In this document: in pieces, positions 1-64,000 of the stretch | How positions within the stretch are numbered: position 1 is the stretch's first letter | How the letters are laid out: every line of letters starts with the position of its first letter | Translations under genes and position numbers: made by a program | NCBI GenBank assembly: GCA_945883565.1 | Contig: CAMCXO010000002.1 | Span: forward strand, 62,001 to 126,000 | Reading direction: 5' to 3' | Source: Chryseobacterium gleum | GTDB lineage: Bacteria; Bacteroidota; Bacteroidia; Flavobacteriales; Schleiferiaceae | Length of the DNA stretch: 64,000 bases | The notes under the pieces: generated by a model | Told to the model about the DNA's origin: nothing | The model's input: only the letters and a program-made list of their open reading frames with translations | Databases searched by the model: none

Positions 1-47
1 TCGTTTTGACCCATATGTGGGCTCGACAACCAGATTTTAGATTTCAT
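1..47 (-). CDS. DegT/DnrJ/EryC1/StrS aminotransferase, N-terminal fragment (PglE-like)
   Basis: Only the first 15 codons lie in the window; they read MKSKIWLSSPHMGQN. The WLSSPHMG motif right after the start is characteristic of PLP-dependent sugar aminotransferases of the DegT/DnrJ/EryC1/StrS family, including PglE-type enzymes that aminate UDP-4-keto sugars. The ATG overlaps the stop of the upstream acetyltransferase gene as ATGA, so the two are probably translationally coupled. The order phospho-sugar transferase, acetyltransferase, aminotransferase matches the pglC-pglD-pglE logic for making and loading di-N-acetylbacillosamine. The rest of the gene is outside, so catalytic residues cannot be checked. 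Confidence 0.75.
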   Translation of the reverse strand, partial: MKSKIWLSSPHMGQN

Positions 48-688
48 AAATTGGTTTTTCTAAGTTGAGCTGCAGGAACCCCTACAACGGTTTCTTTTGG
101 ATTTACGTTTTTGTTTACAACGGCTCCGGCACCAATTATGGCGCCTTGGCCAATTTTGATGCCTGGAAGGATGGTGGCCCCAGAGCCAATGAAAACAGAA
201 TCTTCTATTAAAACCTGACCGCTGATGTTAACAGAGGGCATTATTGAACAAAACGCCCCAATCTCCACATCATGACCGATAGTACAGTTAAGATTTACAA
301 AGGTATGATGGCCTAAAACAATGTTGTACGTGAGCACGCAAGATGCCGAAATCAATACGCCTTCTCCCATTTGCACACTCTCGTGATCGTAAACAATAGT
401 GGAAGGGTGAATATGGCTAGGCCATTTTTGATTTTTGCCAATAGTTATTTTAGATACGATGGCCTTTTTTTGTGCCGGATGACTTAGTCCAATATACAAC
501 GAGCAGTGTTCTTCGAATTCTGTAGGTATTGGTCCTTGAATTTCAAATTGTAGAAAATGGTTTTTAAGTGGATTATCGTCGAAAACCACAATCTCTTCAT
601 TTGTGAGGGGTTTCAAAAATCCAAAATAGATTTCTTTGGCCAATCCACCCGCCCCCAAAAGGACTGTTTTATTTGAATTTGTGCTCAT
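44..688 (-). CDS. pglD: Sugar O/N-acetyltransferase, NeuD/PglD family
   Basis: Predicted to transfer acetyl from acetyl-CoA to a nucleotide-amino sugar such as UDP-4-amino-bacillosamine. Residues about 8-21 (VLLGAGGLAKEIY) form the start of the Rossmann-like N-terminal domain that binds the nucleotide sugar. From about residue 95 there are left-handed beta-helix hexapeptide repeats (for example VLIEDSVFIGSGA). The motif CTIGHDVEIG contains the histidine expected to be the catalytic base in PglD/NeuD. I chose the internal ATG at 688 because it overlaps the upstream stop as ATGA and gives a normal 214-residue protein; the longer reading frame would add 37 residues that only shadow the upstream gene. 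Cytoplasmic. The exact substrate is inferred from the neighbours. Confidence 0.85.
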   Translation of the reverse strand: MSTNSNKTVLLGAGGLAKEIYFGFLKPLTNEEIVVFDDNPLKNHFLQFEIQGPIPTEFEEHCSLYIGLSHPAQKKAIVSKITIGKNQKWPSHIHPSTIVYDHESVQMGEGVLISASCVLTYNIVLGHHTFVNLNCTIGHDVEIGAFCSIMPSVNISGQVLIEDSVFIGSGATILPGIKIGQGAIIGAGAVVNKNVNPKETVVGVPAAQLRKTNL

Positions 689-1302
689 AAGGCCTCTGAA
701 ATCTCCCCTCCACTTATGGTTAACCAAATGTAAACAAGGTCTTTGCTTAAACGGTACTTTCTTATGTAGTCCAAATTTAGTCGCACTTTCTCTGGCCAAA
801 TAATTTCGTCGTTGTAGCGAATAGGATCTTCAACCTGGGCCAAAATAGCGCTTTCGTTTTTAAATTTGATGGAAGCTGGTCCCGTAATCCCGGGGCGTAA
901 TTCCAGAATTTTTCGATCGTTGCCTTTCAAGGCATCTGCATAACCGGGCACATCAGGCCTGGGACCAACAAAACTCATTTGACCAATAAATACGTTAAGG
1001 AGCTGAGGCAGCTCATCGAGTTTGAATTTCCGGAGAATGCCGCCTATGGCCGAAATACGTGGGTCTTCGTCGGTTGTAATGGTGGTGGTTACATGTTCTA
1101 TTGGCCTCATGGTGCGAATTTTTATTACCTTAAAAGGTTTACCATGACGGCCAATGCGGGTTTGAACAAAAAAGCCGTTCATTTTTGTATCGATAGTGGA
1201 CATAACCCAAGCTAATAGAATGAGCCAGCCAAACGCCAATAAGCCAAAAGCCGACAATGCCAAGTCGAAAGCGCGTTTTGTAAGCATTTGGCGTTTGTTC
1301 AT
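685..1302 (-). CDS. pglC: Undecaprenyl-phosphate sugar-1-phosphate transferase, PglC-like
   Basis: Initiating membrane enzyme that moves a sugar-1-phosphate from a UDP-sugar to undecaprenyl phosphate and so starts repeat-unit synthesis. At 205 aa it is the short monotopic form, carrying only the bacterial sugar transferase core (PF02397). It has one N-terminal hydrophobic re-entrant helix (about 12-34), a basic KIRTM segment, the catalytic Asp-Glu pair in LDELPQ, and the VGPRPDVPGY segment. Its TAATG junction with the upstream sulfotransferase and ATGA junction with the downstream acetyltransferase show tight coupling. The acetyltransferase and aminotransferase next to it favour a diNAc-bacillosamine-type substrate; this is inference. 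Confidence 0.9.
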   Translation of the reverse strand: MNKRQMLTKRAFDLALSAFGLLAFGWLILLAWVMSTIDTKMNGFFVQTRIGRHGKPFKVIKIRTMRPIEHVTTTITTDEDPRISAIGGILRKFKLDELPQLLNVFIGQMSFVGPRPDVPGYADALKGNDRKILELRPGITGPASIKFKNESAILAQVEDPIRYNDEIIWPEKVRLNLDYIRKYRLSKDLVYIWLTISGGEISEAL

Positions 1303-2183
1303 TACGACTGTGTTTGTTTGAAAGAATGTATACGCGACATGGTAAGTTCAAAGGCCGATTGAATGTCGCCTAGGTCAAAACGCACACCTTCTTTTTGGGC
1401 TTTTCCAACTGATGAAGGTCGTACATCGGCTACAGCATTAGTCAATATGTCGTCTGTTACGGGAATGTCAAGAAATAAAGCGATTTTTTTGAGCGCTTCT
1501 TTGGGTTGAGCCACGAATTCTTCGTAAACGAATACCAGTTTTTGCTCTAACGGAATGGCTTGTAAGTCGTTAAGGGTTATGTTTACACTTTCTATCCATT
1601 GTTTGGCTGCAACGTATTCAACCGATTTTTCACTTTGCAAATCGGCCCGCATGTCTTCGTATATCGGCCCCCAAAAGCTTAGCTTCTTTTCTTTTGATCC
1701 CAATTGTTTTAAGCGATTCCAACCAAAACGGGCGGCGTAAAAGGGAAGGTCAATTTTTGGAACATACCTTAATTTCTTTAACGTGTATTCCAGATCAAAA
1801 GGAGCTACCCAACGGTGTTTGGCAGAAGCCACTACATCAAGTCCTGAACGCAACATCACCAAATACTTGGCATTGGGGAAGTTTTTGAAAATATAACCTA
1901 AGCGTAAAGAATTGGCACAGGTTTTCTCAAGAACAATGGGCGTTTTAGTGCTGCGGAGAGCATCGAACGCTTTATGATAGAAATATTTTGTTTTGGAATT
2001 GGCCCACTCAGGTTTAAAGCAATCGGTTTCGATATGCTTGTAAGGATGGCGCCAAATAGGATTTATTTCATCGCAATCCCAAGTAATCACTGGCTCTAAA
2101 GAAGAAACCACATCGCGCAGCATATTGGTGCCCGAGCGAGCGGCACCAATTATAAAAACATTTTGCTGTTGAGGGTGACTCAT
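1302..2183 (-). CDS. Sulfotransferase family protein (1 of 4)
   Basis: Predicted PAPS-dependent sulfotransferase acting on a glycan or lipid-linked sugar. The N-terminal GAARSGTN (residues about 13-20) is the 5'-phosphosulfate-binding loop, and MLRSGLDVVASAK is the 3'-phosphate-binding segment. Length (293 aa) and the late motif FVYEEFVAQPKEAL fit the sulfotransferase family PF13469/PF00685. No signal peptide, so it acts in the cytoplasm. It overlaps the upstream glycosyltransferase by 4 bases and the downstream pglC-like gene by 1. The acceptor cannot be read from sequence; its place between a glycosyltransferase and the initiating transferase suggests it sulfates the repeat unit. Confidence 0.85.
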   Translation of the reverse strand: MSHPQQQNVFIIGAARSGTNMLRDVVSSLEPVITWDCDEINPIWRHPYKHIETDCFKPEWANSKTKYFYHKAFDALRSTKTPIVLEKTCANSLRLGYIFKNFPNAKYLVMLRSGLDVVASAKHRWVAPFDLEYTLKKLRYVPKIDLPFYAARFGWNRLKQLGSKEKKLSFWGPIYEDMRADLQSEKSVEYVAAKQWIESVNITLNDLQAIPLEQKLVFVYEEFVAQPKEALKKIALFLDIPVTDDILTNAVADVRPSSVGKAQKEGVRFDLGDIQSAFELTMSRIHSFKQTQS

Positions 2184-3361
2184 ATTTTCTTAATGGGTTT
2201 ACCCTCTACCAATGTATTTTGAATTAGCTGGAGGTATTTTGGCAATTGGACTTTTGAAGATAAATATTGGGTGTAATAGGACTGGGCATCCTGTCTGATG
2301 CTTTCTTTTCTGGGAATAGAAAGTATGGCTTTTTCGAGGGCTGGAACGTCGTTTAATGGAACCCATTGGCCGAATCCTGATGATTCCACAACAGCTGCGA
2401 TTTCAGATTGCCGATCGCCTTGAAAAACCACATAACTTCCGAGAAAGGCCGAAGAGTAAAATTTGCTGGGAACCGAAATTCCTGTGAAGTTGGAGCGAAG
2501 CGAAACGAAATGCGCATCAGCTAAGGCCAACATATTAAAGTAGTCTTCGGTTGAAAGTGATTCCAGCAAAACAGTGTTTTTTAAGTCATTTAACTCCAAG
2601 TGCTTCGCAATTTCGCCCCTTCTGGCTCCATGGCCCACGAAGACAAAACTAAATTCTTTATTGGTGCTAAAGCTTTTTGTGATTTCTAATAAATCGCCAA
2701 AGAAATGTGGAATTCCCATATTGCCGGAATACAGAAGGACTTTTTGGCCTTTAATGCCATACTTATTACGCAAGCTTTGTTCGGTTGAGGAATCAAGAAT
2801 AGAAATGCTTTTTTTATCGCGAGTGAAATTGGTAATTAGCTCCATTTTTGAGCGATCAACGCCCATTTCGGCCAGTCGGTTTAGCATACAATTGCCTATA
2901 ACCACTACTTTTTGTGACTTATTCAAGGCTACGGCCATTTTTTTGATTAATAGCTTGCCGAACCATGTGTTTTTATCCAGCCAGTTAATCGCGAATAGAA
3001 AGTCTGGATATACGTCCATAACATGAACCACATAGGGTATTCTACGCAGTCGACTAATGGCGCTTCCGAAAACCACAAAAAATGGTGGTTGGGTGAAGTA
3101 AACGTCTAGTTTTCTTTTTTTGGTAAGTAAAGCCCAAGGTGCGAAAATGTAGAATGCCAGTTGCAACAGGCCTTTGTGTTTAAGGCCTAACGACGGCACG
3201 AACCTACCGCTAAGGCTTTTGTCTTGCTCGCGATAACCTGATTTATGGGCTAAAAGCACGCCTTCAATTTGGTTTTCGCGCAAAAGAGGGAAAAGATAGT
3301 CTAGTAAAGGAACTACTACGTTGTAAGTGTTTATAAAGAAAACCTTAGGCGCTTGGTTCAT
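2180..3361 (-). CDS. Glycosyltransferase, GT4 family (WcaI/WbuB-like)
   Basis: Cytoplasmic, membrane-associated glycosyltransferase of the GT-B fold. The N-terminal half has a hydrophobic patch at about 65-80 and the segment HVMDVYPDFLF, typical of WcaI/WbuB-type enzymes that often add fucosamine or fucose. The C-terminal half has the donor-binding fold (KVLLYSGNMGIPHF, SVPSKFYSS). At 393 aa it is normal length. One base separates it from the GDP-fucose synthase gene upstream, which suggests, but does not prove, that it uses GDP-fucose. Confidence 0.85.
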   Translation of the reverse strand: MNQAPKVFFINTYNVVVPLLDYLFPLLRENQIEGVLLAHKSGYREQDKSLSGRFVPSLGLKHKGLLQLAFYIFAPWALLTKKRKLDVYFTQPPFFVVFGSAISRLRRIPYVVHVMDVYPDFLFAINWLDKNTWFGKLLIKKMAVALNKSQKVVVIGNCMLNRLAEMGVDRSKMELITNFTRDKKSISILDSSTEQSLRNKYGIKGQKVLLYSGNMGIPHFFGDLLEITKSFSTNKEFSFVFVGHGARRGEIAKHLELNDLKNTVLLESLSTEDYFNMLALADAHFVSLRSNFTGISVPSKFYSSAFLGSYVVFQGDRQSEIAAVVESSGFGQWVPLNDVPALEKAILSIPRKESIRQDAQSYYTQYLSSKVQLPKYLQLIQNTLVEGKPIKKI

Positions 3362-3362
3362 C

Positions 3363-4316
3363 TTAAACGTTTAATCGGGCGCTTTCGTCGGTTAAAGTTT
3401 GAAGAAAGTCGGCATACACCATTTTTAAACCTTGGTCTAGATTTATTTGCGGTTTCCAACCAAAATCATTAATGCGTTTGCTGTCCATCAGTTTTTTAGG
3501 GGTGCCGTTTGGCTTGCTAGTGTCCCAAACAATATTTCCTTCAAAGCCAACGGTTTGCTTTACCATTTGAGCCAGTTCAGCAATGGTAACATCGCTTCCA
3601 AAGCCCACATTTACGAATTGCAGCTCAGAATATGATTGCATTAAAAACACAAGGGCTCTTGCCAAATCTTCGGTATGAAGAAATTCGCGCATCGGGCTGC
3701 CATCACCCCAAAGCACAACATGATCTGTACCATTGGTTTTGGCCTCATGAAATTTTCGAATCATGGCTGGTAATACGTGCGACTTATTTAGGTCGTAGTT
3801 GTCGCCTGGGCCATATAAATTGGTAGGCATGGCGCTAATAAAATCGCAGCCGTATTGAAGGCGGTAGCTTTCGCACAGCTTAATTCCAGCTATTTTGGCA
3901 ATGGCATAAGGCTCGTTAGTAGGTTCTAGAAAACCAGAAAGCAGATAATCTTCTTTAAGAGGCTGGGGAGCAAGTTTTGGGTAAATGCAGGAACTGCCTA
4001 AAAAGAGAAGCTTTTTGACTCCTGATTTATAAGCTGCATGTATAATATTGGCTTCCAGAATCAAGTTATCATAAAGAAAGTCTGCTCGATAAATATTATT
4101 CGCTTGAATGCCCCCTACCTTGGCAGCTGCTAAAAAAACGTAAGCCGGATTTTCTTCTTCAAAAAAACGTTCTACGGCTGCTTGATTTCGTAGATCGAGT
4201 TCGGCCGATGTGCGTTGAATAATATTATGGAATCCTAGATTTCGAAGTTCTCTAACGATAGACGAGCCAACCATGCCCCTATGGCCAGCCACATAAATTT
4301 TATCGGAAGCTTGCAT
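3363..4316 (-). CDS. fcl: GDP-L-fucose synthase
   Basis: Epimerase-reductase that converts GDP-4-keto-6-deoxy-D-mannose to GDP-L-fucose with NADPH. It has the Rossmann glycine motif [10 protein letters not shown] at residues about 11-20 and the SDR catalytic YAIAK motif (Tyr-x3-Lys), preceded by FLGSSCIYP with the active-site serine. Length of 317 aa matches the WcaG/Fcl family. Its start overlaps the stop of gmd as TAATG; the two genes encode consecutive steps. Cytoplasmic. Confidence 0.96.
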
Positions 4317-5425
4317 TATTCGTGGAAGTTTAGCGTACGGTGACCGGCTTCGCTTAGGTATTTATCTCGTTTGAACAAAGCCAAGTCAGCCCGCATCATG
4401 TCTTCAACCAAAGCAGGAAGGTCGTATTTAGGCTGCCATCCTAATTTTTCTTTGGCTTTTGTTGGGTCGCCGAGTAAAAGGTCCACTTCTGTAGGCCTGT
4501 AGTATTTCGGGTCGATTTTTACTACAGCTTGTCCAACAGGAACAGGATATTCGGTACCAGCAGAAGCTACAACGCCCACTTCGTCTACACCCTCTCCTTG
4601 CCATTCGAGTTTGATGCCAACTTTGTCGAAAGCCATTTCGATGAAAGTCCTTACCGGGGTGGTTATACCCGTTGCAATAACATAGTCTTCGGCCACATCT
4701 TGCTGTAAAATCCGCCACATGGCTTCTACGTAATCTTTAGCATGCCCCCAATCGCGCTTAGAATCGAGGTTGCCCATATAAACCGTGTTTTGCAATCCTA
4801 AAGCAATACGAGAAACAGCACGGGTTATTTTGCGGGTCACAAAAGTCTCACCCCTTAATGGCGATTCGTGATTAAACAAAATGCCATTACACGCAAACAT
4901 ATTGTACGCTTCACGGTAATTCACCGTGATCCAAAAGCCATATAATTTAGCCACAGCATATGGTGAGCGTGGGTAGAATGGTGTTTTTTCTGACTGAGGT
5001 ATTTCTTGCACCAAGCCATATAATTCAGATGTTGAAGCTTGATAAATGCGCGTCTTGTTGGTCATGCCCAAAAGGCGTACAGCTTCCATAATACGGAGGG
5101 TGCCTAAACCGTCTACATTGCCGGTATATTCCGGTGTATCGAAACTTACACGTACGTGCGACATGGCGCCTAAGTTGTAGATTTCGTCAGGTTGAATCTC
5201 TTGTATGAGGCGCGTAATATTCATTGAGTCAGACAAATCGCCATAGTGCAAATGAAAACGCACATTTTCTTCGTGCGGATCGTTATACAAATGGTCGATA
5301 CGGTCGGTATTGAAGAGCGATGAACGGCGCTTTACACCATGTACTTCGTAGCCTTTACTTAGTAGCAATTCTGCTAAATATGCACCGTCTTGTCCGGTAA
5401 TACCGGTAATGAGAGCTTTCTTCAT
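4316..5425 (-). CDS. gmd: GDP-mannose 4,6-dehydratase
   Basis: Converts GDP-D-mannose to GDP-4-keto-6-deoxy-D-mannose, the first committed step to GDP-L-fucose. The N-terminus holds the NAD(P)-binding motif [14 protein letters not shown], followed by KRRSSLFNT, typical of Gmd. The catalytic Tyr-x3-Lys lies in SPYAVAK, and [15 protein letters not shown] is a family signature. Full length at 369 aa. The 110 bases upstream carry imperfect TAnnTTTG-like boxes on the minus strand (TATAATTG close to the start, TAACCTTG further up), so a secondary promoter may boost GDP-fucose supply. Confidence 0.97.
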
Positions 5426-5535
5426 TTCTTACAATTATACTTTACGGCTTCTTAGCCTAAAGAGGTGATTTTTGAGGGTGCAAGGTTACGACAGTTTCAT
5501 TAAATATCCTTGCATTTCTATCCTTTATCAAATCG

Positions 5536-7284
5536 TTAATTCTTTGTGCGCATGGAGTTTGGCAACATTTCTATCTTAAAAACAGCCAATTGTTGATTTT
5601 CTAGGAGTTCTATAGAGAATTCATTATATCCTTGATTCATGCCTTGAAACACCGCGTTTTTTCCATAAAGCGTTTCGATTTTTACAGTGGTACTTGGGCA
5701 ATGGGCTATGTGCAAAAGAAAGCGTGTTTTAATGGGCTTGGGCAAGGGTTTGGCTTCCGGTTTGTTTAGCATGCTTTCACGAATATGAATTTGGTCAAAA
5801 AAGTCCCGAAAAACCACAGCATAATAGTCTCCATTGCTTACATAATACTGAATGTAAATACCTTCGCTCTTTTGAGAGCAAAAGAAACGTGCGTTTTGAG
5901 ACTTTGCCCATTCGCTTATTTTCTGTTTTTTAATTTCATACTTAATGGGTTTTCCACCATTGGCTAAGTTTTGGTAAGCCATTCGTCCTTTAACCGCCCA
6001 AGCCAAACCATGTTGTAAAGCAAATTGATGATTGTTTAGCAAAGGGCGCATGTATTTTTGCCAATAAGCACCTGGCCTTCCTAAATTATTTTGTTTTGCT
6101 GATTCGTCGTAAACAAAGTCGAATTCGCTGTAAACGCTGGCATTAGACATAAAAGCAAATGCTTGTTCAAGTGGCTTTAATGAATTGGCTATTTGAATGG
6201 CATTTTTTTCTACAAAAGGATTGATATCTAAATTGGCTATGCCACCTAAAGCCAAAACACCCCCTACGCAGGCTTCCGTTTCGTTTAAGCCTTCGGTATT
6301 GGGTATCCAAACGTGAGGACTTAAAGGGCTTAAATTTTTAACGTACGAAAAGGCAAAGAGATAATAGGTTCTAGGGTCCCAATATTTTCGAGCGTTTTGC
6401 GTGAGTCTAAGGCTTCCTCGGGCAGTGGCTCTTACCGGGATGGCCATTTCTGTTTTTAAAGGAAACTTTGAGAAAAATGCCTCCGACATATGCAAATCGC
6501 TCAATGCCGGAAAATTGTTCCCACTTACAACAAAAGTGGCTTCAGAATCTTGTTTATGTAAAGATTTTTGTAAACGGTCGAAGAATTCATAGATGGTTTG
6601 ATTGCGTATTTTATAGGCGAAGGCACTATCAAAACCCATGCTTTTTACCCGCAAATTTTCACCGTATTGTTTTGTGCATTTTTCCGAACAAAATTTACAA
6701 TAACAGCCCTTAGGATCTATATGCAGTTCATCAAAATAAAAAACCTTATATCCAAAATGCCGATTCAGATACAAAATTCTGTTTATAACTGTATCAGAAT
6801 AAGGTGTATTAAAGCAAAGCATTTCGCCCCTTTTGCTTTTAACAGGATTTCCTAATAAATCTAAAACACGCCACTCCGGATGCCGAACCGCTATTCCGGC
6901 CTCTTCCATATGCCTATAATAGGCAATTGTATGGGCAGTTTGCGATTGTTCGAACGTTTTATAGGCATCTAAAGGATTCCAATTTTTAAGCTTCTCGGGC
7001 TTTTGTGCCAATGCCCAATAAGGTGTTTCATCACCTGTTTTAACATGTCGAACAGCCACTTTGGCGTTTAGGAGTTTTAATACGCTGTCTATTCTCGCTA
7101 AGTTATTCTGTTCAATTTCGCGCATGCGCAAGCGGGCATGGTAGTGTATTCGATTGCCTTCAAACCATTTGGGTGCGTTTTTAGGTTTTGCAATGGCTTG
7201 TTGAGGAAAGCAGGTTGGGTTTTGTGCGATTAGGTTATTGAATAACAAAATAACAAAACCCAAAAGCCAATAAAGCCTTTTCAT
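5536..7284 (-). CDS. Secreted glycoside-hydrolase-like protein (GHL-type TIM barrel)
   Basis: I do not recognise a characterised family member. The N-terminus (about residues 1-20, ending LIAQ) is a Sec signal peptide, so the protein is exported. Residues about 40-340 look like a (beta/alpha)8 barrel. The strand-end segment VFYFDELHID followed by GCYCKFCSEKC (Cys 194, 196, 199, 203) resembles uncharacterised hypothetical glycosyl hydrolases with a Glu at a barrel strand end and a cysteine cluster. The last 120 residues look like a beta-sandwich, as in GH42/GHL C-termini. It overlaps the upstream glycosyltransferase by 4 bases (ATGA). Inside a biosynthetic operon such an enzyme could trim or release polymer; this is inference. 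Confidence 0.6.
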   Translation of the reverse strand: MKRLYWLLGFVILLFNNLIAQNPTCFPQQAIAKPKNAPKWFEGNRIHYHARLRMREIEQNNLARIDSVLKLLNAKVAVRHVKTGDETPYWALAQKPEKLKNWNPLDAYKTFEQSQTAHTIAYYRHMEEAGIAVRHPEWRVLDLLGNPVKSKRGEMLCFNTPYSDTVINRILYLNRHFGYKVFYFDELHIDPKGCYCKFCSEKCTKQYGENLRVKSMGFDSAFAYKIRNQTIYEFFDRLQKSLHKQDSEATFVVSGNNFPALSDLHMSEAFFSKFPLKTEMAIPVRATARGSLRLTQNARKYWDPRTYYLFAFSYVKNLSPLSPHVWIPNTEGLNETEACVGGVLALGGIANLDINPFVEKNAIQIANSLKPLEQAFAFMSNASVYSEFDFVYDESAKQNNLGRPGAYWQKYMRPLLNNHQFALQHGLAWAVKGRMAYQNLANGGKPIKYEIKKQKISEWAKSQNARFFCSQKSEGIYIQYYVSNGDYYAVVFRDFFDQIHIRESMLNKPEAKPLPKPIKTRFLLHIAHCPSTTVKIETLYGKNAVFQGMNQGYNEFSIELLENQQLAVFKIEMLPNSMRTKN

Positions 7285-8411
7285 AAAAAGGCTTGTTCAA
7301 ATTGCTTGAGTACCACTTCGGGCGAAAAAGTTGAGACGTACTGTGACCTTGCATTGCGAGCCAAATGGGCAATTTCTTGTTTATTAAGCATATCTTCGAG
7401 AGCCTCGGATAATGCTTGGGTGTTTTGTTTTGGCACGAGGTAGCCATCGGTCTGGTGACGAACTATTTCAGGAATAGAAGCGTGTTCGGTGCTAAGAATA
7501 GCGTTGCCACAGTTCATGGCTTCGATAATAGATACAGGTTGTGCTTCGACCGGATAAAAAGTAGGCAAGCAAAAAATGTCTGATTCCAACAAATAGGCTT
7601 TTACTTTTTCTCGGTCGCGTACGGGGCCAATGTGTTCAAATACCCCTTGGATTTTAGAAACCCGGAGCGATTGCAAAAAGCTCTCTTCCTCGGCTTTTGA
7701 TGGCCATGCGCCAATAAAACGTACTTTGAGTTGAAGAGATTGCGCCTTTTCACCCAAAAGCTCAACCGCTTCTTTTAACAGTTTATACCCCTTAGATTCA
7801 ATAAAGTTTGAAAGATAGGTAAGTATAAATCCAGTTTGTTTTAAACGTGCATCTATTTTTTGCTCAATTAACTCGCTACTGCAACGGAGGCCCGAATCAA
7901 TCGGGTTTACTACAATGGAAGTTTTAGAATCGGGAATATAATTTTTTAGGTCGTTTCTTAATCCAGGGCTTCCAAATAAGAATTTATGCATTTTGACTTG
8001 CAGAGCAGCACCACCGCCTAAGAGTCTAAATTGTTCAAAATTGTTTCGAAAATTGCCATTATGTAAGTGGGCTACCATTTTAACTTTGTAACGAGCAGCT
8101 ACTTTAGTCATCAATAAATCGCTGGCATTTCCGAAAAAAGTGCTGCTGGCTACATAGTACAAAACATCAGGTTGCATTCTCTTTAATGCGTTGTTTAACA
8201 ATATGTATTTGTTTACCACATTAAACAGCTGCTTTACCGAATAGCCAATTCTTCCATGCCATTTTTGGCTTTGCAGTTTGCCGGAAGAAGTATTTATTAT
8301 CTGTACTTCGTATTTACCGGATTCAGCCATTAAAGTTAACACCGTTTGGGTAATAACTGTCATTCCGGTAAACGGCGGCGGTACTTTGCCAAAGAACAAG
8401 CATTTGGTCAT
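7281..8411 (-). CDS. Glycosyltransferase, GT4 family
   Basis: GT-B glycosyltransferase. The N-terminal glycine-rich loop reads VPPPFTGMTVI. The C-terminal domain has FILTYLSNFIESKGY (donor-site loop) and the EX7E-type motif in EAQPVSIIEAMNCG, where the two Glu contact the nucleotide sugar. Length 376 aa is normal. No signal peptide, so cytoplasmic. Six bases separate it from the sulfotransferase upstream. Donor and acceptor sugars are unknown. Confidence 0.88.
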   Translation of the reverse strand: MTKCLFFGKVPPPFTGMTVITQTVLTLMAESGKYEVQIINTSSGKLQSQKWHGRIGYSVKQLFNVVNKYILLNNALKRMQPDVLYYVASSTFFGNASDLLMTKVAARYKVKMVAHLHNGNFRNNFEQFRLLGGGAALQVKMHKFLFGSPGLRNDLKNYIPDSKTSIVVNPIDSGLRCSSELIEQKIDARLKQTGFILTYLSNFIESKGYKLLKEAVELLGEKAQSLQLKVRFIGAWPSKAEEESFLQSLRVSKIQGVFEHIGPVRDREKVKAYLLESDIFCLPTFYPVEAQPVSIIEAMNCGNAILSTEHASIPEIVRHQTDGYLVPKQNTQALSEALEDMLNKQEIAHLARNARSQYVSTFSPEVVLKQFEQAFL

Positions 8412-8417
8412 AAACTT

Positions 8418-9200
8418 TTACTTTCTTGATTTCAAAGCGCTTAATACCTCAGGATGCAATTGATTGCACAGATTGTCTAGAAAAAGTTCATCTTCTGCTG
8501 AAGCTAAATCTTGCCATTTAAGTCGTTTGCCATCGCGCACAAATTTGTAATCGGCACTTAAACGGTTCGCATGTATTGCCGGGTTCATCGCCTCAATGGC
8601 TTGCATGGCTTCTATGGTACTTAAGGCAATAGATTCCTTTAGTTTTTGTTTATCAACAGTCAAATGCAAAGACTTAAAAGTTTGTTCGCAAACAAGTTGC
8701 GTATTCGATAGTAAATCTTCATACCACAGAACGGTTGCATTTCTTGCCATCCAACTGTTGGTGTGCGAAACAAAGCCTGTCAGCCCCATTTTAGGGTGTC
8801 GAATGAACTCAGAAAAACTGCCGCTGTAATGCAAATTGTGGCTGGCCTGAGCGTATTGGTAATATGAAACCATTAAAGATCGCGGGTTTCGAAGTAAAAG
8901 AAGCACTTTGGTTGGTTTTTGAAACAATTTATGAAAAGCCCTGTGTGTTTTTACAAAGCGTGGCAAAGCTGAGATACGCCAGGGCTTAAGTAAATTGTTT
9001 ACTCCTAATTCGGGAACCAATTTGTTGCTAAGTTCAAAAGTTAAAACCTTAGGCTTAATGTCGTGAAGTAGGATGTAATTAGAAAAAATGAACTTAAGCC
9101 AAGTATTGCCTGCTTTTGGGAAGGAAGCTAAAATGATGTCGCTTTTGCTTAAGCCCGCAATTCCAAGAAAATAACCTAAAACTAAGCGTAGTTTGCGCAT
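8418..9200 (-). CDS. Sulfotransferase domain protein (2 of 4)
   Basis: Predicted PAPS-dependent sulfotransferase. The 5'-phosphosulfate loop is SFPKAGNTWLKF near residue 30, preceded by a hydrophobic strand, and the 3'-phosphate motif is LLRNPRSLMVSYYQY. The KAGNTW form is typical of the PF00685 group related to cytosolic and Stf-type enzymes, whereas the other three copies here have Ser/Gly-rich loops. Length is 260 aa. Two bases separate it from the preceding sulfotransferase, so the two may act on neighbouring positions. The acceptor is unknown. Confidence 0.85.
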   Translation of the reverse strand: MRKLRLVLGYFLGIAGLSKSDIILASFPKAGNTWLKFIFSNYILLHDIKPKVLTFELSNKLVPELGVNNLLKPWRISALPRFVKTHRAFHKLFQKPTKVLLLLRNPRSLMVSYYQYAQASHNLHYSGSFSEFIRHPKMGLTGFVSHTNSWMARNATVLWYEDLLSNTQLVCEQTFKSLHLTVDKQKLKESIALSTIEAMQAIEAMNPAIHANRLSADYKFVRDGKRLKWQDLASAEDELFLDNLCNQLHPEVLSALKSRK

Positions 9201-9202
9201 GG

Positions 9203-10087
9203 TTATTTATAATCCTGATTAAAGCCATTGCGGTTGTAAACGACGAAAGGCTTTTCGTCAAGTAATTGCAAAAAGGCTTTGTTAAAAGGTTTAAAAAAAG
9301 CATCAAGCAAGTTTTCTGCTTTGGTAAGAGCGGGGCCTTGGGCTTTTTCTTTTTCCGAAAACAGCTGATGCAATCGGTCAATAACAAAAGCCATCAATTG
9401 ATTTTTTGGCGCAAGCCGTTCTAGTTTGATGAGCCACTTTTTCCCTGAATTTTGTTTGGGTTTTAGGCCCAGTTGTGCCGAAACAAAGCCGCTGTCGACA
9501 CCTAAATATTGATAAACGAATTGCATTACCTCTTTAGGTTTTTTGGCTACATCTGAGTAGTTAATAATGGCAATTTGTTCGGCCGCGAAATGCTTCAAAT
9601 AGTTTTGAAGATGCTGGGCATAATTGCCGTAGTGAAGCAATTCGAGCAAAGGACTTCCCGCCTGAGTTTCCAAGCCCTTAGGCAATTTATCGATAACATT
9701 ATTTAATGCATCGGCTAATGCATTCTCTGCAATTTGGAGTTTGTTTTTTCTAAAATACCAGTAATAAGCGCTTAGGGCTCTCTTACTCGGATTGCGGACC
9801 ACCAAAATGAGTTTTACATCGGGGTAACGCGTTTTTACCAATTCTGGCGACTCGGGACATACAATATATTCTACAGACACATCGCCATTGATACCCGGTT
9901 TGCTATCGGATATTAAGGATTCGTACCATTCGTAGCCCCCTTGTTTAAATAAGTCACCGCCTATGAACTCTATTTCTTTTTTGCTTTCAGGCAGATTAAT
10001 GTTGGGGTGGTCTTTCAGGCAGTTGTACATCCAAGAGGTTGCACTTTTCTGAGAGCCAATAACCAAAAAGTCGATTTTCTTTTTCAC
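9203..10087 (-). CDS. Sulfotransferase family protein (3 of 4)
   Basis: Predicted PAPS-dependent sulfotransferase of the heparan N-/O-sulfotransferase-like type. The 5'-phosphosulfate loop is GSQKSATSWMYN starting near residue 11, followed by the characteristic acidic KEIEF segment where Lys/Glu contact the acceptor. The 3'-phosphate motif is VVRNPSKRALSAYYW. At 294 aa it is full length and cytoplasmic. It lies directly after the Wzy polymerase gene with a 9-base gap. Confidence 0.85.
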   Translation of the reverse strand: MKKKIDFLVIGSQKSATSWMYNCLKDHPNINLPESKKEIEFIGGDLFKQGGYEWYESLISDSKPGINGDVSVEYIVCPESPELVKTRYPDVKLILVVRNPSKRALSAYYWYFRKNKLQIAENALADALNNVIDKLPKGLETQAGSPLLELLHYGNYAQHLQNYLKHFAAEQIAIINYSDVAKKPKEVMQFVYQYLGVDSGFVSAQLGLKPKQNSGKKWLIKLERLAPKNQLMAFVIDRLHQLFSEKEKAQGPALTKAENLLDAFFKPFNKAFLQLLDEKPFVVYNRNGFNQDYK

Positions 10088-10096
10088 TTGAGTGGT

Positions 10097-11509
10097 TTAA
10101 ACAGGTTTGTTCATGAAGCGAATGGCCAGCCATGAGGGGATGTAAAGTTGCAGCGCATCTATTATGCCTTGGTTAACAGAACTACTCAACATAATTATGC
10201 AAGTGCTTAATAAGAAGGCGATGTACAAAAGTATGCTGCTTGGGTAAGCTATGTTATGGTTGGTGAAGGTTTTATAGAGTACGGCCAACCAACGCCCAAA
10301 CAAAAACATTCCGATAATAAGGCCAACGGCCCCGAAGTTTAAATAAAATTCAGCAAACAATCCTGGAGGAATGCCCATTGAAAGGTCGGGGTCGACATTG
10401 TAAACCTTTAGGGCAATCTCTTTCCCCACATTGATTACCGGTTTTCCGGGCCAAAGGGTTCTGGGAATAGGAGCCACTAAAATGGACGAGAGCGAACTTC
10501 CCCACTTGTATTCCAGATTTTCAGGAACAGACTGAATAACATGACCGGTTTTAGAAATGTCCAGAAGATTTCGGTTGAAAATCAAGGGATCGAGAACTCC
10601 CTGTTCTTGACCCGCGCCTTGACCCGCCCATTTTTCAAGCCTTAATTGGGTCATATAGTTAAACACCAGAATGCCAAAAATGGCAAGACCAGCTAAAACG
10701 CCTGGGTTTACTTTTCTGTACACCGAAAAAATAACCAATGCGTTGAACACAATGAGGCCTAAACTTGACCGGCTGCTGGTAAAAAACGGGAAGAAAATAC
10801 TGAATAGAAAACTGATGATCATTAGCCAAAAACCAGGGCCTTTTAAAGGCTGTTTTTGATCGAGCCAGTGAATGAGGCTTATGTAAAACGCCAATTTAGC
10901 CAGTCCGGCCAACCAACGGTAATAGCCCAAAGCCGCAAATTTGTATTCGCCTTCCACTTGAAGGTGCTTTTTACCAGCTGATGCGCTAATCTCTTGCAGT
11001 ACGTTGCCCAGCCCCATACGTTGTACAAACAGCACAGTACCCAAAACGCCCAATGCCAAGAACACGAAAACCACCAAATGCACTCTCCCCGGTTGCCAAT
11101 CGCTATTCTGCGATTTCATCAAAAGCCGGTTCATCCAGGGCTTTATTTTCAAAGGAAGCGTAAAAGCCAACAACATTAAAAAGGTGCCAATAAAAACATA
11201 TAAAGTGGGCAATAAAAAATGGTCGATGTCTTTACCTGCAAAAAACAAATGCAAAGTTTGTTCGCTTCGTATGTGAACCATATAAAAGCTTCTCAAAAAA
11301 ATGCCTACAAATACATTGAAAACAATAAGAATCAATGGATGGTAAAAGGTGAGGTTTTTTTGAAATAAAATAAAAATGTTCAAGGTTAGAAACGTAGCGC
11401 TGGTTAGAAGCATAAAAAGCGAATCCTGCCCATTGAAATTCAGGATTTCATTGGCCATAAAACCAATCATTATAGCGAGAGCCGTAAATCCCAGGGCTTT
11501 TTGAATCAC
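10097..11509 (-). CDS. O-antigen/oligosaccharide repeat-unit polymerase (Wzy-like)
   Basis: Polytopic inner-membrane protein (470 aa, roughly 10-12 hydrophobic helices by eye). It has a large polar loop at about residues 280-370 (containing QGVLDPLIFNRN and PIPRTLWPGKP) before the last helices, the layout of Wzy polymerases. The PRTLWPGKP segment is seen in Bacteroidota oligosaccharide repeat-unit polymerases. It should link lipid-linked repeat units in the periplasm after flipping. A flippase in the same operon and a PglC-like initiator support a Wzx/Wzy pathway. Wzy proteins are poorly conserved, so the call rests on topology and context. Confidence 0.75.
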   Translation of the reverse strand: MIQKALGFTALAIMIGFMANEILNFNGQDSLFMLLTSATFLTLNIFILFQKNLTFYHPLILIVFNVFVGIFLRSFYMVHIRSEQTLHLFFAGKDIDHFLLPTLYVFIGTFLMLLAFTLPLKIKPWMNRLLMKSQNSDWQPGRVHLVVFVFLALGVLGTVLFVQRMGLGNVLQEISASAGKKHLQVEGEYKFAALGYYRWLAGLAKLAFYISLIHWLDQKQPLKGPGFWLMIISFLFSIFFPFFTSSRSSLGLIVFNALVIFSVYRKVNPGVLAGLAIFGILVFNYMTQLRLEKWAGQGAGQEQGVLDPLIFNRNLLDISKTGHVIQSVPENLEYKWGSSLSSILVAPIPRTLWPGKPVINVGKEIALKVYNVDPDLSMGIPPGLFAEFYLNFGAVGLIIGMFLFGRWLAVLYKTFTNHNIAYPSSILLYIAFLLSTCIIMLSSSVNQGIIDALQLYIPSWLAIRFMNKPV

Positions 11510-12393
11510 TTTTCGTTGTTTAGCGAAAGGCTTTTATACACGGTAATGTCGTCGGCCAAAATATTCTCAAGATGTGCTTTTGCAAAAGGGCTTATTGGCG
11601 GAATTTCTATTTGAGTGGCTATTCCTTGAACGGCTTTTTGCCTAAATTTCCCCAATAAACTTCTGATCGATTGAGGTAACATTTTAGCCAGAGTACTGTT
11701 TTGGGCTTTGGTAATTGTGCGCATCAAGCTGCGGTTTTCTACATCAAATTGCTCGTTATAGCGTTTGCCTAGATCCATTTGATCGAAAGGTAGAAAATCG
11801 ATACCCAAAAAGTTAGCTAAGTACTTAAAATGGGTTTTTGGCTCTTGAGAAAAAGCTTTATGGTCGATTACCATTAAGCGTTCTTTTGGAAAAATAGCTT
11901 TAAACCGTTCTAAATGTTGGCCATAACGGCTAACTTGAACGAAGTATCTAAATCGCGGGTGATTTTCTTTGAGCATTTGATCAAAATCGGGAAAATCGAA
12001 GCCCAGCTTTTGTTCTTGCCAATAATGAGAATACGTACGCGCCACGGGTTCGCGCAGCATGAGAATGATTTTAACATTTGGCAGGTGGCTGTTTATCAGC
12101 TCGGCAGAGTCGTGATTGCCAAAATAAACGGTTGAAGCTTCACCTAAAATTTGACCAGGCATAGATGCCTTCCACAAATCGGAATACCATGTAAAGCCTT
12201 TGCTGTAGGTGCCGCCTTGCCTTGGTCCATCGCCGGTAATAGCTTTTTCCATATCGCCTTTAAGCCGGGTAAAAAATCGAGGTTCTTTAATGCTCGACAT
12301 ACAAATGCCCTCATGGTCGTTGAGGATGTTGGCCAACGCGGTGGTGCCGCATTTGGGGGCACCGGCTATTATGAAATGCGGTGTTTTGTTCAC
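11506..12393 (-). CDS. Sulfotransferase family protein (4 of 4)
   Basis: Predicted PAPS-dependent sulfotransferase. The 5'-phosphosulfate loop is GAPKCGTTALAN (residues about 11-22), followed by the KEPRFF acceptor-side motif. The 3'-phosphate motif is MLREPVARTYSHYWQEQ, as in the NDST/heparan sulfotransferase superfamily. Length 295 aa, cytoplasmic. It overlaps the flippase gene upstream and the polymerase gene downstream by 4 bases each (ATGA at both junctions), so it is fully embedded in the polymer-assembly operon. Confidence 0.87.
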   Translation of the reverse strand: MNKTPHFIIAGAPKCGTTALANILNDHEGICMSSIKEPRFFTRLKGDMEKAITGDGPRQGGTYSKGFTWYSDLWKASMPGQILGEASTVYFGNHDSAELINSHLPNVKIILMLREPVARTYSHYWQEQKLGFDFPDFDQMLKENHPRFRYFVQVSRYGQHLERFKAIFPKERLMVIDHKAFSQEPKTHFKYLANFLGIDFLPFDQMDLGKRYNEQFDVENRSLMRTITKAQNSTLAKMLPQSIRSLLGKFRQKAVQGIATQIEIPPISPFAKAHLENILADDITVYKSLSLNNEK

Positions 12394-13712
12394 GCTTTTG
12401 GTGTTTTGGCCGGAATGAACGGCAAAGTAACAATTCTAAATGCTTTCCAAACTTGAAAAACAGCTACTAGATTTTGTACAATCATAGCGGTCATAACCGC
12501 TATTGCGGCCCCTCGAGCACCATAAATGGGCATAAGAGCAAAAGCCGTTGCGGCTAAAACCAATAGGGATATAAAAATACTGTTGCGCATTTTGCGCTCG
12601 TGGCCACTCATCATCAATAAAAAGCCCACTGGACCACAAAGCACATTTACAAATTGACCAATGGTCATGAAACGCAGCATATCGCTCCCCCCATTAAAGC
12701 CCTTGCCAAAAAGACTCATAAAAAAATCGGGAAAAAAAATGAAGGCAATGAAAACGGGGGAGGCCAAAGCACTGATCATTAAAGTGGTTTTTCGACTGAT
12801 GCGTTGAATCTTACCCAACTCTCCTTTCGCGTACATGGCTGCAATTTTGGGTGCGAGAATGCTGTTGAAGGCTACCAGAAAAAAAGCCGTAAGCTGAGCG
12901 GTTCGTTTGGCAATTTCGAACTGACCGATATCGGCGGTATCTACCAAAAATAAAGGCATGAAGGTAGTGGGCAACCACATGATGCCTTGCTGAAATACAG
13001 ACGACCAAAACATGGGCCGAGAACTGGCCTGAAGCTCCTGTGTAGAAATGGCTTCGGGTTGTGGGGCAGCTTCTTTGTGCGTGTAAAGCCACCAGAAATA
13101 GGACGTTAGAGCCAAACTCAACCAGGAAGCAAACAAATATCCAAATGCAGCAGCGGTGTAATCGGTAGAGTAGCCGACATAAAAAAGGTAAAAAACCAAT
13201 GTCGCCAAAATGGGTACCACCACCCCATACAAAATGAGTCCAAGTTGAACTTTGCCAATGCCTTTTAGCGATTCGCAGGTATTTTGGAGCAATGCCAAAG
13301 GCAAAACAGCAAAGGCCATAATGCGAATAAGGGGGGCTATTTCGGTTTGTTTGTATAGATATTCGGCTAAAGGCTCGCTAAGAAGCCAAAGGGCTATGCT
13401 GCTTATGCCCCCAAAAATCAGCACTTTTTTAAAAGCATATTGCTGAACGGCCCGGGCCTTATGCCACTCGCCTAAAGCCACATATGAAGAAATAAATCTT
13501 AAAACCGTTCGGTCGAGTCCTCTTTTACTTAAAATAGACAAAATACTAAGGCCCGAAAAAGCTAAAAAAAACAATCCGGTTCCAGAGGCTCCGAGTTTCC
13601 GTGCTAAAAACCAATTAAATCCAAAACCAGCACCCACAGCCGCCACTTTCACCAACATCGAAAAAACGGCACCTTTGAAAATGCCCCTAACTTCTTTTTT
13701 TTCGTTCTCCAT
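12390..13712 (-). CDS. wzx: Oligosaccharide flippase (Wzx-like, MATE/MVF superfamily)
   Basis: Inner-membrane flippase predicted to move undecaprenyl-linked repeat units to the periplasm. It is 440 aa with 12-14 hydrophobic helices spread along the whole chain. The N-terminal segment GFGFNWFLARKLGASGTGLF matches the polysaccharide biosynthesis/MVF family signature. First gene of the polysaccharide operon: its ATG lies just after a terminator hairpin (13718-13749) that ends the upstream TonB receptor gene, so transcription should start anew here. Confidence 0.88.
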   Translation of the reverse strand: MENEKKEVRGIFKGAVFSMLVKVAAVGAGFGFNWFLARKLGASGTGLFFLAFSGLSILSILSKRGLDRTVLRFISSYVALGEWHKARAVQQYAFKKVLIFGGISSIALWLLSEPLAEYLYKQTEIAPLIRIMAFAVLPLALLQNTCESLKGIGKVQLGLILYGVVVPILATLVFYLFYVGYSTDYTAAAFGYLFASWLSLALTSYFWWLYTHKEAAPQPEAISTQELQASSRPMFWSSVFQQGIMWLPTTFMPLFLVDTADIGQFEIAKRTAQLTAFFLVAFNSILAPKIAAMYAKGELGKIQRISRKTTLMISALASPVFIAFIFFPDFFMSLFGKGFNGGSDMLRFMTIGQFVNVLCGPVGFLLMMSGHERKMRNSIFISLLVLAATAFALMPIYGARGAAIAVMTAMIVQNLVAVFQVWKAFRIVTLPFIPAKTPKA

Positions 13713-13717
13713 GGGCT

Positions 13718-13749
13718 AAAAAAAATGGGGTGCGAAGGTAGGCACCCCA
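13718..13749 (-). terminator. Rho-independent terminator with embedded promoter-like box
   Basis: On the minus strand an 8-bp perfect stem (TGGGGTGC / GCACCCCA, 8-base loop) is followed by eight Ts (13725-13718). It lies between the TonB receptor stop and the flippase start. The loop and 3' arm also read TACCTTCGCACCCC, one mismatch from the Bacteroidota -7 consensus TAnnTTTG. The same bases could therefore end one transcript and start the polysaccharide operon. Confidence 0.75.
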
Positions 13750-13776
13750 ATTCAAATTACGTTTATTAAAAGGGAA

Positions 13777-16680
13777 TTAAAGCTTCCAGGTTACACCAAG
13801 GGTTACTTCTCTATTGGGCTGGAAGCGTGTACGCATGTGGTCGAAATCGGCATTTGGGCGCTCAGTTAAATTGTTTTCAATAAAATCGTCCCAAACATCG
13901 CCATTCCATTTACCGTCAAAATTGTTATCTTGATAGTAAACAATAGGCAGATTTATTAAGTCGCGAAGGGTAATGTTGACACTTACTTTATCGTTGATTT
14001 CCTGAGAGTAACGAACGTCAATAACCGGACGAGGGTTTTCCCAAACGGGTTCTAATTGCAATTCTTTTATACCAGTAAGCACCACTCTGCGGCCGTATTG
14101 GTTGTAAAGCAGTACGATATCGGCCTTAAGTTTTTCAAATTTATAATCTAAGCCTACATTAATAATGTAAGGAGATTGTCCGATCATTGGGCGCTCGTAG
14201 GTGGTGCCATTGGGGTCAACCTGCTCAATAATACTTCTGATGTAAGAGTAGTTACCAAAAACCACAAAGTTTTTATAAGACTCGGGCAAGCCAAACAAAG
14301 CCAAATCGAAACGCCAGGTAAATTCTAAGCCGTAGTTATTGGCTTGAGGCGAGTTAACCCAAGTAATAAGAGTTACATCACCGGCTTCTCGTAGAGCTTT
14401 TTCTATGGGGTTGTCGAAAATCTTATAATACGCTCCAAGCGAGAACATCTGGCCTCGGCTCAAATAGTATTCGTAGCGCAAATCAAAGTTTTGAATATCG
14501 GTTTGAACTAAAGTGGTATTACCTTTTACGTCGAGGAAGAAGTCGAAATCAAAGAAGTCGAATGGCGCTATTTCTCTAAATTCCGGGCGAGATACTGCTT
14601 GTGAATAGCTCGCTCTTAGGTTTTGCTTTTCGTCAATACGGCCAATGAAGTTCAAAGAAGGCAAGAGGTTATCGAAATCGTTATCAATGTTTCGACTTAC
14701 TCCCGAAGGCGATATCCGAGCGAACAATTTCTGGTTGAAAATTTCATTACGCACCCCACCGGTTAATCGCAACCATTTGGTTACATCGAGGTCGAGCATA
14801 AGATAATAAGCCAAATTTGTGGATTCACCAATGTAACGGTCTTCGTAGCGCGTTATGTCGAGAAGCTGCACGCCTGTTGGGTGCACTACGTTGTTAAGAT
14901 CAAAAATTTGATCGATGGGTTGACGCGAAATGTCGGTATTGAACTGGTTTTGCTGCGTTGGGATGTAGCCCAAAACGCGTGCATCAAACAATCGGTCGCG
15001 GGTTTGGTAATACGCTCCGGTTTTAATGCTTTGCTTACGCCCCCAAATGCTGCGAGTAAATTTCACATTACCAAAGTAGTTGTTGTTGTCTTCACCCATT
15101 TCGCTCCAAAAACGTCCACCATCTTGAAGTTTTACGGTTTGTGGAATACCCCATTGGTAAATGTCTGGGTTATTGGGGTCAGCAGCCGGGTTGTTAAAAT
15201 AGCGCATACGTTTTAAGTCTGGTATGAAAGCATCCATACGGGCTAATGAGCCTCCCCAATCTACTTCAATGGTGTTTTTTTCGCCAGCATTAAACTTGTG
15301 TTTGCCCAAAAGTTGGTGTACCCTTAACTGGTTGGCTGAGTAATTAAATTCGTGACGGCGTATGTTAAATATGAATTGTTCTTCTTTATTCGGTTCAAAG
15401 CCATTGGATTCAAAGTAGCGGTTATCGCTTACAACCGAGAAAGAATTGTTGAGGGTTATTTGGCTGCTTCCGTATTTCACACTCAAATTAAGTAGAGCGC
15501 CCCAGTTGTTCGTTTGAACTATTTCGGCACGATCGGCTAATTCGCGGAATTCGGTTTCGCTATCGGGTTGGCCTGCCGGTGTGCGTGGACGGCCAAAGTC
15601 GGTAGATTCAATATCGGTTCCGGTGGTGCGGCTTCTGTAGTTTAAAGCAAGATTGCCTCCAAAACTCAACTTACCCTTTTCCCGTTTTAATCCGCCACTA
15701 AGATTAAGATCAAGGAATGGGAGCGCAGTAATTTCTTTGGGTTTCCAGTTGTTTATAAAGGAGCGGCTTAAATCGGTGGCGTCTGAGCTACGCGCACTTA
15801 AATCGGAACGGTTGTCGCGAACGGTGGCCAAATACTCATCAGGGAGTTGACGTTCGTCGGCCACCATTCCCCAACGGTCGGCTGCATATCCTTCATAAAA
15901 ATCGACACCGTTAAAGGTAACACCTAAGTTGGCTCCAGTGCTAAACTGAACGCGGGCATAGTCTTTATCGGGGAAGTTTCGGGTTTCCAATTGCACCAAG
16001 CCTCCGGCAAATTCGGCCGGCAAATCGGCTTGAGCTGTTTTATAAACGTATATATTTTCAATCATGGAAGTGGGGTAGAGGTCGAAAGAAAATACCTTTC
16101 GATCGGGCTCGCTGCTGGGCATGAGGGCGCCATTCACCATGGCCAAGTTGTATCGGTCGTTAAGCCCCCTTACAATGATGTATTTACCACTTTCGATGGT
16201 GGTACCGGAAGTCCGTTTTAGGATATCAGCCGAGTTATTGTCCGGCATTCGGCGAATTTGTTCGCTCGAAACCCCTTCTAGCATAACACTGCTGTTTTTC
16301 TGGGTTAGTTGTATGGCCTGAACCGAATTTCGAACCGCTTCGGCTGTTACCGTTACTTCTTTCAGTTCGTTGGTCGAAGCGCTCATGGCAATGTCGAGGG
16401 CTGTTCTTTGTCCAGGTTTTACAACCACTTTACTAACAGTGGTTTTTTGATAACCAATTAACTGTACGGTAACACTATATTCACCCGGGGGCAACCCTTG
16501 AATGGAGTAGAATCCGTCGAAATCGGTGTAGGTGCCTTTTTGCGTGTTCACACTTACGGCTGCGTTGAACAAGGCCTCTCCATCTTTTTTATCGAGAACT
16601 TTACCGCCAATTGAGCCATTTTGCGCGTGTAATAAGCCGCTTACTAAAAAGGCTATTACCCATAATGCCGTGTTTTTCAT
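13777..16680 (-). CDS. TonB-dependent receptor with carboxypeptidase-regulatory-like domain
   Basis: Outer-membrane TonB-dependent active transporter, 967 aa. It has a signal peptide (ending LLHAQ), a CarboxypepD_reg-like beta-sandwich at about 22-100 (GGKVLDKKDGEALFNAA), a plug domain at about 125-250 (RRMPDNNSADILKR, IIVRGLNDRYN), then a 22-strand-type barrel ending GVTWKL. I use the ATG at 16680, which starts a clean signal peptide, rather than a start 30 codons upstream. No SusD partner lies beside it; the divergent neighbour is a highly codon-biased T9SS protein, so the two may share a substrate or regulation. Substrate unknown. Confidence 0.9.
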   Translation of the reverse strand: MKNTALWVIAFLVSGLLHAQNGSIGGKVLDKKDGEALFNAAVSVNTQKGTYTDFDGFYSIQGLPPGEYSVTVQLIGYQKTTVSKVVVKPGQRTALDIAMSASTNELKEVTVTAEAVRNSVQAIQLTQKNSSVMLEGVSSEQIRRMPDNNSADILKRTSGTTIESGKYIIVRGLNDRYNLAMVNGALMPSSEPDRKVFSFDLYPTSMIENIYVYKTAQADLPAEFAGGLVQLETRNFPDKDYARVQFSTGANLGVTFNGVDFYEGYAADRWGMVADERQLPDEYLATVRDNRSDLSARSSDATDLSRSFINNWKPKEITALPFLDLNLSGGLKREKGKLSFGGNLALNYRSRTTGTDIESTDFGRPRTPAGQPDSETEFRELADRAEIVQTNNWGALLNLSVKYGSSQITLNNSFSVVSDNRYFESNGFEPNKEEQFIFNIRRHEFNYSANQLRVHQLLGKHKFNAGEKNTIEVDWGGSLARMDAFIPDLKRMRYFNNPAADPNNPDIYQWGIPQTVKLQDGGRFWSEMGEDNNNYFGNVKFTRSIWGRKQSIKTGAYYQTRDRLFDARVLGYIPTQQNQFNTDISRQPIDQIFDLNNVVHPTGVQLLDITRYEDRYIGESTNLAYYLMLDLDVTKWLRLTGGVRNEIFNQKLFARISPSGVSRNIDNDFDNLLPSLNFIGRIDEKQNLRASYSQAVSRPEFREIAPFDFFDFDFFLDVKGNTTLVQTDIQNFDLRYEYYLSRGQMFSLGAYYKIFDNPIEKALREAGDVTLITWVNSPQANNYGLEFTWRFDLALFGLPESYKNFVVFGNYSYIRSIIEQVDPNGTTYERPMIGQSPYIINVGLDYKFEKLKADIVLLYNQYGRRVVLTGIKELQLEPVWENPRPVIDVRYSQEINDKVSVNITLRDLINLPIVYYQDNNFDGKWNGDVWDDFIENNLTERPNADFDHMRTRFQPNREVTLGVTWKL

Positions 16681-16871
16681 GTAATGATGGTCTGCTAATT
16701 TGGAGCGCCAAAATAGCCCAGTTATTTGGGCTTTGATGGGCTCTGGAAACTTGCAACAAAAAGTTAACAAAGTAGAAGGTAGATCTCTTTTATTGCCGTT
16801 TTCTTAACATTAAGGAAACACTCAATCTACACACTACCATCACTTTTGAGCAAACCAAAAACCTCATTCAC

Positions 16872-19304
16872 ATGATGAGCATTATGAAAAAAGCGGGATT
16901 GTTTGCAGCCGCTGCACTTACTGCAAACACTGCGTTCGCGCAGCTTCCAACCAAAGTGGTTAGCGGAAACATTACCGCCAACCGCACTTTCGTAAACGAC
17001 ACTATCTACTTACTTGATGGTTTCGTTTATGTTAAGAACAACGCCACCCTCACCATTGAGGCAGGAACAGTTGTTCAAGGTTACATTGACCCAGTATTGG
17101 GCAACACCAAAGGTACTTTGATTATTACCCGCACAGGTATGATTGATGCCCAAGGTACAGAATGCGAGCCTATCGTATTTACTTCTGCTCGTCCTGCCGG
17201 ACAGCGTGGTACTGGCGATTGGGGTGGTGTTATTGTTTTGGGTGAAGCCCCTGTTAACCGTGGTACTTTGCAAGCTAGTGGTTTCTACACCGACATCATC
17301 GAAGGTGGTCTTACTGGTGACGTAGCCGACCGTACTTTCGGTGGAAACAATGCTCTAGACAACAGCGGTACCATGACTTACTGCCGTATTGAGTACGCTG
17401 GTATCGCTTTTACCCCTAACAACGAAATCAACTCGTTGACTATGGGTGGTGTTGGTGCTGGTACAACCATCCACCACATCTTTGTTAGCTATGCTGGTGA
17501 CGACGCTTTCGAATGGTTTGGTGGTGCTACTACCCACACCCATTTGGTAGCTTACAACACCCTTGATGACAGCTTCGACGGTGACGAAGGTTGGCAAGGT
17601 GGCGTTCAGTTCGGCATTATTTATTTGGATGCGAACATCGCCGACATTTCACGTTCAGAGGGTTGGGAATTTGACAACGACGGTTCAAACCCAAACCGTT
17701 TGCCACGTACCACCGCCATTTTCTCCAATATTACCGTAGTTGGTCCTAAAGTAAATGGTACTCCAAACCCGCTTCACCAAAGTGTTGCCCGTATCCGTCG
17801 TGGTGCTTACTTAAGCATCCACAACTCTGTATTCGTTGACCACGTCGATGGTATCTTCATCGACGGTAACGATTCTTACGCTGGTTGGAACAACAGCTCT
17901 TACGGCCTTACCAACAACTTGATGGCTGGTATGACCAACAACTTCAAGGCTTCAGGTTCATTCAACTCTACTGATATCTCTTTTTTGTGGAGTATGGGTA
18001 ACAACAGTGTATTGGCTAATGCAACTGCTATCGGTTTACAAGCTGGTTACAGCAACGTAACTGCCCCAGTTTTGATGCCTGCTCCTGGTTCACCTGCTGC
18101 TTCTGGTGCTAGCTTTGCTTTCCCATTGGGAAATAATTTCGATCAAGTTGCCTTCCGCGGTGCTATGGGCACTGAAGATTGGACTGCCAACTGGGGCAAC
18201 TGGAATCCACAAGCAACAGACTATACCAACGGTATTGGTGGTGGTGTTAGCGGTTTGGCTTCTTCAGCTGCCGGTAACTACAGCATGAACTTTAGCTGGA
18301 ACGCTGCTGCCGGTGCTACCAATGGTTACCGTGTAGAATGGCGCGCTCAAGGTTCAGGTACTTGGACCAACGGTGTACCAGTGAACGGTACTTCACGCAC
18401 CATCGGCAACTTGGCTCCTGGTAACTACGAGTGGAGAGTTGTATTCAACAACCCAGCCCGCTCTAACAGCTCTTGCATCGAAAGCTTCAACATTGCTTGT
18501 GCTACCGACGTTAACTTCAGCGTGAACAAATTCGACGCTCCTGAAATGGGTCGTTTAGGTTTCATCACTGTATTGGGTATCACCGGTGGTAAGTCTTTGT
18601 ACAACATCTCTATCGAAGACGCTATGGGCAACGTTACCTCTGTAAGCAACCGTCGTAGCAATTCTTTCCGCAATTTGGCTGGTGGTGCTTACACAGTAAG
18701 TGTTACTGATGCTTTCGATTGCGCTGCTGCCGATCAGAATGTTACTTTGGCTGCTTTGGATACTGCTTATGTTCCAGTTATGGCTGGTGCACCTAACGCT
18801 TCACCAAATGGTTTCCGTCCTCAGTGGAGAACCGTTAACCAACCAGGTGTTAGCAGCTACCAAGTTCGTGTTCGTAACGAAACCGACAACCAATTGGTAA
18901 GCTTGATTACCGGTGTAACCGATACCTTCCGTGTAGTTAACAACCTTACTCCAGGTAAAACTTATCGTTTCAACGTACGTAGCCGTTACAACCCAGGTTC
19001 TGGTTTGGTTAACTCTGCTTATTCTGCTGGTCAGAACCGCGTTTTGGGTGCCGGTGGCAACAAAAACGAAGGTGTTGACGTAGCTGGTAGCGAGTTCAAC
19101 GTTTATCCAAACCCTGCTAACGATGTTGTATTTGTTGATGCTTCTGCCGATGCAAGTGTTGAGCTTATGGATATGAACGGCCGCGTATTAAACGCAGCTG
19201 CCGGTTCAACTTCATTCGATATCAGCAACCTTTCTTCAGGTGTTTACATGGTTCGTGTAATTGCCGGTGAAGAGGTAAACGTTGTTAAAGTAGTTAAGCA
19301 GTAA
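16872..19304 (+). CDS. Secreted T9SS beta-helix/FN3-like surface protein, probably abundant
   Basis: Exported protein of 810 aa. A Sec signal peptide (starting at the MKKAGLF methionine, ending NTAFAQ) is followed by a parallel beta-helix-like region (about 30-430) with repeated turns such as ATLTIEAGTVVQG and DDAFEWFGGATTHT. Three beta-sandwich (FN3-like) segments follow (about 455-550, 550-640, 640-730). A type A T9SS sorting domain ends it, starting at FNVYPNPANDVVFV. Codon use is clearly different from the neighbours (GGT, GCT, CGT, AAC, TTC dominate), as in highly expressed genes. The parallel-helix family is widespread in Bacteroidota beside TonB receptors, but its role is unknown to me. 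A strong terminator follows directly. Confidence 0.8.
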   Translation: MMSIMKKAGLFAAAALTANTAFAQLPTKVVSGNITANRTFVNDTIYLLDGFVYVKNNATLTIEAGTVVQGYIDPVLGNTKGTLIITRTGMIDAQGTECEPIVFTSARPAGQRGTGDWGGVIVLGEAPVNRGTLQASGFYTDIIEGGLTGDVADRTFGGNNALDNSGTMTYCRIEYAGIAFTPNNEINSLTMGGVGAGTTIHHIFVSYAGDDAFEWFGGATTHTHLVAYNTLDDSFDGDEGWQGGVQFGIIYLDANIADISRSEGWEFDNDGSNPNRLPRTTAIFSNITVVGPKVNGTPNPLHQSVARIRRGAYLSIHNSVFVDHVDGIFIDGNDSYAGWNNSSYGLTNNLMAGMTNNFKASGSFNSTDISFLWSMGNNSVLANATAIGLQAGYSNVTAPVLMPAPGSPAASGASFAFPLGNNFDQVAFRGAMGTEDWTANWGNWNPQATDYTNGIGGGVSGLASSAAGNYSMNFSWNAAAGATNGYRVEWRAQGSGTWTNGVPVNGTSRTIGNLAPGNYEWRVVFNNPARSNSSCIESFNIACATDVNFSVNKFDAPEMGRLGFITVLGITGGKSLYNISIEDAMGNVTSVSNRRSNSFRNLAGGAYTVSVTDAFDCAAADQNVTLAALDTAYVPVMAGAPNASPNGFRPQWRTVNQPGVSSYQVRVRNETDNQLVSLITGVTDTFRVVNNLTPGKTYRFNVRSRYNPGSGLVNSAYSAGQNRVLGAGGNKNEGVDVAGSEFNVYPNPANDVVFVDASADASVELMDMNGRVLNAAAGSTSFDISNLSSGVYMVRVIAGEEVNVVKVVKQ

Positions 19305-19329
19305 TTACTGCCTAAAACTTAAAACATGG

Positions 19330-19362
19330 GCGGCCCCGCGCATTGCGCGGGGCCGCTTTTTT
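19330..19362 (+). terminator. Strong Rho-independent terminator
   Basis: Perfect 12-bp GC-only stem GCGGCCCCGCGC / GCGCGGGGCCGC with a 3-base ATT loop and six Ts, 25 bases after the stop of the codon-biased T9SS gene. It fits the idea of an abundant single-gene transcript. Confidence 0.95.
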
Positions 19363-19388
19363 ATGCCCTATCATGATTATTTGTTTAT

Positions 19389-20366
19389 TTAGCTTCTTCT
19401 TGATTCCAAAGGTGCGCAAGCCTCCAATAATTCTGTTCTAAATTGGGCAAACAAGCCAGCTCGTTGTTTTGAACCCGATTGGCTAATCAAACTCGATTCG
19501 CGCAACAATTGATTGAATTGGTTCTTGGTATACGTGCCAAATACGGGGCTTTCTGTTTCCATCATTAAGCCATCGCAGGGCGAAAACAATGTGCTTATCA
19601 CCTTCTGTTCACTTTGCAGCATAAGGGTAGAGTTAAGCGGCAGATTGTCTATAAGAAAAAGCTTATAGGCCGTGTCATGCGATCGCTTGCCATGGTTGGC
19701 ATATTGCTCAAGTACACCAATGAGGTGCTGCATTTCGTTTAGGGCCTTTTGGTAGTTGGGTGTTCCCAGCAAACCGGAGGCATGGGCTTTTTGCAAAAGA
19801 CCAATTTCGTATTGAACCGAAAAGGGGTTTAAGAATTCAACACATTCGAATTTTAGAAAAGCATTTGATAAAGCCAAGCGGTATTCTTTTCGGCCATAAG
19901 TGCCGCAGGTATTGGGTTCGGCCACTTTAAGGGTATATTTTTCTTTCACCCTTTCTTTTAAATAGAACCGACCTAGTTCTTCATACTGTAATAAGTAGGT
20001 GAAAGGCAATCCTCTCGACAAAGACCATATTGTTGGGTGTAGCCATTTTTCTGCTTTCATGGCCCAATGAAGCATAAGGTCTATGAAATACATGGTGTCT
20101 TCCGAATTTTCTAACTTTATAAATTCGGTGAACAACACTTTTTCTGAGGTATTTATGGCCTGAATCTCAATATTAAAATGCTTGGCAATGTGCAGATATT
20201 CCTGCAAGGTTAAGCTAATATCTCCGCGCATTTTTCGGTAAACGGTGTTCTCACTCTTTGCCAAGACGGAGGTTAGCGTTTTTCCAAGGCCTTGCCCGGG
20301 AGGCAAGGTGCGCTTAATGGCCTTTAGGTAGGTTCTTAGGTTTTCACGGTAAGCATTGTGTTTCAT
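19389..20366 (-). CDS. Putative DNA-binding regulator with N-terminal helix-turn-helix
   Basis: 325 aa, no signal peptide. Residues about 25-70 resemble a helix-turn-helix (LTSVLAKSENTVYRKMRGD, then LTLQEYLHIAKHF), the layout of XRE-like domains in which the recognition helix follows a Ser/Glu-Asn-Thr turn. The remaining 250 residues are helical and I do not recognise them; there is no kinase or receiver signature. It is convergent with the T9SS beta-helix gene and divergent from a small orphan, so it could control either. Target unknown. Confidence 0.55.
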   Translation of the reverse strand: MKHNAYRENLRTYLKAIKRTLPPGQGLGKTLTSVLAKSENTVYRKMRGDISLTLQEYLHIAKHFNIEIQAINTSEKVLFTEFIKLENSEDTMYFIDLMLHWAMKAEKWLHPTIWSLSRGLPFTYLLQYEELGRFYLKERVKEKYTLKVAEPNTCGTYGRKEYRLALSNAFLKFECVEFLNPFSVQYEIGLLQKAHASGLLGTPNYQKALNEMQHLIGVLEQYANHGKRSHDTAYKLFLIDNLPLNSTLMLQSEQKVISTLFSPCDGLMMETESPVFGTYTKNQFNQLLRESSLISQSGSKQRAGLFAQFRTELLEACAPLESRRS

Positions 20367-20541
20367 TTTGATGTTTGGTTTTGTAAGGCAATATTAATTA
20401 AGTAATACGAAAAATACTACAGGTATACATAATTCGTATGGCTTTTGGTTTGAGAACTTTATATTTATACAATGTTTTCAAAAAAATTGTAAGCGTAAAT
20501 TTTTGTTAAGCCAACGTTAATTTATATTTTGGCCCCAATAA

Positions 20542-20964
20542 ATGTGTCGTATGAAGAATACATTAAAACCCGTATTGCAATGGGTAGATCTTATTAAAAC
20601 AAGAATTAAACTTTGGGGAAAAACACCCGCTCAGTTCGATGCGCCTGATAGGCTGCTTTATGAAGTGCTAAGCACTATGAACAACCACCATTTTATTCGA
20701 TTGATTCATTTTCGCGGTGCTCCCAGCATGGCTGTTTGCCATGGATTACAGCTCATTTTACAGGAAGCGTTTCCATTGGTCCCCGGCGTTTGGCAATACA
20801 ATTTGCAAGCGCTTAAACGAAGAGCGGAATTCGAGTGTTTGGGCTATAGAGCCATTACACTTCCAAAGTTTTTGACCAAAGAAGAACAACTTGAGTTTAT
20901 TAGGAAAGAGGTATCGGTTTGGCTAACAGAGAAAGGCCATACTTTTAAGTGGCACATGTCTTGA
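20542..20964 (+). CDS. Conserved-looking hypothetical protein, 140 aa
   Basis: I do not recognise this protein. It is small, mixed alpha/beta by eye, with no signal peptide or membrane segment. The chain has a hydrophobic core segment (FIRLIHFRGAPSMAVCHG) and an amphipathic C-terminal helix (KEEQLEFIRKEVSVWL). A start three codons later (20551) is equally possible. A near-consensus -7 box (TATATTTTG, 20523-20531) just upstream and normal coding composition argue that it is real. It precedes prfC on the same strand with a 95-base gap. Confidence 0.55.
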   Translation: MCRMKNTLKPVLQWVDLIKTRIKLWGKTPAQFDAPDRLLYEVLSTMNNHHFIRLIHFRGAPSMAVCHGLQLILQEAFPLVPGVWQYNLQALKRRAEFECLGYRAITLPKFLTKEEQLEFIRKEVSVWLTEKGHTFKWHMS

Positions 20965-21027
20965 AAATGGATTTTAAAAATCATTGAACAGGTTTTACGT
21001 ATTCAAGTCTATCGGCTTTAGAAACAC

Positions 21028-21035
21028 TAATTTTG
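21028..21035 (+). promoter_or_regulatory. Bacteroidota -7 promoter element upstream of prfC
   Basis: TAATTTTG matches the TAnnTTTG consensus exactly and lies 24 bases before the prfC start. I see no TTG at the expected -33 distance, so support is partial. Confidence 0.4.
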
Positions 21036-21059
21036 CCGGCTTCGCATACAAAGCCCAAT

Positions 21060-22640
21060 ATGAGTTTAGAAAAGGAAATTGAAAGAAGGCGCACTTTTGG
21101 CATTATTTCTCACCCCGACGCCGGAAAAACCACATTAACCGAAAAATTGCTGTTGTTTGGAGGGGCCATTCAGGAAGCAGGTGCTGTTAAAAGCAATAAG
21201 ATTAAAAAAACGGCCACTTCCGATTTTATGGAAATCGAGAAGCAAAGGGGTATTTCGGTCGCAACCTCGGTGATGGGCTTCGAATACAAAGGGAAGAAAA
21301 TAAACATTCTGGATACTCCCGGCCACCAGGATTTTGCTGAAGACACCTACCGAACGCTTACTGCTGTTGATAGCGCCATCGTGGTAATCGATGTGGCCAA
21401 AGGTGTAGAGCCTCAAACCGAAAAGTTGGTAGAGGTGTCGCGCATGAGGGCCATTCCTTTAATTGTTTTTATTAACAAACTCGACCGCGAGGGACGAGAT
21501 GCATTTGATTTGCTCGACGAAATTGAGCAAAAGCTTGGATTAAAAGTGTGTCCTCAGTCTTGGCCTATTGGAATGGGCCAGGATTTTAAAGGGGTTTACA
21601 ATTTGACCACAGGCGAAGTGCGTTTTTTTACCGAAAACCTAAAACAAAAAATTGCCGATCAAGTGGTGTTAAAGGGGGTAAACGATGCGCGTTTGCTCGA
21701 TTTTGTTGAAGAGCGATTGGCGCAGTCTTTACGCGAAGATGTGGAACTGCTTCAGGGAGTGTATCCATCACTTAATTTAGATGCGTACCGCCGTGCCGAA
21801 ATAAGCCCGGTTTTTTTTGGAAGTGCTCTAAACAACTTCGGGGTTAAGGAATTGCTCGATGCTTTCGTCGAGATAGCCCCATCGCCACAAGCCAAAAAAG
21901 CCGAAGAGCGTTTGGTTATACCTCAAGAAAAAAACTTCTCGGGTTTCGTGTTTAAAATTCACGCCAATATGGACCCTAAGCACCGCGACCGTTTGGCTTT
22001 TGTAAAAATAGTTTCAGGTGCTTTTGAGCGAAACACCAACTATAAACATGTTCGTCTTCAAAAAGAAATGAAGTTTTCGAGTCCTACCGCCTTTATGGCC
22101 TCTAAAAAATCGGTGGTTGACGAGGCTTTCCCCGGCGATATTGTGGGCTTGCACGATACCGGCAACTTTAGAATAGGCGATACCATAACTTCCGGAGAGG
22201 ATTTGCAATTTACCGGCATCCCCAGCTTTAGTCCTGAGCATTTTCGTTTTATAAACAACGAAGACCCCATGAAATCGAAACAATTGGCCAAAGGGGTCGA
22301 TCAGCTTATGGATGAAGGGGTGGCCCAGTTGTTTACCTTGGAGTCAAATGGCCGAAAAATTATTGGTACCGTGGGGGCGCTTCAATACGAGGTTATTCAG
22401 TACCGTCTCGAACACGAATATGGCGCCAAATGCAGCTACGAACCGTATTCAGCCTATAAAGCCTGCTGGATTATTTCAGAAAACGAAAGCCAATTAGACG
22501 AGTTCAGGAAGCTAAAGCATCGATATATGGCCCGTGATAAATACGACAGATTGGTGTTTTTGGCCGACTCGGCCTTCAGCCTTCAAATGGCTCAAGATAA
22601 ATTTGACAAGCTCAAGTTTTTAATGAAGTCGGAGATTTAG
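21060..22640 (+). CDS. prfC: Peptide chain release factor 3
   Basis: Translational GTPase that recycles RF1/RF2 from the ribosome after termination. It is 526 aa. G1 (HPDAGKTTL, about residues 18-26), switch region EKQRGISV, G3 DTPGHQDF and G4 NKLDREG are all present in canonical RF3 form. The later domains contain the RF3-type AFMASKK and [11 protein letters not shown] segments. I use the ATG at 21060, which gives the usual [19 protein letters not shown]-like N-terminus; nine extra upstream codons are not conserved in style. Monocistronic, convergent with the sensor genes. Confidence 0.96.
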
Positions 22641-22643
22641 AGT

Positions 22644-23753
22644 TCAAGAATTCACTGAAAGCGCGGGGATTTTGAGTGAAAATTTGGTGCCTTTTTGAGG
22701 TTCTGAACTCACTTCTATTTCGCCATCTAACTTGTTAAGGGCTTCTTTCACCACATATAAACCAATGCCTGAGCCACTGCGTTCGGCATTGGCCCTAAAG
22801 AACATTTTAAATATGTTTTTAACGTGCTCTTCGAGAATTCCGGTACCATTGTCTTCAATTTCAATGGAAACATAATGATCGTTCGGGCAAATTTTAATGC
22901 TAACCCGCTTATCTTCTTCGTCTTCGCGCTGGTACTGAATGGCATTGCTAATTAAGTTGCTTAAAATGATCCGCAATCTAAAAGCGTCACCAAAATAGGC
23001 ATGCTCAGAATGTATGTCCACATCAAAGTGCACATGACTGGCTAGCCGGTTATGGCTGAGGTTGTTTAATATTTCGTTGGTTAGTCTTTTAAAATCAATG
23101 AGATTCACCTCCTGCACATTTCTCGAATTCTGATAATACTCCACAATGTTTTTAATGAAAGTATCGAGTCGATGAACCGAAGATTCTATCATATTCAAAA
23201 TGTCGCGGCTGCTCACCCCAATTTCAACTTGATGCTCGGCTACTTGAATAAGCCCAAGAATAGACATTAAGGGGCTGCGCAAATCGTGAGAAGCGCTGTA
23301 AATAAATTTATTCAGCTCTTCGCTGGTACGTTCCAGCTGTTCCAGTTTTATTCTGAGCTCGTTTTGAACATTGTATAATTCAAAGGCGTTCACCACGGTC
23401 TGGCGAATTTCTTCTTCGACCCAAGGTTTTGTAATAAAACGGTATATATGCCCCTTGTTGATGGCTTCTATAATGTCTTTTACGTCGGTATAGGCGGTTA
23501 ATAGCACTCGAATACTGCGTGGCGAAACCTGCCGAGTGGCTTGAAGAAATTCAACCCCACTCATTTCGGGCATCCGCTGGTCGCTAAATACCACATGGGG
23601 TTGGTGCAAAGAAAGCAATTCAAAAGCCTGGGCAGGCGTATTCGCAATGTGAATTTCGAAGTCGCGCCTAAACGAAGCCTTAAACGCTTGGAGATTACTC
23701 ATCTCATCATCGAGGTACAAAACTTTTATCTTCGATTGTTTTTCGATGTTCAT
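22644..23753 (-). CDS. Response-regulator/histidine kinase hybrid (receiver at N-terminus)
   Basis: Cytoplasmic signalling protein, 369 aa. Residues 8-125 are a CheY-like receiver with acidic pair Asp15-Asp16 (LDDE), phospho-acceptor Asp58 (SDQRMPEMSG) and Lys109 (TKPW). A short coiled coil leads to a HisKA domain with His156 in SASHDLRSP and a HATPase domain with N box (LSNLISNAIQY), G1 (EDNGTGI) and G2 (GSGIGLYV). The gene starts inside the stop of the upstream membrane kinase (ATGA). The simplest reading is a phosphorelay: the membrane kinase phosphorylates Asp58, which tunes this kinase. No output DNA-binding domain and no downstream regulator are present. Confidence 0.9.
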   Translation of the reverse strand: MNIEKQSKIKVLYLDDEMSNLQAFKASFRRDFEIHIANTPAQAFELLSLHQPHVVFSDQRMPEMSGVEFLQATRQVSPRSIRVLLTAYTDVKDIIEAINKGHIYRFITKPWVEEEIRQTVVNAFELYNVQNELRIKLEQLERTSEELNKFIYSASHDLRSPLMSILGLIQVAEHQVEIGVSSRDILNMIESSVHRLDTFIKNIVEYYQNSRNVQEVNLIDFKRLTNEILNNLSHNRLASHVHFDVDIHSEHAYFGDAFRLRIILSNLISNAIQYQREDEEDKRVSIKICPNDHYVSIEIEDNGTGILEEHVKNIFKMFFRANAERSGSGIGLYVVKEALNKLDGEIEVSSEPQKGTKFSLKIPALSVNS

Positions 23754-25942
23754 ACCCCTTCAGGATTCAATGGAAAGATAAGCAAGAATTCTGTAAAATC
23801 GCCTTCTACACTTTTAACTTGTATTTGGCCTTTGTGCACTTGCATTATTTTGAACACAATAGATAGGCCTAAACCGGTTCCTTCTCCCACTTCTTTGGTG
23901 GTAAAGAAAGGGTCGAAAATCTTGCTTCGAACCGAAACAGGCATGCCGGTACCATTATCTTTAATGCGCACTTCAAGTTTATCGGGCAAACTCAAAATGC
24001 TTACTTCAATTCGGCCTAAATGCGAGGCATCGGCCTGCATGCGTTTGTTTACAGCGTAAATGCTATTGCTCAACAAATTCATAAACACCTGATTCACTTT
24101 GCCCGGTAAGCAAAAAGCTTTACAATCGCCCTCATAATTTCTAACCACTTCTATTCGGTCGCGGGTGCGGTTATTAAGCAGGGTTAAGGTGGCGTCTAAA
24201 CCCTCGCTAAAGTCGGCTTCTTTAAAGCTCTCTTCATCTAGTCGAGAAAAGGTTCTTAGTCCGCGTACAATTTCAGAGGTTCGGTTGGCCCCATCCCTAA
24301 TCCCTTCAATAAGAATGTCGATTTCTTCAACAATAAAATCATATTCTATTTGGCCTTTAAACGAAACGGCTTCTTCAACAATGGCCACCAAATCGCTGCT
24401 CGACAAGCCCTCGCTTTCTAAACGTCGATAAATGCTCATTAAATCACTAATGTCTTGAATATCTCGTTTTAATGGACTAATGTTTGAGGTTACAAAATTG
24501 ATTGGGTTGTTTATTTCGTGGGCAATACCGGCGGTTAACTGACCCAATGAAGCCATCTTTTCGGCATCAACCAGTTGGGCTTGTGTGTCTTTTAAGTTTT
24601 CCAGGGTAACGCGCAGCTCTTCGTTGGCTTCTTGTAATTCGAGGGTGCGCTCCTTAACCCTTTGTTCGAGTTCGGTTTTTTGTTGTTCAATAAGAACCTG
24701 ATTGGCTTTTAAGGCTTCTAGTTTCTGTCGCTCTTCTTCTTCTCTTTCTCGCCTCAACCGGTTTATTCGGTCGCCCAAAGCAAACGACAGCAAAATAACC
24801 TCACCGGCCGACCCAATTCGCAAACTGCTTTCGGTAAAAATGTTATGCGGCAGGATGCCCAAATTTTTTAGTACAAAAACAATGAGGCCGCCAATAAAAA
24901 ACGTCCAGGCAATTAAGTAAAACTTAGCCGCCCTATTGCCTTTTATCGATAACCAAATGGCAAATGCCAACCCATAGAGCGCCACCGTTCCGCCGGCCAA
25001 ATCGAGCAGCATAAAGCTAATACGGTCAAATCCGAATATCCGCATAGCCAAAGCGGCCGTGTACAAAATCTGAAATACATAGAGGCCTTTGTTAAAACCA
25101 GGCGCTAAAACCTTAAGCCTCAGAAAATGCCGGGCAAAAGCAATGGCCGCAAAACCTGTGAGTGTACTTAGCAACACAATGCCGTGGTGATGAAGCAGGG
25201 GCCAGGAACCAAAGAAGCGTTTAAAAGCGGCTCCATCTATAAACAACTGCGCCATAAGCAAGCACAATATGTAAGCGATGTAGAACAAATAACTGCGATC
25301 TCGGGTAGAGTAATAAACAATTAAATTGTACAAGAACATCACCAGCATCAATCCAGTGTACATTCCCAGCACAAAATCGTAGTCCGACATTTGGTCATTA
25401 ACCAAGTCGTGAGGGCCAATTTTAAAGGGAACCGTTACATGGTCGGCGGTTTTAATACGCACATAAACGGCAACTGCCTCGGCAGGCTGCAAATAGATTG
25501 GGAAACTAAATGAAGTGTGATTTACAGGCCTTTCATAAAAGGGCCAATGGTCGCCGGTTTTAAAATGCCCGGTTTTGGTTTCGTATTGTACCCAAACCTC
25601 AACTGAGTCGATAAGCGCATTGTTGATGTTAAAATAAAAAAGCTCTGCGGAGTTTAGGCCGTTTCGAAAGAAAAACCTCAGCCAATAGGCCTGTTTGGCA
25701 TGCCCAAAGTTGTACACCTCCTGCCCACCCGGTTTCCATTGGTGTTGGCCATACAAAACCTCTTTTACCGAAAGCCCGCTCCAAGACTCGTCTAAAAGCT
25801 CGGCCCGGCTGCCAATAGAGCAAACCTCTTCTTTTAAAACCAACACTTCCTCAGCCTTTAGCGTTTCGGTTTTCAACATCAAAAGCCAAAAGCCAAAAAG
25901 CAGAAAGGGCAAAGACGATATACGAAGATTGAAATCACCCAT
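23750..25942 (-). CDS. 7TMR-DISM sensor histidine kinase
   Basis: Membrane sensor kinase of 730 aa. It has a signal peptide (about 1-30), a periplasmic 7TMR-DISMED2-type beta domain (about 45-170, with YWLRFFFRN), a seven-helix 7TMR-DISM_7TM block (about 185-385), and a Glu-rich coiled coil (about 390-460). The kinase core has H box AGIAHEINNPINF, N box FMNLLSNSIYAV, G1 IKDNGTGMP and G2 GEGTGLGLSI. The DISMED domain is thought to bind carbohydrate-like ligands. A near-consensus -7 box lies 7 bases before the ATG, so the mRNA may be nearly leaderless. Confidence 0.93.
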   Translation of the reverse strand: MGDFNLRISSLPFLLFGFWLLMLKTETLKAEEVLVLKEEVCSIGSRAELLDESWSGLSVKEVLYGQHQWKPGGQEVYNFGHAKQAYWLRFFFRNGLNSAELFYFNINNALIDSVEVWVQYETKTGHFKTGDHWPFYERPVNHTSFSFPIYLQPAEAVAVYVRIKTADHVTVPFKIGPHDLVNDQMSDYDFVLGMYTGLMLVMFLYNLIVYYSTRDRSYLFYIAYILCLLMAQLFIDGAAFKRFFGSWPLLHHHGIVLLSTLTGFAAIAFARHFLRLKVLAPGFNKGLYVFQILYTAALAMRIFGFDRISFMLLDLAGGTVALYGLAFAIWLSIKGNRAAKFYLIAWTFFIGGLIVFVLKNLGILPHNIFTESSLRIGSAGEVILLSFALGDRINRLRREREEEERQKLEALKANQVLIEQQKTELEQRVKERTLELQEANEELRVTLENLKDTQAQLVDAEKMASLGQLTAGIAHEINNPINFVTSNISPLKRDIQDISDLMSIYRRLESEGLSSSDLVAIVEEAVSFKGQIEYDFIVEEIDILIEGIRDGANRTSEIVRGLRTFSRLDEESFKEADFSEGLDATLTLLNNRTRDRIEVVRNYEGDCKAFCLPGKVNQVFMNLLSNSIYAVNKRMQADASHLGRIEVSILSLPDKLEVRIKDNGTGMPVSVRSKIFDPFFTTKEVGEGTGLGLSIVFKIMQVHKGQIQVKSVEGDFTEFLLIFPLNPEGV

Positions 25943-25948
25943 ATGGGC

Positions 25949-25956
25949 GAAAGATA
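25949..25956 (-). promoter_or_regulatory. Start-proximal -7-like element for the sensor kinase operon
   Basis: On the minus strand TATCTTTC (one mismatch to TAnnTTTG) ends 7 bases before the ATG of the 7TMR-DISM kinase. No well-spaced -33 TTG is seen. If used, the leader would be close to zero. Confidence 0.35.
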
Positions 25957-26026
25957 ATGCGCTTCGGTTTTAGAAAAACGACAATTTTTCTTATAAAATT
26001 AAGCCATCAATTTGTAAACCCTAAGC

Positions 26027-27514
26027 TTAGCTTTCCAAGGTCCATTGGGTACCGTTGGCCCCATCTTTCAAAACAATTCCTTTGCTTGCCAGCTGGTCGC
26101 GAATGGCATCGCTCAAAGCCCAATTGCGTTCCATTCGGGCACCGCGCCTCAATTCTAGCAGCACATCCATAGCCGCTTCTAAATGGCCCTCATGGTTTTG
26201 AACGGGCGGTTGCAAACCCAGAATGTCTACAATAAAATGTTGCATGCTTTCGGCCAGGGTATTCAACTGTTTGGCATCGGGCTTTAGCTTACCCTCGTAA
26301 GCCGCATTAATCCAGCGCACCGCATCAAATAAATGCGCAACCAATACAGGCGAATTAAAATCATCGTCCAGGGCGGCATAGCAATCCTTTACCCAGCTGT
26401 CTATATCCAATTGGCCATCGGGCATTTTGGCCGGATTTATTTTGCCAAGCTTTCCCCAAGCCTCCATCAAACGCATAAAGCCCTTTTCGGCCGCAGCCAA
26501 AGCCTCGTTGCTAAAGTCGAGCACCGAACGGTAGTGGGCTTGCATCATAAAAAAACGCACCACAGCAGGCGAAAAAGCCTTGCTAAGCAACGAATTACTT
26601 CCCTCAAAAAGCTCTAAAGGCAAAATGGTATTGCCCGTGCTTTTGCTCATGCGTTTGCCATTAAGCGTTAGCATATTGCCGTGCATCCAAAAGCGCACCG
26701 GCGATTTTCCGGTATGCGCCTTGCATTGGGCAATTTCACACTCATGGTGGGGAAACTTTAAATCCATACCCCCCCCATGTATGTCGAAGGTTTCGCCCAA
26801 ATACTTGCTGCTCATTACCGAACACTCGAGGTGCCAGCCCGGAAAACCCTCACCCCAGGGCGAAGGCCAGCGCATAATGTGCATGGGCGAAGCCTTTTTC
26901 CACAAAGCAAAATCAAGCGGACTGCGTTTTTCACTTTGGCCGTCCAGCTCTCTTGTGTTGTGGTAGAGGTCGTCGGTAAGCCGTTTGCTCAACTCCCCAT
27001 ACTCACCACCGGCAGCCATGTAATCGGGAACGTTGAAGTAAACCGAGCCATTTACCTCGTAAGCCATTTGCTTGCCGAGCAAAGATTTTATCATTTCAAT
27101 TTGCTCTACAATATGGCCCGTAGCCGTGGGCTCAATACTGGGCGATAGGGCATTGAAAAGACCCATAACATGCCTAAAACCCACCGTATAGCGCTGCACC
27201 ACCTCCATAGGTTCCAATTTCTCCAAGCGCGCTTTTTTCGCCACTTTGTCTTCACCTTCATCGGCATCGTTTTCCAAATGCCCGGCATCGGTAATGTTTC
27301 GAACATAGCGCACCTTATAGCCCAAATGCCTCAAGTACCTAAAAACCAAATCGAAACTAATAAAGGTTCGGCAATTGCCTAAGTGCACATCGCTGTAAAC
27401 CGTAGGGCCACAAACATATAAGCCCACCAAACCCTCGCTTAGGGGCACAAACGCCTCCTTTTCGCCCGTTAGGCTGTTAAAAATGCGCAAATCGTGAGGC
27501 TTAACCATCGTCAT
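26027..27514 (-). CDS. cysS: Cysteinyl-tRNA synthetase
   Basis: Class I aminoacyl-tRNA synthetase, 495 aa. The HIGH motif is present as HLGN in [11 protein letters not shown] and KMSKS as RMSKSTGN. The catalytic zinc ligands are visible: Cys in YVCGPTVY, Cys in HLECSVM, and His in [10 protein letters not shown]. The C-terminus has the helical DALR-type segment. The first ATG overlaps the folE stop by one base (TAATG); a second ATG two codons later is also possible. The pairing with folE seems to be simple co-transcription. Confidence 0.97.
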
Positions 27515-28188
27515 TATACGCCAAATTGGGTTTCGAGTTGAATAAGCTGCAAGAATTCGGCTTTAACCTCAGGCAATTGAAACTGTCCACCGTATTCGGC
27601 TGTAATGGTGCTCGAGTCTATGTCGCGAATGCCTCTGGAGTTTACACAAAGGTGTTTGGCATCCACCACACAAGCCACATCCAAAGTACCCAAAGCCTCT
27701 TGCAAAGCCGCCACAATTTGCCTCGTCATACGCTCTTGAACCTGAGGACGTTTGGCATAATAATCCACTATACGGTTCATTTTGCTTAGCCCAATAACCT
27801 TGCCTTTGCTTATGTAGGCCACATGGGCACGCCCCACAATGGGCAAAAAGTGATGTTCGCAGGTAGAATAAACCACAATGTTTTTTTCTACCAGCATTTC
27901 GCCGTATTTGTATTTGTTTTCGAAAGTGCTCATTTTAGGCATGCCTTCCGGGTTCAAGCCGGCAAACAGCTCATCCACCATCATTTCGGCCACCCTGCCC
28001 GGAGTGCCCCTCAAACTGTCGTCGCTTAAATCCAACCCTAAAGTCAGCATAATAGCCTCAAAATGCCCTTTAATACGCTCTCTTTTTTCAGCATCGCTTA
28101 ATTCAAAAGCATCCTGTCTTAAAGGCGTCGAAGGCGCCGAAGATAAGTGGTCAAATCCATCGGCATTTTCGCCTGTAGTGTGTTTCAT
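27514..28188 (-). CDS. folE: GTP cyclohydrolase I
   Basis: Makes 7,8-dihydroneopterin triphosphate from GTP, the first step to folate or biopterin. Length 224 aa. Zinc ligand Cys and catalytic His lie in [10 protein letters not shown], and the second zinc Cys is in [28 protein letters not shown] is represented by the usual GLSK and RPQVQE motifs. The N-terminal 40 residues are a non-conserved acidic extension. First gene of a two-gene transcript with cysS. Confidence 0.97.
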
Positions 28189-28222
28189 ATTACAGCATAA
28201 TCAGCCAAAACGGCCGGAAGCA

Positions 28223-28230
28223 CAAAGATA
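28223..28230 (-). promoter_or_regulatory. -7 promoter element upstream of folE-cysS
   Basis: Minus-strand TATCTTTG is an exact TAnnTTTG match 34 bases before the folE ATG. A TTG lies 16 bases further upstream, one base short of the usual 17-23 spacing. Confidence 0.5.
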
Positions 28231-28378
28231 GCATGCGGTCGGGCCACAATGCTATTATAACGGCCGCATACAGCCAAGAATGGCAGGTGTGGGCGCCCCC
28301 GCGTGGGGATTAAAGTTTATTCAAAGCCTAAACGCCATCAGCCCCACACGGGCCGGGCTTTCCGTTCCAAGTCCTCGC

Positions 28379-28427
28379 CGCCATTGTCTGAACCATGATT
28401 TTCCGGATTTAAGGATGGGCATGATTA
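28379..28427 (-). repeat. Left copy of ~49-bp inverted element
   Basis: Read on the minus strand it begins TAATCATGCCCATCC and ends GGTTCAGACAATGGCG. It matches the right copy at about 44 of 51 aligned positions, in opposite orientation, with 245 bases between them. Confidence 0.85.
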
Positions 28428-28672
28428 ATTCAAAAGGCTTTGGTCAAGGCGGCTGTGGGCTTTCCGCTGCAATCCCTGGCGCAAATCCCAAACAGCAACA
28501 ATTACGTCCCTAAAGTCCCTTTTGTCTCAACAAACACCATTCAAACCCCGACCCTTTCAGCATGGCGACTAAAAAAGCAGAAAAAACAATTTAGACTAAA
28601 AACAAAGCCCCGAAGGGGCGACATAATTCCAGACAATTTTTCCCAAAAACATTACCCCAAAGCGTCCCAGCT

Positions 28673-28720
28673 TAATCATGCCCATCCATTAATCCTAAAA
28701 ATCGTGTTCAGACAATGGCG
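28673..28720 (+). repeat. Right copy of ~49-bp inverted element
   Basis: Begins TAATCATGCCCATCC and ends TTCAGACAATGGCG, inverted relative to the left copy. Both ends are identical between copies; single-base indels fall in the middle, as expected for mobile or REP-like elements rather than recent duplication. Confidence 0.85.
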
Positions 28721-28832
28721 ACTGGTATACAGCCGAAGAGGCTTAGTAAGACCACACGAAGGAGCTCACCCGGCCGCACTTAGCCTCTTCAATGGAGACC
28801 AGCCGATAGGCTGAACAGGCCTTGACCTTTTG

Positions 28833-28860
28833 GTTCCTTTTGGGTCAAGCCAAAAGGAAC
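28833..28860. repeat. Perfect hairpin, 11-bp stem
   Basis: GTTCCTTTTGG / CCAAAAGGAAC flank a 6-base loop (GTCAAG). No T-tract follows on either strand, so it is not a standard terminator; it may be another dispersed palindrome. Confidence 0.7.
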
Positions 28861-29048
28861 AAGCCCCCGCACCAGCGATTGAGACGCCAAAAAGATCAAC
28901 CAACTCAAGAAATTCAAAAGCCGAAGGCTTAGAAATACACTTAAATCAAAAACATTATTTTTTATATGACCAACAAACTTTTTTAGACAGACTCAAAACC
29001 CAACCCTTAAAAAGCATTAGCCACACTACCCTAATATCAATTTCGCTG

Positions 29049-29654
29049 CTATTTAACCACAGCAAACCCTATATGAACATTACCAGTTTGACAGTCCACA
29101 TACAACTCCCGCTCCATGATAGTGCCATTACAAGTATGAGTCGAACAAAACCACGACCCACCGGCAAGACGAACACGGCCATTATGCATGCTGGACGTAA
29201 TCTCCCAAACATTCCCCAAAACATTCACTTTATTAGCTTTGGCTATGCCCCCGTTGCCGTTGCTTATTACCTCACGCTCATCAAGTTCAACTAGCTGCCA
29301 GTATTCTTCATAGGTAGGTAACCTCGAACCCGACCATTCGCAGTACCTCTGGGCGTCGATAAAACTAACTTGAGTAACGGGTAACTCGCCTGATTTGGGT
29401 TTGTTTTTGCCGTCAGGTGTTCGCCAATTGGCGCCTTCAACCTTTGTAAAGCCAAAAACGTCATTCTGAACAATAGACCAACCAAACCTTTCAGCTTCGG
29501 TTACGTACCCGGTTTCCTTCACGAACTTTTGAAACATACTATACGTCACCACTTGAAGAGGCTCCCTAGAAGCGTCTGTTTTGTTCTGGCAGGCGGCAAT
29601 GGCCAACCAAAACAAGAGCAGAATCCACCTTACATGCTGCGAAAGGGCTTTCAT
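29049..29654 (-). CDS. FGE/SUMF1-fold lipoprotein with conserved paired cysteines
   Basis: 201-aa protein with a lipoprotein signal (lipobox LAIAAC, Cys22), so it faces the periplasm or outside. The rest is a compact formylglycine-generating-enzyme/sulfatase-modifying-factor domain: SRLPTYEEYWQL, LGNVWEITSS, GGSWFC and GFAVV match the family order. The two FGE active-site cysteines are kept with correct spacing (Cys170 and Cys175, C-x4-C after GGSWF). Many SUMF1-fold lipoproteins, such as GldK, lack this pair. I chose the ATG at 29654 for its clean signal peptide. It is last in an operon that also encodes a Cys-type sulfatase, so it may convert the sulfatase cysteine to formylglycine; this is inference. 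Confidence 0.75.
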   Translation of the reverse strand: MKALSQHVRWILLLFWLAIAACQNKTDASREPLQVVTYSMFQKFVKETGYVTEAERFGWSIVQNDVFGFTKVEGANWRTPDGKNKPKSGELPVTQVSFIDAQRYCEWSGSRLPTYEEYWQLVELDEREVISNGNGGIAKANKVNVLGNVWEITSSMHNGRVRLAGGSWFCSTHTCNGTIMERELYVDCQTGNVHIGFAVVK

Positions 29655-29683
29655 CCGGTCAATGCGAAAGAGGAGCAGTATTT

Positions 29684-30406
29684 TTAAAAAGCATACCCTA
29701 CAGACACCGCATAGCGAAAGCTCAAAGTCCAAAATTCGATGTTGGCCGAAGAACTGTTGAGTTCGATCTCATTAAAATCCCGGGTAATGCCAAAATTTTG
29801 GTTCAGCGCTCCCGACAAAGCCGACAATTCATCGGTGCTCAAAGTGCTGCTCGAATTGAAACTAAAGGCATTGTGGCCATAGCCTATTCCGCCAAACTCA
29901 AAATCTAGACGCCAGTTGTTGAGGTTTATTTGATAACCCAGCAGGATGCCAAGATTAACTGCCTGTAGTTCTAGGTTAATTTTAGTGTCCAGATTAACAA
30001 TATTTTCATCAAATTGAGGATTTGAAGAGTATTGCACACTTCTGTACCGAACAAAACCTCCGGCGTAGAAACTGTATGGATTGCTGCCGCACCCACAAAA
30101 ATCAATATAACGCCTCACTTCGGCTATAACATACCGGTTGGTGATGTCGCGGTTTAAAAATTGTAAATCTGCATTTTCAATAAGCTGAAAATCTGATTGG
30201 TCTGCCTTTAAATTTGCGCCAACAACCGCCGAAAGGCTCAAAGTAGGCTTTAAAAAACGCTCGTACGATATTTCGCTTGTGTTGCTTAATAGCGGGGGCA
30301 GAATGCTAATTTTCAACACATTTTTTTTAAAAACAGGTGTTGCGTCTTGGGCCTTTATTATGCCAACACTCATACAAATAGCGAGAAGAAACGTGGTTTT
30401 TTTCAT
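29684..30406 (-). CDS. Predicted outer-membrane beta-barrel protein
   Basis: 240 aa from the MKKTTFLL methionine, with a Sec signal peptide ending IKAQ. The mature chain has alternating hydrophobic strands and ends in SVGYAF, with the terminal Phe typical of outer-membrane barrels. Segments such as EVRRYIDFCGCG and YSFYAGGFVRYR resemble small DUF3575-type barrels. The function is not known to me. It lies 29 bases before the FGE-like lipoprotein gene and 11 after the lipoprotein gene upstream. Confidence 0.7.
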   Translation of the reverse strand: MKKTTFLLAICMSVGIIKAQDATPVFKKNVLKISILPPLLSNTSEISYERFLKPTLSLSAVVGANLKADQSDFQLIENADLQFLNRDITNRYVIAEVRRYIDFCGCGSNPYSFYAGGFVRYRSVQYSSNPQFDENIVNLDTKINLELQAVNLGILLGYQINLNNWRLDFEFGGIGYGHNAFSFNSSSTLSTDELSALSGALNQNFGITRDFNEIELNSSSANIEFWTLSFRYAVSVGYAF

Positions 30407-30417
30407 AGTACACTTTT

Positions 30418-31302
30418 TTACCATCGGCTTATTACTTTTACTGCCGTGCGTGGGTTTTTATCGTTGTTAGGATCAAGGGCAATGTGCTCGTTCACTTCCA
30501 AAAAAATTGGAATACCCGACTGCTTTAAGCACAGGTCTATGTTGTTCTCGCTGTCACCTAAGTCGGCCAGCTTAAAGGGTGTTACTTGAATGGTATCTGA
30601 ACCGCTAACCAAGGTTACAACAAAGTCTTTCAATTCGTTATCGCCAAGTTCTTGCCCATTTAAGGCTCTAACACCACCAGCCCATACGGCTTTTATCACC
30701 ATTTTGGTTTCTTCTTTGGGGCAATCGCAGCCCCTCCCTTTTTCTACATAGGGATAATCGTCATCCAGGGTGAAATACTCAGCATAGCTTAAAATAGGTC
30801 CTTCTTCTAAAGAAATCACCTGTATGCGCTGCCCCTTAAAATTTTGTCCGTTCCTCGACATTAAATCACCTACCACTTCAACCCAAACAGGTGGATTGTC
30901 GGGGTAATTTCCATATTCACCTATAAGAAGCACTGTTCTGAGTTCAAACTCTTCGTTGGCAGGTAAAAAGCTCGCGGCTTCTACCTTAAACACCATTCCG
31001 TTTTGGGTGGTAACAGCAAAATCTTCGGCATCTAAGCTTTTAGGGTCTAGTTCCAGCGAAAAAACCAAGGGCATACCATCCTTTCCGGGGGCTTTTCTGT
31101 ATATGGCTCTGGCACGCTGCGTTAAGCCATTATCAAGCCCAAAGAAGGCGGTTAGTATTTTGGCCTCTCTTTCCTTGTCAATTTCAGGAACAGAATTCGA
31201 CAAATACAGTTTTTGAGGGCTTCGCGCTCCACAACCACTCAATACGGCTGCTATGGTTGCCAGCCAAAACCATGTCTTTAAAGAGGAGTATGCCTTTATC
31301 AT
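30418..31302 (-). CDS. Lipoprotein of unknown function
   Basis: 294 aa with a lipoprotein signal peptide and lipobox LSGC at about residues 21-24. The mature part is beta-rich with a repeated domain look: an N-terminal part (about 40-150, with SLELDPKSLDAEDFAV) and a second part with a cysteine pair (CDCPKEE). Phrases resembling structure-metal or calcium loops (NNDKN, DDDYPYVE) occur, but I cannot name a family. It may be the periplasmic partner of the barrel proteins encoded on either side. Confidence 0.7.
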   Translation of the reverse strand: MIKAYSSLKTWFWLATIAAVLSGCGARSPQKLYLSNSVPEIDKEREAKILTAFFGLDNGLTQRARAIYRKAPGKDGMPLVFSLELDPKSLDAEDFAVTTQNGMVFKVEAASFLPANEEFELRTVLLIGEYGNYPDNPPVWVEVVGDLMSRNGQNFKGQRIQVISLEEGPILSYAEYFTLDDDYPYVEKGRGCDCPKEETKMVIKAVWAGGVRALNGQELGDNELKDFVVTLVSGSDTIQVTPFKLADLGDSENNIDLCLKQSGIPIFLEVNEHIALDPNNDKNPRTAVKVISRW

Positions 31303-31334
31303 GTTTAAGCCTGTTTAATGCTTTGTTTTTAAAT

Positions 31335-32030
31335 TCAAAAAGAATAGGCCAGTAAGAACAAATGCCCGTATTCCTTCTCCGAATGTTGGGTGTAAAATTC
31401 TTCTACTTTGTAATTGAAAGAGAGCTCGTGTTGGTTCTTAAAGCTCTTAGTGGCCATAAGGCCATAATCCCTTTCATTAGAAAACCTTTCGTAAGTTGCT
31501 GGATTTCTAATGAAGAACCACTCAAAATAGGGTCGTACTTTCCATTCAGAATCTTTTTTACTGAAAAGAGGTATGTCCAAGCCAATTTGATAGCGCAGTC
31601 GGCTGTAGTTTTCGTTTGAGAATGATTGGCTTTCTGTCTTAAAAAACCGCCATTCAAGTTTTAGCATTTGCCTAAGAAACCATTCCGAAACTAATGGAAG
31701 TTTATGCTGAACAGACGTCCATGGCCGCACTTCAAAAAAATCCACCGCTTTATTATTGAACGTATAATAGCCATCTGTGCCACCCATAATAGAAAATCGC
31801 TTTATTTTTCGCACACCGGCAAACGAAAGTCCCCAGCGTCTCCAGCTTGGTTCGTTGTACAAATATTTCCAATTGGTCTCTCCAATAAGTTCCCACTTTT
31901 CGTTTTCCATAAGTTTTTTCTCGAGCACCAATTCATGAAAAAACTCACTTTGGCCATTTGCAAAATGGCCTAGCACCAAAAGCAGAATCAAAAAAGGCAG
32001 AAAGCGTAAATAAGGCATTTTGTGGATCAT
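31335..32030 (-). CDS. DUF2490-like outer-membrane protein
   Basis: 231 aa with a signal peptide (ending FANGQ). Repeated amphipathic strands with aromatic girdles (YLYNEPSWRRWGLSF, LRYQIGLDIPLF, VRPYFEWFF) and the end FLLAYSF indicate a beta-barrel of the DUF2490 type. A RxRYQ-like motif in the fourth strand pair is common in that family. Function unknown. It sits 12 bases after the SRPBCC gene in the sulfatase operon. Confidence 0.72.
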   Translation of the reverse strand: MIHKMPYLRFLPFLILLLVLGHFANGQSEFFHELVLEKKLMENEKWELIGETNWKYLYNEPSWRRWGLSFAGVRKIKRFSIMGGTDGYYTFNNKAVDFFEVRPWTSVQHKLPLVSEWFLRQMLKLEWRFFKTESQSFSNENYSRLRYQIGLDIPLFSKKDSEWKVRPYFEWFFIRNPATYERFSNERDYGLMATKSFKNQHELSFNYKVEEFYTQHSEKEYGHLFLLAYSF

Positions 32031-32042
32031 AGATGGCGGGGT

Positions 32043-32510
32043 TTACTTAATGGCCGGATAAATAAATTCAACCCTATCTTTAAGTTCCTGATTAAACTTC
32101 TTGTACATGGAAAGCATTTTATGCTCGGCCAAAAAATTCATAAACCTATTATGGGGGCCATGTAAGCCGTCTTCTTGCTTAAATAAGGTCGTTCCATTTG
32201 CAGTGGGCACAACCGTGTAAATATGATGGTCTTTCAATTTTCCCGCTATACCGCCAGACCAACCAAATTTTCGGCCCTCTTCATACACGGTGCATATGTG
32301 CTCTAAACCTATAACCTTCCCGGTTAATGGTATTTTAAAATACGACACAAATTTCTCGCCTTTAACCAGGGTTTTAGTCGAAATGCCCACAAACGATGAA
32401 CTCCACTCTTTCAAATTCGCCCAATCGGTTAATACACTCCAAACCTCATTTGGAGAAGCCATAATTTCGATCTCGGTAAACACATGGTTGTTTATGTCTT
32501 CCATAATCAT
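32043..32510 (-). CDS. SRPBCC (START/polyketide-cyclase-like) domain protein
   Basis: 155 aa, no signal peptide, so cytoplasmic. It starts with the family pattern EIEIMASPNEVWSVLTDW, followed by FKIPLTGKVIGLEH and the C-terminal helix. SRPBCC domains form a deep hydrophobic pocket that binds lipids or aromatic ligands; some are enzymes. Its start overlaps the sulfatase stop by 4 bases (ATGA). The ligand is unknown; a desulfated hydrophobic product is one possibility. Confidence 0.82.
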   Translation of the reverse strand: MIMEDINNHVFTEIEIMASPNEVWSVLTDWANLKEWSSSFVGISTKTLVKGEKFVSYFKIPLTGKVIGLEHICTVYEEGRKFGWSGGIAGKLKDHHIYTVVPTANGTTLFKQEDGLHGPHNRFMNFLAEHKMLSMYKKFNQELKDRVEFIYPAIK

Positions 32511-34282
32511 TCAGGCTTTTTCAAGTTCCTTTTCCTTCTCTTCAACCAGTAAACCAGTAAGGCACCAAGCACTGCGCTCAACAGGTAGGGGATGTTTTTC
32601 AAAAACATTTGGGTATACGACTTCCTGGCTACGGTTTTTGATGCCGAATAGCCTTTTGGCATCTCTAATACACCTACTGTTTTGGCATATTCTTCATAAG
32701 CTGCCAGCATATTTTGAAACCTAATGGGCTCTTTTTGGGAAAGATCAACCAATTCGCTCGGGTCGTTTTGCAAGTTGTACAGATGCCATTCTGTATCGCC
32801 CAAAGGGATGTTGTTTTTAACTATTTTATACCCATTTAAAAAGTAAGCCGAACTGGCAGCGGCTTCAATGCCAACGCCTTTGTTTTCCGCATAAATCGGT
32901 ACATACGGGTTTTTTATGTGCGGTAACATGCTTTTACCGGTAATGGGCGCGTACCCCTCATTTGCGGTTTTTGACATACCCACCAAATCGTATATAGTAG
33001 GGGCTATATCAGTAAAAAAGCAGAATGCATTGGATTTCTGATTCTTTGGAATGTCTTTTCCACTTACTATAAGGGGTACCCTTAAGCCACCTTCCCCTGT
33101 ATAATACTTAAAGTAAGAAAACGGAGCAGATACAGCATTGGCAAACTCAGGCCCTATATACCCGAAAAACCCTTTCGCACCATTCTTATCCAAATCGGTA
33201 TGGTAGCCATTCCTTTTCGCCCAAATAAGGCCTTGGGTATAATCGGCACCATCTGGGCCATTGTCAGAGGTTACAATGAAAATGGTATTTTCCATCAGGC
33301 CTTTTTGTGTAAGATACTCAATGTACCTACCTATGTGGTGGTCCATGGCTTCAAGCATACCTGCCGTAACGGCCATAGCACTGATGTGGTATTCCCTTTC
33401 TTTTTCCGATAGTTCTTCCCACTTTTTAAATTGAGGAAATACATCGGCAAACTGGGCACTTTCGGGAATAAAGCCGAGTTGTTTGGCTTTTTGAAATCGT
33501 TTTTCCCGAAGCTTGTTCCAACCTTCTTTGTAGGTTTCTTTATAGTGTTTTACAAACTCCTCTGGTGCTTGTATGGGCGCATGAATGGCCTGAAAGGCAA
33601 TATAGCTAAAGAATGGATTGTTTTTATTCGGTTCATTTTCATGAAATTCGATGGTTTTGTCGATATAGGTTTTCGATGAATAAAAATCTTCTGGCAACTC
33701 AACTTCTTTTCCATCTTCATACCAATGGGCCACCGGCTTCATGGGCAAATACCCGCTGTTGTTATAGTTGCTCGCACCAGAGCCCCCTAAAATAAAGGAG
33801 CGGTCAAAGCCTCTGCTCGAGGGCAAGGTTTTATCATCATGGCCTAAATGCCATTTGCCCGTCATATACGTATTGTAATGAACTTCCTTTAAACGGGTGG
33901 CAATGGTTTGTACTTTTTCATTCAAAACCCCTTCATACCCGGGCTTGCTTTGAAATTCTTCGTTTAAGAATTCAGGCAAATTGGCCACACCGGCCAAATG
34001 GCTATCGGTTCCTGTAAGTAACATGGCCCTCGAAGGCGCACAAACGGGAGAGGCATGCATATTGGTAAACATTAACCCACCACTGGCCAGTCGGTCAATG
34101 TGCGGTGTGCGAGCCTCTCCACCAAAGGCGCCAAAATCCATCAAACCCGAATCATCAACCAAAATGAGAACAATATTGGGTTTTGAATTCGGACTCGTTG
34201 CGTTTTGACAAAAAACGAAATCATGAAAGCCGATTAAAAAAGAAATGCAGAAGAAAAATCGGCTTAAACGTTTAAGTCTCAT
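32507..34282 (-). CDS. Membrane-anchored Cys-type arylsulfatase
   Basis: 591-aa type I sulfatase (alkaline-phosphatase superfamily). A signal peptide (about 1-26) is followed by metal ligands Asp43-Asp44 (LVDDSG) and the active-site signature CAPSRAMLLTG, Cys81, which must become formylglycine. MTGKWHLGH and TSDNGPDGADY supply further catalytic and metal residues. It resembles arylsulfatases of the AtsA-like type. The C-terminus is unusual: a hydrophobic helix (about 560-578) followed by a run of Lys/Arg, consistent with an inner-membrane anchor with the enzyme in the periplasm. Substrate unknown. It overlaps both neighbours by 4 bases. Confidence 0.92.
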   Translation of the reverse strand: MRLKRLSRFFFCISFLIGFHDFVFCQNATSPNSKPNIVLILVDDSGLMDFGAFGGEARTPHIDRLASGGLMFTNMHASPVCAPSRAMLLTGTDSHLAGVANLPEFLNEEFQSKPGYEGVLNEKVQTIATRLKEVHYNTYMTGKWHLGHDDKTLPSSRGFDRSFILGGSGASNYNNSGYLPMKPVAHWYEDGKEVELPEDFYSSKTYIDKTIEFHENEPNKNNPFFSYIAFQAIHAPIQAPEEFVKHYKETYKEGWNKLREKRFQKAKQLGFIPESAQFADVFPQFKKWEELSEKEREYHISAMAVTAGMLEAMDHHIGRYIEYLTQKGLMENTIFIVTSDNGPDGADYTQGLIWAKRNGYHTDLDKNGAKGFFGYIGPEFANAVSAPFSYFKYYTGEGGLRVPLIVSGKDIPKNQKSNAFCFFTDIAPTIYDLVGMSKTANEGYAPITGKSMLPHIKNPYVPIYAENKGVGIEAAASSAYFLNGYKIVKNNIPLGDTEWHLYNLQNDPSELVDLSQKEPIRFQNMLAAYEEYAKTVGVLEMPKGYSASKTVARKSYTQMFLKNIPYLLSAVLGALLVYWLKRRKRNLKKPE

Positions 34283-35139
34283 AATTCTTTTTCTATTAAG
34301 GTTTTCATCATCAATTGAGCGGTTTCATGGCTGGAATTTTGATTTTGCCCTGTAACAAACCGTTTTTCTTGATCTATTACCGTAATGGTATTAAACTGAT
34401 CTATGGGTTTCGATTTGTCGGCTTTATAATTGCCACCGGCCTTTTTAATCTCTTCTTCAGGGTGATAAGGCGTAAACTCAATGCCAAAAGACAATATCTG
34501 TTTCTGCGTAACCCCGGTCATGGGCCGGCCCTTTATTAAATAATCACCATTCTTATCTCTTGCCTCTGTAAAAGCCAAAGCACCATGGCATACACTGCCC
34601 ATAATAACATCCGACTCATAATAGGCATCAGAAACCTTCGTCGCCACTATTTCCGAATTCATATCATAAGCTGCTCCCCAGCCTCCGGCAAAAAAAACAA
34701 TGTCGTACTGCTTAATGTCCAAGTCGGCTATGGCAATTGAATGCTTTATTTTGGCTTGAAAGGTTTTGTCGTTTTCAAATCGCTTGTCTTCTTTTGAAGC
34801 CAGAAAATAATAGAATGACTGTGGGTCGATGGGAATCTCGCCACCCTTTATGCTGGCGATATCCACTTCCATTTTGGCATCCAAAAATTCATAATAGGGT
34901 ATGGTCATTTCAGACGCAAATACCCCGGTGGGTTGTCCGGTGGTCTCTCCCGGCTTGTTTAAAATGTCATGACTGGTAGCCACAATAAGGGCTTTTTTTC
35001 CTTTTAAATTGAACGTTTCTCCGTTATAATCTGGATGAAAACCCCGAGATTTCAGAATGCCGGGCAAGGCTATGGCAAGCAAACCCATAAACGCTGCTCC
35101 GGCAAGCAAGAAATACAATGCTTTTTTATTCATTTTCAT
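34279..35139 (-). CDS. DJ-1/PfpI-family protein with N-terminal membrane anchor
   Basis: 286 aa. Residues about 6-28 form a hydrophobic helix without a clear cleavage site, so it is probably tethered to the inner membrane with the domain outside. The rest is a DJ-1/PfpI (Hsp31-like class I glutamine-amidotransferase fold) domain: nucleophile Cys184 with His185 in GSVCHGALAF, Glu77 in ASEMTIPYY, and GGWGAAYDM. Hsp31-type members are glyoxalases, deglycases or chaperones. An extracytoplasmic anchored form is uncommon. It overlaps the sulfatase gene as ATGA. Confidence 0.82.
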   Translation of the reverse strand: MKMNKKALYFLLAGAAFMGLLAIALPGILKSRGFHPDYNGETFNLKGKKALIVATSHDILNKPGETTGQPTGVFASEMTIPYYEFLDAKMEVDIASIKGGEIPIDPQSFYYFLASKEDKRFENDKTFQAKIKHSIAIADLDIKQYDIVFFAGGWGAAYDMNSEIVATKVSDAYYESDVIMGSVCHGALAFTEARDKNGDYLIKGRPMTGVTQKQILSFGIEFTPYHPEEEIKKAGGNYKADKSKPIDQFNTITVIDQEKRFVTGQNQNSSHETAQLMMKTLIEKEL

Positions 35140-35187
35140 GGTGTTTACAACGTTTTAAAAAAGGTTGCTTATAATATACTTTATCAA

Positions 35188-35718
35188 TTATTTGGCGCTC
35201 AGGTTCTCACCTATAAAGGGTATTTCGGTATAAACGTTGGCCTGTATAATGGCGTTGAAGTAACTTTCTATTTGCCAAAACTGAGCCGCCTTGCTAATGC
35301 CTACTTCCTTTTTCATTTTCTTGAAATAGGTGGTTTGCAACTTGTCGCTCGATTTTTTAAGGTCTTGGGTACGTTTGAAAAGCGACAATAATTTCTCGTC
35401 AGAAATATCAGGATAACTTGTCGCATAGTCTATTATAACTTGTATTCTCTCTTTGCCTAGTTTTTTGCGCTCTACTTCATACTCATCGTAGATTTTCCAA
35501 AAGCCAACTGCCGATTCACCGAAGTTCATAAAATTTGCAACCGCCACTTTCTTTTCAAGCCCAAAAGCATCTTGAAAAATAGCCACTTCCGACTGGTTAG
35601 ATTGCCCATAAACAGCATTCGATAAAAACAAAAAGAAAACGAAAGCCAATTCAAAGGCCTTTACAACAGTTTTGCTTTTGCCAAGTGCTTCGAGCTTTTT
35701 TTGAACATAAAGTTTCAT
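35188..35718 (-). CDS. Secreted hypothetical protein, 176 aa
   Basis: Signal peptide after a long polar N-terminus (hydrophobic core AFVFFLFLSNAVYGQ). The mature ~135 residues are helical and rich in Lys/Glu (YEVERKKLGKERIQ, KRTQDLKKSSDKL), similar in look to Spy/CpxP-like or small periplasmic helical proteins of Bacteroidota; I do not recognise a family. I use the ATG at 35718 because the 14 codons before it read poorly. First gene after the Crp-like regulator and probably the start of the sulfatase operon. Confidence 0.65.
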   Translation of the reverse strand: MKLYVQKKLEALGKSKTVVKAFELAFVFFLFLSNAVYGQSNQSEVAIFQDAFGLEKKVAVANFMNFGESAVGFWKIYDEYEVERKKLGKERIQVIIDYATSYPDISDEKLLSLFKRTQDLKKSSDKLQTTYFKKMKKEVGISKAAQFWQIESYFNAIIQANVYTEIPFIGENLSAK

Positions 35719-35801
35719 CTTGTAGATTTTTTTAAGGTGCAGCAAAAATCTAGGGTGCAACTCTATGACGCACTTTACATATGTTGAGAATTAAAGGGGG
35801 G

Positions 35802-36383
35802 TCATGAATTTCTGCCTCTTATGCGACTTAACTGCGTTGGGGTTACGCCAATCATAGAGGCAATAAAGCGAAGAGGGAATTTTTTTAGAATGCTCGGATT
35901 TGTGCGTATCAGGTATTCGTATCGCTCTTTGGCTGTACCGTTTAAAAATAAGAGGTGGCGCTTTATCAGCTGCATGGCCCTGTCGCCCATGTATTCGCGT
36001 ATAAGAATGTTAAAGGTTAAGTTTTCTCTAAGCAACTCCAAAACTTCCTCCATTGGGGCAACAAGCAGGTCCGATTTTTCTAAAAGCTCTATAATTATCG
36101 GAGATCTTTCATTCGTTCTAACGCTTATTATATCAGATAAAAAATTTTTATTCTGAAGCACTTCGTCGGTTATCTCATCGCCTTTATCGTTAATAAAGTA
36201 AGACCGGGCGCTTCCCGAAACAAGGAACCCAAGATTTAAAACAACCGTATCGCGTTCTTTAAACAGCGAGCCTTTCTCATAAACTGCCTCTTGAAAGATG
36301 GAAAGAATCACCATAACCTCGTCTTTTTTCGCGGTTTTCACCCTGTAATAAATAAATTCTTCAAAGGTGTTTTTCATGGCCAT
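35802..36383 (-). CDS. Crp/Fnr-family-like transcriptional regulator
   Basis: Helical N-terminus, then a cyclic-nucleotide-binding-like beta roll (about 30-115, with GSLFKERDTVVLNLGFLVSG) and a C-terminal helix-turn-helix (FIASMIGVTPTQLSRIRG) that matches the recognition helix of Bacteroidota Crp-like proteins. The usual phosphate-binding Arg-x-Ser-Ala signature is not evident, so it may not bind cAMP. Start chosen at 36383 (a second ATG two codons later); the frame remains open upstream to 36449. It is 83 bases upstream of the secreted-protein gene and probably regulates the operon. Confidence 0.8.
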   Translation of the reverse strand: MAMKNTFEEFIYYRVKTAKKDEVMVILSIFQEAVYEKGSLFKERDTVVLNLGFLVSGSARSYFINDKGDEITDEVLQNKNFLSDIISVRTNERSPIIIELLEKSDLLVAPMEEVLELLRENLTFNILIREYMGDRAMQLIKRHLLFLNGTAKERYEYLIRTNPSILKKFPLRFIASMIGVTPTQLSRIRGRNS

Positions 36384-36449
36384 GACAAAGCTGGGGTTTT
36401 TAACGGCTGGATTTAAAACAAAATCTGCACAAAGAAATTTTAAATTCAA

Positions 36450-36857
36450 CCGTAAAATCTTATTTTAACTCGGCAAACAAGTTTAATCACAATTAAACAG
36501 GATTAAATTAACAAGGGCTATTTACTGTTTTTGAGACGCACCCATCACCATGAAATTAAAAAACAGCACAGCCTTAACTATCTTGAAAAAAGCATAAACC
36601 AAAATGGAAGCCTGATTCCCTTAAAATGATTAAAAAGCCTGTTTATTTCCACATCCATTATTTCCACAAAATGACATTATGCCATTCCTCTCTAGGCATT
36701 GCAGTCGAAAACCCTCAGCCCATATCAAAACCAAAAATCATAACGCATTAAAATACAAGCCGAGGCTTTGCATCCCAAAGCCCATCCCGCACAAGGCAAT
36801 CGGTATTGTGGTTTAGTTAAATCTTTTAACCCCTCTAAGGGCTCCCAAACGGCCTTT
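36450..36857. other. 408-bp gap between the terC and regulator genes
   Basis: AT-rich sequence without a convincing gene or RNA. It holds the inverted repeat near its right-reading promoter side (36481-36498) and otherwise stop-rich frames. I see no strong terminator hairpin after the terC-side boundary on the plus strand. Confidence 0.5.
36481..36498. promoter_or_regulatory. Inverted repeat, possible operator of the Crp-like regulator
   Basis: GTTTAAT-CACA-ATTAAAC, a perfect 7-bp dyad with a 4-base spacer, lies about 100 bases upstream of the regulator start. Size and symmetry suit a dimeric helix-turn-helix protein. No binding evidence. Confidence 0.35.
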
Positions 36858-37574
36858 TTATGAGGCCACCCCACGTTTGCGCATGCGCATATTAAGCATT
36901 TCTACACCCAGCGAAAAGGCCACCGAAAAATAAATATAGCCCTTGGGCACATGGTAATGCGCGGCTTCGGCCACCAGCATAGTGCCTATAAGAATTAAAA
37001 AACTTAAAGCAAGTATTTGAAGCGTGGGGCGGGCTTCCATATAAGCCGATATTTTACCGGCAAAAAGCAACATAACGCTAAGCGAAACTATAACGGCAGC
37101 TATCATAATGGGAAGGTGCTCGGTCATACCCACTGCGGTAAGTATAGAGTCAAACGAAAACACCAAGTCTATTAGGGCTATTTGCAATATGGCCGAAGCA
37201 AAACTTTGAACCTGCTTATTGGCTTTATGGCCATGCTCATCCTGACTTACTTTATGGTGTATTTCAGAAGTGCTTTTCCAAAGCAGGAATATGCCACCAA
37301 GAAACAGAATTAAATCCCGACCCGAAACGGCATGCTCGCCAATATGAAAAAGAGGCTTTACCAATCCAAGTATCCAGGTAATACCAAGCAACATCGCTAT
37401 GCGCAGCACAAGGGCTAAAGCTATACCTGCTGTACGGGCCTTAGCCTGGTTTTCGCGGGGCAGTTTATTGGTAAGAAGCGAAATGAAAATGATGTTGTCT
37501 ATACCAAGCACCACTTCTAAAAAGCTGAGGGTAATAAAAGCCATTAAGGCCTCCGAAGTAAACAGGTGTTCCAT
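36858..37574 (-). CDS. TerC family integral membrane protein
   Basis: 238 aa with about seven hydrophobic helices. The first helix region has the TerC signature LEVVLGIDNIIFISLL, and FSFDSILTAVGMT is its second-half counterpart, each with the conserved Asp thought to bind metal. TerC/Alx relatives export Mn2+ and help metalation of secreted enzymes. The ATG is immediately adjacent to the ppx-like gene stop, so the two are co-transcribed. Mn-export function is family knowledge. Confidence 0.92.
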   Translation of the reverse strand: MEHLFTSEALMAFITLSFLEVVLGIDNIIFISLLTNKLPRENQAKARTAGIALALVLRIAMLLGITWILGLVKPLFHIGEHAVSGRDLILFLGGIFLLWKSTSEIHHKVSQDEHGHKANKQVQSFASAILQIALIDLVFSFDSILTAVGMTEHLPIMIAAVIVSLSVMLLFAGKISAYMEARPTLQILALSFLILIGTMLVAEAAHYHVPKGYIYFSVAFSLGVEMLNMRMRKRGVAS

Positions 37575-38468
37575 TTAGGGTTTGTGTAATCGCCAGTACA
37601 AATCTCGTACAATGCCATCGCTGAGGCCAATTTTGGGAACAAACATTTTTTCGCTGCCAGCCCATTGCATGGCGCTAATGTAAATTTTGGCCGCATGGGT
37701 AATAACGTCGGCACGGTCGGTATTGAGATCGAGGCGCTTAACAAGTTCTTCGGTGGTAAACCGCTTCAAAAACACATACTGGCCTTCGAGGTAATCAAGC
37801 GAAAGCGGAACACCGGGTGGCTTGCCACTCATTTTATGAATGCGGTTTATATTGCCTCCCGACCCAATCATCGCTACGTCTTCAAGGCCCTCGGTAGCTT
37901 CCTTTAACCAGGTTCTCATGGCTTTCCACTCACTTTTTTTGTCGGTGCCCTGCATAAGCCTAATGGTGCCAAGCTCAAAACTGCGGCTTAGGCTTTCGCG
38001 GTTGTCGGCAATTATAGTAAACTCGGTGCTTCCACCGCCTACGTCTATATAAAGAAAGGCTTCTTCACCAGTTTTAAACTGCTTCATTAACTCGTTCGAA
38101 AACAAAAGGCGGGCTTCTTCCAGTCCATCTATAATTTCGATGGCTATGCCTGTTTTGTCGTAAACATCGGCCACCACTTCTTGGCAGTTTGCGGCTTCGC
38201 GAAAGGCCGATGTGGCGCAGGCGCGATGGGCTTCTACATCGTTAATGCGCATTATGCGCTGAAAACTCTCCATACCCAAAACCAATCGCTCTACATTCCG
38301 CGAACTAATGCGTTTGCGGGTAAAAACATCTTCGCCCAATCGAATGGGCAATCTAATAAGCGAAGATTTTTTAAAAAGCACTTCTTTTTTATCGGGTATG
38401 GCATTGGCCACCAATAGCCGAACCGAGTTTGAGCCAATATCTATGCTGGCGAGTTTAATGAGTTTCAC
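37575..38468 (-). CDS. Ppx/GppA-family exopolyphosphatase/pppGpp phosphatase
   Basis: 297 aa, the short two-lobe form with only the actin-like Ppx/GppA domain. Phosphate loop DIGSNSVRLLV at about 9-19, second loop IDVGGGSTEFTI near 140, and GSGGNINRI near 205 are the ATPase-fold motifs. It would hydrolyse polyphosphate or pppGpp in the cytoplasm; the lack of the C-terminal HD domain is usual in Bacteroidota members. First gene of the pair with terC. Confidence 0.93.
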   Translation of the reverse strand: MKLIKLASIDIGSNSVRLLVANAIPDKKEVLFKKSSLIRLPIRLGEDVFTRKRISSRNVERLVLGMESFQRIMRINDVEAHRACATSAFREAANCQEVVADVYDKTGIAIEIIDGLEEARLLFSNELMKQFKTGEEAFLYIDVGGGSTEFTIIADNRESLSRSFELGTIRLMQGTDKKSEWKAMRTWLKEATEGLEDVAMIGSGGNINRIHKMSGKPPGVPLSLDYLEGQYVFLKRFTTEELVKRLDLNTDRADVITHAAKIYISAMQWAGSEKMFVPKIGLSDGIVRDLYWRLHKP

Positions 38469-38666
38469 GGTTGCTGCATAAGTGTGTGGGCGAATTTAGT
38501 GTGCCTTTTAAGGGCTTTAAGCGAAAACCACTCTCTTTGCTCGAAAGGTTAAGAAAATTTAATACGGGCTGTTTGTCTAAAACAGATGTTTAAAGTTTGA
38601 TTTACAACTATATGTAGTAAACTAACACGCTTAATAAGGAAATAAAATTTATAGCTTATAAACCCT

Positions 38667-38694
38667 TTGCCGCCCTTGGGTCTGAATACCTTTG
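38667..38694 (+). promoter_or_regulatory. Consensus Bacteroidota promoter, nearly leaderless
   Basis: TTG (38667-38669), 17 bases, then TACCTTTG (38687-38694): a full -33/-7 match. The -7 box ends 7 bases before the SLC13 ATG, so transcription should start at or just before the start codon. Confidence 0.75.
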
Positions 38695-38701
38695 TACCAC
38701 T

Positions 38702-40108
38702 ATGGCCGATTCTCGTTTTGCTGCTTACCGATATTTTATTAAAAAAAGCTGGCCTTTTGGATTAAAGGCTACGCTTTTTTTGTTGATTGTGATAATGGGC
38801 CTGGCGGTGGGGCATTTTTTAACGCCCGACAACTGGGAACCTGAAAAGAAGTACGCATTAAGTCTGGTACTTATTGCGGCTTTGTTGTGGTTTACCGAGG
38901 CCATTCCGCCTTTTGCGGTGGCTTTGTTAATCATTGGCACCGGGGTATTGGCCTTGGGTTCGTCGCGTTTGGCCGAACACCCGGTTCTGTACACCAAGTT
39001 TACCGAAACCCTGGCCAGTTCTATTATTTGGCTCTTATTAGGTGGCTTTTTTTTAGCCAAAGGCATGCAAAAAGCCGGACTCGATTTAGAAGTTTTTAGA
39101 ACCTCTGTTAAACTGTTTGGCAAAAAACCCGAAACGGCCTTACTGGGCATGATGCTTACCACCTGGCTGGCTTCATCGGTTATGTCCAATACGGCTGCTA
39201 CGGCCATGATGCTGGCAGCGGTTTTGCCCATGATTCGACAAATCGGACCAACGGCCCCTATGTCTCAAGCTACCCTGTTAGGCATCCCTGCAGCTGCCAC
39301 TTTAGGGGGTATGGCCACCATTATAGGCAGTCCGCCCAATGCGGTAGCGGTGGGATTTTTAGAAAGAAGCGGGGTTGAGGTAAGTTTCCCGGCCTGGATG
39401 TTGTACGGAACATTTCCGGCCCTATTGTTGTGTATTTTGGCTTGGTTGGTGCTTATTAGTGTGCACAAGCCCAAAGTAAAAGAGGTTCACATTCACATTC
39501 CGAGTCGCGAGGAAGTGCACATAGACATCAGCCGGTTTCAACAAAATTTAGTGGCCTTGGGCCTATTGGGCACTCTGGGCCTTTGGCTCACCACTCCTCT
39601 GCATGGGCTTCCGGTGGCGGCCACAGCCTTTATTCCCATCGTTTTGTTTACGGTAAGTGGGGTTATCAACTCAGACGACTTCAATGCCATGCCTTGGGAT
39701 ACCTTGATTTTGGTAGCGGGTGGTTTGTCGTTGGGAGTAGCGATGACCGAAACCGGATTGGTAAACGAAATTGCCCAAGCGGTACAAAGCATCAGCATAG
39801 CCCCAATTTTAATGCTCATTGCTCTTTGTTTTCTAACCGTTTTATTGAGCAACTTTATGAGCAACACGGCCGCCGCAACGGTGGTAATGCCATTGGCTCT
39901 CGAAATTTTACCCGATCAGGCCCTAATGGTGGGAATGGGCATAGGCATGAGCGCATCTTTTGCCTTAATGCTGCCGGTTTCAACGCCGCCCAATGCCATC
40001 GCATTCGGAACGGGCTATTTAGAACAAAAAGCCTTTAGAACCCTGGGGCTCGCCATTGGAGTTGCAGGCCCTATTGTGGCCTTGGTTTGGTTGTACTTTT
40101 GGACCTAA
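38702..40108 (+). CDS. SLC13/DASS family anion transporter
   Basis: 468-aa inner-membrane symporter with about 11-12 helices. The pseudo-symmetric substrate/sodium motifs are both visible: VMSNTAATAMML in the first half and FMSNTAAATVVMP in the second. IIGSPPNAVAVGF and LPVSTPPNAIAFGTGY are the matching loop pairs. The family carries di/tricarboxylates or sulfate with Na+; which one cannot be read here. An N-terminal extension of about 25 polar residues precedes helix 1. The stop overlaps the next start (TAATG). Confidence 0.93.
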   Translation: MADSRFAAYRYFIKKSWPFGLKATLFLLIVIMGLAVGHFLTPDNWEPEKKYALSLVLIAALLWFTEAIPPFAVALLIIGTGVLALGSSRLAEHPVLYTKFTETLASSIIWLLLGGFFLAKGMQKAGLDLEVFRTSVKLFGKKPETALLGMMLTTWLASSVMSNTAATAMMLAAVLPMIRQIGPTAPMSQATLLGIPAAATLGGMATIIGSPPNAVAVGFLERSGVEVSFPAWMLYGTFPALLLCILAWLVLISVHKPKVKEVHIHIPSREEVHIDISRFQQNLVALGLLGTLGLWLTTPLHGLPVAATAFIPIVLFTVSGVINSDDFNAMPWDTLILVAGGLSLGVAMTETGLVNEIAQAVQSISIAPILMLIALCFLTVLLSNFMSNTAAATVVMPLALEILPDQALMVGMGIGMSASFALMLPVSTPPNAIAFGTGYLEQKAFRTLGLAIGVAGPIVALVWLYFWT

Positions 40109-40887
40109 TGCAGCACATAGCCAACAGTTGGGAGCATTTACAAACACTATTGTTTAGCCAAACTTGGGATTCGGGTATTGAGCGTTACCGCTCGCCTTTT
40201 ATTTACAGAGGATTAAACCATTGGCAACAAGACCTGGCCACCAGCTTACAAAGGTTGGGGGGGCCGTACGATCGTTTAGAACGGCATTTACTGCGAAACT
40301 TTCGCAAATACGCATTTTTAGATTCGGCTCCGGGTAACAGCACCTGGAATTGGCTGGCTCTGGCACAGCACCATGGCTTACCTACCCGTTTGCTCGACTT
40401 TACCTACTCGCCCTATGTGGCCCTGCACTTTGCCACCAACGAAATAGAAGCCTTTGATGGCGATGCCTGTATTTGGGCCTTGAACTATGTGGAAATGAAC
40501 AGGCACTTACCCGAAAAGCTCCAAAATGTAATTCGCCGCGAATCAAGCAATGTGTTTACGGCCGAAATGTTGGATTCGGTATGTAAAAATTTAGACGAAT
40601 TGGCCGAATTGGAGCGCGAGGTGTATCTCATTTTTCTGGAACCCCCTTCGCTCGACCACCGCATTATAAACCAATACGCACTGTTCGCCTTGCTGTCGTC
40701 GGCCGAAATGCGGTTTGAAACTTGGCTGGAGCAACACCCCAATGTGTATTTTCAAATTCGCATACCGGCACACCTAAAATGGGAAATCCGCGATAAACTC
40801 GATCAGGCCAACATTACAGAAAGGGTGCTTTTTCCGGGTTTGGGAGGCCTTTCTATGTGGTTAAAACGGCATTATAGCCCCCGTTAG
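40108..40887 (+). CDS. FRG-domain protein
   Basis: 259 aa, cytoplasmic. Residues about 29-110 carry the FRG domain: FIYRGL at 31-36, then LALAQHHGLPTRLLDFTYSPYVALHFA, the conserved core with His-Gly-Leu-Pro-Thr-Arg. FRG proteins have no settled biochemical activity but occur in defence and stress contexts. I chose the ATG that overlaps the transporter stop (TAATG), discarding seven upstream codons. The tight coupling to an anion transporter is unusual. Confidence 0.85.
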   Translation: MQHIANSWEHLQTLLFSQTWDSGIERYRSPFIYRGLNHWQQDLATSLQRLGGPYDRLERHLLRNFRKYAFLDSAPGNSTWNWLALAQHHGLPTRLLDFTYSPYVALHFATNEIEAFDGDACIWALNYVEMNRHLPEKLQNVIRRESSNVFTAEMLDSVCKNLDELAELEREVYLIFLEPPSLDHRIINQYALFALLSSAEMRFETWLEQHPNVYFQIRIPAHLKWEIRDKLDQANITERVLFPGLGGLSMWLKRHYSPR

Positions 40888-40933
40888 GGCATTAAATAAC
40901 ATTGGCTTAATGATGGCCCGTACCCAATTGGCC

Positions 40934-40941
40934 TAATTTTG
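40934..40941 (+). promoter_or_regulatory. -7 promoter element for the T9SS/TonB gene cluster
   Basis: TAATTTTG matches TAnnTTTG exactly and ends 8 bases before the ATG at 40950. The nearest TTG candidates are not at 17-23 bases, so support is partial. Confidence 0.45.
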
Positions 40942-40949
40942 TGCCCCGT

Positions 40950-42287
40950 ATGAGGTATTCACGTTTTGCCCTTTTGTTTTTGCTTTTTGTTGGGCTTTGG
41001 TTACAAGCTCAACCGCAATACGAAAGGTTTAGGTTAATGACCTATAACTTGCTGTCGTATAGAACAGACTTTGCCCAATGCAACGGCAGCACCAACAACC
41101 CGAATACCAAAGACGCGGCCTTGGCGGCCGTAGTGCAATACGAATACCCCCATATTTTAATGTGTCAAGAGGTGGGTAGCCAACCGGTCAATGCCGATAG
41201 GTTATTAACCAATGCTTTAAATGTAAATGGGGTTAGCCGCTGGGAAAAGGCCGATTACTCAAACAATGGCTTCTCGAATTTGGTAAATATGCTGTTTTTC
41301 GATAAAACCGTATTTGGCCTGCATTCTCAATCCTATGTTCAGCGCGATTTACAGAATCAAAACCTAACCCGGGTTATAGATTTTTACCGTTTGTATTATA
41401 AAGATCCTCTGCTAGGTCAAGGCAATCCCGATTGGGCCGATACGGTTTACCTAACCGTTATAGTGGCGCACTTAAAAGCCGGCTCTACCACTGCCGACGA
41501 ACAAGAAAGAGGAAGGGCTACAGCAGCGGTGGTTGACTATTTAAATGCCCATGTAAACGACCAGTATATGTTTATTGGAGGCGACTTTAACGCACGGTCT
41601 TCCAACGAAACGGCCGTCCAAAATTTACTAAACAATTCGGTAAGCAGCAAACGCTTTTACGATCCGGCCAATGCCTTAGGCAATTGGAACTCCAGTCCTT
41701 TATTTGCCCGCTACCATTCTCAAAGCACCCGAAATACCGGCAACACCAACAATGGATGTTTTTCTGGCGGTGGGCTAGACGACCGTTTCGATTTTATTTT
41801 CACCAGCCAAGAGGTGCTTAACAACCCTTCAGCCAAGATTAAATACGTAAACAACTCATACACCGTTTTGGGCAACGATGGGCTGCATTTAAACAAAGGC
41901 ATTAAGGATGCCCCGGCCAATACTTCTGTTCCCTCCACGGTTTTAGATGCTTTACACAACTTAAGCGACCACTTGCCGGTAAGCATGGCCATCGATATTC
42001 AGAAATTAGGCTTAAACACCACCGAACTCATGTTGCCTGTAAAGCAACTGTTTGTAGCCAATCCCGTTCGCGACAATTTGGAAATCAGATTTGTTGGACG
42101 TCGTTCGTCTTTGTTGAAATGGCGCATTCTGGATGTAAGCGGACGCGAACTACACAAAGCCTCCCAACAGGTAAAGGCGGGAGAAACAGGCGAAATTGAA
42201 ATGGCATTTGGCCACAAACCGGGCCTGTATTTTTTACAGTTTGAAGCCGATGGGGTGGTGCATACCCAAAAGTTAATCAAACTATGA
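40950..42287 (+). CDS. Secreted endonuclease/exonuclease/phosphatase-family protein with T9SS signal
   Basis: 445 aa. Signal peptide (ending LQAQ), then an EEP domain (about 25-345) with the catalytic set: Asn in MTYNLLSY, Glu in LMCQEVGS, Asp/Asn in GGDFNARSS and Asp-His in LSDHLPVSM. These are Mg2+-dependent phosphodiesterase residues as in DNase I and ExeM-type nucleases. A type A T9SS sorting domain follows (LFVANPVRDNLEIRF to the C-terminus). It would therefore cut nucleic acid or phosphoesters outside the cell. I use the ATG at 40950 instead of the GTG three codons earlier. Confidence 0.88.
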   Translation: MRYSRFALLFLLFVGLWLQAQPQYERFRLMTYNLLSYRTDFAQCNGSTNNPNTKDAALAAVVQYEYPHILMCQEVGSQPVNADRLLTNALNVNGVSRWEKADYSNNGFSNLVNMLFFDKTVFGLHSQSYVQRDLQNQNLTRVIDFYRLYYKDPLLGQGNPDWADTVYLTVIVAHLKAGSTTADEQERGRATAAVVDYLNAHVNDQYMFIGGDFNARSSNETAVQNLLNNSVSSKRFYDPANALGNWNSSPLFARYHSQSTRNTGNTNNGCFSGGGLDDRFDFIFTSQEVLNNPSAKIKYVNNSYTVLGNDGLHLNKGIKDAPANTSVPSTVLDALHNLSDHLPVSMAIDIQKLGLNTTELMLPVKQLFVANPVRDNLEIRFVGRRSSLLKWRILDVSGRELHKASQQVKAGETGEIEMAFGHKPGLYFLQFEADGVVHTQKLIKL

Positions 42288-44440
42288 AAAACCTCAGGTG
42301 GATACTGATGGTGTGCTTGCCTTTTGGGGCATGGGCACAGGCCAGTTTCGAGGAAAAAACCACCAATGCCAGCAATATGCGTTTAAGCATAACCAACCAA
42401 GGTACTTTTGGCAATGCTTGGCGTGGCTACCGCGATGGAAGCAGTACCCCAAGTTGTGTGTATCCGGCGGGTTCAGGAATTGAGCATTTATTCGAAGGTG
42501 GAATTTGGGTAGGAGGACTCGAAAATGGGGCCAATACCCGTGTATCAACCACGGCTTTCGACCAACCCCAAGGCTATGCCCCGGGAAGAGCCGGTTTCGA
42601 ATTTACAGCCGAACCAGGCGCCACTTTGCGTGAAAGATCTACTTTACCTGACAACAAAAACTACGCTTTAGATGCTGTTAGTCACCAAGACTTTGTAGCG
42701 GTATTTTCAGATAAAAACGTCTTGGTTCCTGGTACCACCATTCCCATAAGCGGGCACACCAATCCAATGAACATAAGCGTTCGGATGGAAGCCTATAACT
42801 GGAACTATAATTTTTCTGACTTCATGGTAATCGTGAACCTCACCATTACCAACGAAAGCCAGAACTACTATGAAGATTTTTACGCCGGTTTCTGGAACAA
42901 TACGGTAGTAAGAAACATCAACGTAACGCCTCCGGGTGCCGGTGGCAGTGTGTTTTATTCTCAAGGAGGCAATGGCTTTTTAGACAGTTTAAATTTGGCC
43001 TATTGCTTCGATGCCACTGGCGATCCTGGTTTTACAGACAGCTACATTGGCCAAAAATTCTTAGGTGCCGAAGACAAATATGGCTTTCATCACCCCGATA
43101 TAGACACGGTATTCAACACGGTAACGGGCCAATTGGAATTGGAAACCGATTTTTTAGTGCATTACAACGCTTGGCAATTTAACAACAGCAGTGCGCAATA
43201 TGCCTTTCCAACTACCGACAATCAACGCTACATTAAGCTATCTCAGGGTTTAAACCACAACCCATGCTGGAACAACCCGGGAACGCCGGCTTGCATTGGG
43301 GTAAACATTCAAGGCGATTTAAACGCATCTGGAAACCGTTCTGATTTGGTAGCAGCCGGGCCATTTAAAAGGTTTGAACCGGGCGATGAAATACAACTGG
43401 CCTTCGCCTATGTGGTGGGCAAAAAATTTCAAGATGGCAATCCAAACACCGCCAACACACCCGCACAGCGCATTAATTTGGTTAACAACGCCAATTGGGC
43501 TCAAACAGCTTTTAATGGGGAAGATGTGAATTTCAACGGCCGATTAGATGCCGGTGAAGACGTAGATGGCGATGGGCGCATTACACGTTTTATTTTACCT
43601 GCCCCCCCCGATGTGCCTCGAACCAAAGTAGTGGCCCGCGAGCAAAGTATTGAAGTATACTGGAGCCAAAATGCCGAGTTTAGCATAGACCCTATTACCC
43701 GCGAAAAAGATTTTGAAGGCTATAAGGTATACCTGTCCAAATTGGGGTTTGATGTAATTGGTACCCCAAATTTAGCCGAAGACTTTGCCTTGGCCGCCAC
43801 CTACGACCTGCCCAACAACGGCATTGGCTTCGATAATGGTTTCTTACCCATTAAACTCAATTCGCCCATTCAGTTTGATGGCGATACCACCCTATACCAT
43901 TACAAATACACATTCCAAGGGGTACAAAATGGATGGCAACACGCCGTAGCAGTAACCGCTTTCGACCGTGGCAACGAAGCCAGCAATCTGGAATCTTTGG
44001 AATCCAGCTTCTTGGCGAACGATTTCAGGGTATTTACCGGAACTTCTGCAAATCAGAATTTAAAGCAAAACGAACCTTACGCCTACCCAAATCCATATTA
44101 TTATGGTGCGGCTTGGGAAGGCCGAAGCAATTTTCAGGAAGAAAGCCGAAAGTTGGTATTCGCCAATTTGCCAAAGAGATGCGTAATACGGGTATTTAAT
44201 CCGGCAGGCGACCTTATAGATGTTATTCAGCACGACGAACGGTACGATGGTACCGACATTCGCTGGTTTCGCACGTTTGGTAGCGAAAACCCCGAAGAAA
44301 ATGTTTTCTCAGGTGGCGAGCATGCATGGGATCTGCTTTCGCGCGACACCCAAATTATTTCCCGTGGCCTCTACCTATTCACCGTTGAAGACCTCGACAG
44401 CGGCGAGCAGCGAACGTCCAAGTTTGTAATCATCAAATAA
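42284..44440 (+). CDS. Large secreted protein with calcium-binding-like loop
   Basis: 718 aa; signal peptide ends AWAQ. Mostly beta-rich with no catalytic motif I recognise. NFNGRLDAGEDVDGDGR near residue 410-430 looks like a Ca2+-binding EF/TSP3-like loop. An FN3-like part follows (about 440-560), and the C-terminus (NVFSGGEHAWDLLSRD through SKFVIIK) has the shape of a FlgD-like/T9SS sorting domain with the final basic residue, though the usual YPNP motif appears only as AYPNPYYYG about 100 residues earlier. It starts inside the stop of the nuclease gene (ATGA). Function unknown. Confidence 0.7.
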   Translation: MKNLRWILMVCLPFGAWAQASFEEKTTNASNMRLSITNQGTFGNAWRGYRDGSSTPSCVYPAGSGIEHLFEGGIWVGGLENGANTRVSTTAFDQPQGYAPGRAGFEFTAEPGATLRERSTLPDNKNYALDAVSHQDFVAVFSDKNVLVPGTTIPISGHTNPMNISVRMEAYNWNYNFSDFMVIVNLTITNESQNYYEDFYAGFWNNTVVRNINVTPPGAGGSVFYSQGGNGFLDSLNLAYCFDATGDPGFTDSYIGQKFLGAEDKYGFHHPDIDTVFNTVTGQLELETDFLVHYNAWQFNNSSAQYAFPTTDNQRYIKLSQGLNHNPCWNNPGTPACIGVNIQGDLNASGNRSDLVAAGPFKRFEPGDEIQLAFAYVVGKKFQDGNPNTANTPAQRINLVNNANWAQTAFNGEDVNFNGRLDAGEDVDGDGRITRFILPAPPDVPRTKVVAREQSIEVYWSQNAEFSIDPITREKDFEGYKVYLSKLGFDVIGTPNLAEDFALAATYDLPNNGIGFDNGFLPIKLNSPIQFDGDTTLYHYKYTFQGVQNGWQHAVAVTAFDRGNEASNLESLESSFLANDFRVFTGTSANQNLKQNEPYAYPNPYYYGAAWEGRSNFQEESRKLVFANLPKRCVIRVFNPAGDLIDVIQHDERYDGTDIRWFRTFGSENPEENVFSGGEHAWDLLSRDTQIISRGLYLFTVEDLDSGEQRTSKFVIIK

Positions 44441-44448
44441 ACCAGAAC

Positions 44449-46698
44449 ATGAAGAAAGTCCTTACCCTCTTATTGAGTCTAGGCATGTTTTTAGGCGCGA
44501 TGGCTCAGCCATTTGTTTCTATAACCAACATCAACGCGGTAACCCAGGCTCAGTTGCAAAATTGCGACGACACCTCGAACTACCTCAACCAAACCATTCG
44601 TACCGTTGGAGTGGTTTACATCGATGGCGGCTTGAGCGAAGTGGCTTCAGGAAGCGTTCAGGGTGGCCTGCGTCCGTTTATCTTTATTGTGGATACCGCT
44701 AACGGAGGCGCCATGACACCGTTCTCTGGAATTGAGGTAATGGGTGTTATTCAGGATGCGCAAGGAAATTTAATACCACACCCCAATTTTGTGTTTGTGG
44801 CACCCGGCGATATCGTAGAAATTACAGGTAAAGTAAGCTGGTTCGAGCGCAGCAATCAAATGGAAATTCAAGATGCCAATTCGTTCAATGTTATAGGCAC
44901 CACCACCCCACCGAGTCCGGCTGTTGTGCCTTTGGCCGACCTAAACGACCCCAACGGCATTAACCAAATGACCACCGGCGAACAATGGGAAGGCGCTTAC
45001 GCCGAATTGCAAAATGTAACCGTTAGCGAAGTAATTTATTTTGCTGGAGGAAGCCGTGTTAGCTTCAACGTAGTGGATGCCAACGGAAACCGAATCAATG
45101 TGTCTGACCGTTTCTTGGCCCAAAAGCTTCCAAGCCATCAGGTTCTAAACCCCAATTCGCCTAATTCTACTGCGGCCGGCGGACCCGGAACCGGCACCTT
45201 CGTTCCTCCCGTACCCGGCACTTTTTACAACAGCATCAGTGGGGCCATTCGCCAAAGTGCCAACGGTTGTACTGGAGGTACAGGCCGTGGCTACGAGATT
45301 AATCCGTTTTTGCCTACCCACTACAATTTAGCCTTTGCCCCTCCTTTTATTTCAAATGTTGACCGCGACCCTATAATCCCCACTTCTAACCAATCGCCTG
45401 ATATTACCCTTAACATCACCGATTTCGATGGAAGTGTGGCCCAGGCCCGTTTGTATTATACCTCCGACCCCAACATCGCGCCCAGCCAATTCACTATGGT
45501 GAATTTAAGCTTGGTTGGCGGCACTACCGACGAATATGAAGCCAGTATTCCGGCTTTCCCCAATGGTACTTTGGTACGTTATTACATTTATGCCGAAGAC
45601 AACGACGGCAATAAATCGTACTTCCCGGCCAAGCCCCTCAACCAAACCGAACCCAATTTTACTTTCTATACTGTTCGGAATGGCGGCATGGTGATTCCCG
45701 ATATTCAATACACTTTGGCCTCAAATGGCGACAGCCCCTATGTAGGCAAAACTGTTACCGTTAAAGGCTATGCCACCTCTTCTACCAAACCCTACGATTT
45801 GGGCTATGTGTACATTCAAGATCCCAACTACACCGAATGGTCGGGCATTGCCTTAGTAGGTACCAACCAGCTCACCAATGTGTTTCGTGGAGAGGAGCTT
45901 ATAGTTACAGGCGACGTGGTAGAATCTTTCGGCTTCACCCAACTCAATGTAAGCAGCGTTACCCGTACCGGCAACGTAATGAATATAGCCCCTGTTGATT
46001 TAGACCCCACCGATAGCGCCATGTACGCCAGCCGCCAAATTGAAAAATACGAGGGTATGTTGGTTCGCGCGGCCGTTCCGGGTGGAAACAAGCTTTGGAT
46101 AAACGAAACCAATATGGGATTTGGCGACTACAGTGTGAGCAGTGCTCCGGGTAATGCCCGCACCCGCAGTTTGCGTGTTTTGGCAGGACGCCAGAGTTCA
46201 ACAGCCTTTTCTTCACTTTATGTTTCGGTGGTTACCGATACCATTTACCGCACACGCGATGGCTTTATGGAAGTAACCCCTATTGCAGCTTCAGATACCA
46301 TGAATATGGATGCCCTTGTAGGTGTATTGAGCTACGGCTTTAGCAATTACCGCATCCAGCCTCGTAACAACGACGATTTCATAGGATTTAATGTGCCTTT
46401 AGACTCCACCAACTTGCCGCAATCTCCCTTTATCGGGGTAGATGAACCTACCGTTTTAGCCGGCGTAATGGTTTACCCCAATCCAAACAATGGAGTGTTC
46501 CGCATAGGCATGCAAAGCCAACGAAATCTAGTTTATAGAGTGTTAGACTTAAATGGCCGTGTGGTATTGCAAGGAGAAGCCAAAAACCATTTAAATACTG
46601 TTGAAGCACAAGAGTTGCCGAATGGTTTGTATGTTTTGATGTTGGCCGATCTCAGTACCGGAGAAGCCGCTGTAGAGAAATTGGTAATTCAGAAATAA
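44449..46698 (+). CDS. OB-fold-containing secreted protein with T9SS signal
   Basis: 749 aa; signal peptide ends GAMAQ. At least two OB-fold-like units of the YhcR/ExeM type occur, one near 20-210 (VGVVYIDGG, GDIVEITGKVSWFE, WEGAYAELQNVTV) and one near 425-640 (TVTVKGYATS, GEELIVTGDVVESFG, YEGMLVRAAV). A linker domain (about 300-405) has a CBM/alpha-amylase-inhibitor-like look (VRYYIYAEDNDGNKSYFPA). The type A T9SS sorting domain begins VMVYPNPNNGVFRIG. OB units of this kind accompany EEP nuclease domains in one chain elsewhere, so it may bind nucleic acid beside the EEP protein. Binding is inferred. Confidence 0.75.
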   Translation: MKKVLTLLLSLGMFLGAMAQPFVSITNINAVTQAQLQNCDDTSNYLNQTIRTVGVVYIDGGLSEVASGSVQGGLRPFIFIVDTANGGAMTPFSGIEVMGVIQDAQGNLIPHPNFVFVAPGDIVEITGKVSWFERSNQMEIQDANSFNVIGTTTPPSPAVVPLADLNDPNGINQMTTGEQWEGAYAELQNVTVSEVIYFAGGSRVSFNVVDANGNRINVSDRFLAQKLPSHQVLNPNSPNSTAAGGPGTGTFVPPVPGTFYNSISGAIRQSANGCTGGTGRGYEINPFLPTHYNLAFAPPFISNVDRDPIIPTSNQSPDITLNITDFDGSVAQARLYYTSDPNIAPSQFTMVNLSLVGGTTDEYEASIPAFPNGTLVRYYIYAEDNDGNKSYFPAKPLNQTEPNFTFYTVRNGGMVIPDIQYTLASNGDSPYVGKTVTVKGYATSSTKPYDLGYVYIQDPNYTEWSGIALVGTNQLTNVFRGEELIVTGDVVESFGFTQLNVSSVTRTGNVMNIAPVDLDPTDSAMYASRQIEKYEGMLVRAAVPGGNKLWINETNMGFGDYSVSSAPGNARTRSLRVLAGRQSSTAFSSLYVSVVTDTIYRTRDGFMEVTPIAASDTMNMDALVGVLSYGFSNYRIQPRNNDDFIGFNVPLDSTNLPQSPFIGVDEPTVLAGVMVYPNPNNGVFRIGMQSQRNLVYRVLDLNGRVVLQGEAKNHLNTVEAQELPNGLYVLMLADLSTGEAAVEKLVIQK

Positions 46699-46701
46699 TT
46701 T

Positions 46702-48144
46702 ATGAGGGCCAAAGCTTTGATTGCCTTAGCTGCGGCCGGGTTTCTGGCAGCAGCATGCAGCAAAACGGGAGACCTTTTGCCTAATGCTCTGCCAGATACT
46801 TTTTTGGCCATAGACACTATTGTGTTAAGTGGCGAAAACCGCCTCAACAGCCGGGTTCATTTGCATTGGTATGGAATAGATCCGGATGGATACGTAGAGG
46901 CTTACGAATTTAGCCTCGATGGAGGGCAAATCTGGGCAATCACCGACCGACAAGATTCTGTTTTCAGATTTTCTTTGCCTCCGGGCCAAGACACCAACGA
47001 TGTTGTGATTTTAATAAGGGCCATCGACAATTTGGGCGAACGCGACCAAAGTCCTGCCCGATTGAGCATTCCAATAAAAAACACCCCGCCTCAAGCCAGC
47101 TTCGAAGAAAAGTCCTTGCCACAAGATACTGTTCGTATTGTGAGCACCTTTAGATGGAATTTCGAAGACCGCGATGGCAACGAAACAGTAAATAAGGCGT
47201 ATTTAAAGGCCAATAACGGCCCTTGGCTCGAAATAGACCGCAGCCAATTTTTGGTTTCTTTGGTCATTAATACCCAAGTACCAAGTGGTGTGGCAAATGC
47301 TGAAGTGTATTATGGAACCAACACTCAGCCATCAGCTACTTTAGAAGGTCTTTTGGCCGAAGATTTAAACACTCTCTACATTAAAGTGCAGGATTTAGCC
47401 GGAGCAGAAAGCCTTGCCGACACTTCTAATGCCTTCTATATTAAACAAAAAACCAGCGACTTATTGGTGGTAGGCGGCCAACCAGCCTCTGTAAAAGAGG
47501 TGTACTTGGGCTTGCTTAATGATGCTGGCTTGCAGTATGACCTGGAAGATTATCGCGTAAACAACGCGGCCAATGCCCCGAAATTTTGGAATCCAACCTT
47601 CAGACTTCTGGTGAGGCAATACAGCAAGATGTTTGTTTACAGCGACCCCAGTACACTTCCTCCCAATCCGGTAACCGGCGAAGAAGAAGCCCTTCTAAGT
47701 CTGGCGGCACCAGCCGTACAACAATTTACCGATTTAGGCGGAAAGAGCTTTACCACCACTTCTTTCACCCCAAATGCCGACATTACAACTCTAATTGGAG
47801 CGTTTCCGATTGATGGTTTGGTGGTTTCACCCGGACAAGCCAGAGTTTTGCCCGATAGCGGACTGTTTTCGATTGATGCAGCTCGCTATCCCGATGTGTT
47901 TCCTTCTACCATAGACATTGGTGTAGACCCTTTTATTCGCTCTGCCGATGCGGAAAATTTTTACAGAGGCCGCTTAACTAAGCTTAGCGGATGGAATGGC
48001 GACAATTTGGTTGCCGCCCTTCGTCGACGCAATGGCAATGTTAATCAGGTGTTTTTCAGCATCGAGCTGCATAAATATGCCCAAAACCGAAATGCGCTTC
48101 TTCAATTGTTCGACCAAGTATTTAACGATGATTTTAACTGGTAA
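46702..48144 (+). CDS. Lipoprotein, unknown function
   Basis: 480 aa with lipoprotein signal (lipobox AAAC near residue 19). The N-terminal 220 residues hold two FN3-like sheets (HLHWYGIDPDGYVEAYEFSLDGG, RWNFEDRDGNE). The rest is an alpha/beta domain beginning DLLVVGGQPASVKEVYLGLL, like a glutamine-amidotransferase-type or GIFT-like fold, with no obvious catalytic residues. Three bases separate it from the OB-fold gene, and its 3' end overlaps the TonB receptor start by 17 bases. Possibly a surface-exposed or periplasmic partner of that receptor. Confidence 0.7.
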   Translation: MRAKALIALAAAGFLAAACSKTGDLLPNALPDTFLAIDTIVLSGENRLNSRVHLHWYGIDPDGYVEAYEFSLDGGQIWAITDRQDSVFRFSLPPGQDTNDVVILIRAIDNLGERDQSPARLSIPIKNTPPQASFEEKSLPQDTVRIVSTFRWNFEDRDGNETVNKAYLKANNGPWLEIDRSQFLVSLVINTQVPSGVANAEVYYGTNTQPSATLEGLLAEDLNTLYIKVQDLAGAESLADTSNAFYIKQKTSDLLVVGGQPASVKEVYLGLLNDAGLQYDLEDYRVNNAANAPKFWNPTFRLLVRQYSKMFVYSDPSTLPPNPVTGEEEALLSLAAPAVQQFTDLGGKSFTTTSFTPNADITTLIGAFPIDGLVVSPGQARVLPDSGLFSIDAARYPDVFPSTIDIGVDPFIRSADAENFYRGRLTKLSGWNGDNLVAALRRRNGNVNQVFFSIELHKYAQNRNALLQLFDQVFNDDFNW

Positions 48145-50974
48145 GCATTATTGGGTAATTGGTCTATTATGTTTGGTACTTGGGCTAAATGCCCAAAACC
48201 AGCCAAATGGTGCCTTGTTAGGAACCATTACCGATGAGGCCACAGGTGAGGCTTTGGTTGGTGCAGGAGTGACCATTATTGGTACATACAAGGGAGCCGC
48301 TACCGATTTTGATGGCAAGTATCTCATTACCGGATTAAAACCTGGCGATTATAACCTTAAAGTTCAGTATATAGGGTATGGAACCCTGCAATTCAACGGC
48401 ATCCGGGTTAATGCGGGTGAAAATAAAGTGCTCGATATAAAAATGAAATCGGCTACTGAAGCACTTCAGGAAGTTACCGTAATTGGTAGACAAAGTCAGG
48501 TGAATTTAGAGTTAGCAGCATCCGAAATTTCTGTTGGACGTGAGCAATTGGCTCAAATGAACAGCCGCGATGTACAGGAAGTAGTAGCCATGCAAGCCGG
48601 TGTGGTAAAAACAACCGACGGTTTGCAAATAAGAGGCGCAAGGGTGTACGAAACCGAATACATTGTAGATGGAATATCGGCTCAAGATCCCTTGGCCGGC
48701 ACTGGTTTTGGCGTACAAGTGGCTTCTAGCTCTGTTCAAAGCCTCGACTTAATAACCGGTGGAGTGGGAGCAGAATATGGAGGGGGATCCTCGGGTGTAA
48801 TCAACACCAAAATAAGAGAAGGTGGTGAAAAGCTGGAAGTCTCAGGAAGTTACCAAATGGACCATCTCTTTGGATCTAATGTACCCGCAAGTTTTAACAC
48901 CGATATCATGGAACTTACGGTGGGTTTGCCTATTAATAAGAAAAAAAACCTTACGCTCTTTAACAACCTAAGTGCCAATTTAACAGATGAATATTTCGGA
49001 ACAACCGCTTCAGAATTGCGCTCTTCTCTCTTCCCAAATAACCCAAGTTTTTGGGCACCCAGATATACCAATTCCTTTTCGCATACGGTAAAAATAGGTT
49101 GGCAATTGGCCAAAGGCAGCAAATTAACCATAACCAATCAGCACAGTTTAAACATAAACCAAAACACAAGAACCCTTCAAATTGTAGGTTTTGATGCCAT
49201 CCTACAACCTGGTTTTCAATATCCGTTCTCTCTCAATTTAGACAATGCCACAACCTACACCCACCACTCTAATCTTACCGCTTTAAATTTAAAGCACATC
49301 CTGAATGAACGCTGGGGACTTACGTTTTCGGTGGGAAGGTTGTTCACCAATCTCCGAGCAGATGCCAATGGACGGCCTTTTAGATACCCAACTGTCGATC
49401 AGATATACGATCCATATAACATCATTACCAATCCTGTTTCTGTTTTTAATCCGAACGACCCAAGCGGCATTTACTATGTTTTGCCGGGGAATGGTTTAAT
49501 TAACAACGGGGGCATTTCTACTCTTTGGCACGATCACTACGCCCAAGAATATACCCTAAAAGCCAAGGCCAACTGGTACCCTTCTAAAACCCAAGATGTA
49601 AGCTTTGGCTTTGAACACCAGTTTTTAGAATACCAATGGGTCGATGTTTCGCGTCCATGGGTGGGCGCGCCCATAAAAATAAACGATACCTTAACAACCC
49701 CTTCGGTAAGCGTGGGAAGCAGCAACGACATTTGGCGCGTAAAACCACAAGAGGGTGGAATTTTTATTCAAGATAAAATAACCTATAAAGGCATTATAGC
49801 CACCTTAGGCGTTCGATTAAACTATTGGGCCCCGGGAGCGTTTGCCGATGAGGCAGTAGATAATCCAAAAGCACCTGTAATAGACCAAATTAGAACCGAT
49901 TACAAAGAGAACACCATTGGTGTTTTGGGCTTGAGATGGAAAGCCAGGGTTTTACCAAAAGTGAATGTGAGTTTTCCAGTAACTGAAAACAATGTTCTGT
50001 TCTTCAATTACGGGCACAGCATGCGCATTCCTCACCCTCGATTTGTTTACGCTGGCTTAGATCCTGTGTATCAGGACAGAAGTTTTTTAGCCAGTTTGGG
50101 CAATCCTGACCTCAACCCGGAAGTAAATGTTTCTTATGAAATTGGGGTAAAATCGCAAATAACCCGCGATTTAGGCTTGAATTTCACGGCCTATAACAAC
50201 AACCGATTCGACTACATCGTATCGCGAAGGGTAATTGTTTTAGATCAAACCGGTCGTCCGGCAACCAAAAATATGTACATCAACCAAGACTATGCTAAAA
50301 TCATAGGCTTGGAAGCAGGGGCGTTTTACAGATTTGGCAAAGACCTTAATGTTTTCGCCAATATAGCCTATCAAGTAGCACGAGGAAAAAGCAATACCGC
50401 TCGGGAATCGTCTTTGCAAATAGAACAAAATGGAGAAGTGAGCCTAACCCGCGAGCAGTATTTGGCTTTTGACAGGCCCTGGACAATAAACGCGGGTATA
50501 ACCTTCACACCTCATAAAGAGAGCAGCAGCTGGATGGGATTTAATCCGGAAGGTTTCAGAGCCTTTCTTTCTTTCAATTACACCTCGGGCTTTCGATACA
50601 CCCCGCAACGCCAAGTGGCTGTAAACGACTTGGGTCGTCCCGAATTTGAAATCATGAACGACCGTTTTTTAGAGGAATTGGCTACGCCTTGGATTAACTT
50701 CGACCTAAAGCTTAATTATGACCTCAATTTTGGCGAATCAGAAAAAGGTTTGGTATTTAGTGTAGAAATCCGGAATCTGTTCGATAACAAAAATGCCCAA
50801 ATCATTAACCCTGTAACAGGAAGGGCTTATGAATATGGCGACGATGTGCCCAATACCTGGCGCGACCCCCGACCCGAATACAATGGTCCTGCCGAGCGTG
50901 GATTAGACCCGCGCGATCCCGCCCGATACCTCGCTCCACGTCAAATTCTTTATGGCATAGCCTTCCGATTCTGA
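48128..50974 (+). CDS. TonB-dependent receptor with carboxypeptidase-regulatory-like domain
   Basis: 948 aa from the ATG at 48128, which opens a clear signal peptide (ending LNAQ); the frame extends 44 codons further upstream into the lipoprotein gene, without a plausible start. CarboxypepD_reg-like domain at about 25-105 (TITDEATGEALVGAGVTI), plug at about 110-260 (QIRGARVYETEYIVDG), then the barrel with LGNPDLNPEVNVSYEIG and end YGIAFRF. No SusD-like gene adjoins; a PorV/PorQ-family gene does, which differs from a Sus-type nutrient locus. Start overlaps the lipoprotein gene by 17 bases and stop overlaps porV-like by one. Confidence 0.9.
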   Translation: MILTGKHYWVIGLLCLVLGLNAQNQPNGALLGTITDEATGEALVGAGVTIIGTYKGAATDFDGKYLITGLKPGDYNLKVQYIGYGTLQFNGIRVNAGENKVLDIKMKSATEALQEVTVIGRQSQVNLELAASEISVGREQLAQMNSRDVQEVVAMQAGVVKTTDGLQIRGARVYETEYIVDGISAQDPLAGTGFGVQVASSSVQSLDLITGGVGAEYGGGSSGVINTKIREGGEKLEVSGSYQMDHLFGSNVPASFNTDIMELTVGLPINKKKNLTLFNNLSANLTDEYFGTTASELRSSLFPNNPSFWAPRYTNSFSHTVKIGWQLAKGSKLTITNQHSLNINQNTRTLQIVGFDAILQPGFQYPFSLNLDNATTYTHHSNLTALNLKHILNERWGLTFSVGRLFTNLRADANGRPFRYPTVDQIYDPYNIITNPVSVFNPNDPSGIYYVLPGNGLINNGGISTLWHDHYAQEYTLKAKANWYPSKTQDVSFGFEHQFLEYQWVDVSRPWVGAPIKINDTLTTPSVSVGSSNDIWRVKPQEGGIFIQDKITYKGIIATLGVRLNYWAPGAFADEAVDNPKAPVIDQIRTDYKENTIGVLGLRWKARVLPKVNVSFPVTENNVLFFNYGHSMRIPHPRFVYAGLDPVYQDRSFLASLGNPDLNPEVNVSYEIGVKSQITRDLGLNFTAYNNNRFDYIVSRRVIVLDQTGRPATKNMYINQDYAKIIGLEAGAFYRFGKDLNVFANIAYQVARGKSNTARESSLQIEQNGEVSLTREQYLAFDRPWTINAGITFTPHKESSSWMGFNPEGFRAFLSFNYTSGFRYTPQRQVAVNDLGRPEFEIMNDRFLEELATPWINFDLKLNYDLNFGESEKGLVFSVEIRNLFDNKNAQIINPVTGRAYEYGDDVPNTWRDPRPEYNGPAERGLDPRDPARYLAPRQILYGIAFRF

Positions 50975-51987
50975 TGAAAAGATATATACAATTTTGGCTC
51001 GTGGTATTTCTGGCCCTCCATCAAGGTGCACAAGCACAGCTTATACCCATTTACGGTGGAGAGCGCGCAGGGTTGTCAGCCTTGGTTTTCCTCAAAAACG
51101 ATATGAGTCCTAGGTCAATGGCCATGTCAGGAGCAAGTTTAGCAAACACCGGCGATGCCTATGCTTTTATGACCAATCCGGCTGCAGCCACACAATTGAA
51201 AGGCCAGAGTTGGAGCGCCAGCAGCTTTTTACTGGGCGCTGGAGTAAACCAAAGCTATGTAAGTGGAATATTCCCCTTAAAAGACGGGGTGTCTAATCTG
51301 GGCTTCAGCCTAAATGGTTTGAACTCAGGTGAAATTTTAGAGCGAACCGAATTTCAACCAGGCGGCACCGGACGATCTATCTATGTAACCAACTTGGCTA
51401 TGGGCCTGGGTTATGCCCGTCAGCTTAGTGCCCAATTTAGCCTTGGGGTAAATTTGAAGTATGTATTCGAAGGTCTCGCCGAATACAACAACCATACAGC
51501 CGCTGCAGATGTAAGCTTTTTATACAAAACAGATTTTAAAGACCTCCAATTTGCCGTTATGGTGCAAAATTTTGGCGGCAACAGCGCTATAAGTGGAGAG
51601 AATTTAGCGGTAGCCTTTAACCGAACCCCCGGGTTAAGCCTCGACCGAAATACAGTGCCTACGGTTTTTGCTATGGGGGTTTCGGCTGTTCCATGGAAAT
51701 TGGACCAGCACAGCCTCAGAACCAGCATTCAACTTAATCACCCGAACGACAATGCCGAAAATTACCGACTTGGCCTCGAATACGATTTCAGGCAAATTCT
51801 GGCGGTTCGCACTGGCATTAAACTCAATGTAGCCGGACAACCATTCCCCAGTTTTGGTTTTGGCTTAAGAAGTATTGCCTTTGGCCACCCTCTTTTTATT
51901 GACTACGCGGCAAATCCTACCGATGTAATGGGTTTTCAACATCTGTTTGGACTGAGACTCGAAATGAACAAATCTGCCAATCCATGA
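50974..51987 (+). CDS. PorV/PorQ-family outer-membrane protein
   Basis: 337 aa; signal peptide ends GAQAQ. The PorV/PorQ family signature is clear near the start: LKNDMSPRSMAMSGASLANTGDAYAF with NPAAATQL, followed by alternating barrel strands (GLGYARQLSAQFSLGVNL). In known systems PorV shuttles T9SS cargo from the translocon to the attachment complex, and PorQ works with PorZ. Here it sits between a TonB receptor and a lipoprotein, downstream of three secreted proteins, so it may be a dedicated shuttle rather than the housekeeping copy. That role is inference. Confidence 0.85.
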   Translation: MKRYIQFWLVVFLALHQGAQAQLIPIYGGERAGLSALVFLKNDMSPRSMAMSGASLANTGDAYAFMTNPAAATQLKGQSWSASSFLLGAGVNQSYVSGIFPLKDGVSNLGFSLNGLNSGEILERTEFQPGGTGRSIYVTNLAMGLGYARQLSAQFSLGVNLKYVFEGLAEYNNHTAAADVSFLYKTDFKDLQFAVMVQNFGGNSAISGENLAVAFNRTPGLSLDRNTVPTVFAMGVSAVPWKLDQHSLRTSIQLNHPNDNAENYRLGLEYDFRQILAVRTGIKLNVAGQPFPSFGFGLRSIAFGHPLFIDYAANPTDVMGFQHLFGLRLEMNKSANP

Positions 51988-53177
51988 AGAACGCACTCCT
52001 TTTGTTGATGATGGCATTTTTTATTAGCTGCAACAGCTATTTCGGCGACAAAACCGATTTAGACTTTATTGAAGTGCCCGATTTTAGTATTCGCGATGTG
52101 GCCTATGTACCCATTCAACCTGCGCTTACCCAGTTTGTTCGACCCATTGACATATGCATCGGCTTCGACGAATTGGTTTATGTAGTCGACGAAGCCACCG
52201 AGGAGGTAGTTTGTTTAGATGAGGCCGGAACAGAAATAGGCCGTCTTAAAATTCAAGGAGCCAGAGCCGTTGTTCAAGACAGACGATTTAACTTATTGGT
52301 TATTGGTAGTAAAACACAAGAAATCTCAGGTGTAAACTACGACTTAAGCTGCATTTACCGAATTAACTTACAAGGCAACAGCGGTTATGGGCTTAGCAAC
52401 GCTCAGATAACCAACACCATCGTTCACCCTTTTTACTTTAAAAGCACTTTTTCCAGCGGCGACGCCTTGGTGAAGTTTAACAAAATCGCGGTTATTGGCG
52501 ATAATTTCAATCCTGCACGCAACAACAGTTGGTATGTTAGCCGCACAGGTCCAAGCCGCAACAATGCAGGATTAGGGCCCGATGATGCCATACTGCTTTT
52601 CAACAATGAAGACGATTTTGAAAGTCCGGTGGTGGTAAATACCTCGGCTGGGCAATTTAATGATTATTTCGACCAGCCATTTGGATTGGTTGGACGAACC
52701 CAACCCCCGCAGATTTCGGCAATAAACAGTGCCGATTTCATTTTCACGTCTTTAGACAACAACAATCTATTAAAGGTTCAATACATAGAGTTTCTAGAAT
52801 CAGAATTTGGAGCAGAATACCGCGCTAGAATCTTGCCACCCGATACCTCTCTAGCCGATGGCTTTTTGTACGAACCCAATAAATTCTCAGAACCTAAACA
52901 CCTTGCATTAAGCGGTGATGGAACAAACTACCTCTTTGTAACAGACGCAGCCAAAGACTCGGTTTACCAGTTTAACCTTAATGGCTTTGAAGGAATTTTA
53001 CCCCCCCCTGCCAGCGGCATCAAACGTTATCAAATTGCCAGCTTCGGGGGCAAAGGAATTGGCCTTACCCAATTTAACGAACCTCGCGGCGTAGCCTACT
53101 GGAACAAAATACTCTATGTTTGCGATGCGGGAAACGGACGGCTCCTGCGCTTCAAACTCACACTCGATTTCGATTGA
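51984..53177 (+). CDS. Propeller-like (NHL-type) lipoprotein
   Basis: 397 aa with a lipoprotein signal (lipobox FISC, Cys about 16). The mature chain has repeated blade-like units (DELVYVVDEATEEVVCLDE, YLFVTDAAKDSVYQFN, ILYVCDAGNGRLLRF), consistent with a six-bladed NHL/beta-propeller of the type found in many Bacteroidota lipoproteins. It starts inside the PorV-like stop (ATGA) and ends the co-directional run. It may bind a partner protein or glycan on the surface. Confidence 0.78.
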   Translation: MKNALLLLMMAFFISCNSYFGDKTDLDFIEVPDFSIRDVAYVPIQPALTQFVRPIDICIGFDELVYVVDEATEEVVCLDEAGTEIGRLKIQGARAVVQDRRFNLLVIGSKTQEISGVNYDLSCIYRINLQGNSGYGLSNAQITNTIVHPFYFKSTFSSGDALVKFNKIAVIGDNFNPARNNSWYVSRTGPSRNNAGLGPDDAILLFNNEDDFESPVVVNTSAGQFNDYFDQPFGLVGRTQPPQISAINSADFIFTSLDNNNLLKVQYIEFLESEFGAEYRARILPPDTSLADGFLYEPNKFSEPKHLALSGDGTNYLFVTDAAKDSVYQFNLNGFEGILPPPASGIKRYQIASFGGKGIGLTQFNEPRGVAYWNKILYVCDAGNGRLLRFKLTLDFD

Positions 53178-53251
53178 TTCGTGCAACCGCTCTTTCACTA
53201 ATTAAACCGCCCCTTAAGAAGCCTTGTGTGTTTAAAGTTTATTGCTAAGTT

Positions 53252-53259
53252 TACCTTTG
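53252..53259 (+). promoter_or_regulatory. -7 promoter element upstream of the CHU_C protein
   Basis: TACCTTTG, exact consensus, ending 13 bases before the ATG at 53273. Nearest upstream TTG spacing is 25 bases, longer than ideal. Confidence 0.5.
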
Positions 53260-53272
53260 TACCCAAGCAAGT

Positions 53273-53689
53273 ATGTTGAGGCAATTATTCACCCTTTTAT
53301 TTGGCCTTTTAGGCCTTTGTTTAACCACCCAATCGCTTTATGCACAGGGTAGCGAAACAGTGAGCATAGGCGAAGCATTTAACGAATGCCCAGTTTATGT
53401 TCCAACAGCATTTACGCCAAATGGCGATAATAAAAACGACTCTTGGGGCTTGGGCGTAAATCCCGACTGCACCCAGTTGGTGTTCAATCTAAGAATTTAC
53501 GACCGCTGGGGTCGGTTGATGTACCATACATTAAGCCCTGCTCGTGAGTTTTGGTGGAATGGCTCATACGAAGGAAATGAACTCAAAACTGGCGTTTATA
53601 TGTGGCAGCTAGATGCAGTATATCAAACACCCAACGGCACAGATAGAGTAGAAATTCGAGATAAAGGCACCCTCATGTTGGTGAGGTAA
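53273..53689 (+). CDS. Minimal T9SS type B (CHU_C/gliding-associated) protein
   Basis: 138 aa: signal peptide (about 1-23, ending LYAQ) and then almost nothing but a type B sorting domain: VPTAFTPNGDNKNDSWGL, LRIYDRWGRLMYH, GVYMWQLDAVY. Normally this domain is the tail of a very large protein. Here it has its own promoter, signal peptide and terminator, so it is not a leftover fragment. It could be a decoy, plug or accessory for the sorting machinery. Confidence 0.85.
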   Translation: MLRQLFTLLFGLLGLCLTTQSLYAQGSETVSIGEAFNECPVYVPTAFTPNGDNKNDSWGLGVNPDCTQLVFNLRIYDRWGRLMYHTLSPAREFWWNGSYEGNELKTGVYMWQLDAVYQTPNGTDRVEIRDKGTLMLVR

Positions 53690-53709
53690 CCGAAATAAAT
53701 TATGCATAC

Positions 53710-53733
53710 AGCCGACTAAAAGTCGGCTTTTTT
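53710..53733 (+). terminator. Rho-independent terminator after the CHU_C gene
   Basis: 7-bp stem AGCCGAC / GTCGGCT with loop TAAAA and six Ts, 20 bases after the stop. Ends the T9SS cluster transcript. Confidence 0.9.
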
Positions 53734-53767
53734 CATTTGCACAAAATCCTAAAGTACTTCTAGGGCT

Positions 53768-53795
53768 TTGTCATTCTTCTCAAAGGGTATATTTG
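53768..53795 (+). promoter_or_regulatory. Consensus promoter for the cyanophycinase-like gene
   Basis: TTG (53768-53770), 17 bases, TATATTTG (53788-53795), a full Bacteroidota -33/-7 match, 22 bases before the ATG at 53818. Confidence 0.75.
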
Positions 53796-53817
53796 CCCAC
53801 CAATTTTGTACAGGCTA

Positions 53818-54684
53818 ATGCGCCAAAATCCCCCAAAAGGCACGCTAATACCCATTGGCGGCAACGAAGACAAAGGCTTGGAAACAAGCGAAATTTACAC
53901 CCTTGAATTCATAGAAGATGGCATTTTAAGCCATGTGGTAAGAGAAGCAGGAGGGCCCGAATCCAAAATAGTCGTGGTGCCCACGGCCTCCAGCATTCCG
54001 AAAGAAGTGAGCCAAAACTATCGGCAGGCATTCGAAAAACTGGGCTGCCGCAAAATAGAAATTGCCGATATCCGAAAAAGAAGCACTTCCGAAAATGCCT
54101 CAATGGTTAAACTGTTCGAAGAAGCAGATGCCGTAATGTTTAGTGGCGGCGATCAAAGCAATATCGTTAAATACATAAAAAACACCTCGGTTCATAAGGT
54201 GCTCAGTGAACGTTTTCAAAATGAGCCATTCGTTATTGCCGGCACAAGCGCGGGCGCTATGGCCATGAGCAGCGAAATGATTGCAGGAGGAAGCGCACAA
54301 GAGAGCTTACAAAAAGGCGCCGTTCTGATGCGCGATGGAATGGGATTTATACCCGAATTAATTATCGATACACATTTTATAAGACGGGGGCGTTTCGGAC
54401 GTTTGGCCGAAGCTATGGCCATTCATCCCCACTTATTGGGCATAGGTTTGGCAGAAGACACCGGCTTGATTATCAAGAATTGCAACGAATTCCGCGTGAT
54501 AGGTTCCGGTATGGTTATATTATTCGACCCTTCCCAACTCACACACAACAGCCATCGCATATTGCCTGAAGGAACGCCCATAAGCATGAGCAACCTAGTG
54601 GTGCACATTTTGGCCAACAACGATTTCTTCACCATTTCTAATCGAAAATTAGAAATATCACCTCTCGGCAGCCCTCATTATTAG
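53818..54684 (+). CDS. Cyanophycinase-like peptidase (S51 family)
   Basis: 288 aa, cytoplasmic by sequence. The S51 catalytic serine is in AGTSAGAMAM (Ser144); FSGGDQSNIVKY and IDTHFIRRGRFGRL are the expected neighbours of cyanophycinase CphB, and GIGLAEDTGLII lies further on. Cyanophycinase cuts the Asp-Arg polymer cyanophycin to beta-Asp-Arg dipeptides. No cyanophycin synthetase lies in the window, so it may work on imported polymer or on isopeptide bonds. I use the ATG at 53818 rather than the upstream TTG. Confidence 0.88.
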   Translation: MRQNPPKGTLIPIGGNEDKGLETSEIYTLEFIEDGILSHVVREAGGPESKIVVVPTASSIPKEVSQNYRQAFEKLGCRKIEIADIRKRSTSENASMVKLFEEADAVMFSGGDQSNIVKYIKNTSVHKVLSERFQNEPFVIAGTSAGAMAMSSEMIAGGSAQESLQKGAVLMRDGMGFIPELIIDTHFIRRGRFGRLAEAMAIHPHLLGIGLAEDTGLIIKNCNEFRVIGSGMVILFDPSQLTHNSHRILPEGTPISMSNLVVHILANNDFFTISNRKLEISPLGSPHY

Positions 54685-54698
54685 GAAGAATTTTTTTA

Positions 54699-54706
54699 TA
54701 AATTTG
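54699..54706 (+). promoter_or_regulatory. -7 element directly before the DUF962 gene
   Basis: TAAATTTG matches TAnnTTTG and ends 3 bases before the ATG at 54710. If active, the transcript would be leaderless or start inside the gene; it also overlaps the short gap after the cyanophycinase-like gene. Confidence 0.35.
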
Positions 54707-54709
54707 GGC

Positions 54710-55018
54710 ATGAAGCAGAAAGCCCACAAAAGCCTAAAGGAATTCTATCCTTTCTATTTGACAGAGCATCAAAATCGCATTTCGCGACGCTTGCATTTTA
54801 TCGGTACAGCCTTAACCCTGATTAGCTTAATCCTATTTTTCTTCACTTTAAACTGGCGTTTTTTTGCCTTAGCCCCGGTTTTAGGTTATAGTTTTGCCTG
54901 GGTGGGACATTTTTTCTTCGAAAAGAATAAGCCTGCTACCTTCGAATACCCTGCCTATTCATTGGCCAGTGATTTCATCTTATTCTTCGATATACTGAAA
55001 GGCAAACAAAAATTGTAA
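54710..55018 (+). CDS. DUF962/Mpo1-like membrane protein
   Basis: 102 aa. The family core is EHQNRISRRLHFIGT with conserved His/Arg/His, then two hydrophobic helices (about 30-64) and GYSFAWVGHFFFEKN with the second conserved His. In yeast the relative Mpo1 is an iron dioxygenase for 2-hydroxy fatty acids. The bacterial version is uncharacterised. No long intergenic gap separates it from the cyanophycinase-like gene. Confidence 0.9.
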   Translation: MKQKAHKSLKEFYPFYLTEHQNRISRRLHFIGTALTLISLILFFFTLNWRFFALAPVLGYSFAWVGHFFFEKNKPATFEYPAYSLASDFILFFDILKGKQKL

Positions 55019-55047
55019 CCTCAATCTGTTTAGCCTGAATTCAAAAA

Positions 55048-56304
55048 TCAGTTATTGGTGTTTCCATCGTTCATCAGGGCTTTTCTCAAAAGGTCTAAAG
55101 CCATCAATCCGGCCCTTCTTATGTTCCGGTCTCGTTGATTTCCAAAGCGAAATGGCCATGCCTTCACCTCAAAATCATTGGCAATGGCAATCCAAACCGT
55201 GCCTACAGGCTTTTCTTCTGTACCTCCTTCGGGCCCGGCGATGCCGCTAACTGCAATGGCGTAGTTGGTTTTAAGGCGATGCTTACAGCCTCGAGCCATT
55301 TCCAGCACTACTGCTTCACTAACTGCCCCATGTTTTTCGATAGTGAGTGGATTTACATCCAAAAGTTGTGTTTTCAATTCATTGCTGTAGCTAACAACGC
55401 CTCCCATGAAATAAGCCGAACTTCCAGGAACGGAGGTAAGCAAATGGGCTATGTAGCCTCCTGTACAACTTTCTGCCGTACTCAAAGTAGCCTTTGACTT
55501 CAAAAGCAGTTGGCCTATAAGGGCTTGAAGGTTTCCACTTTCACCATCAATAATTTCGTTTCCAAGTAGTTTTCTCAAACCCTCTTCAGCCAAATCAAGT
55601 AAAGGGATGAGCACGGAGGAATCGCCACGGGCCGTAAGACGCAACTTAACCAAACCCGGCGAAGGCAAATAAGCCAGTTTCAGCGCACTTGGGAGCCCGT
55701 CTTCCCATTCGGCCAATCGATGTGCCAAAACAGACTCAGGAATGCCCTGCGTATGAAATGTTCGGTGTATGATGTCTATATCCGATAAATTGGATTTAAT
55801 CCAAGGCAATAAATGTTCACGCATAAGGAACTTCATTTCGTAAGGCACACCTGGCATAGAAATGAAGTAACGTCCGGCAGAGTCGCAAAAACGCATACCC
55901 CAAGCAGTTCCCATATCGTTCCTTAGGGCTTCGCAATTATTGGGCAAAAAGGCCTGCGAGCGGTTCAAATCGCTTATATCGCGGCCCATTTGACTGAATA
56001 AATCCTTTATGTGGTTAAAAACATCTTCCCTAAATTCCAAGTGGCCACCAAAATATTGGGTAAGCACATTTTTGGTGATGTCGTCTTTAGTAGGACCTAA
56101 ACCGCCTGTTATAAACACCAATTGTGTATCGGGCTGAATAAGAGCAAGGGCTTCCAATATGGCGTCTTCTCGGTCGCGAACCGAAATAATTCGGTGAACG
56201 TCTACCCCTACTTCATTTAACTTTTCGCCCATCCACGCCGAATTCGTGTCAACGGTTTGACCTATTAAAATTTCGTCGCCAATAGTGATGATCTCTGCTT
56301 GCAT
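55048..56304 (-). CDS. cinA: CinA-like competence/damage-inducible protein
   Basis: 418 aa: an N-terminal MoaB/MoeA-like (COG1058) pyrophosphatase domain (EIITIGDEILIGQTVD, ITGGLGPTKDDITKN) and a C-terminal nicotinamide-nucleotide amidase (PncC) domain (STAESCTGGYIAHLL, AVSGIAGPEGGT). It acts on ADP-ribose and/or NMN in NAD salvage. Its start lies immediately adjacent to the ruvX stop, so the two are co-transcribed; convergent with the DUF962 gene. Confidence 0.95.
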   Translation of the reverse strand: MQAEIITIGDEILIGQTVDTNSAWMGEKLNEVGVDVHRIISVRDREDAILEALALIQPDTQLVFITGGLGPTKDDITKNVLTQYFGGHLEFREDVFNHIKDLFSQMGRDISDLNRSQAFLPNNCEALRNDMGTAWGMRFCDSAGRYFISMPGVPYEMKFLMREHLLPWIKSNLSDIDIIHRTFHTQGIPESVLAHRLAEWEDGLPSALKLAYLPSPGLVKLRLTARGDSSVLIPLLDLAEEGLRKLLGNEIIDGESGNLQALIGQLLLKSKATLSTAESCTGGYIAHLLTSVPGSSAYFMGGVVSYSNELKTQLLDVNPLTIEKHGAVSEAVVLEMARGCKHRLKTNYAIAVSGIAGPEGGTEEKPVGTVWIAIANDFEVKAWPFRFGNQRDRNIRRAGLMALDLLRKALMNDGNTNN

Positions 56305-56751
56305 TTATTTGGAAAGATTTTCAAGAAACGATTGTAGAATAATGGCCGCACTGGTGCTGTCTATAAGCAGTTTATCCCGCCTTTTATTCTTTGGAACCCC
56401 GCTGTTTATAAGGCTCTGAACGGCCATTTTAGAAGTTAAGCGCTCATCAACCCTATAAATGGGCAATTGCGGGTAGCGCTTGACTATGGTTTTCAAAATA
56501 TTCTGGATACGGTTTTCAACCTCATTCAAACCGCCGTGCATTCTCAAAGGCAAACCCACCACTAAGCCAGCACATGCATCATCATCCTCAATTAGACTAA
56601 AAAGTTCATCCAGCAAAAATCGCGTTTCCACGCCTTTATAGGGAGAGGCTATCATTTGCATAGGGTCTGTTACCGCAATGCCGCTGCGCTTTTCGCCAAA
56701 GTCGAGTGCAATTAAGCGACCTTTATGTGCCAAGCCCTTACTTTTGACCAA
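56305..56751 (-). CDS. ruvX: YqgF/RuvX-type nuclease
   Basis: 148 aa, RNase-H-like fold. First-strand Asp in ALDFGEKRSGIAV, then VVGLPLRMHGG, the mid Glu in VDERLTSKMA, and the last Asp in LIDSTSAAIIL. The family was proposed as a Holliday junction resolvase; in E. coli YqgF also acts in 16S rRNA 5' processing. It diverges from dapD, with only 11 bases between the two starts. Confidence 0.93.
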   Translation of the reverse strand: MVKSKGLAHKGRLIALDFGEKRSGIAVTDPMQMIASPYKGVETRFLLDELFSLIEDDDACAGLVVGLPLRMHGGLNEVENRIQNILKTIVKRYPQLPIYRVDERLTSKMAVQSLINSGVPKNKRRDKLLIDSTSAAIILQSFLENLSK

Positions 56752-56762
56752 ATGTAAATTAA

Positions 56763-57581
56763 ATGCAAGACCAACCTATAGATTTAATTGAAAGCGCTTG
56801 GGAAAACCGCGATTTATTAAAAACCGTTGAAGTAGAACAAGCCATTCGCAGCACTATAGAATTGCTTGATCAAGGCAGAATAAGAGTGGCAGAGCCCAAA
56901 GGCGATGGCTGGCAGGTAAATGAATGGGTGAAAAAAGCCGTTTTATTGTTTTTCCCAATTCAGAAAATGGAAACCATAGAAATAGGCTCACTTGAGTTTC
57001 ACGATAAAATTCCCTTAAAACGAAATTTTGCTGACCAGGGCATTAGAGTAGTACCTCATGCCATTGCTCGTTATGGCGCTTTTTTAGCACCTGGAGTGGT
57101 ATTAATGCCCAGCTATGTTAACATTGGCGCCTATGTAGATGCTGGCACAATGGTCGACACCTGGGCAACAGTAGGCAGTTGTGCCCAAATAGGAAAAAAT
57201 GTGCATTTGAGTGGTGGTGTCGGTATTGGCGGTGTTTTGGAACCCATTCAAGCCTCACCGGTTGTAATAGAAGATGGCTGCTTCATTGGTTCTCGAGCTA
57301 TTGTAGTTGAAGGCGTTAGGGTACGAAAAGAGGCCGTTTTAGGCGCTAATGTGGTGCTTACTGCTTCTACACGGATCTTGGATGTTAGTCAAAACGAGGT
57401 AATAGAATACAAAGGGGAGGTTCCTGAAAGGGCGGTTGTAATTCCGGGAAGCATTCCAAAACGGTTTGCTGCTGGTGAATATCAGGTTCCTTGTGCGCTG
57501 ATTATTGGCCGCAGGAAAGCAAGTACCGATCAAAAAACCTCTCTGAATGATGTTTTGCGCGACTTTCAATTGAGCGTTTAA
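56763..57581 (+). CDS. dapD: 2,3,4,5-tetrahydropyridine-2,6-dicarboxylate N-succinyltransferase
   Basis: 272 aa. Lysine/diaminopimelate synthesis enzyme that succinylates tetrahydrodipicolinate with succinyl-CoA. The N-terminal helical part ends at about residue 95; from VVPHAIARYGAFLAPGV on, hexapeptide repeats form a left-handed beta-helix, including AYVDAGTMVDTWATVGSC, LSGGVGIGGVLEP and the VIEDGCFIGSR loop. Typical length. Its stop overlaps the next start (TAATG). Confidence 0.96.
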   Translation: MQDQPIDLIESAWENRDLLKTVEVEQAIRSTIELLDQGRIRVAEPKGDGWQVNEWVKKAVLLFFPIQKMETIEIGSLEFHDKIPLKRNFADQGIRVVPHAIARYGAFLAPGVVLMPSYVNIGAYVDAGTMVDTWATVGSCAQIGKNVHLSGGVGIGGVLEPIQASPVVIEDGCFIGSRAIVVEGVRVRKEAVLGANVVLTASTRILDVSQNEVIEYKGEVPERAVVIPGSIPKRFAAGEYQVPCALIIGRRKASTDQKTSLNDVLRDFQLSV

Positions 57582-58690
57582 TGCAACTCCATCTGGCCTT
57601 CGATGCCAAAAGGGCATTTCACAATGGTACTGGCTTAGGTAATTATAGCCGCTTCATTTTAAGCCAAATGGCCCTGTTAGAACCTGAAGGGCGCTATCTT
57701 CTTTTAAATCCGAAGCGGGGTGTCTACTTCAACCAACGGTCAACGGTTTTAAAGGAAGTGCTACCGTCTGGCATATGGACCCATTTTAGCGCTTTGTGGA
57801 GAAGTGGCGGAATGTTGAACGACTTAAAACGCCATGAAGTAAAAGTGTTTCATGGATTAAGCAATGAATTGCCCTGGGGCCTGAAAAAGGCCAAGCTGGC
57901 CTCAGTAGTGAGTATTCACGACTTAATTTTTGAAAGCCACCCGCAATTTTATAAACCGGCCGATAGACTTATTTATAGAAGAAAATTCAAATCGGCCGCC
58001 GAAAATGCCGATGTGGTGGTTGCTGTAAGCCAATTCACCAAACAAGAATTAATACACCGCTATGGCATTCCGGCACAAAAAATAGAAGTACATTACCAAA
58101 GCTGCCATCCTGCCTTTTATTCGCAAGATGCAGTGGTATTGTCTGGAGAATTCAAGGCTAAAATCCCGCAAGACTTCGTTTTATATGTGGGAACAATCGA
58201 AGAGAGAAAGCGACTAATGGATGTTATTTTGGCCATTAAGCAGCTTGATATTCCATTGGTTATAGTCGGCAAAGGAGGCAAATATGCCAACCTTTGTAAA
58301 ACTTATGTACAAAACGAAAAAATTCAAAATAGAGTAATCTTCATTGAAACTATTGGCATCAGCGATTTAGTAGCTCTTTATCGCATGGCCAAAACATTCA
58401 TTTATCCTTCCGAGGTAGAGGGTTTTGGCATACCTATCATTGAAGCCCTATTTAGCCATTGTCCGGTAATTACCACCAAAGGTGGCGTGTTTCATGAAAC
58501 CGGTGGACCCAACTCGATTTATGTAAAAATGGGAGACGTAGAGAACATGGCCGCAAGCCTGAATGCCTTACTAGCCAACCAAGTTTACGCATCCGAAGTG
58601 GCAACGAAAGGTTACATTTATGCCCAGAAGCATTTTTTACCCAACCGTTGTATGCACGGTTTGATAGAGCTCTATAAAAGCCTTCACTAA
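57581..58690 (+). CDS. Glycosyltransferase, GT4/GT1 family
   Basis: 369 aa GT-B glycosyltransferase. N-terminal nucleotide-sugar-side pattern FHNGTGLGNYSRFILSQM, middle SIHDLIFE and VAVSQFTKQELIHRYG, then GTIEERKRLMDVI and the EX7E-type EVEGFGIPIIEALFS. It resembles mannosyltransferase-like enzymes. Coupled to dapD by TAATG, an odd pairing that probably reflects co-expression. A perfect dyad terminator overlaps its stop. Confidence 0.9.
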   Translation: MQLHLAFDAKRAFHNGTGLGNYSRFILSQMALLEPEGRYLLLNPKRGVYFNQRSTVLKEVLPSGIWTHFSALWRSGGMLNDLKRHEVKVFHGLSNELPWGLKKAKLASVVSIHDLIFESHPQFYKPADRLIYRRKFKSAAENADVVVAVSQFTKQELIHRYGIPAQKIEVHYQSCHPAFYSQDAVVLSGEFKAKIPQDFVLYVGTIEERKRLMDVILAIKQLDIPLVIVGKGGKYANLCKTYVQNEKIQNRVIFIETIGISDLVALYRMAKTFIYPSEVEGFGIPIIEALFSHCPVITTKGGVFHETGGPNSIYVKMGDVENMAASLNALLANQVYASEVATKGYIYAQKHFLPNRCMHGLIELYKSLH

Positions 58691-58719
58691 AAAGCCCCGT
58701 TTAACGGGGCTTTTTAGTG
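58685..58719. terminator. Bidirectional Rho-independent terminator (35-nt perfect dyad)
   Basis: CACTAAAAAGCCCCGTT and its exact complement flank a single T. The stem includes A-run and T-run arms, so transcripts of the glycosyltransferase (plus) and of the giant repeat protein (minus) both end here. It contains the glycosyltransferase stop codon. Confidence 0.95.
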
Positions 58720-58724
58720 AAACC

Positions 58725-61700
58725 TTATTCTTTAATAAACCTGACTATATGGTTTTGTTCTCTTAACTTAACCCCTATAAAATAAACACCGTCGGCCAAA
58801 TAGTCAATTTGTAACCATTCACCCAAACCTTCAGTTCCTACCTCAAACTTCCAGCCTTTCATATGCTTTCCGCTAACATCCAATAAATCCACTTCTACTG
58901 TTTCACCAGATTTTGGCAGATTCCAACTTAAGAAAACTTCAGATGATGCCGGATTTGGATAAACCGTTGGCTTCAGAACTACTATGTTAGAAGCGTCTTC
59001 TAGGCCAATACCAGCTAGGGTAGATGTCAGGGTATCGCTGTCGCCACAAGAGTTGTAAACTATAAGGCTAACCACATAAAAGAAACCAGGTGTTCCATAA
59101 GTATGTAACGGGAAACCCGAAGTGCTATTGGTAGCACCGTCTCCAAAACTCCAGAAATAATTTACGGCACCGGTACTTTGTGAGGCATCGAATTGAACTG
59201 TCATACCCAATGGTGAGGTTTGAACCACATTAAATGTCCATCGGGCCTCCGGTTTTTGACAAACTGTTACATTAATAAATGCGGTATCCAAATCTCCGCA
59301 ATCATTGCCCACCACCAAGCTTACAACATAGTTGCCAGAGGCCGAATAGGTATGACTAGGATTTGAATTGGTATCGGAATTCCCATCGCCAAATAGCCAT
59401 AAATACGAACTGCTTCCATACGACCCCGAAGAATTAAAGCTAAAATTAGTTCCAACTGAAGTGTAGGTTATTCCAGCCGAAATGGAGTCGCATACCTGTA
59501 GGGTTATCATACTCGTATCTCTTTCGTTACAAGCATTGGTTGCAATAAGCTGCACATTGTAGATTCCGGCCGAAGCATAGGTATGGTTCGTAAACTGCCC
59601 ATTTCCCGTGAAGCCATCCCCAAAATCCCATTGGAAACTGTTGGGTACACCGCTGTTAACAACCGCACTGAAAGCCGAACTAAGTAGGAGCGTATTGTTT
59701 GTAATACTCACCGACAAAGGATTGCAAATAGCAACTGTTTGGCTAATGGTATCGGCATTTCCACATGCGTTACTGTTAATAAGGGTAATAGTGTAAATGC
59801 CCTCTGCCCCAAAACTAAAACTGGCTGTTGGATTGAAAGCCGTTCCTTGCCCGGCAAAATTCCAACTGTAAAAACCACCAGTAGAAGCAGATGCATCAAC
59901 ATTTATAGTGAGATTGCTGATAGTGAAAGTAAAACTTGCAACCGGTTGCGGACAAGGAGAGGTCGTAAAAGCGAACGGACCCACCCAAGCCGAAACATTG
60001 CCCGCAGCACAACTATCCTGAACATAAAACTCATAAGCCGTGCCAACATTTAGACCGCTTAGGTTAAACGGTAAGCTTGTTACCAAAGGAACCAAGGTGC
60101 CGGAGCCCAAGGCAAAACCTGCTGGGCCAAATTGTAATCTAGATGTGCCTGCAGGCGATGTCCAACTTAAGGACGCCGAGTTTTGACCAATATTGCTTAC
60201 ACTTAAAGCCGAAGGAGCAGTGCATGCAGGAGGAGTAGTGGTGGTGAATGCAAACGGCCCTACCCAAGCCGAGACATTTCCTGCGGCACAACTGTCTTGA
60301 ACGTAAAACTCGTAAGCCGTGCCTGCATTTAAACCCATTAAATTATACGGCAAGCTTGTTACCAAAGGAATCAAAGTACCCGAGCCCAATGCAAAACCAG
60401 CAGGACCATATTGTAATCTTGAAGTTCCCGCTGCCGATGTCCAACTTAAGGATGCCGAGTTTTGACCAATATTGCTTGCACTTAAAGCCGAAGGGTCGGC
60501 GCAAGTAGGTGGAGGCGGGAAGCCACAATCTACTGTATCTGTATAGAGTATACTGGTTGGAAATGTGCCTGGGGTGGCAGGTCTCGAAAAAACTATGGTA
60601 TTGTTGGCGTCTCGAAGTTCTATTCCGCACTCGTTAGACCAAGCCCCATTGTTCTGGAAACCCAATTGGAGAATATCACCCTGACAAACTGAAATGCTGT
60701 AAGTGGTTAAATTACCTGAGGGCAAAGTATAATTAATAACGGCACCGCCATTTAAAGAAATTCCCGCTTGGTGAAATTGTCCAGGACTGCCTTCCCATCC
60801 ATCTCCAAAAGTATCAGTAAGTCTAAGTGTGTAAAAACAACCTGTAGGACAAGAAGCCGTTGTGGCCGTTAAAGGACCTACAAAGGCGGTATATCCACCC
60901 CCATTACAGCTGTCTTGTAAGTAAAAATCATAAGTAGTTCCAGCCGTTAATCCAGTTATTGTAAGCGGGCTACCACTGCCTGTTACAACCGTTCCACTTC
61001 CTAGAGTAAAGCCACTTGGACCATATTCTATTCGCCAATTGCCGCTTTGAGCAGTCGTATAGGTGAATGAAACGGAAACATCGGTTTGACCGCTTACAAC
61101 AAATTGTGTGGGATCGGGGCAAGGTGGTGCTTCAATAATACTTACATCGTCTAGGGCCAAATCGCTGTTTGCACCCAAGCGGTTATGTCTAAAACGGAGC
61201 TGAACACTCGCATTGGTATAGGCTGCTATATTAACCGTTCCCCTTTGCCATGGTGCCGCTTTAGATGTCTGTTGTTGTCCGCTTAAAGTGAAAATAGTGT
61301 TGAAACCATTACCGCTGTCAACGGCAACCTCTAAAGTGCCCATGTTACTGCCATACATATGATACCAGAACCGAAGTTCAGGAATTGTTAATGCAGAAAG
61401 GTCAATAAGTGGACTGAATATTTCAGCAATTGAACCTAAATTTCCAGTAATGCCTTCTGTATAAACAAATTTGCCACTTGAAGTTCCGCTGGTATGATCA
61501 GTAGATGGGCCAGTAGTTGTCGAGGGTCCACCTCCTTGACGTGTGCCCCAGAAGAAATTAAAATTGGCTAAGGATGTGTTTCCTAATGGATTTCGGCTCC
61601 AGCAATTATCTATTTGATCATTTGAATTCAAAGCACCCGTGCCACCAATCCAAGTGCTGCCATCAAATGTTTCGAGATATGGGGCCGTAAATGCCACGCA

Positions 61701-64000
61701 TTGGGTTCTGGCCGAAATGGGGCCCACCCAGGCACTTGTACCTGATGCCCCACAGTCTTCTTGAATGTAAAATTCGTAAGGTGTATTTGGGTTAAGGCCT
61801 GTTACGTTAAACGGATTGGAGTTTGCAATTACCGTGGTTCCACTGCCAATTACAAAACCTGGGGGCCCATACTGAATGTTCCAACTGCTGGCGGTTGAAG
61901 CCGTCCAACTTAAATTAACACTGTTAAAGCCAATACTCACAACATTAAAGTTAGAGGCTTGAGGACAAGCCGGGGCTTCAATTATACTAAAATCGTCTAT
62001 GGCCAAATCGCCGGTATTACCCAATCGGTTATGGCTAAAGCGCACTTGGAATGTGGTATCTGCATAAGCAGTTAATGGCACTATAGCTTGTTGCCAAGGA
62101 GAAGTTTTGGCCGTTTGCTGCTGACCCGATATAGAGAAAACCTGGTTCCAACCTCCACCCTGATTTACCTCTACAGTAAGAGTTCCGATAGTGGCACCAT
62201 ACATATGGTACCAAAAACGCAATTCAGGAACATTCAAAGGACGTACATCAATAGCAGGGCTAGTTATGGTTGCAATGGTTGTATTTCCAACCAGAACGGT
62301 TTCGGTATAAATGTACTTTCCAGTATTCGCTCCGGATGTGTGATCGGCAGAAGGTCCTGTTGTGGTGCTGTTCGACGCACCGGCATAAGTTCCCCAAAAG
62401 AAATCGAAATCTGCAAAACCCGTATTGCCAACTGGGTTTCGATTCCAGCAATTGTCTATCTGATCATTTGCATTAGAAAAACCCGTTCCACTTACCCAGC
62501 TGCTGCCATCAAAGTTTTCCGTATATGGGGCAAGTACTGGCAAGCAAGCGGTGGTAATGGTTAAGGGGCCAATCCATACACTGTTACCATTAGCACCACA
62601 GTTTTCTTGAATATAAATATCGTAAGTTGTATTGGGTGATAATCCGGTTAGCAAAAATGGTTTGGAATTAGCCGCTACTACAGTTCCGCTACCTAAAGTA
62701 AAGCCAGGTGCTCCGTATTGTACATTCCAGCTTGTTGCAGCATTGGCTGTCCAATCTAAGTTAACATCATTGGAGCCAATGGATAAAGCCAAAAGATTTG
62801 AAGGCTGTGGGCAAGCCGGGGCTTCAATCAAACTAACATCATCTATTGACAAATCGCCATTGGCACCTAAACGGTTGTGCTTAAAACGAAGTTGAATGGT
62901 GTCGTTTGCATAAGCGCTTAGCAAAACCACGGCTTCTCTCCATGGCGCTGAACGGGCGTTTTGCTGTTGACCACTAAGATTAAAAACCGAAGTCCAACCG
63001 CTTCCGTCGTTAACCTCTACTTCCAAAGTTCCAATATTGCTTCCGTACATGTGATACCAGAAATGTAATTCCGGTACATTTAGAGGTGATAAATCTATTT
63101 GCGGAGAATAGATTTCAGCTATTGAACCAACTGTTCCGGTAATCGATTCAGTGTAGATGTATTTCCCTGTGCTGTTTCCGGTCGTATGGTCGAAGGCAAC
63201 CCCTGTAGTCGTGGAATTACCCAAGCCTTGCCAAGTGCCAAAGAAAAAGTTGAAGTTCGCGAACGAAGAATTTCCACTTGGTATACGGCTCCAACACGCA
63301 TCAATTTGGTCGTTCGAGTTCAGAGCACCACTTCCTGAAACCCATGTGCTGCCATCAAAGTTTTCTGTAAATGGTGCTGCAAAGGGTGTACAAAGCGTTC
63401 TTGCTGTAAGTGCGCTGCTCCAGAAACTTACACTTCCGGCAGAACAACTGTCGCGAACATAAAAATCGTAAGCAGTATTTGGATTTAAGCCATTTATAGT
63501 GAATGGATTGCTCGACGCATTTACCAAAGTGCCGGATCCTAAAGCAAAACCACTGGCTCCATATTCTATTTGCCAATTTGCCGCACCTCCGCTTGTCCAG
63601 CCTAAACTGATACTGTTGCTGCTGTTTCCGGTAACATTCAGAAGTGTTGGCGTAAAACACGTAATCGCCTCATCTACGCGAATATCATCTAAAGCAATAT
63701 CGCCATTAAACCCAGTTCCTTTGCGCCCAACAAAACGAACTCTAATGTCGCCTGAGTAAGCACTTAAGGGCACCGTAGCCTGAATCCACTGGGCATTTCC
63801 TGAACTTTGTTGTTGCCCAAATAAACTCCAAACGTTAAAGTCCCAACTTCCATTGCTAAATACATCTACCCTCAAACTGTCGGTAGTTGCGCCATACATA
63901 TGGTAGTAAAAAGAGAGTTCGGGACTGGTTAAGGAAGAAATATTAATTAGGGGTGAGGCAAAAATGGCTCTGCTTCCCGTAGTTCCAAAACTGGACTCTA
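58725..64000 (-). CDS. Giant MAM/FN3/PKD repeat protein with T9SS signal (5' end outside window)
   Basis: Partial: 1,758 codons are visible, and the frame stays open to the last base, so signal peptide and start lie beyond 64000. From N to C: at least four MAM-like jelly-roll units (one partial) each bearing the HMYG, GKYIYTE and SGQQQ motifs, alternating with FN3-like units (IEYGASGFALGSGT-type) every 849 bases; a roughly 100-residue domain with TDTFGDGW; two near-identical FN3 repeats; four PKD domains (WDFGDG, WLFGDG, WSFGDG and a variant); and a type A sorting domain (TVYPNPASSEVFLSW to RFIKE). It looks like a surface adhesin or structural coat, not an enzyme; no catalytic motif was seen. 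Confidence 0.9.
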   Translation of the reverse strand, partial: ESSFGTTGSRAIFASPLINISSLTSPELSFYYHMYGATTDSLRVDVFSNGSWDFNVWSLFGQQQSSGNAQWIQATVPLSAYSGDIRVRFVGRKGTGFNGDIALDDIRVDEAITCFTPTLLNVTGNSSNSISLGWTSGGAANWQIEYGASGFALGSGTLVNASSNPFTINGLNPNTAYDFYVRDSCSAGSVSFWSSALTARTLCTPFAAPFTENFDGSTWVSGSGALNSNDQIDACWSRIPSGNSSFANFNFFFGTWQGLGNSTTTGVAFDHTTGNSTGKYIYTESITGTVGSIAEIYSPQIDLSPLNVPELHFWYHMYGSNIGTLEVEVNDGSGWTSVFNLSGQQQNARSAPWREAVVLLSAYANDTIQLRFKHNRLGANGDLSIDDVSLIEAPACPQPSNLLALSIGSNDVNLDWTANAATSWNVQYGAPGFTLGSGTVVAANSKPFLLTGLSPNTTYDIYIQENCGANGNSVWIGPLTITTACLPVLAPYTENFDGSSWVSGTGFSNANDQIDNCWNRNPVGNTGFADFDFFWGTYAGASNSTTTGPSADHTSGANTGKYIYTETVLVGNTTIATITSPAIDVRPLNVPELRFWYHMYGATIGTLTVEVNQGGGWNQVFSISGQQQTAKTSPWQQAIVPLTAYADTTFQVRFSHNRLGNTGDLAIDDFSIIEAPACPQASNFNVVSIGFNSVNLSWTASTASSWNIQYGPPGFVIGSGTTVIANSNPFNVTGLNPNTPYEFYIQEDCGASGTSAWVGPISARTQCVAFTAPYLETFDGSTWIGGTGALNSNDQIDNCWSRNPLGNTSLANFNFFWGTRQGGGPSTTTGPSTDHTSGTSSGKFVYTEGITGNLGSIAEIFSPLIDLSALTIPELRFWYHMYGSNMGTLEVAVDSGNGFNTIFTLSGQQQTSKAAPWQRGTVNIAAYTNASVQLRFRHNRLGANSDLALDDVSIIEAPPCPDPTQFVVSGQTDVSVSFTYTTAQSGNWRIEYGPSGFTLGSGTVVTGSGSPLTITGLTAGTTYDFYLQDSCNGGGYTAFVGPLTATTASCPTGCFYTLRLTDTFGDGWEGSPGQFHQAGISLNGGAVINYTLPSGNLTTYSISVCQGDILQLGFQNNGAWSNECGIELRDANNTIVFSRPATPGTFPTSILYTDTVDCGFPPPPTCADPSALSASNIGQNSASLSWTSAAGTSRLQYGPAGFALGSGTLIPLVTSLPYNLMGLNAGTAYEFYVQDSCAAGNVSAWVGPFAFTTTTPPACTAPSALSVSNIGQNSASLSWTSPAGTSRLQFGPAGFALGSGTLVPLVTSLPFNLSGLNVGTAYEFYVQDSCAAGNVSAWVGPFAFTTSPCPQPVASFTFTISNLTINVDASASTGGFYSWNFAGQGTAFNPTASFSFGAEGIYTITLINSNACGNADTISQTVAICNPLSVSITNNTLLLSSAFSAVVNSGVPNSFQWDFGDGFTGNGQFTNHTYASAGIYNVQLIATNACNERDTSMITLQVCDSISAGITYTSVGTNFSFNSSGSYGSSSYLWLFGDGNSDTNSNPSHTYSASGNYVVSLVVGNDCGDLDTAFINVTVCQKPEARWTFNVVQTSPLGMTVQFDASQSTGAVNYFWSFGDGATNSTSGFPLHTYGTPGFFYVVSLIVYNSCGDSDTLTSTLAGIGLEDASNIVVLKPTVYPNPASSEVFLSWNLPKSGETVEVDLLDVSGKHMKGWKFEVGTEGLGEWLQIDYLADGVYFIGVKLREQNHIVRFIKE
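59940..60525 (-). repeat. Tandem 279-bp repeat encoding two FN3 units
   Basis: Two copies about 279 bases (93 codons) apart; for instance GAGTTTTGACCAATATTGCTT begins at 60178 and again at 60457. The proteins differ at few positions (for example LQYGPAGFALGSGT versus LQFGPAGFALGSGT), indicating recent duplication or gene conversion. Confidence 0.85.
61340..63905 (-). repeat. 849-bp MAM-FN3 tandem repeat inside the giant gene
   Basis: The conserved HMYG codons recur near 63895, 63050, 62205 and 61356, a spacing of about 845-849 bases or 283 residues. Copies are diverged more than the 279-bp pair, showing an older duplication series that may continue beyond the window. Confidence 0.85.

Follow-up and report, generated by a model that had tools for sequence, protein, structure and literature searches.

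A sulfatase operon in Bacteroidota encodes a lipoprotein predicted to be a minimal, exported FGE variant

The window, the whole 64,000-nucleotide stretch of DNA analyzed here, carries on its minus strand an eight-gene operon with operon spacing (29049-35718), upstream of which lies a gene for a Crp-like regulator that extends to 36449. A sequence-only reading of the window had proposed that the operon combines a Cys-type sulfatase with a terminal gene for a small lipoprotein resembling the formylglycine-generating enzyme (FGE), and all of the genes were found as described. From upstream to downstream, the features are:

35802..36449, minus strand: Crp/Fnr-type regulator (PF00027, 23.5 bits, slightly under the cut-off)
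35188..35718, minus strand: first operon gene, an exported protein of ~176 aa (coordinates from an internal ATG)
34279..35139, minus strand: DJ-1/PfpI protein with an N-terminal membrane anchor (PF01965, 31.5 bits, cut-off 26.6)
32507..34282, minus strand: FGly-type sulfatase, CAPSR with Cys81 (PF00884, 194 bits)
32043..32510, minus strand: SRPBCC/START-like protein (PF10604, Polyketide_cyc2, 47.9 bits)
31335..32030, minus strand: DUF2490 putative outer-membrane barrel (PF10677, 33.6 bits, cut-off 29.8)
30418..31302, minus strand: 294-aa lipoprotein, lipobox SGC (no Pfam or NCBIfam match)
29684..30424, minus strand: 246-aa putative outer-membrane beta-barrel (PF13505, OMP_b-brl, 15.9 bits, below the cut-off of 28.7)
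29049..29654, ATG at 29654, minus strand: 201-aa lipoprotein, predicted minimal exported FGE (PF03781, FGE-sulfatase, 65.6 bits, cut-off 23.3, matching the N-terminal part of the model only)

Several of these genes overlap, by 4 nt for DJ-1/sulfatase and for sulfatase/SRPBCC and by 7 nt for the 294-aa lipoprotein and the outer-membrane protein (OMP) that follows it, and the 201-aa lipoprotein gene starts 29 nt past the OMP stop. Of the partner genes named by the sequence-only reading, those for the DJ-1, SRPBCC and DUF2490 barrel proteins were confirmed; the second barrel has only the sub-threshold OMP_b-brl match. The DJ-1/PfpI gene is a conserved operon partner, adjoining the sulfatase gene in loci L045, L046, L047, L051, L056 and L097, and the DJ-1/sulfatase/lipoprotein set recurs in genomes of Cytophagaceae, Flavobacteriales, Saprospiraceae and Microscillaceae; the operon core is found again in other Bacteroidota families. 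The SRPBCC/START-like gene is also present in L045 and L047, the DUF2490 barrel gene in L045, L047, L048 and L097, and an ortholog of the 246-aa putative barrel in L047. The first operon gene, for which Pfam and NCBIfam gave no family match, has orthologs in L045 and L047. Orthologs of the 294-aa lipoprotein (30418-31302) accompany the operon in L045, L047 and L097, at 65-79% identity. The Crp/Fnr-type protein is the probable regulator of the operon, next to which its orthologs are encoded in L045, L046, L047, L048, L051, L056 and L097.

The last gene of the operon had been singled out for its FGE order of motifs and for a C-x4-C pair after GGSWF, and both features are borne out. The protein has a lipobox (IAAC) with Cys22, the motif GGSWFC-STHT-C with Cys170 and Cys175, and residues Ser167 and Trp150. 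An AlphaFold2 model built with 64 orthologs reached a pLDDT of 92.6 and a pTM of 0.84; a model built with only four sequences had a pLDDT of 44 and was set aside. The top 29 Foldseek matches to the model are FGEs, the human FGE paralogue or the FGE-like protein CalU17 (E 3e-14 onward). Using VIA-align, we obtained Z scores of 20.6-22.3 against FGEs in the PDB (~173 residues, rmsd 2.0-2.4, 30-33% identity), versus 15.3 for PvdO, ~14 for EgtB and ~13.5 for PorK.

The structural alignments end with model residue 201 opposite human residue 367, T. curvata 300 and S. coelicolor 303. If the tail is ungapped, Cys175/Cys170 fall on Cys341/Cys336 of the human enzyme, on 274/269 of T. curvata and on 277/272 of S. 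coelicolor, the last two being the catalytic cysteine pairs of those FGEs. It is this end-to-end register, together with an ungapped tail, that places Cys170 and Cys175 on the catalytic pair. When the family was profile-aligned to full-length FGEs of Bacteroidota, the tail was ungapped and the two cysteines paired with those of GGSFLC-x4-C (prob 99.9, E 4e-31). In a separate profile alignment, Trp150 matched the Trp of GNVWEW. The comparison with human FGE that had been suggested as a check thus came out in favor of the proposal, with FGEs as top matches and the cysteine pair in catalytic register. Two other assignments were considered and rejected. EgtB/SenA-type sulfoxide synthases scored poorly (NCBIfam SenA 41.8 of 420 bits, EgtB 38 of 360 bits). 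Membership in the GldK/GldJ/PorK group does not fit proteins with invariant cysteines and without insertions, for which the GldK hhalign match spans 40 columns at E 3e-5.

Scanning 84,980 species genomes yielded 80 loci. Of these, 68, together with the window, provide 69 close orthologs, and every one whose taxon is stated belongs to Bacteroidota. The sequence-only reading needs correcting on one point here: the lipoprotein is not confined to this operon but forms a Bacteroidota-wide family, hereafter the minimal family, and the phylum also has many full-length FGEs that are exported. The C-x4-C pair is kept in all 69 orthologs. S167 (human Ser333), W150, G165 and G166 are invariant in all 64 rows of the alignment, in which position 171 (human His337) is Ser, Asn, Asp or Ala, mostly Ser, and position 174 (human Tyr340) is Thr or Ser, mostly Thr, with one Lys. 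In human FGE, mutating Cys336, Cys341, Ser333, His337 or Tyr340 alters activity (PMC4505483), and the minimal family retains three of these five residues. The His337 position varies in full-length Bacteroidota FGEs as well, and we accordingly read its loss as divergence; Tyr340 is constant in those read, although the later collection of 37 was itself gathered with Tyr in the search pattern. With both equivalents replaced, we refer to the minimal family as an FGE variant rather than as a plain or proven FGE. Nearly all orthologs have a lipobox and a few have a plain signal peptide instead, which sets the family apart from the cytosolic location usual for bacterial FGEs. Given the cysteine pair in 69 of 69 orthologs and the recurrence of the operon core in other families, this feature of the operon lies far beyond chance. 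One minimal FGE (L110:9989-10510) is missing the usual C-terminus beyond its second cysteine, and the sole PF00884 match in that genome lacks an FGly motif; this may perhaps reflect decay without a remaining client, or a sequencing error.

The candidate client encoded in the operon is an FGly-type (S1) sulfatase by its PF00884 match and its C-x-P-x-R motif, which reads CAPSR at Cys81 as had been claimed. Its sequence has an N-terminal signal and, at the C-terminal end, a transmembrane helix with KRRKR after it, and its nearest solved structure is the arylsulfatase 1hdh (E 8e-100). Among the genomes sampled from the order, only two (G000 and G136) encode an ortholog with at least 60% identity to this sulfatase, and both also encode the lipoprotein; four congeneric genomes lack both proteins.

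Linkage between the lipoprotein and sulfatases extends well beyond this operon. At 38 of the 69 loci there is a sulfatase gene no more than 3 kb away, and at 29 of the 69 it is a same-strand neighbor within 150 bp, as compared with 28 of 856 control genes (3%), which were the other genes of the same loci. Because the orthologs are related, the associated Fisher p of 1e-20 overstates independence, and the safer number is that of the eight groups into which the neighboring sulfatases fall at 45% identity. The minimal FGE gene is preceded by its sulfatase neighbor at some loci and followed by it at others, so this linkage has probably originated more than once. All readable motifs of the sulfatases at these loci are Cys-type (CxPSR, CxASR, CxPTR and CxPAR), and none is Ser-type. 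Co-occurrence with sulfatases, the second check that had been put forward, is thus both strong and repeated. The other 31 orthologs have no sulfatase gene within 3 kb, and their neighbors include no recurrent partner across lineages; a maturase unlinked to sulfatases may act in trans. Some loci carry as many as five to seven sulfatase genes next to the lipoprotein gene, and marine Bacteroidota (L066, L072, L075, L076, L078, L082, L085, L089 and L093) have clusters of four to seven there. Two of these genomes, L066 and L075, are small, and no PF03781 gene other than the minimal FGE was found in them.

The genome from which the window derives is 99.44% complete, and we searched it with profile models for other enzymes that might mature the sulfatase. 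It encodes one FGly-type sulfatase; a second PF00884 match was rejected as a client, having no FGly motif. PF03781 is found in four genes, and the three besides that of the 201-aa lipoprotein, which encode a GldK-like protein, a GldJ-like protein and a 668-aa PEGA-FGE protein, were rejected as second maturases since all lack the cysteine pair. The 668-aa protein (L001; C17:11950-12603) is PEGA-like with a C-terminal FGE-like domain that reads GGSWHFTASGC. The genome has no canonical FGE, and also no anSME (24 bits, with 349 as the cut-off), the anaerobic sulfatase-maturating enzyme, a radical-SAM enzyme unrelated to FGE that yields the same product on sulfatases. With a single FGly-type sulfatase and neither of these enzymes, the 201-aa lipoprotein is the only maturase candidate in its genome; a search for a cytoplasmic FGE or an anSME encoded elsewhere had been put forward as a further check, and it too came out in favor of the proposal. 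In 22 further genomes with the lipoprotein, the cysteine pair is absent from every other PF03781 protein read, those unread being of GldK/GldJ length, and no genome reaches the anSME cut-off; three Tenacibaculum genomes encode a radical-SAM protein that scores 180 bits, under that cut-off. Both Zeaxanthinibacter isolates, Zeaxanthinibacter enoshimensis DSM 18435 included, have one Cys-type sulfatase each, a lipoprotein by sequence, with the minimal FGE encoded elsewhere in the genome and with no canonical FGE and no anSME.

In its fold, its C-x4-C pair after GGS, its equivalents of Ser333 and the Trp, and its linkage to Cys-type sulfatases, the minimal family resembles FGE/SUMF1 of human, S. 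coelicolor and T. curvata. It differs in size, with a domain of ~180 residues in the 201-aa lipoprotein rather than the ~270 of characterized FGEs, and in the replacement of Tyr340 by Thr, of His337 by Ser and of the C-terminal GFR by GFA or GFS, with loss of the arginine. It also differs in location, being an exported lipoprotein, whereas bacterial FGE is described as cytosolic and human FGE is ER-luminal. FGE chemistry employs a bis-thiolate Cu(I) site, with the peptidyl-Cys as third ligand, and O2 (PMC12123546), and the enzyme is active in the oxidizing ER as well as, in vitro, on proteins that have already folded (PMC4505483).

We think it quite likely that the 201-aa lipoprotein is a periplasmic, O2- and Cu-dependent minimal FGE acting after Sec export. 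In this model, Sec would export the sulfatase unfolded, and the minimal FGE, itself exported by Sec and lipidated at Cys22, would be anchored at the periplasmic face of a membrane with Cu(I) bound by Cys170 and Cys175. It would capture the cysteine of CxPxR in the exported sulfatase, here Cys81 of CAPSR, and use O2 to convert it to formylglycine as human FGE does in the ER, after which the sulfatase would fold to its active form. The client here would be the CAPSR sulfatase, kept at the membrane through its C-terminal helix; in other Bacteroidota, clients would be other Cys-type sulfatases, many of them also lipoproteins. The idea of a lipoprotein FGE serving an exported sulfatase, which was the core of the sequence-only reading, is supported by fold, register, linkage and the absence of alternatives. 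Catalysis and copper binding are inferred, as are the membrane concerned and whether the reaction takes place during export or once it is complete.

A lipoprotein of this fold might also bind sulfatases without catalysis, as a chaperone, anchor or regulator comparable to SUMF2 or to PorK/GldK/GldJ. SUMF2 (pFGE), an FGE-fold protein of the secretory pathway, is the top single Foldseek match and among the best structural and sequence matches; pFGE is without catalytic cysteines, whereas the minimal family retains both. The loss of the Tyr340 and His337 equivalents would likewise suit a non-catalytic role, and there is precedent within the phylum: PorK, GldK and GldJ, of the T9SS and gliding machinery, are Bacteroidota lipoproteins with an FGE-like fold, but they lack the two active-site cysteines and play a structural ring role (PMC12421860). 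We nevertheless consider such a role unlikely for the minimal family, as the cysteines absent from PorK-type proteins are invariant in 69 of 69 orthologs, the Ser333 and Trp equivalents are invariant too, and the short GldK profile match (40 columns, E 3e-5) compares with E 4e-31 to canonical FGE. It would, moreover, leave the genome without any maturase for its Cys-type sulfatase.

Prokaryotic FGE has been described as cytosolic (PMC4505483), and the unlinked orthologs allow for other clients. An unrecognized cytoplasmic enzyme might then mature the sulfatase while the lipoprotein serves a different exported substrate with a target cysteine, which we regard as improbable in view of a 99.4% complete genome with no cytosolic FGE or anSME, the linkage of the lipoprotein to sulfatases, and the occurrence of close orthologs of this sulfatase only alongside it in the sampled order. 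Least plausible to us is a role in copper handling or delivery, with the lipoprotein binding Cu(I) through a bis-thiolate site instead of oxidizing sulfatases. Against it, sulfatases are the recurrent neighbors across lineages, and no other recurrent partner was seen.

A minimal FGE exported in this manner is conserved and, apparently, undescribed so far. We found no description of a lipoprotein FGE with catalytic cysteines in the literature searched, which came mostly from outside the subscription journals, so an earlier description may exist. With bacterial FGE regarded as cytosolic, sulfatases have been thought to be matured before export. If experiments bear out our reading, an essential protein modification would take place at a site not recognized before, outside the bacterial cytoplasm. 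An envelope FGE would alter the picture of maturation for a phylum that breaks down large amounts of sulfated polysaccharide in the sea and gut, and would account for genomes that have Cys-type sulfatases but neither a cytosolic FGE nor an anSME. An FGE of ~180 residues would be far shorter than those characterized and could serve to aldehyde-tag proteins outside the cytoplasm; it would also be a natural experiment on which residues of the active site the reaction requires.

Beside the minimal family, the scan turned up full-length FGEs (~350-400 aa) that combine the canonical motif with a lipobox, and such FGEs are present in 46 of 395 Bacteroidota genomes searched. These resemble the minimal family in being exported and in conserving the cysteine pair, and differ from it in length and in their canonical C-x-x-x-Y-C. 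Among the 37 that were read (L117-L119, L121-L124 and L186-L215), all with GGSFLC-x-x-x-Y-C, 32 have a lipobox-like N-terminus, the remaining five have another hydrophobic N-terminal signal or anchor, and none looks cytosolic; as the query was itself a lipoprotein FGE, this result is a strong lead and not a census. Judged by these N-termini, export of FGE may span the phylum. With somewhat more reserve than for the operon itself, we favor the broader proposal that Bacteroidota mature sulfatases in the envelope in an O2-dependent manner, through exported full-length FGEs and minimal FGEs of ~180 residues, the latter of which would catalyze without the full domain or the Tyr; the phylum would then have a bacterial equivalent of the ER pathway. 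An apparent mutual exclusion of minimal and full-length FGEs (4 and 46 of 395 genomes, respectively, with 0 shared) is within chance and was dismissed. In a phylogenetic tree, the minimal family forms one separate group (support 100/99), whose neighbor is a 260-aa protein. This protein, a lipoprotein FGE (L113:9809-10588), is intermediate between the full-length and minimal forms in both length and sequence, and a sulfatase gene lies just upstream of it.
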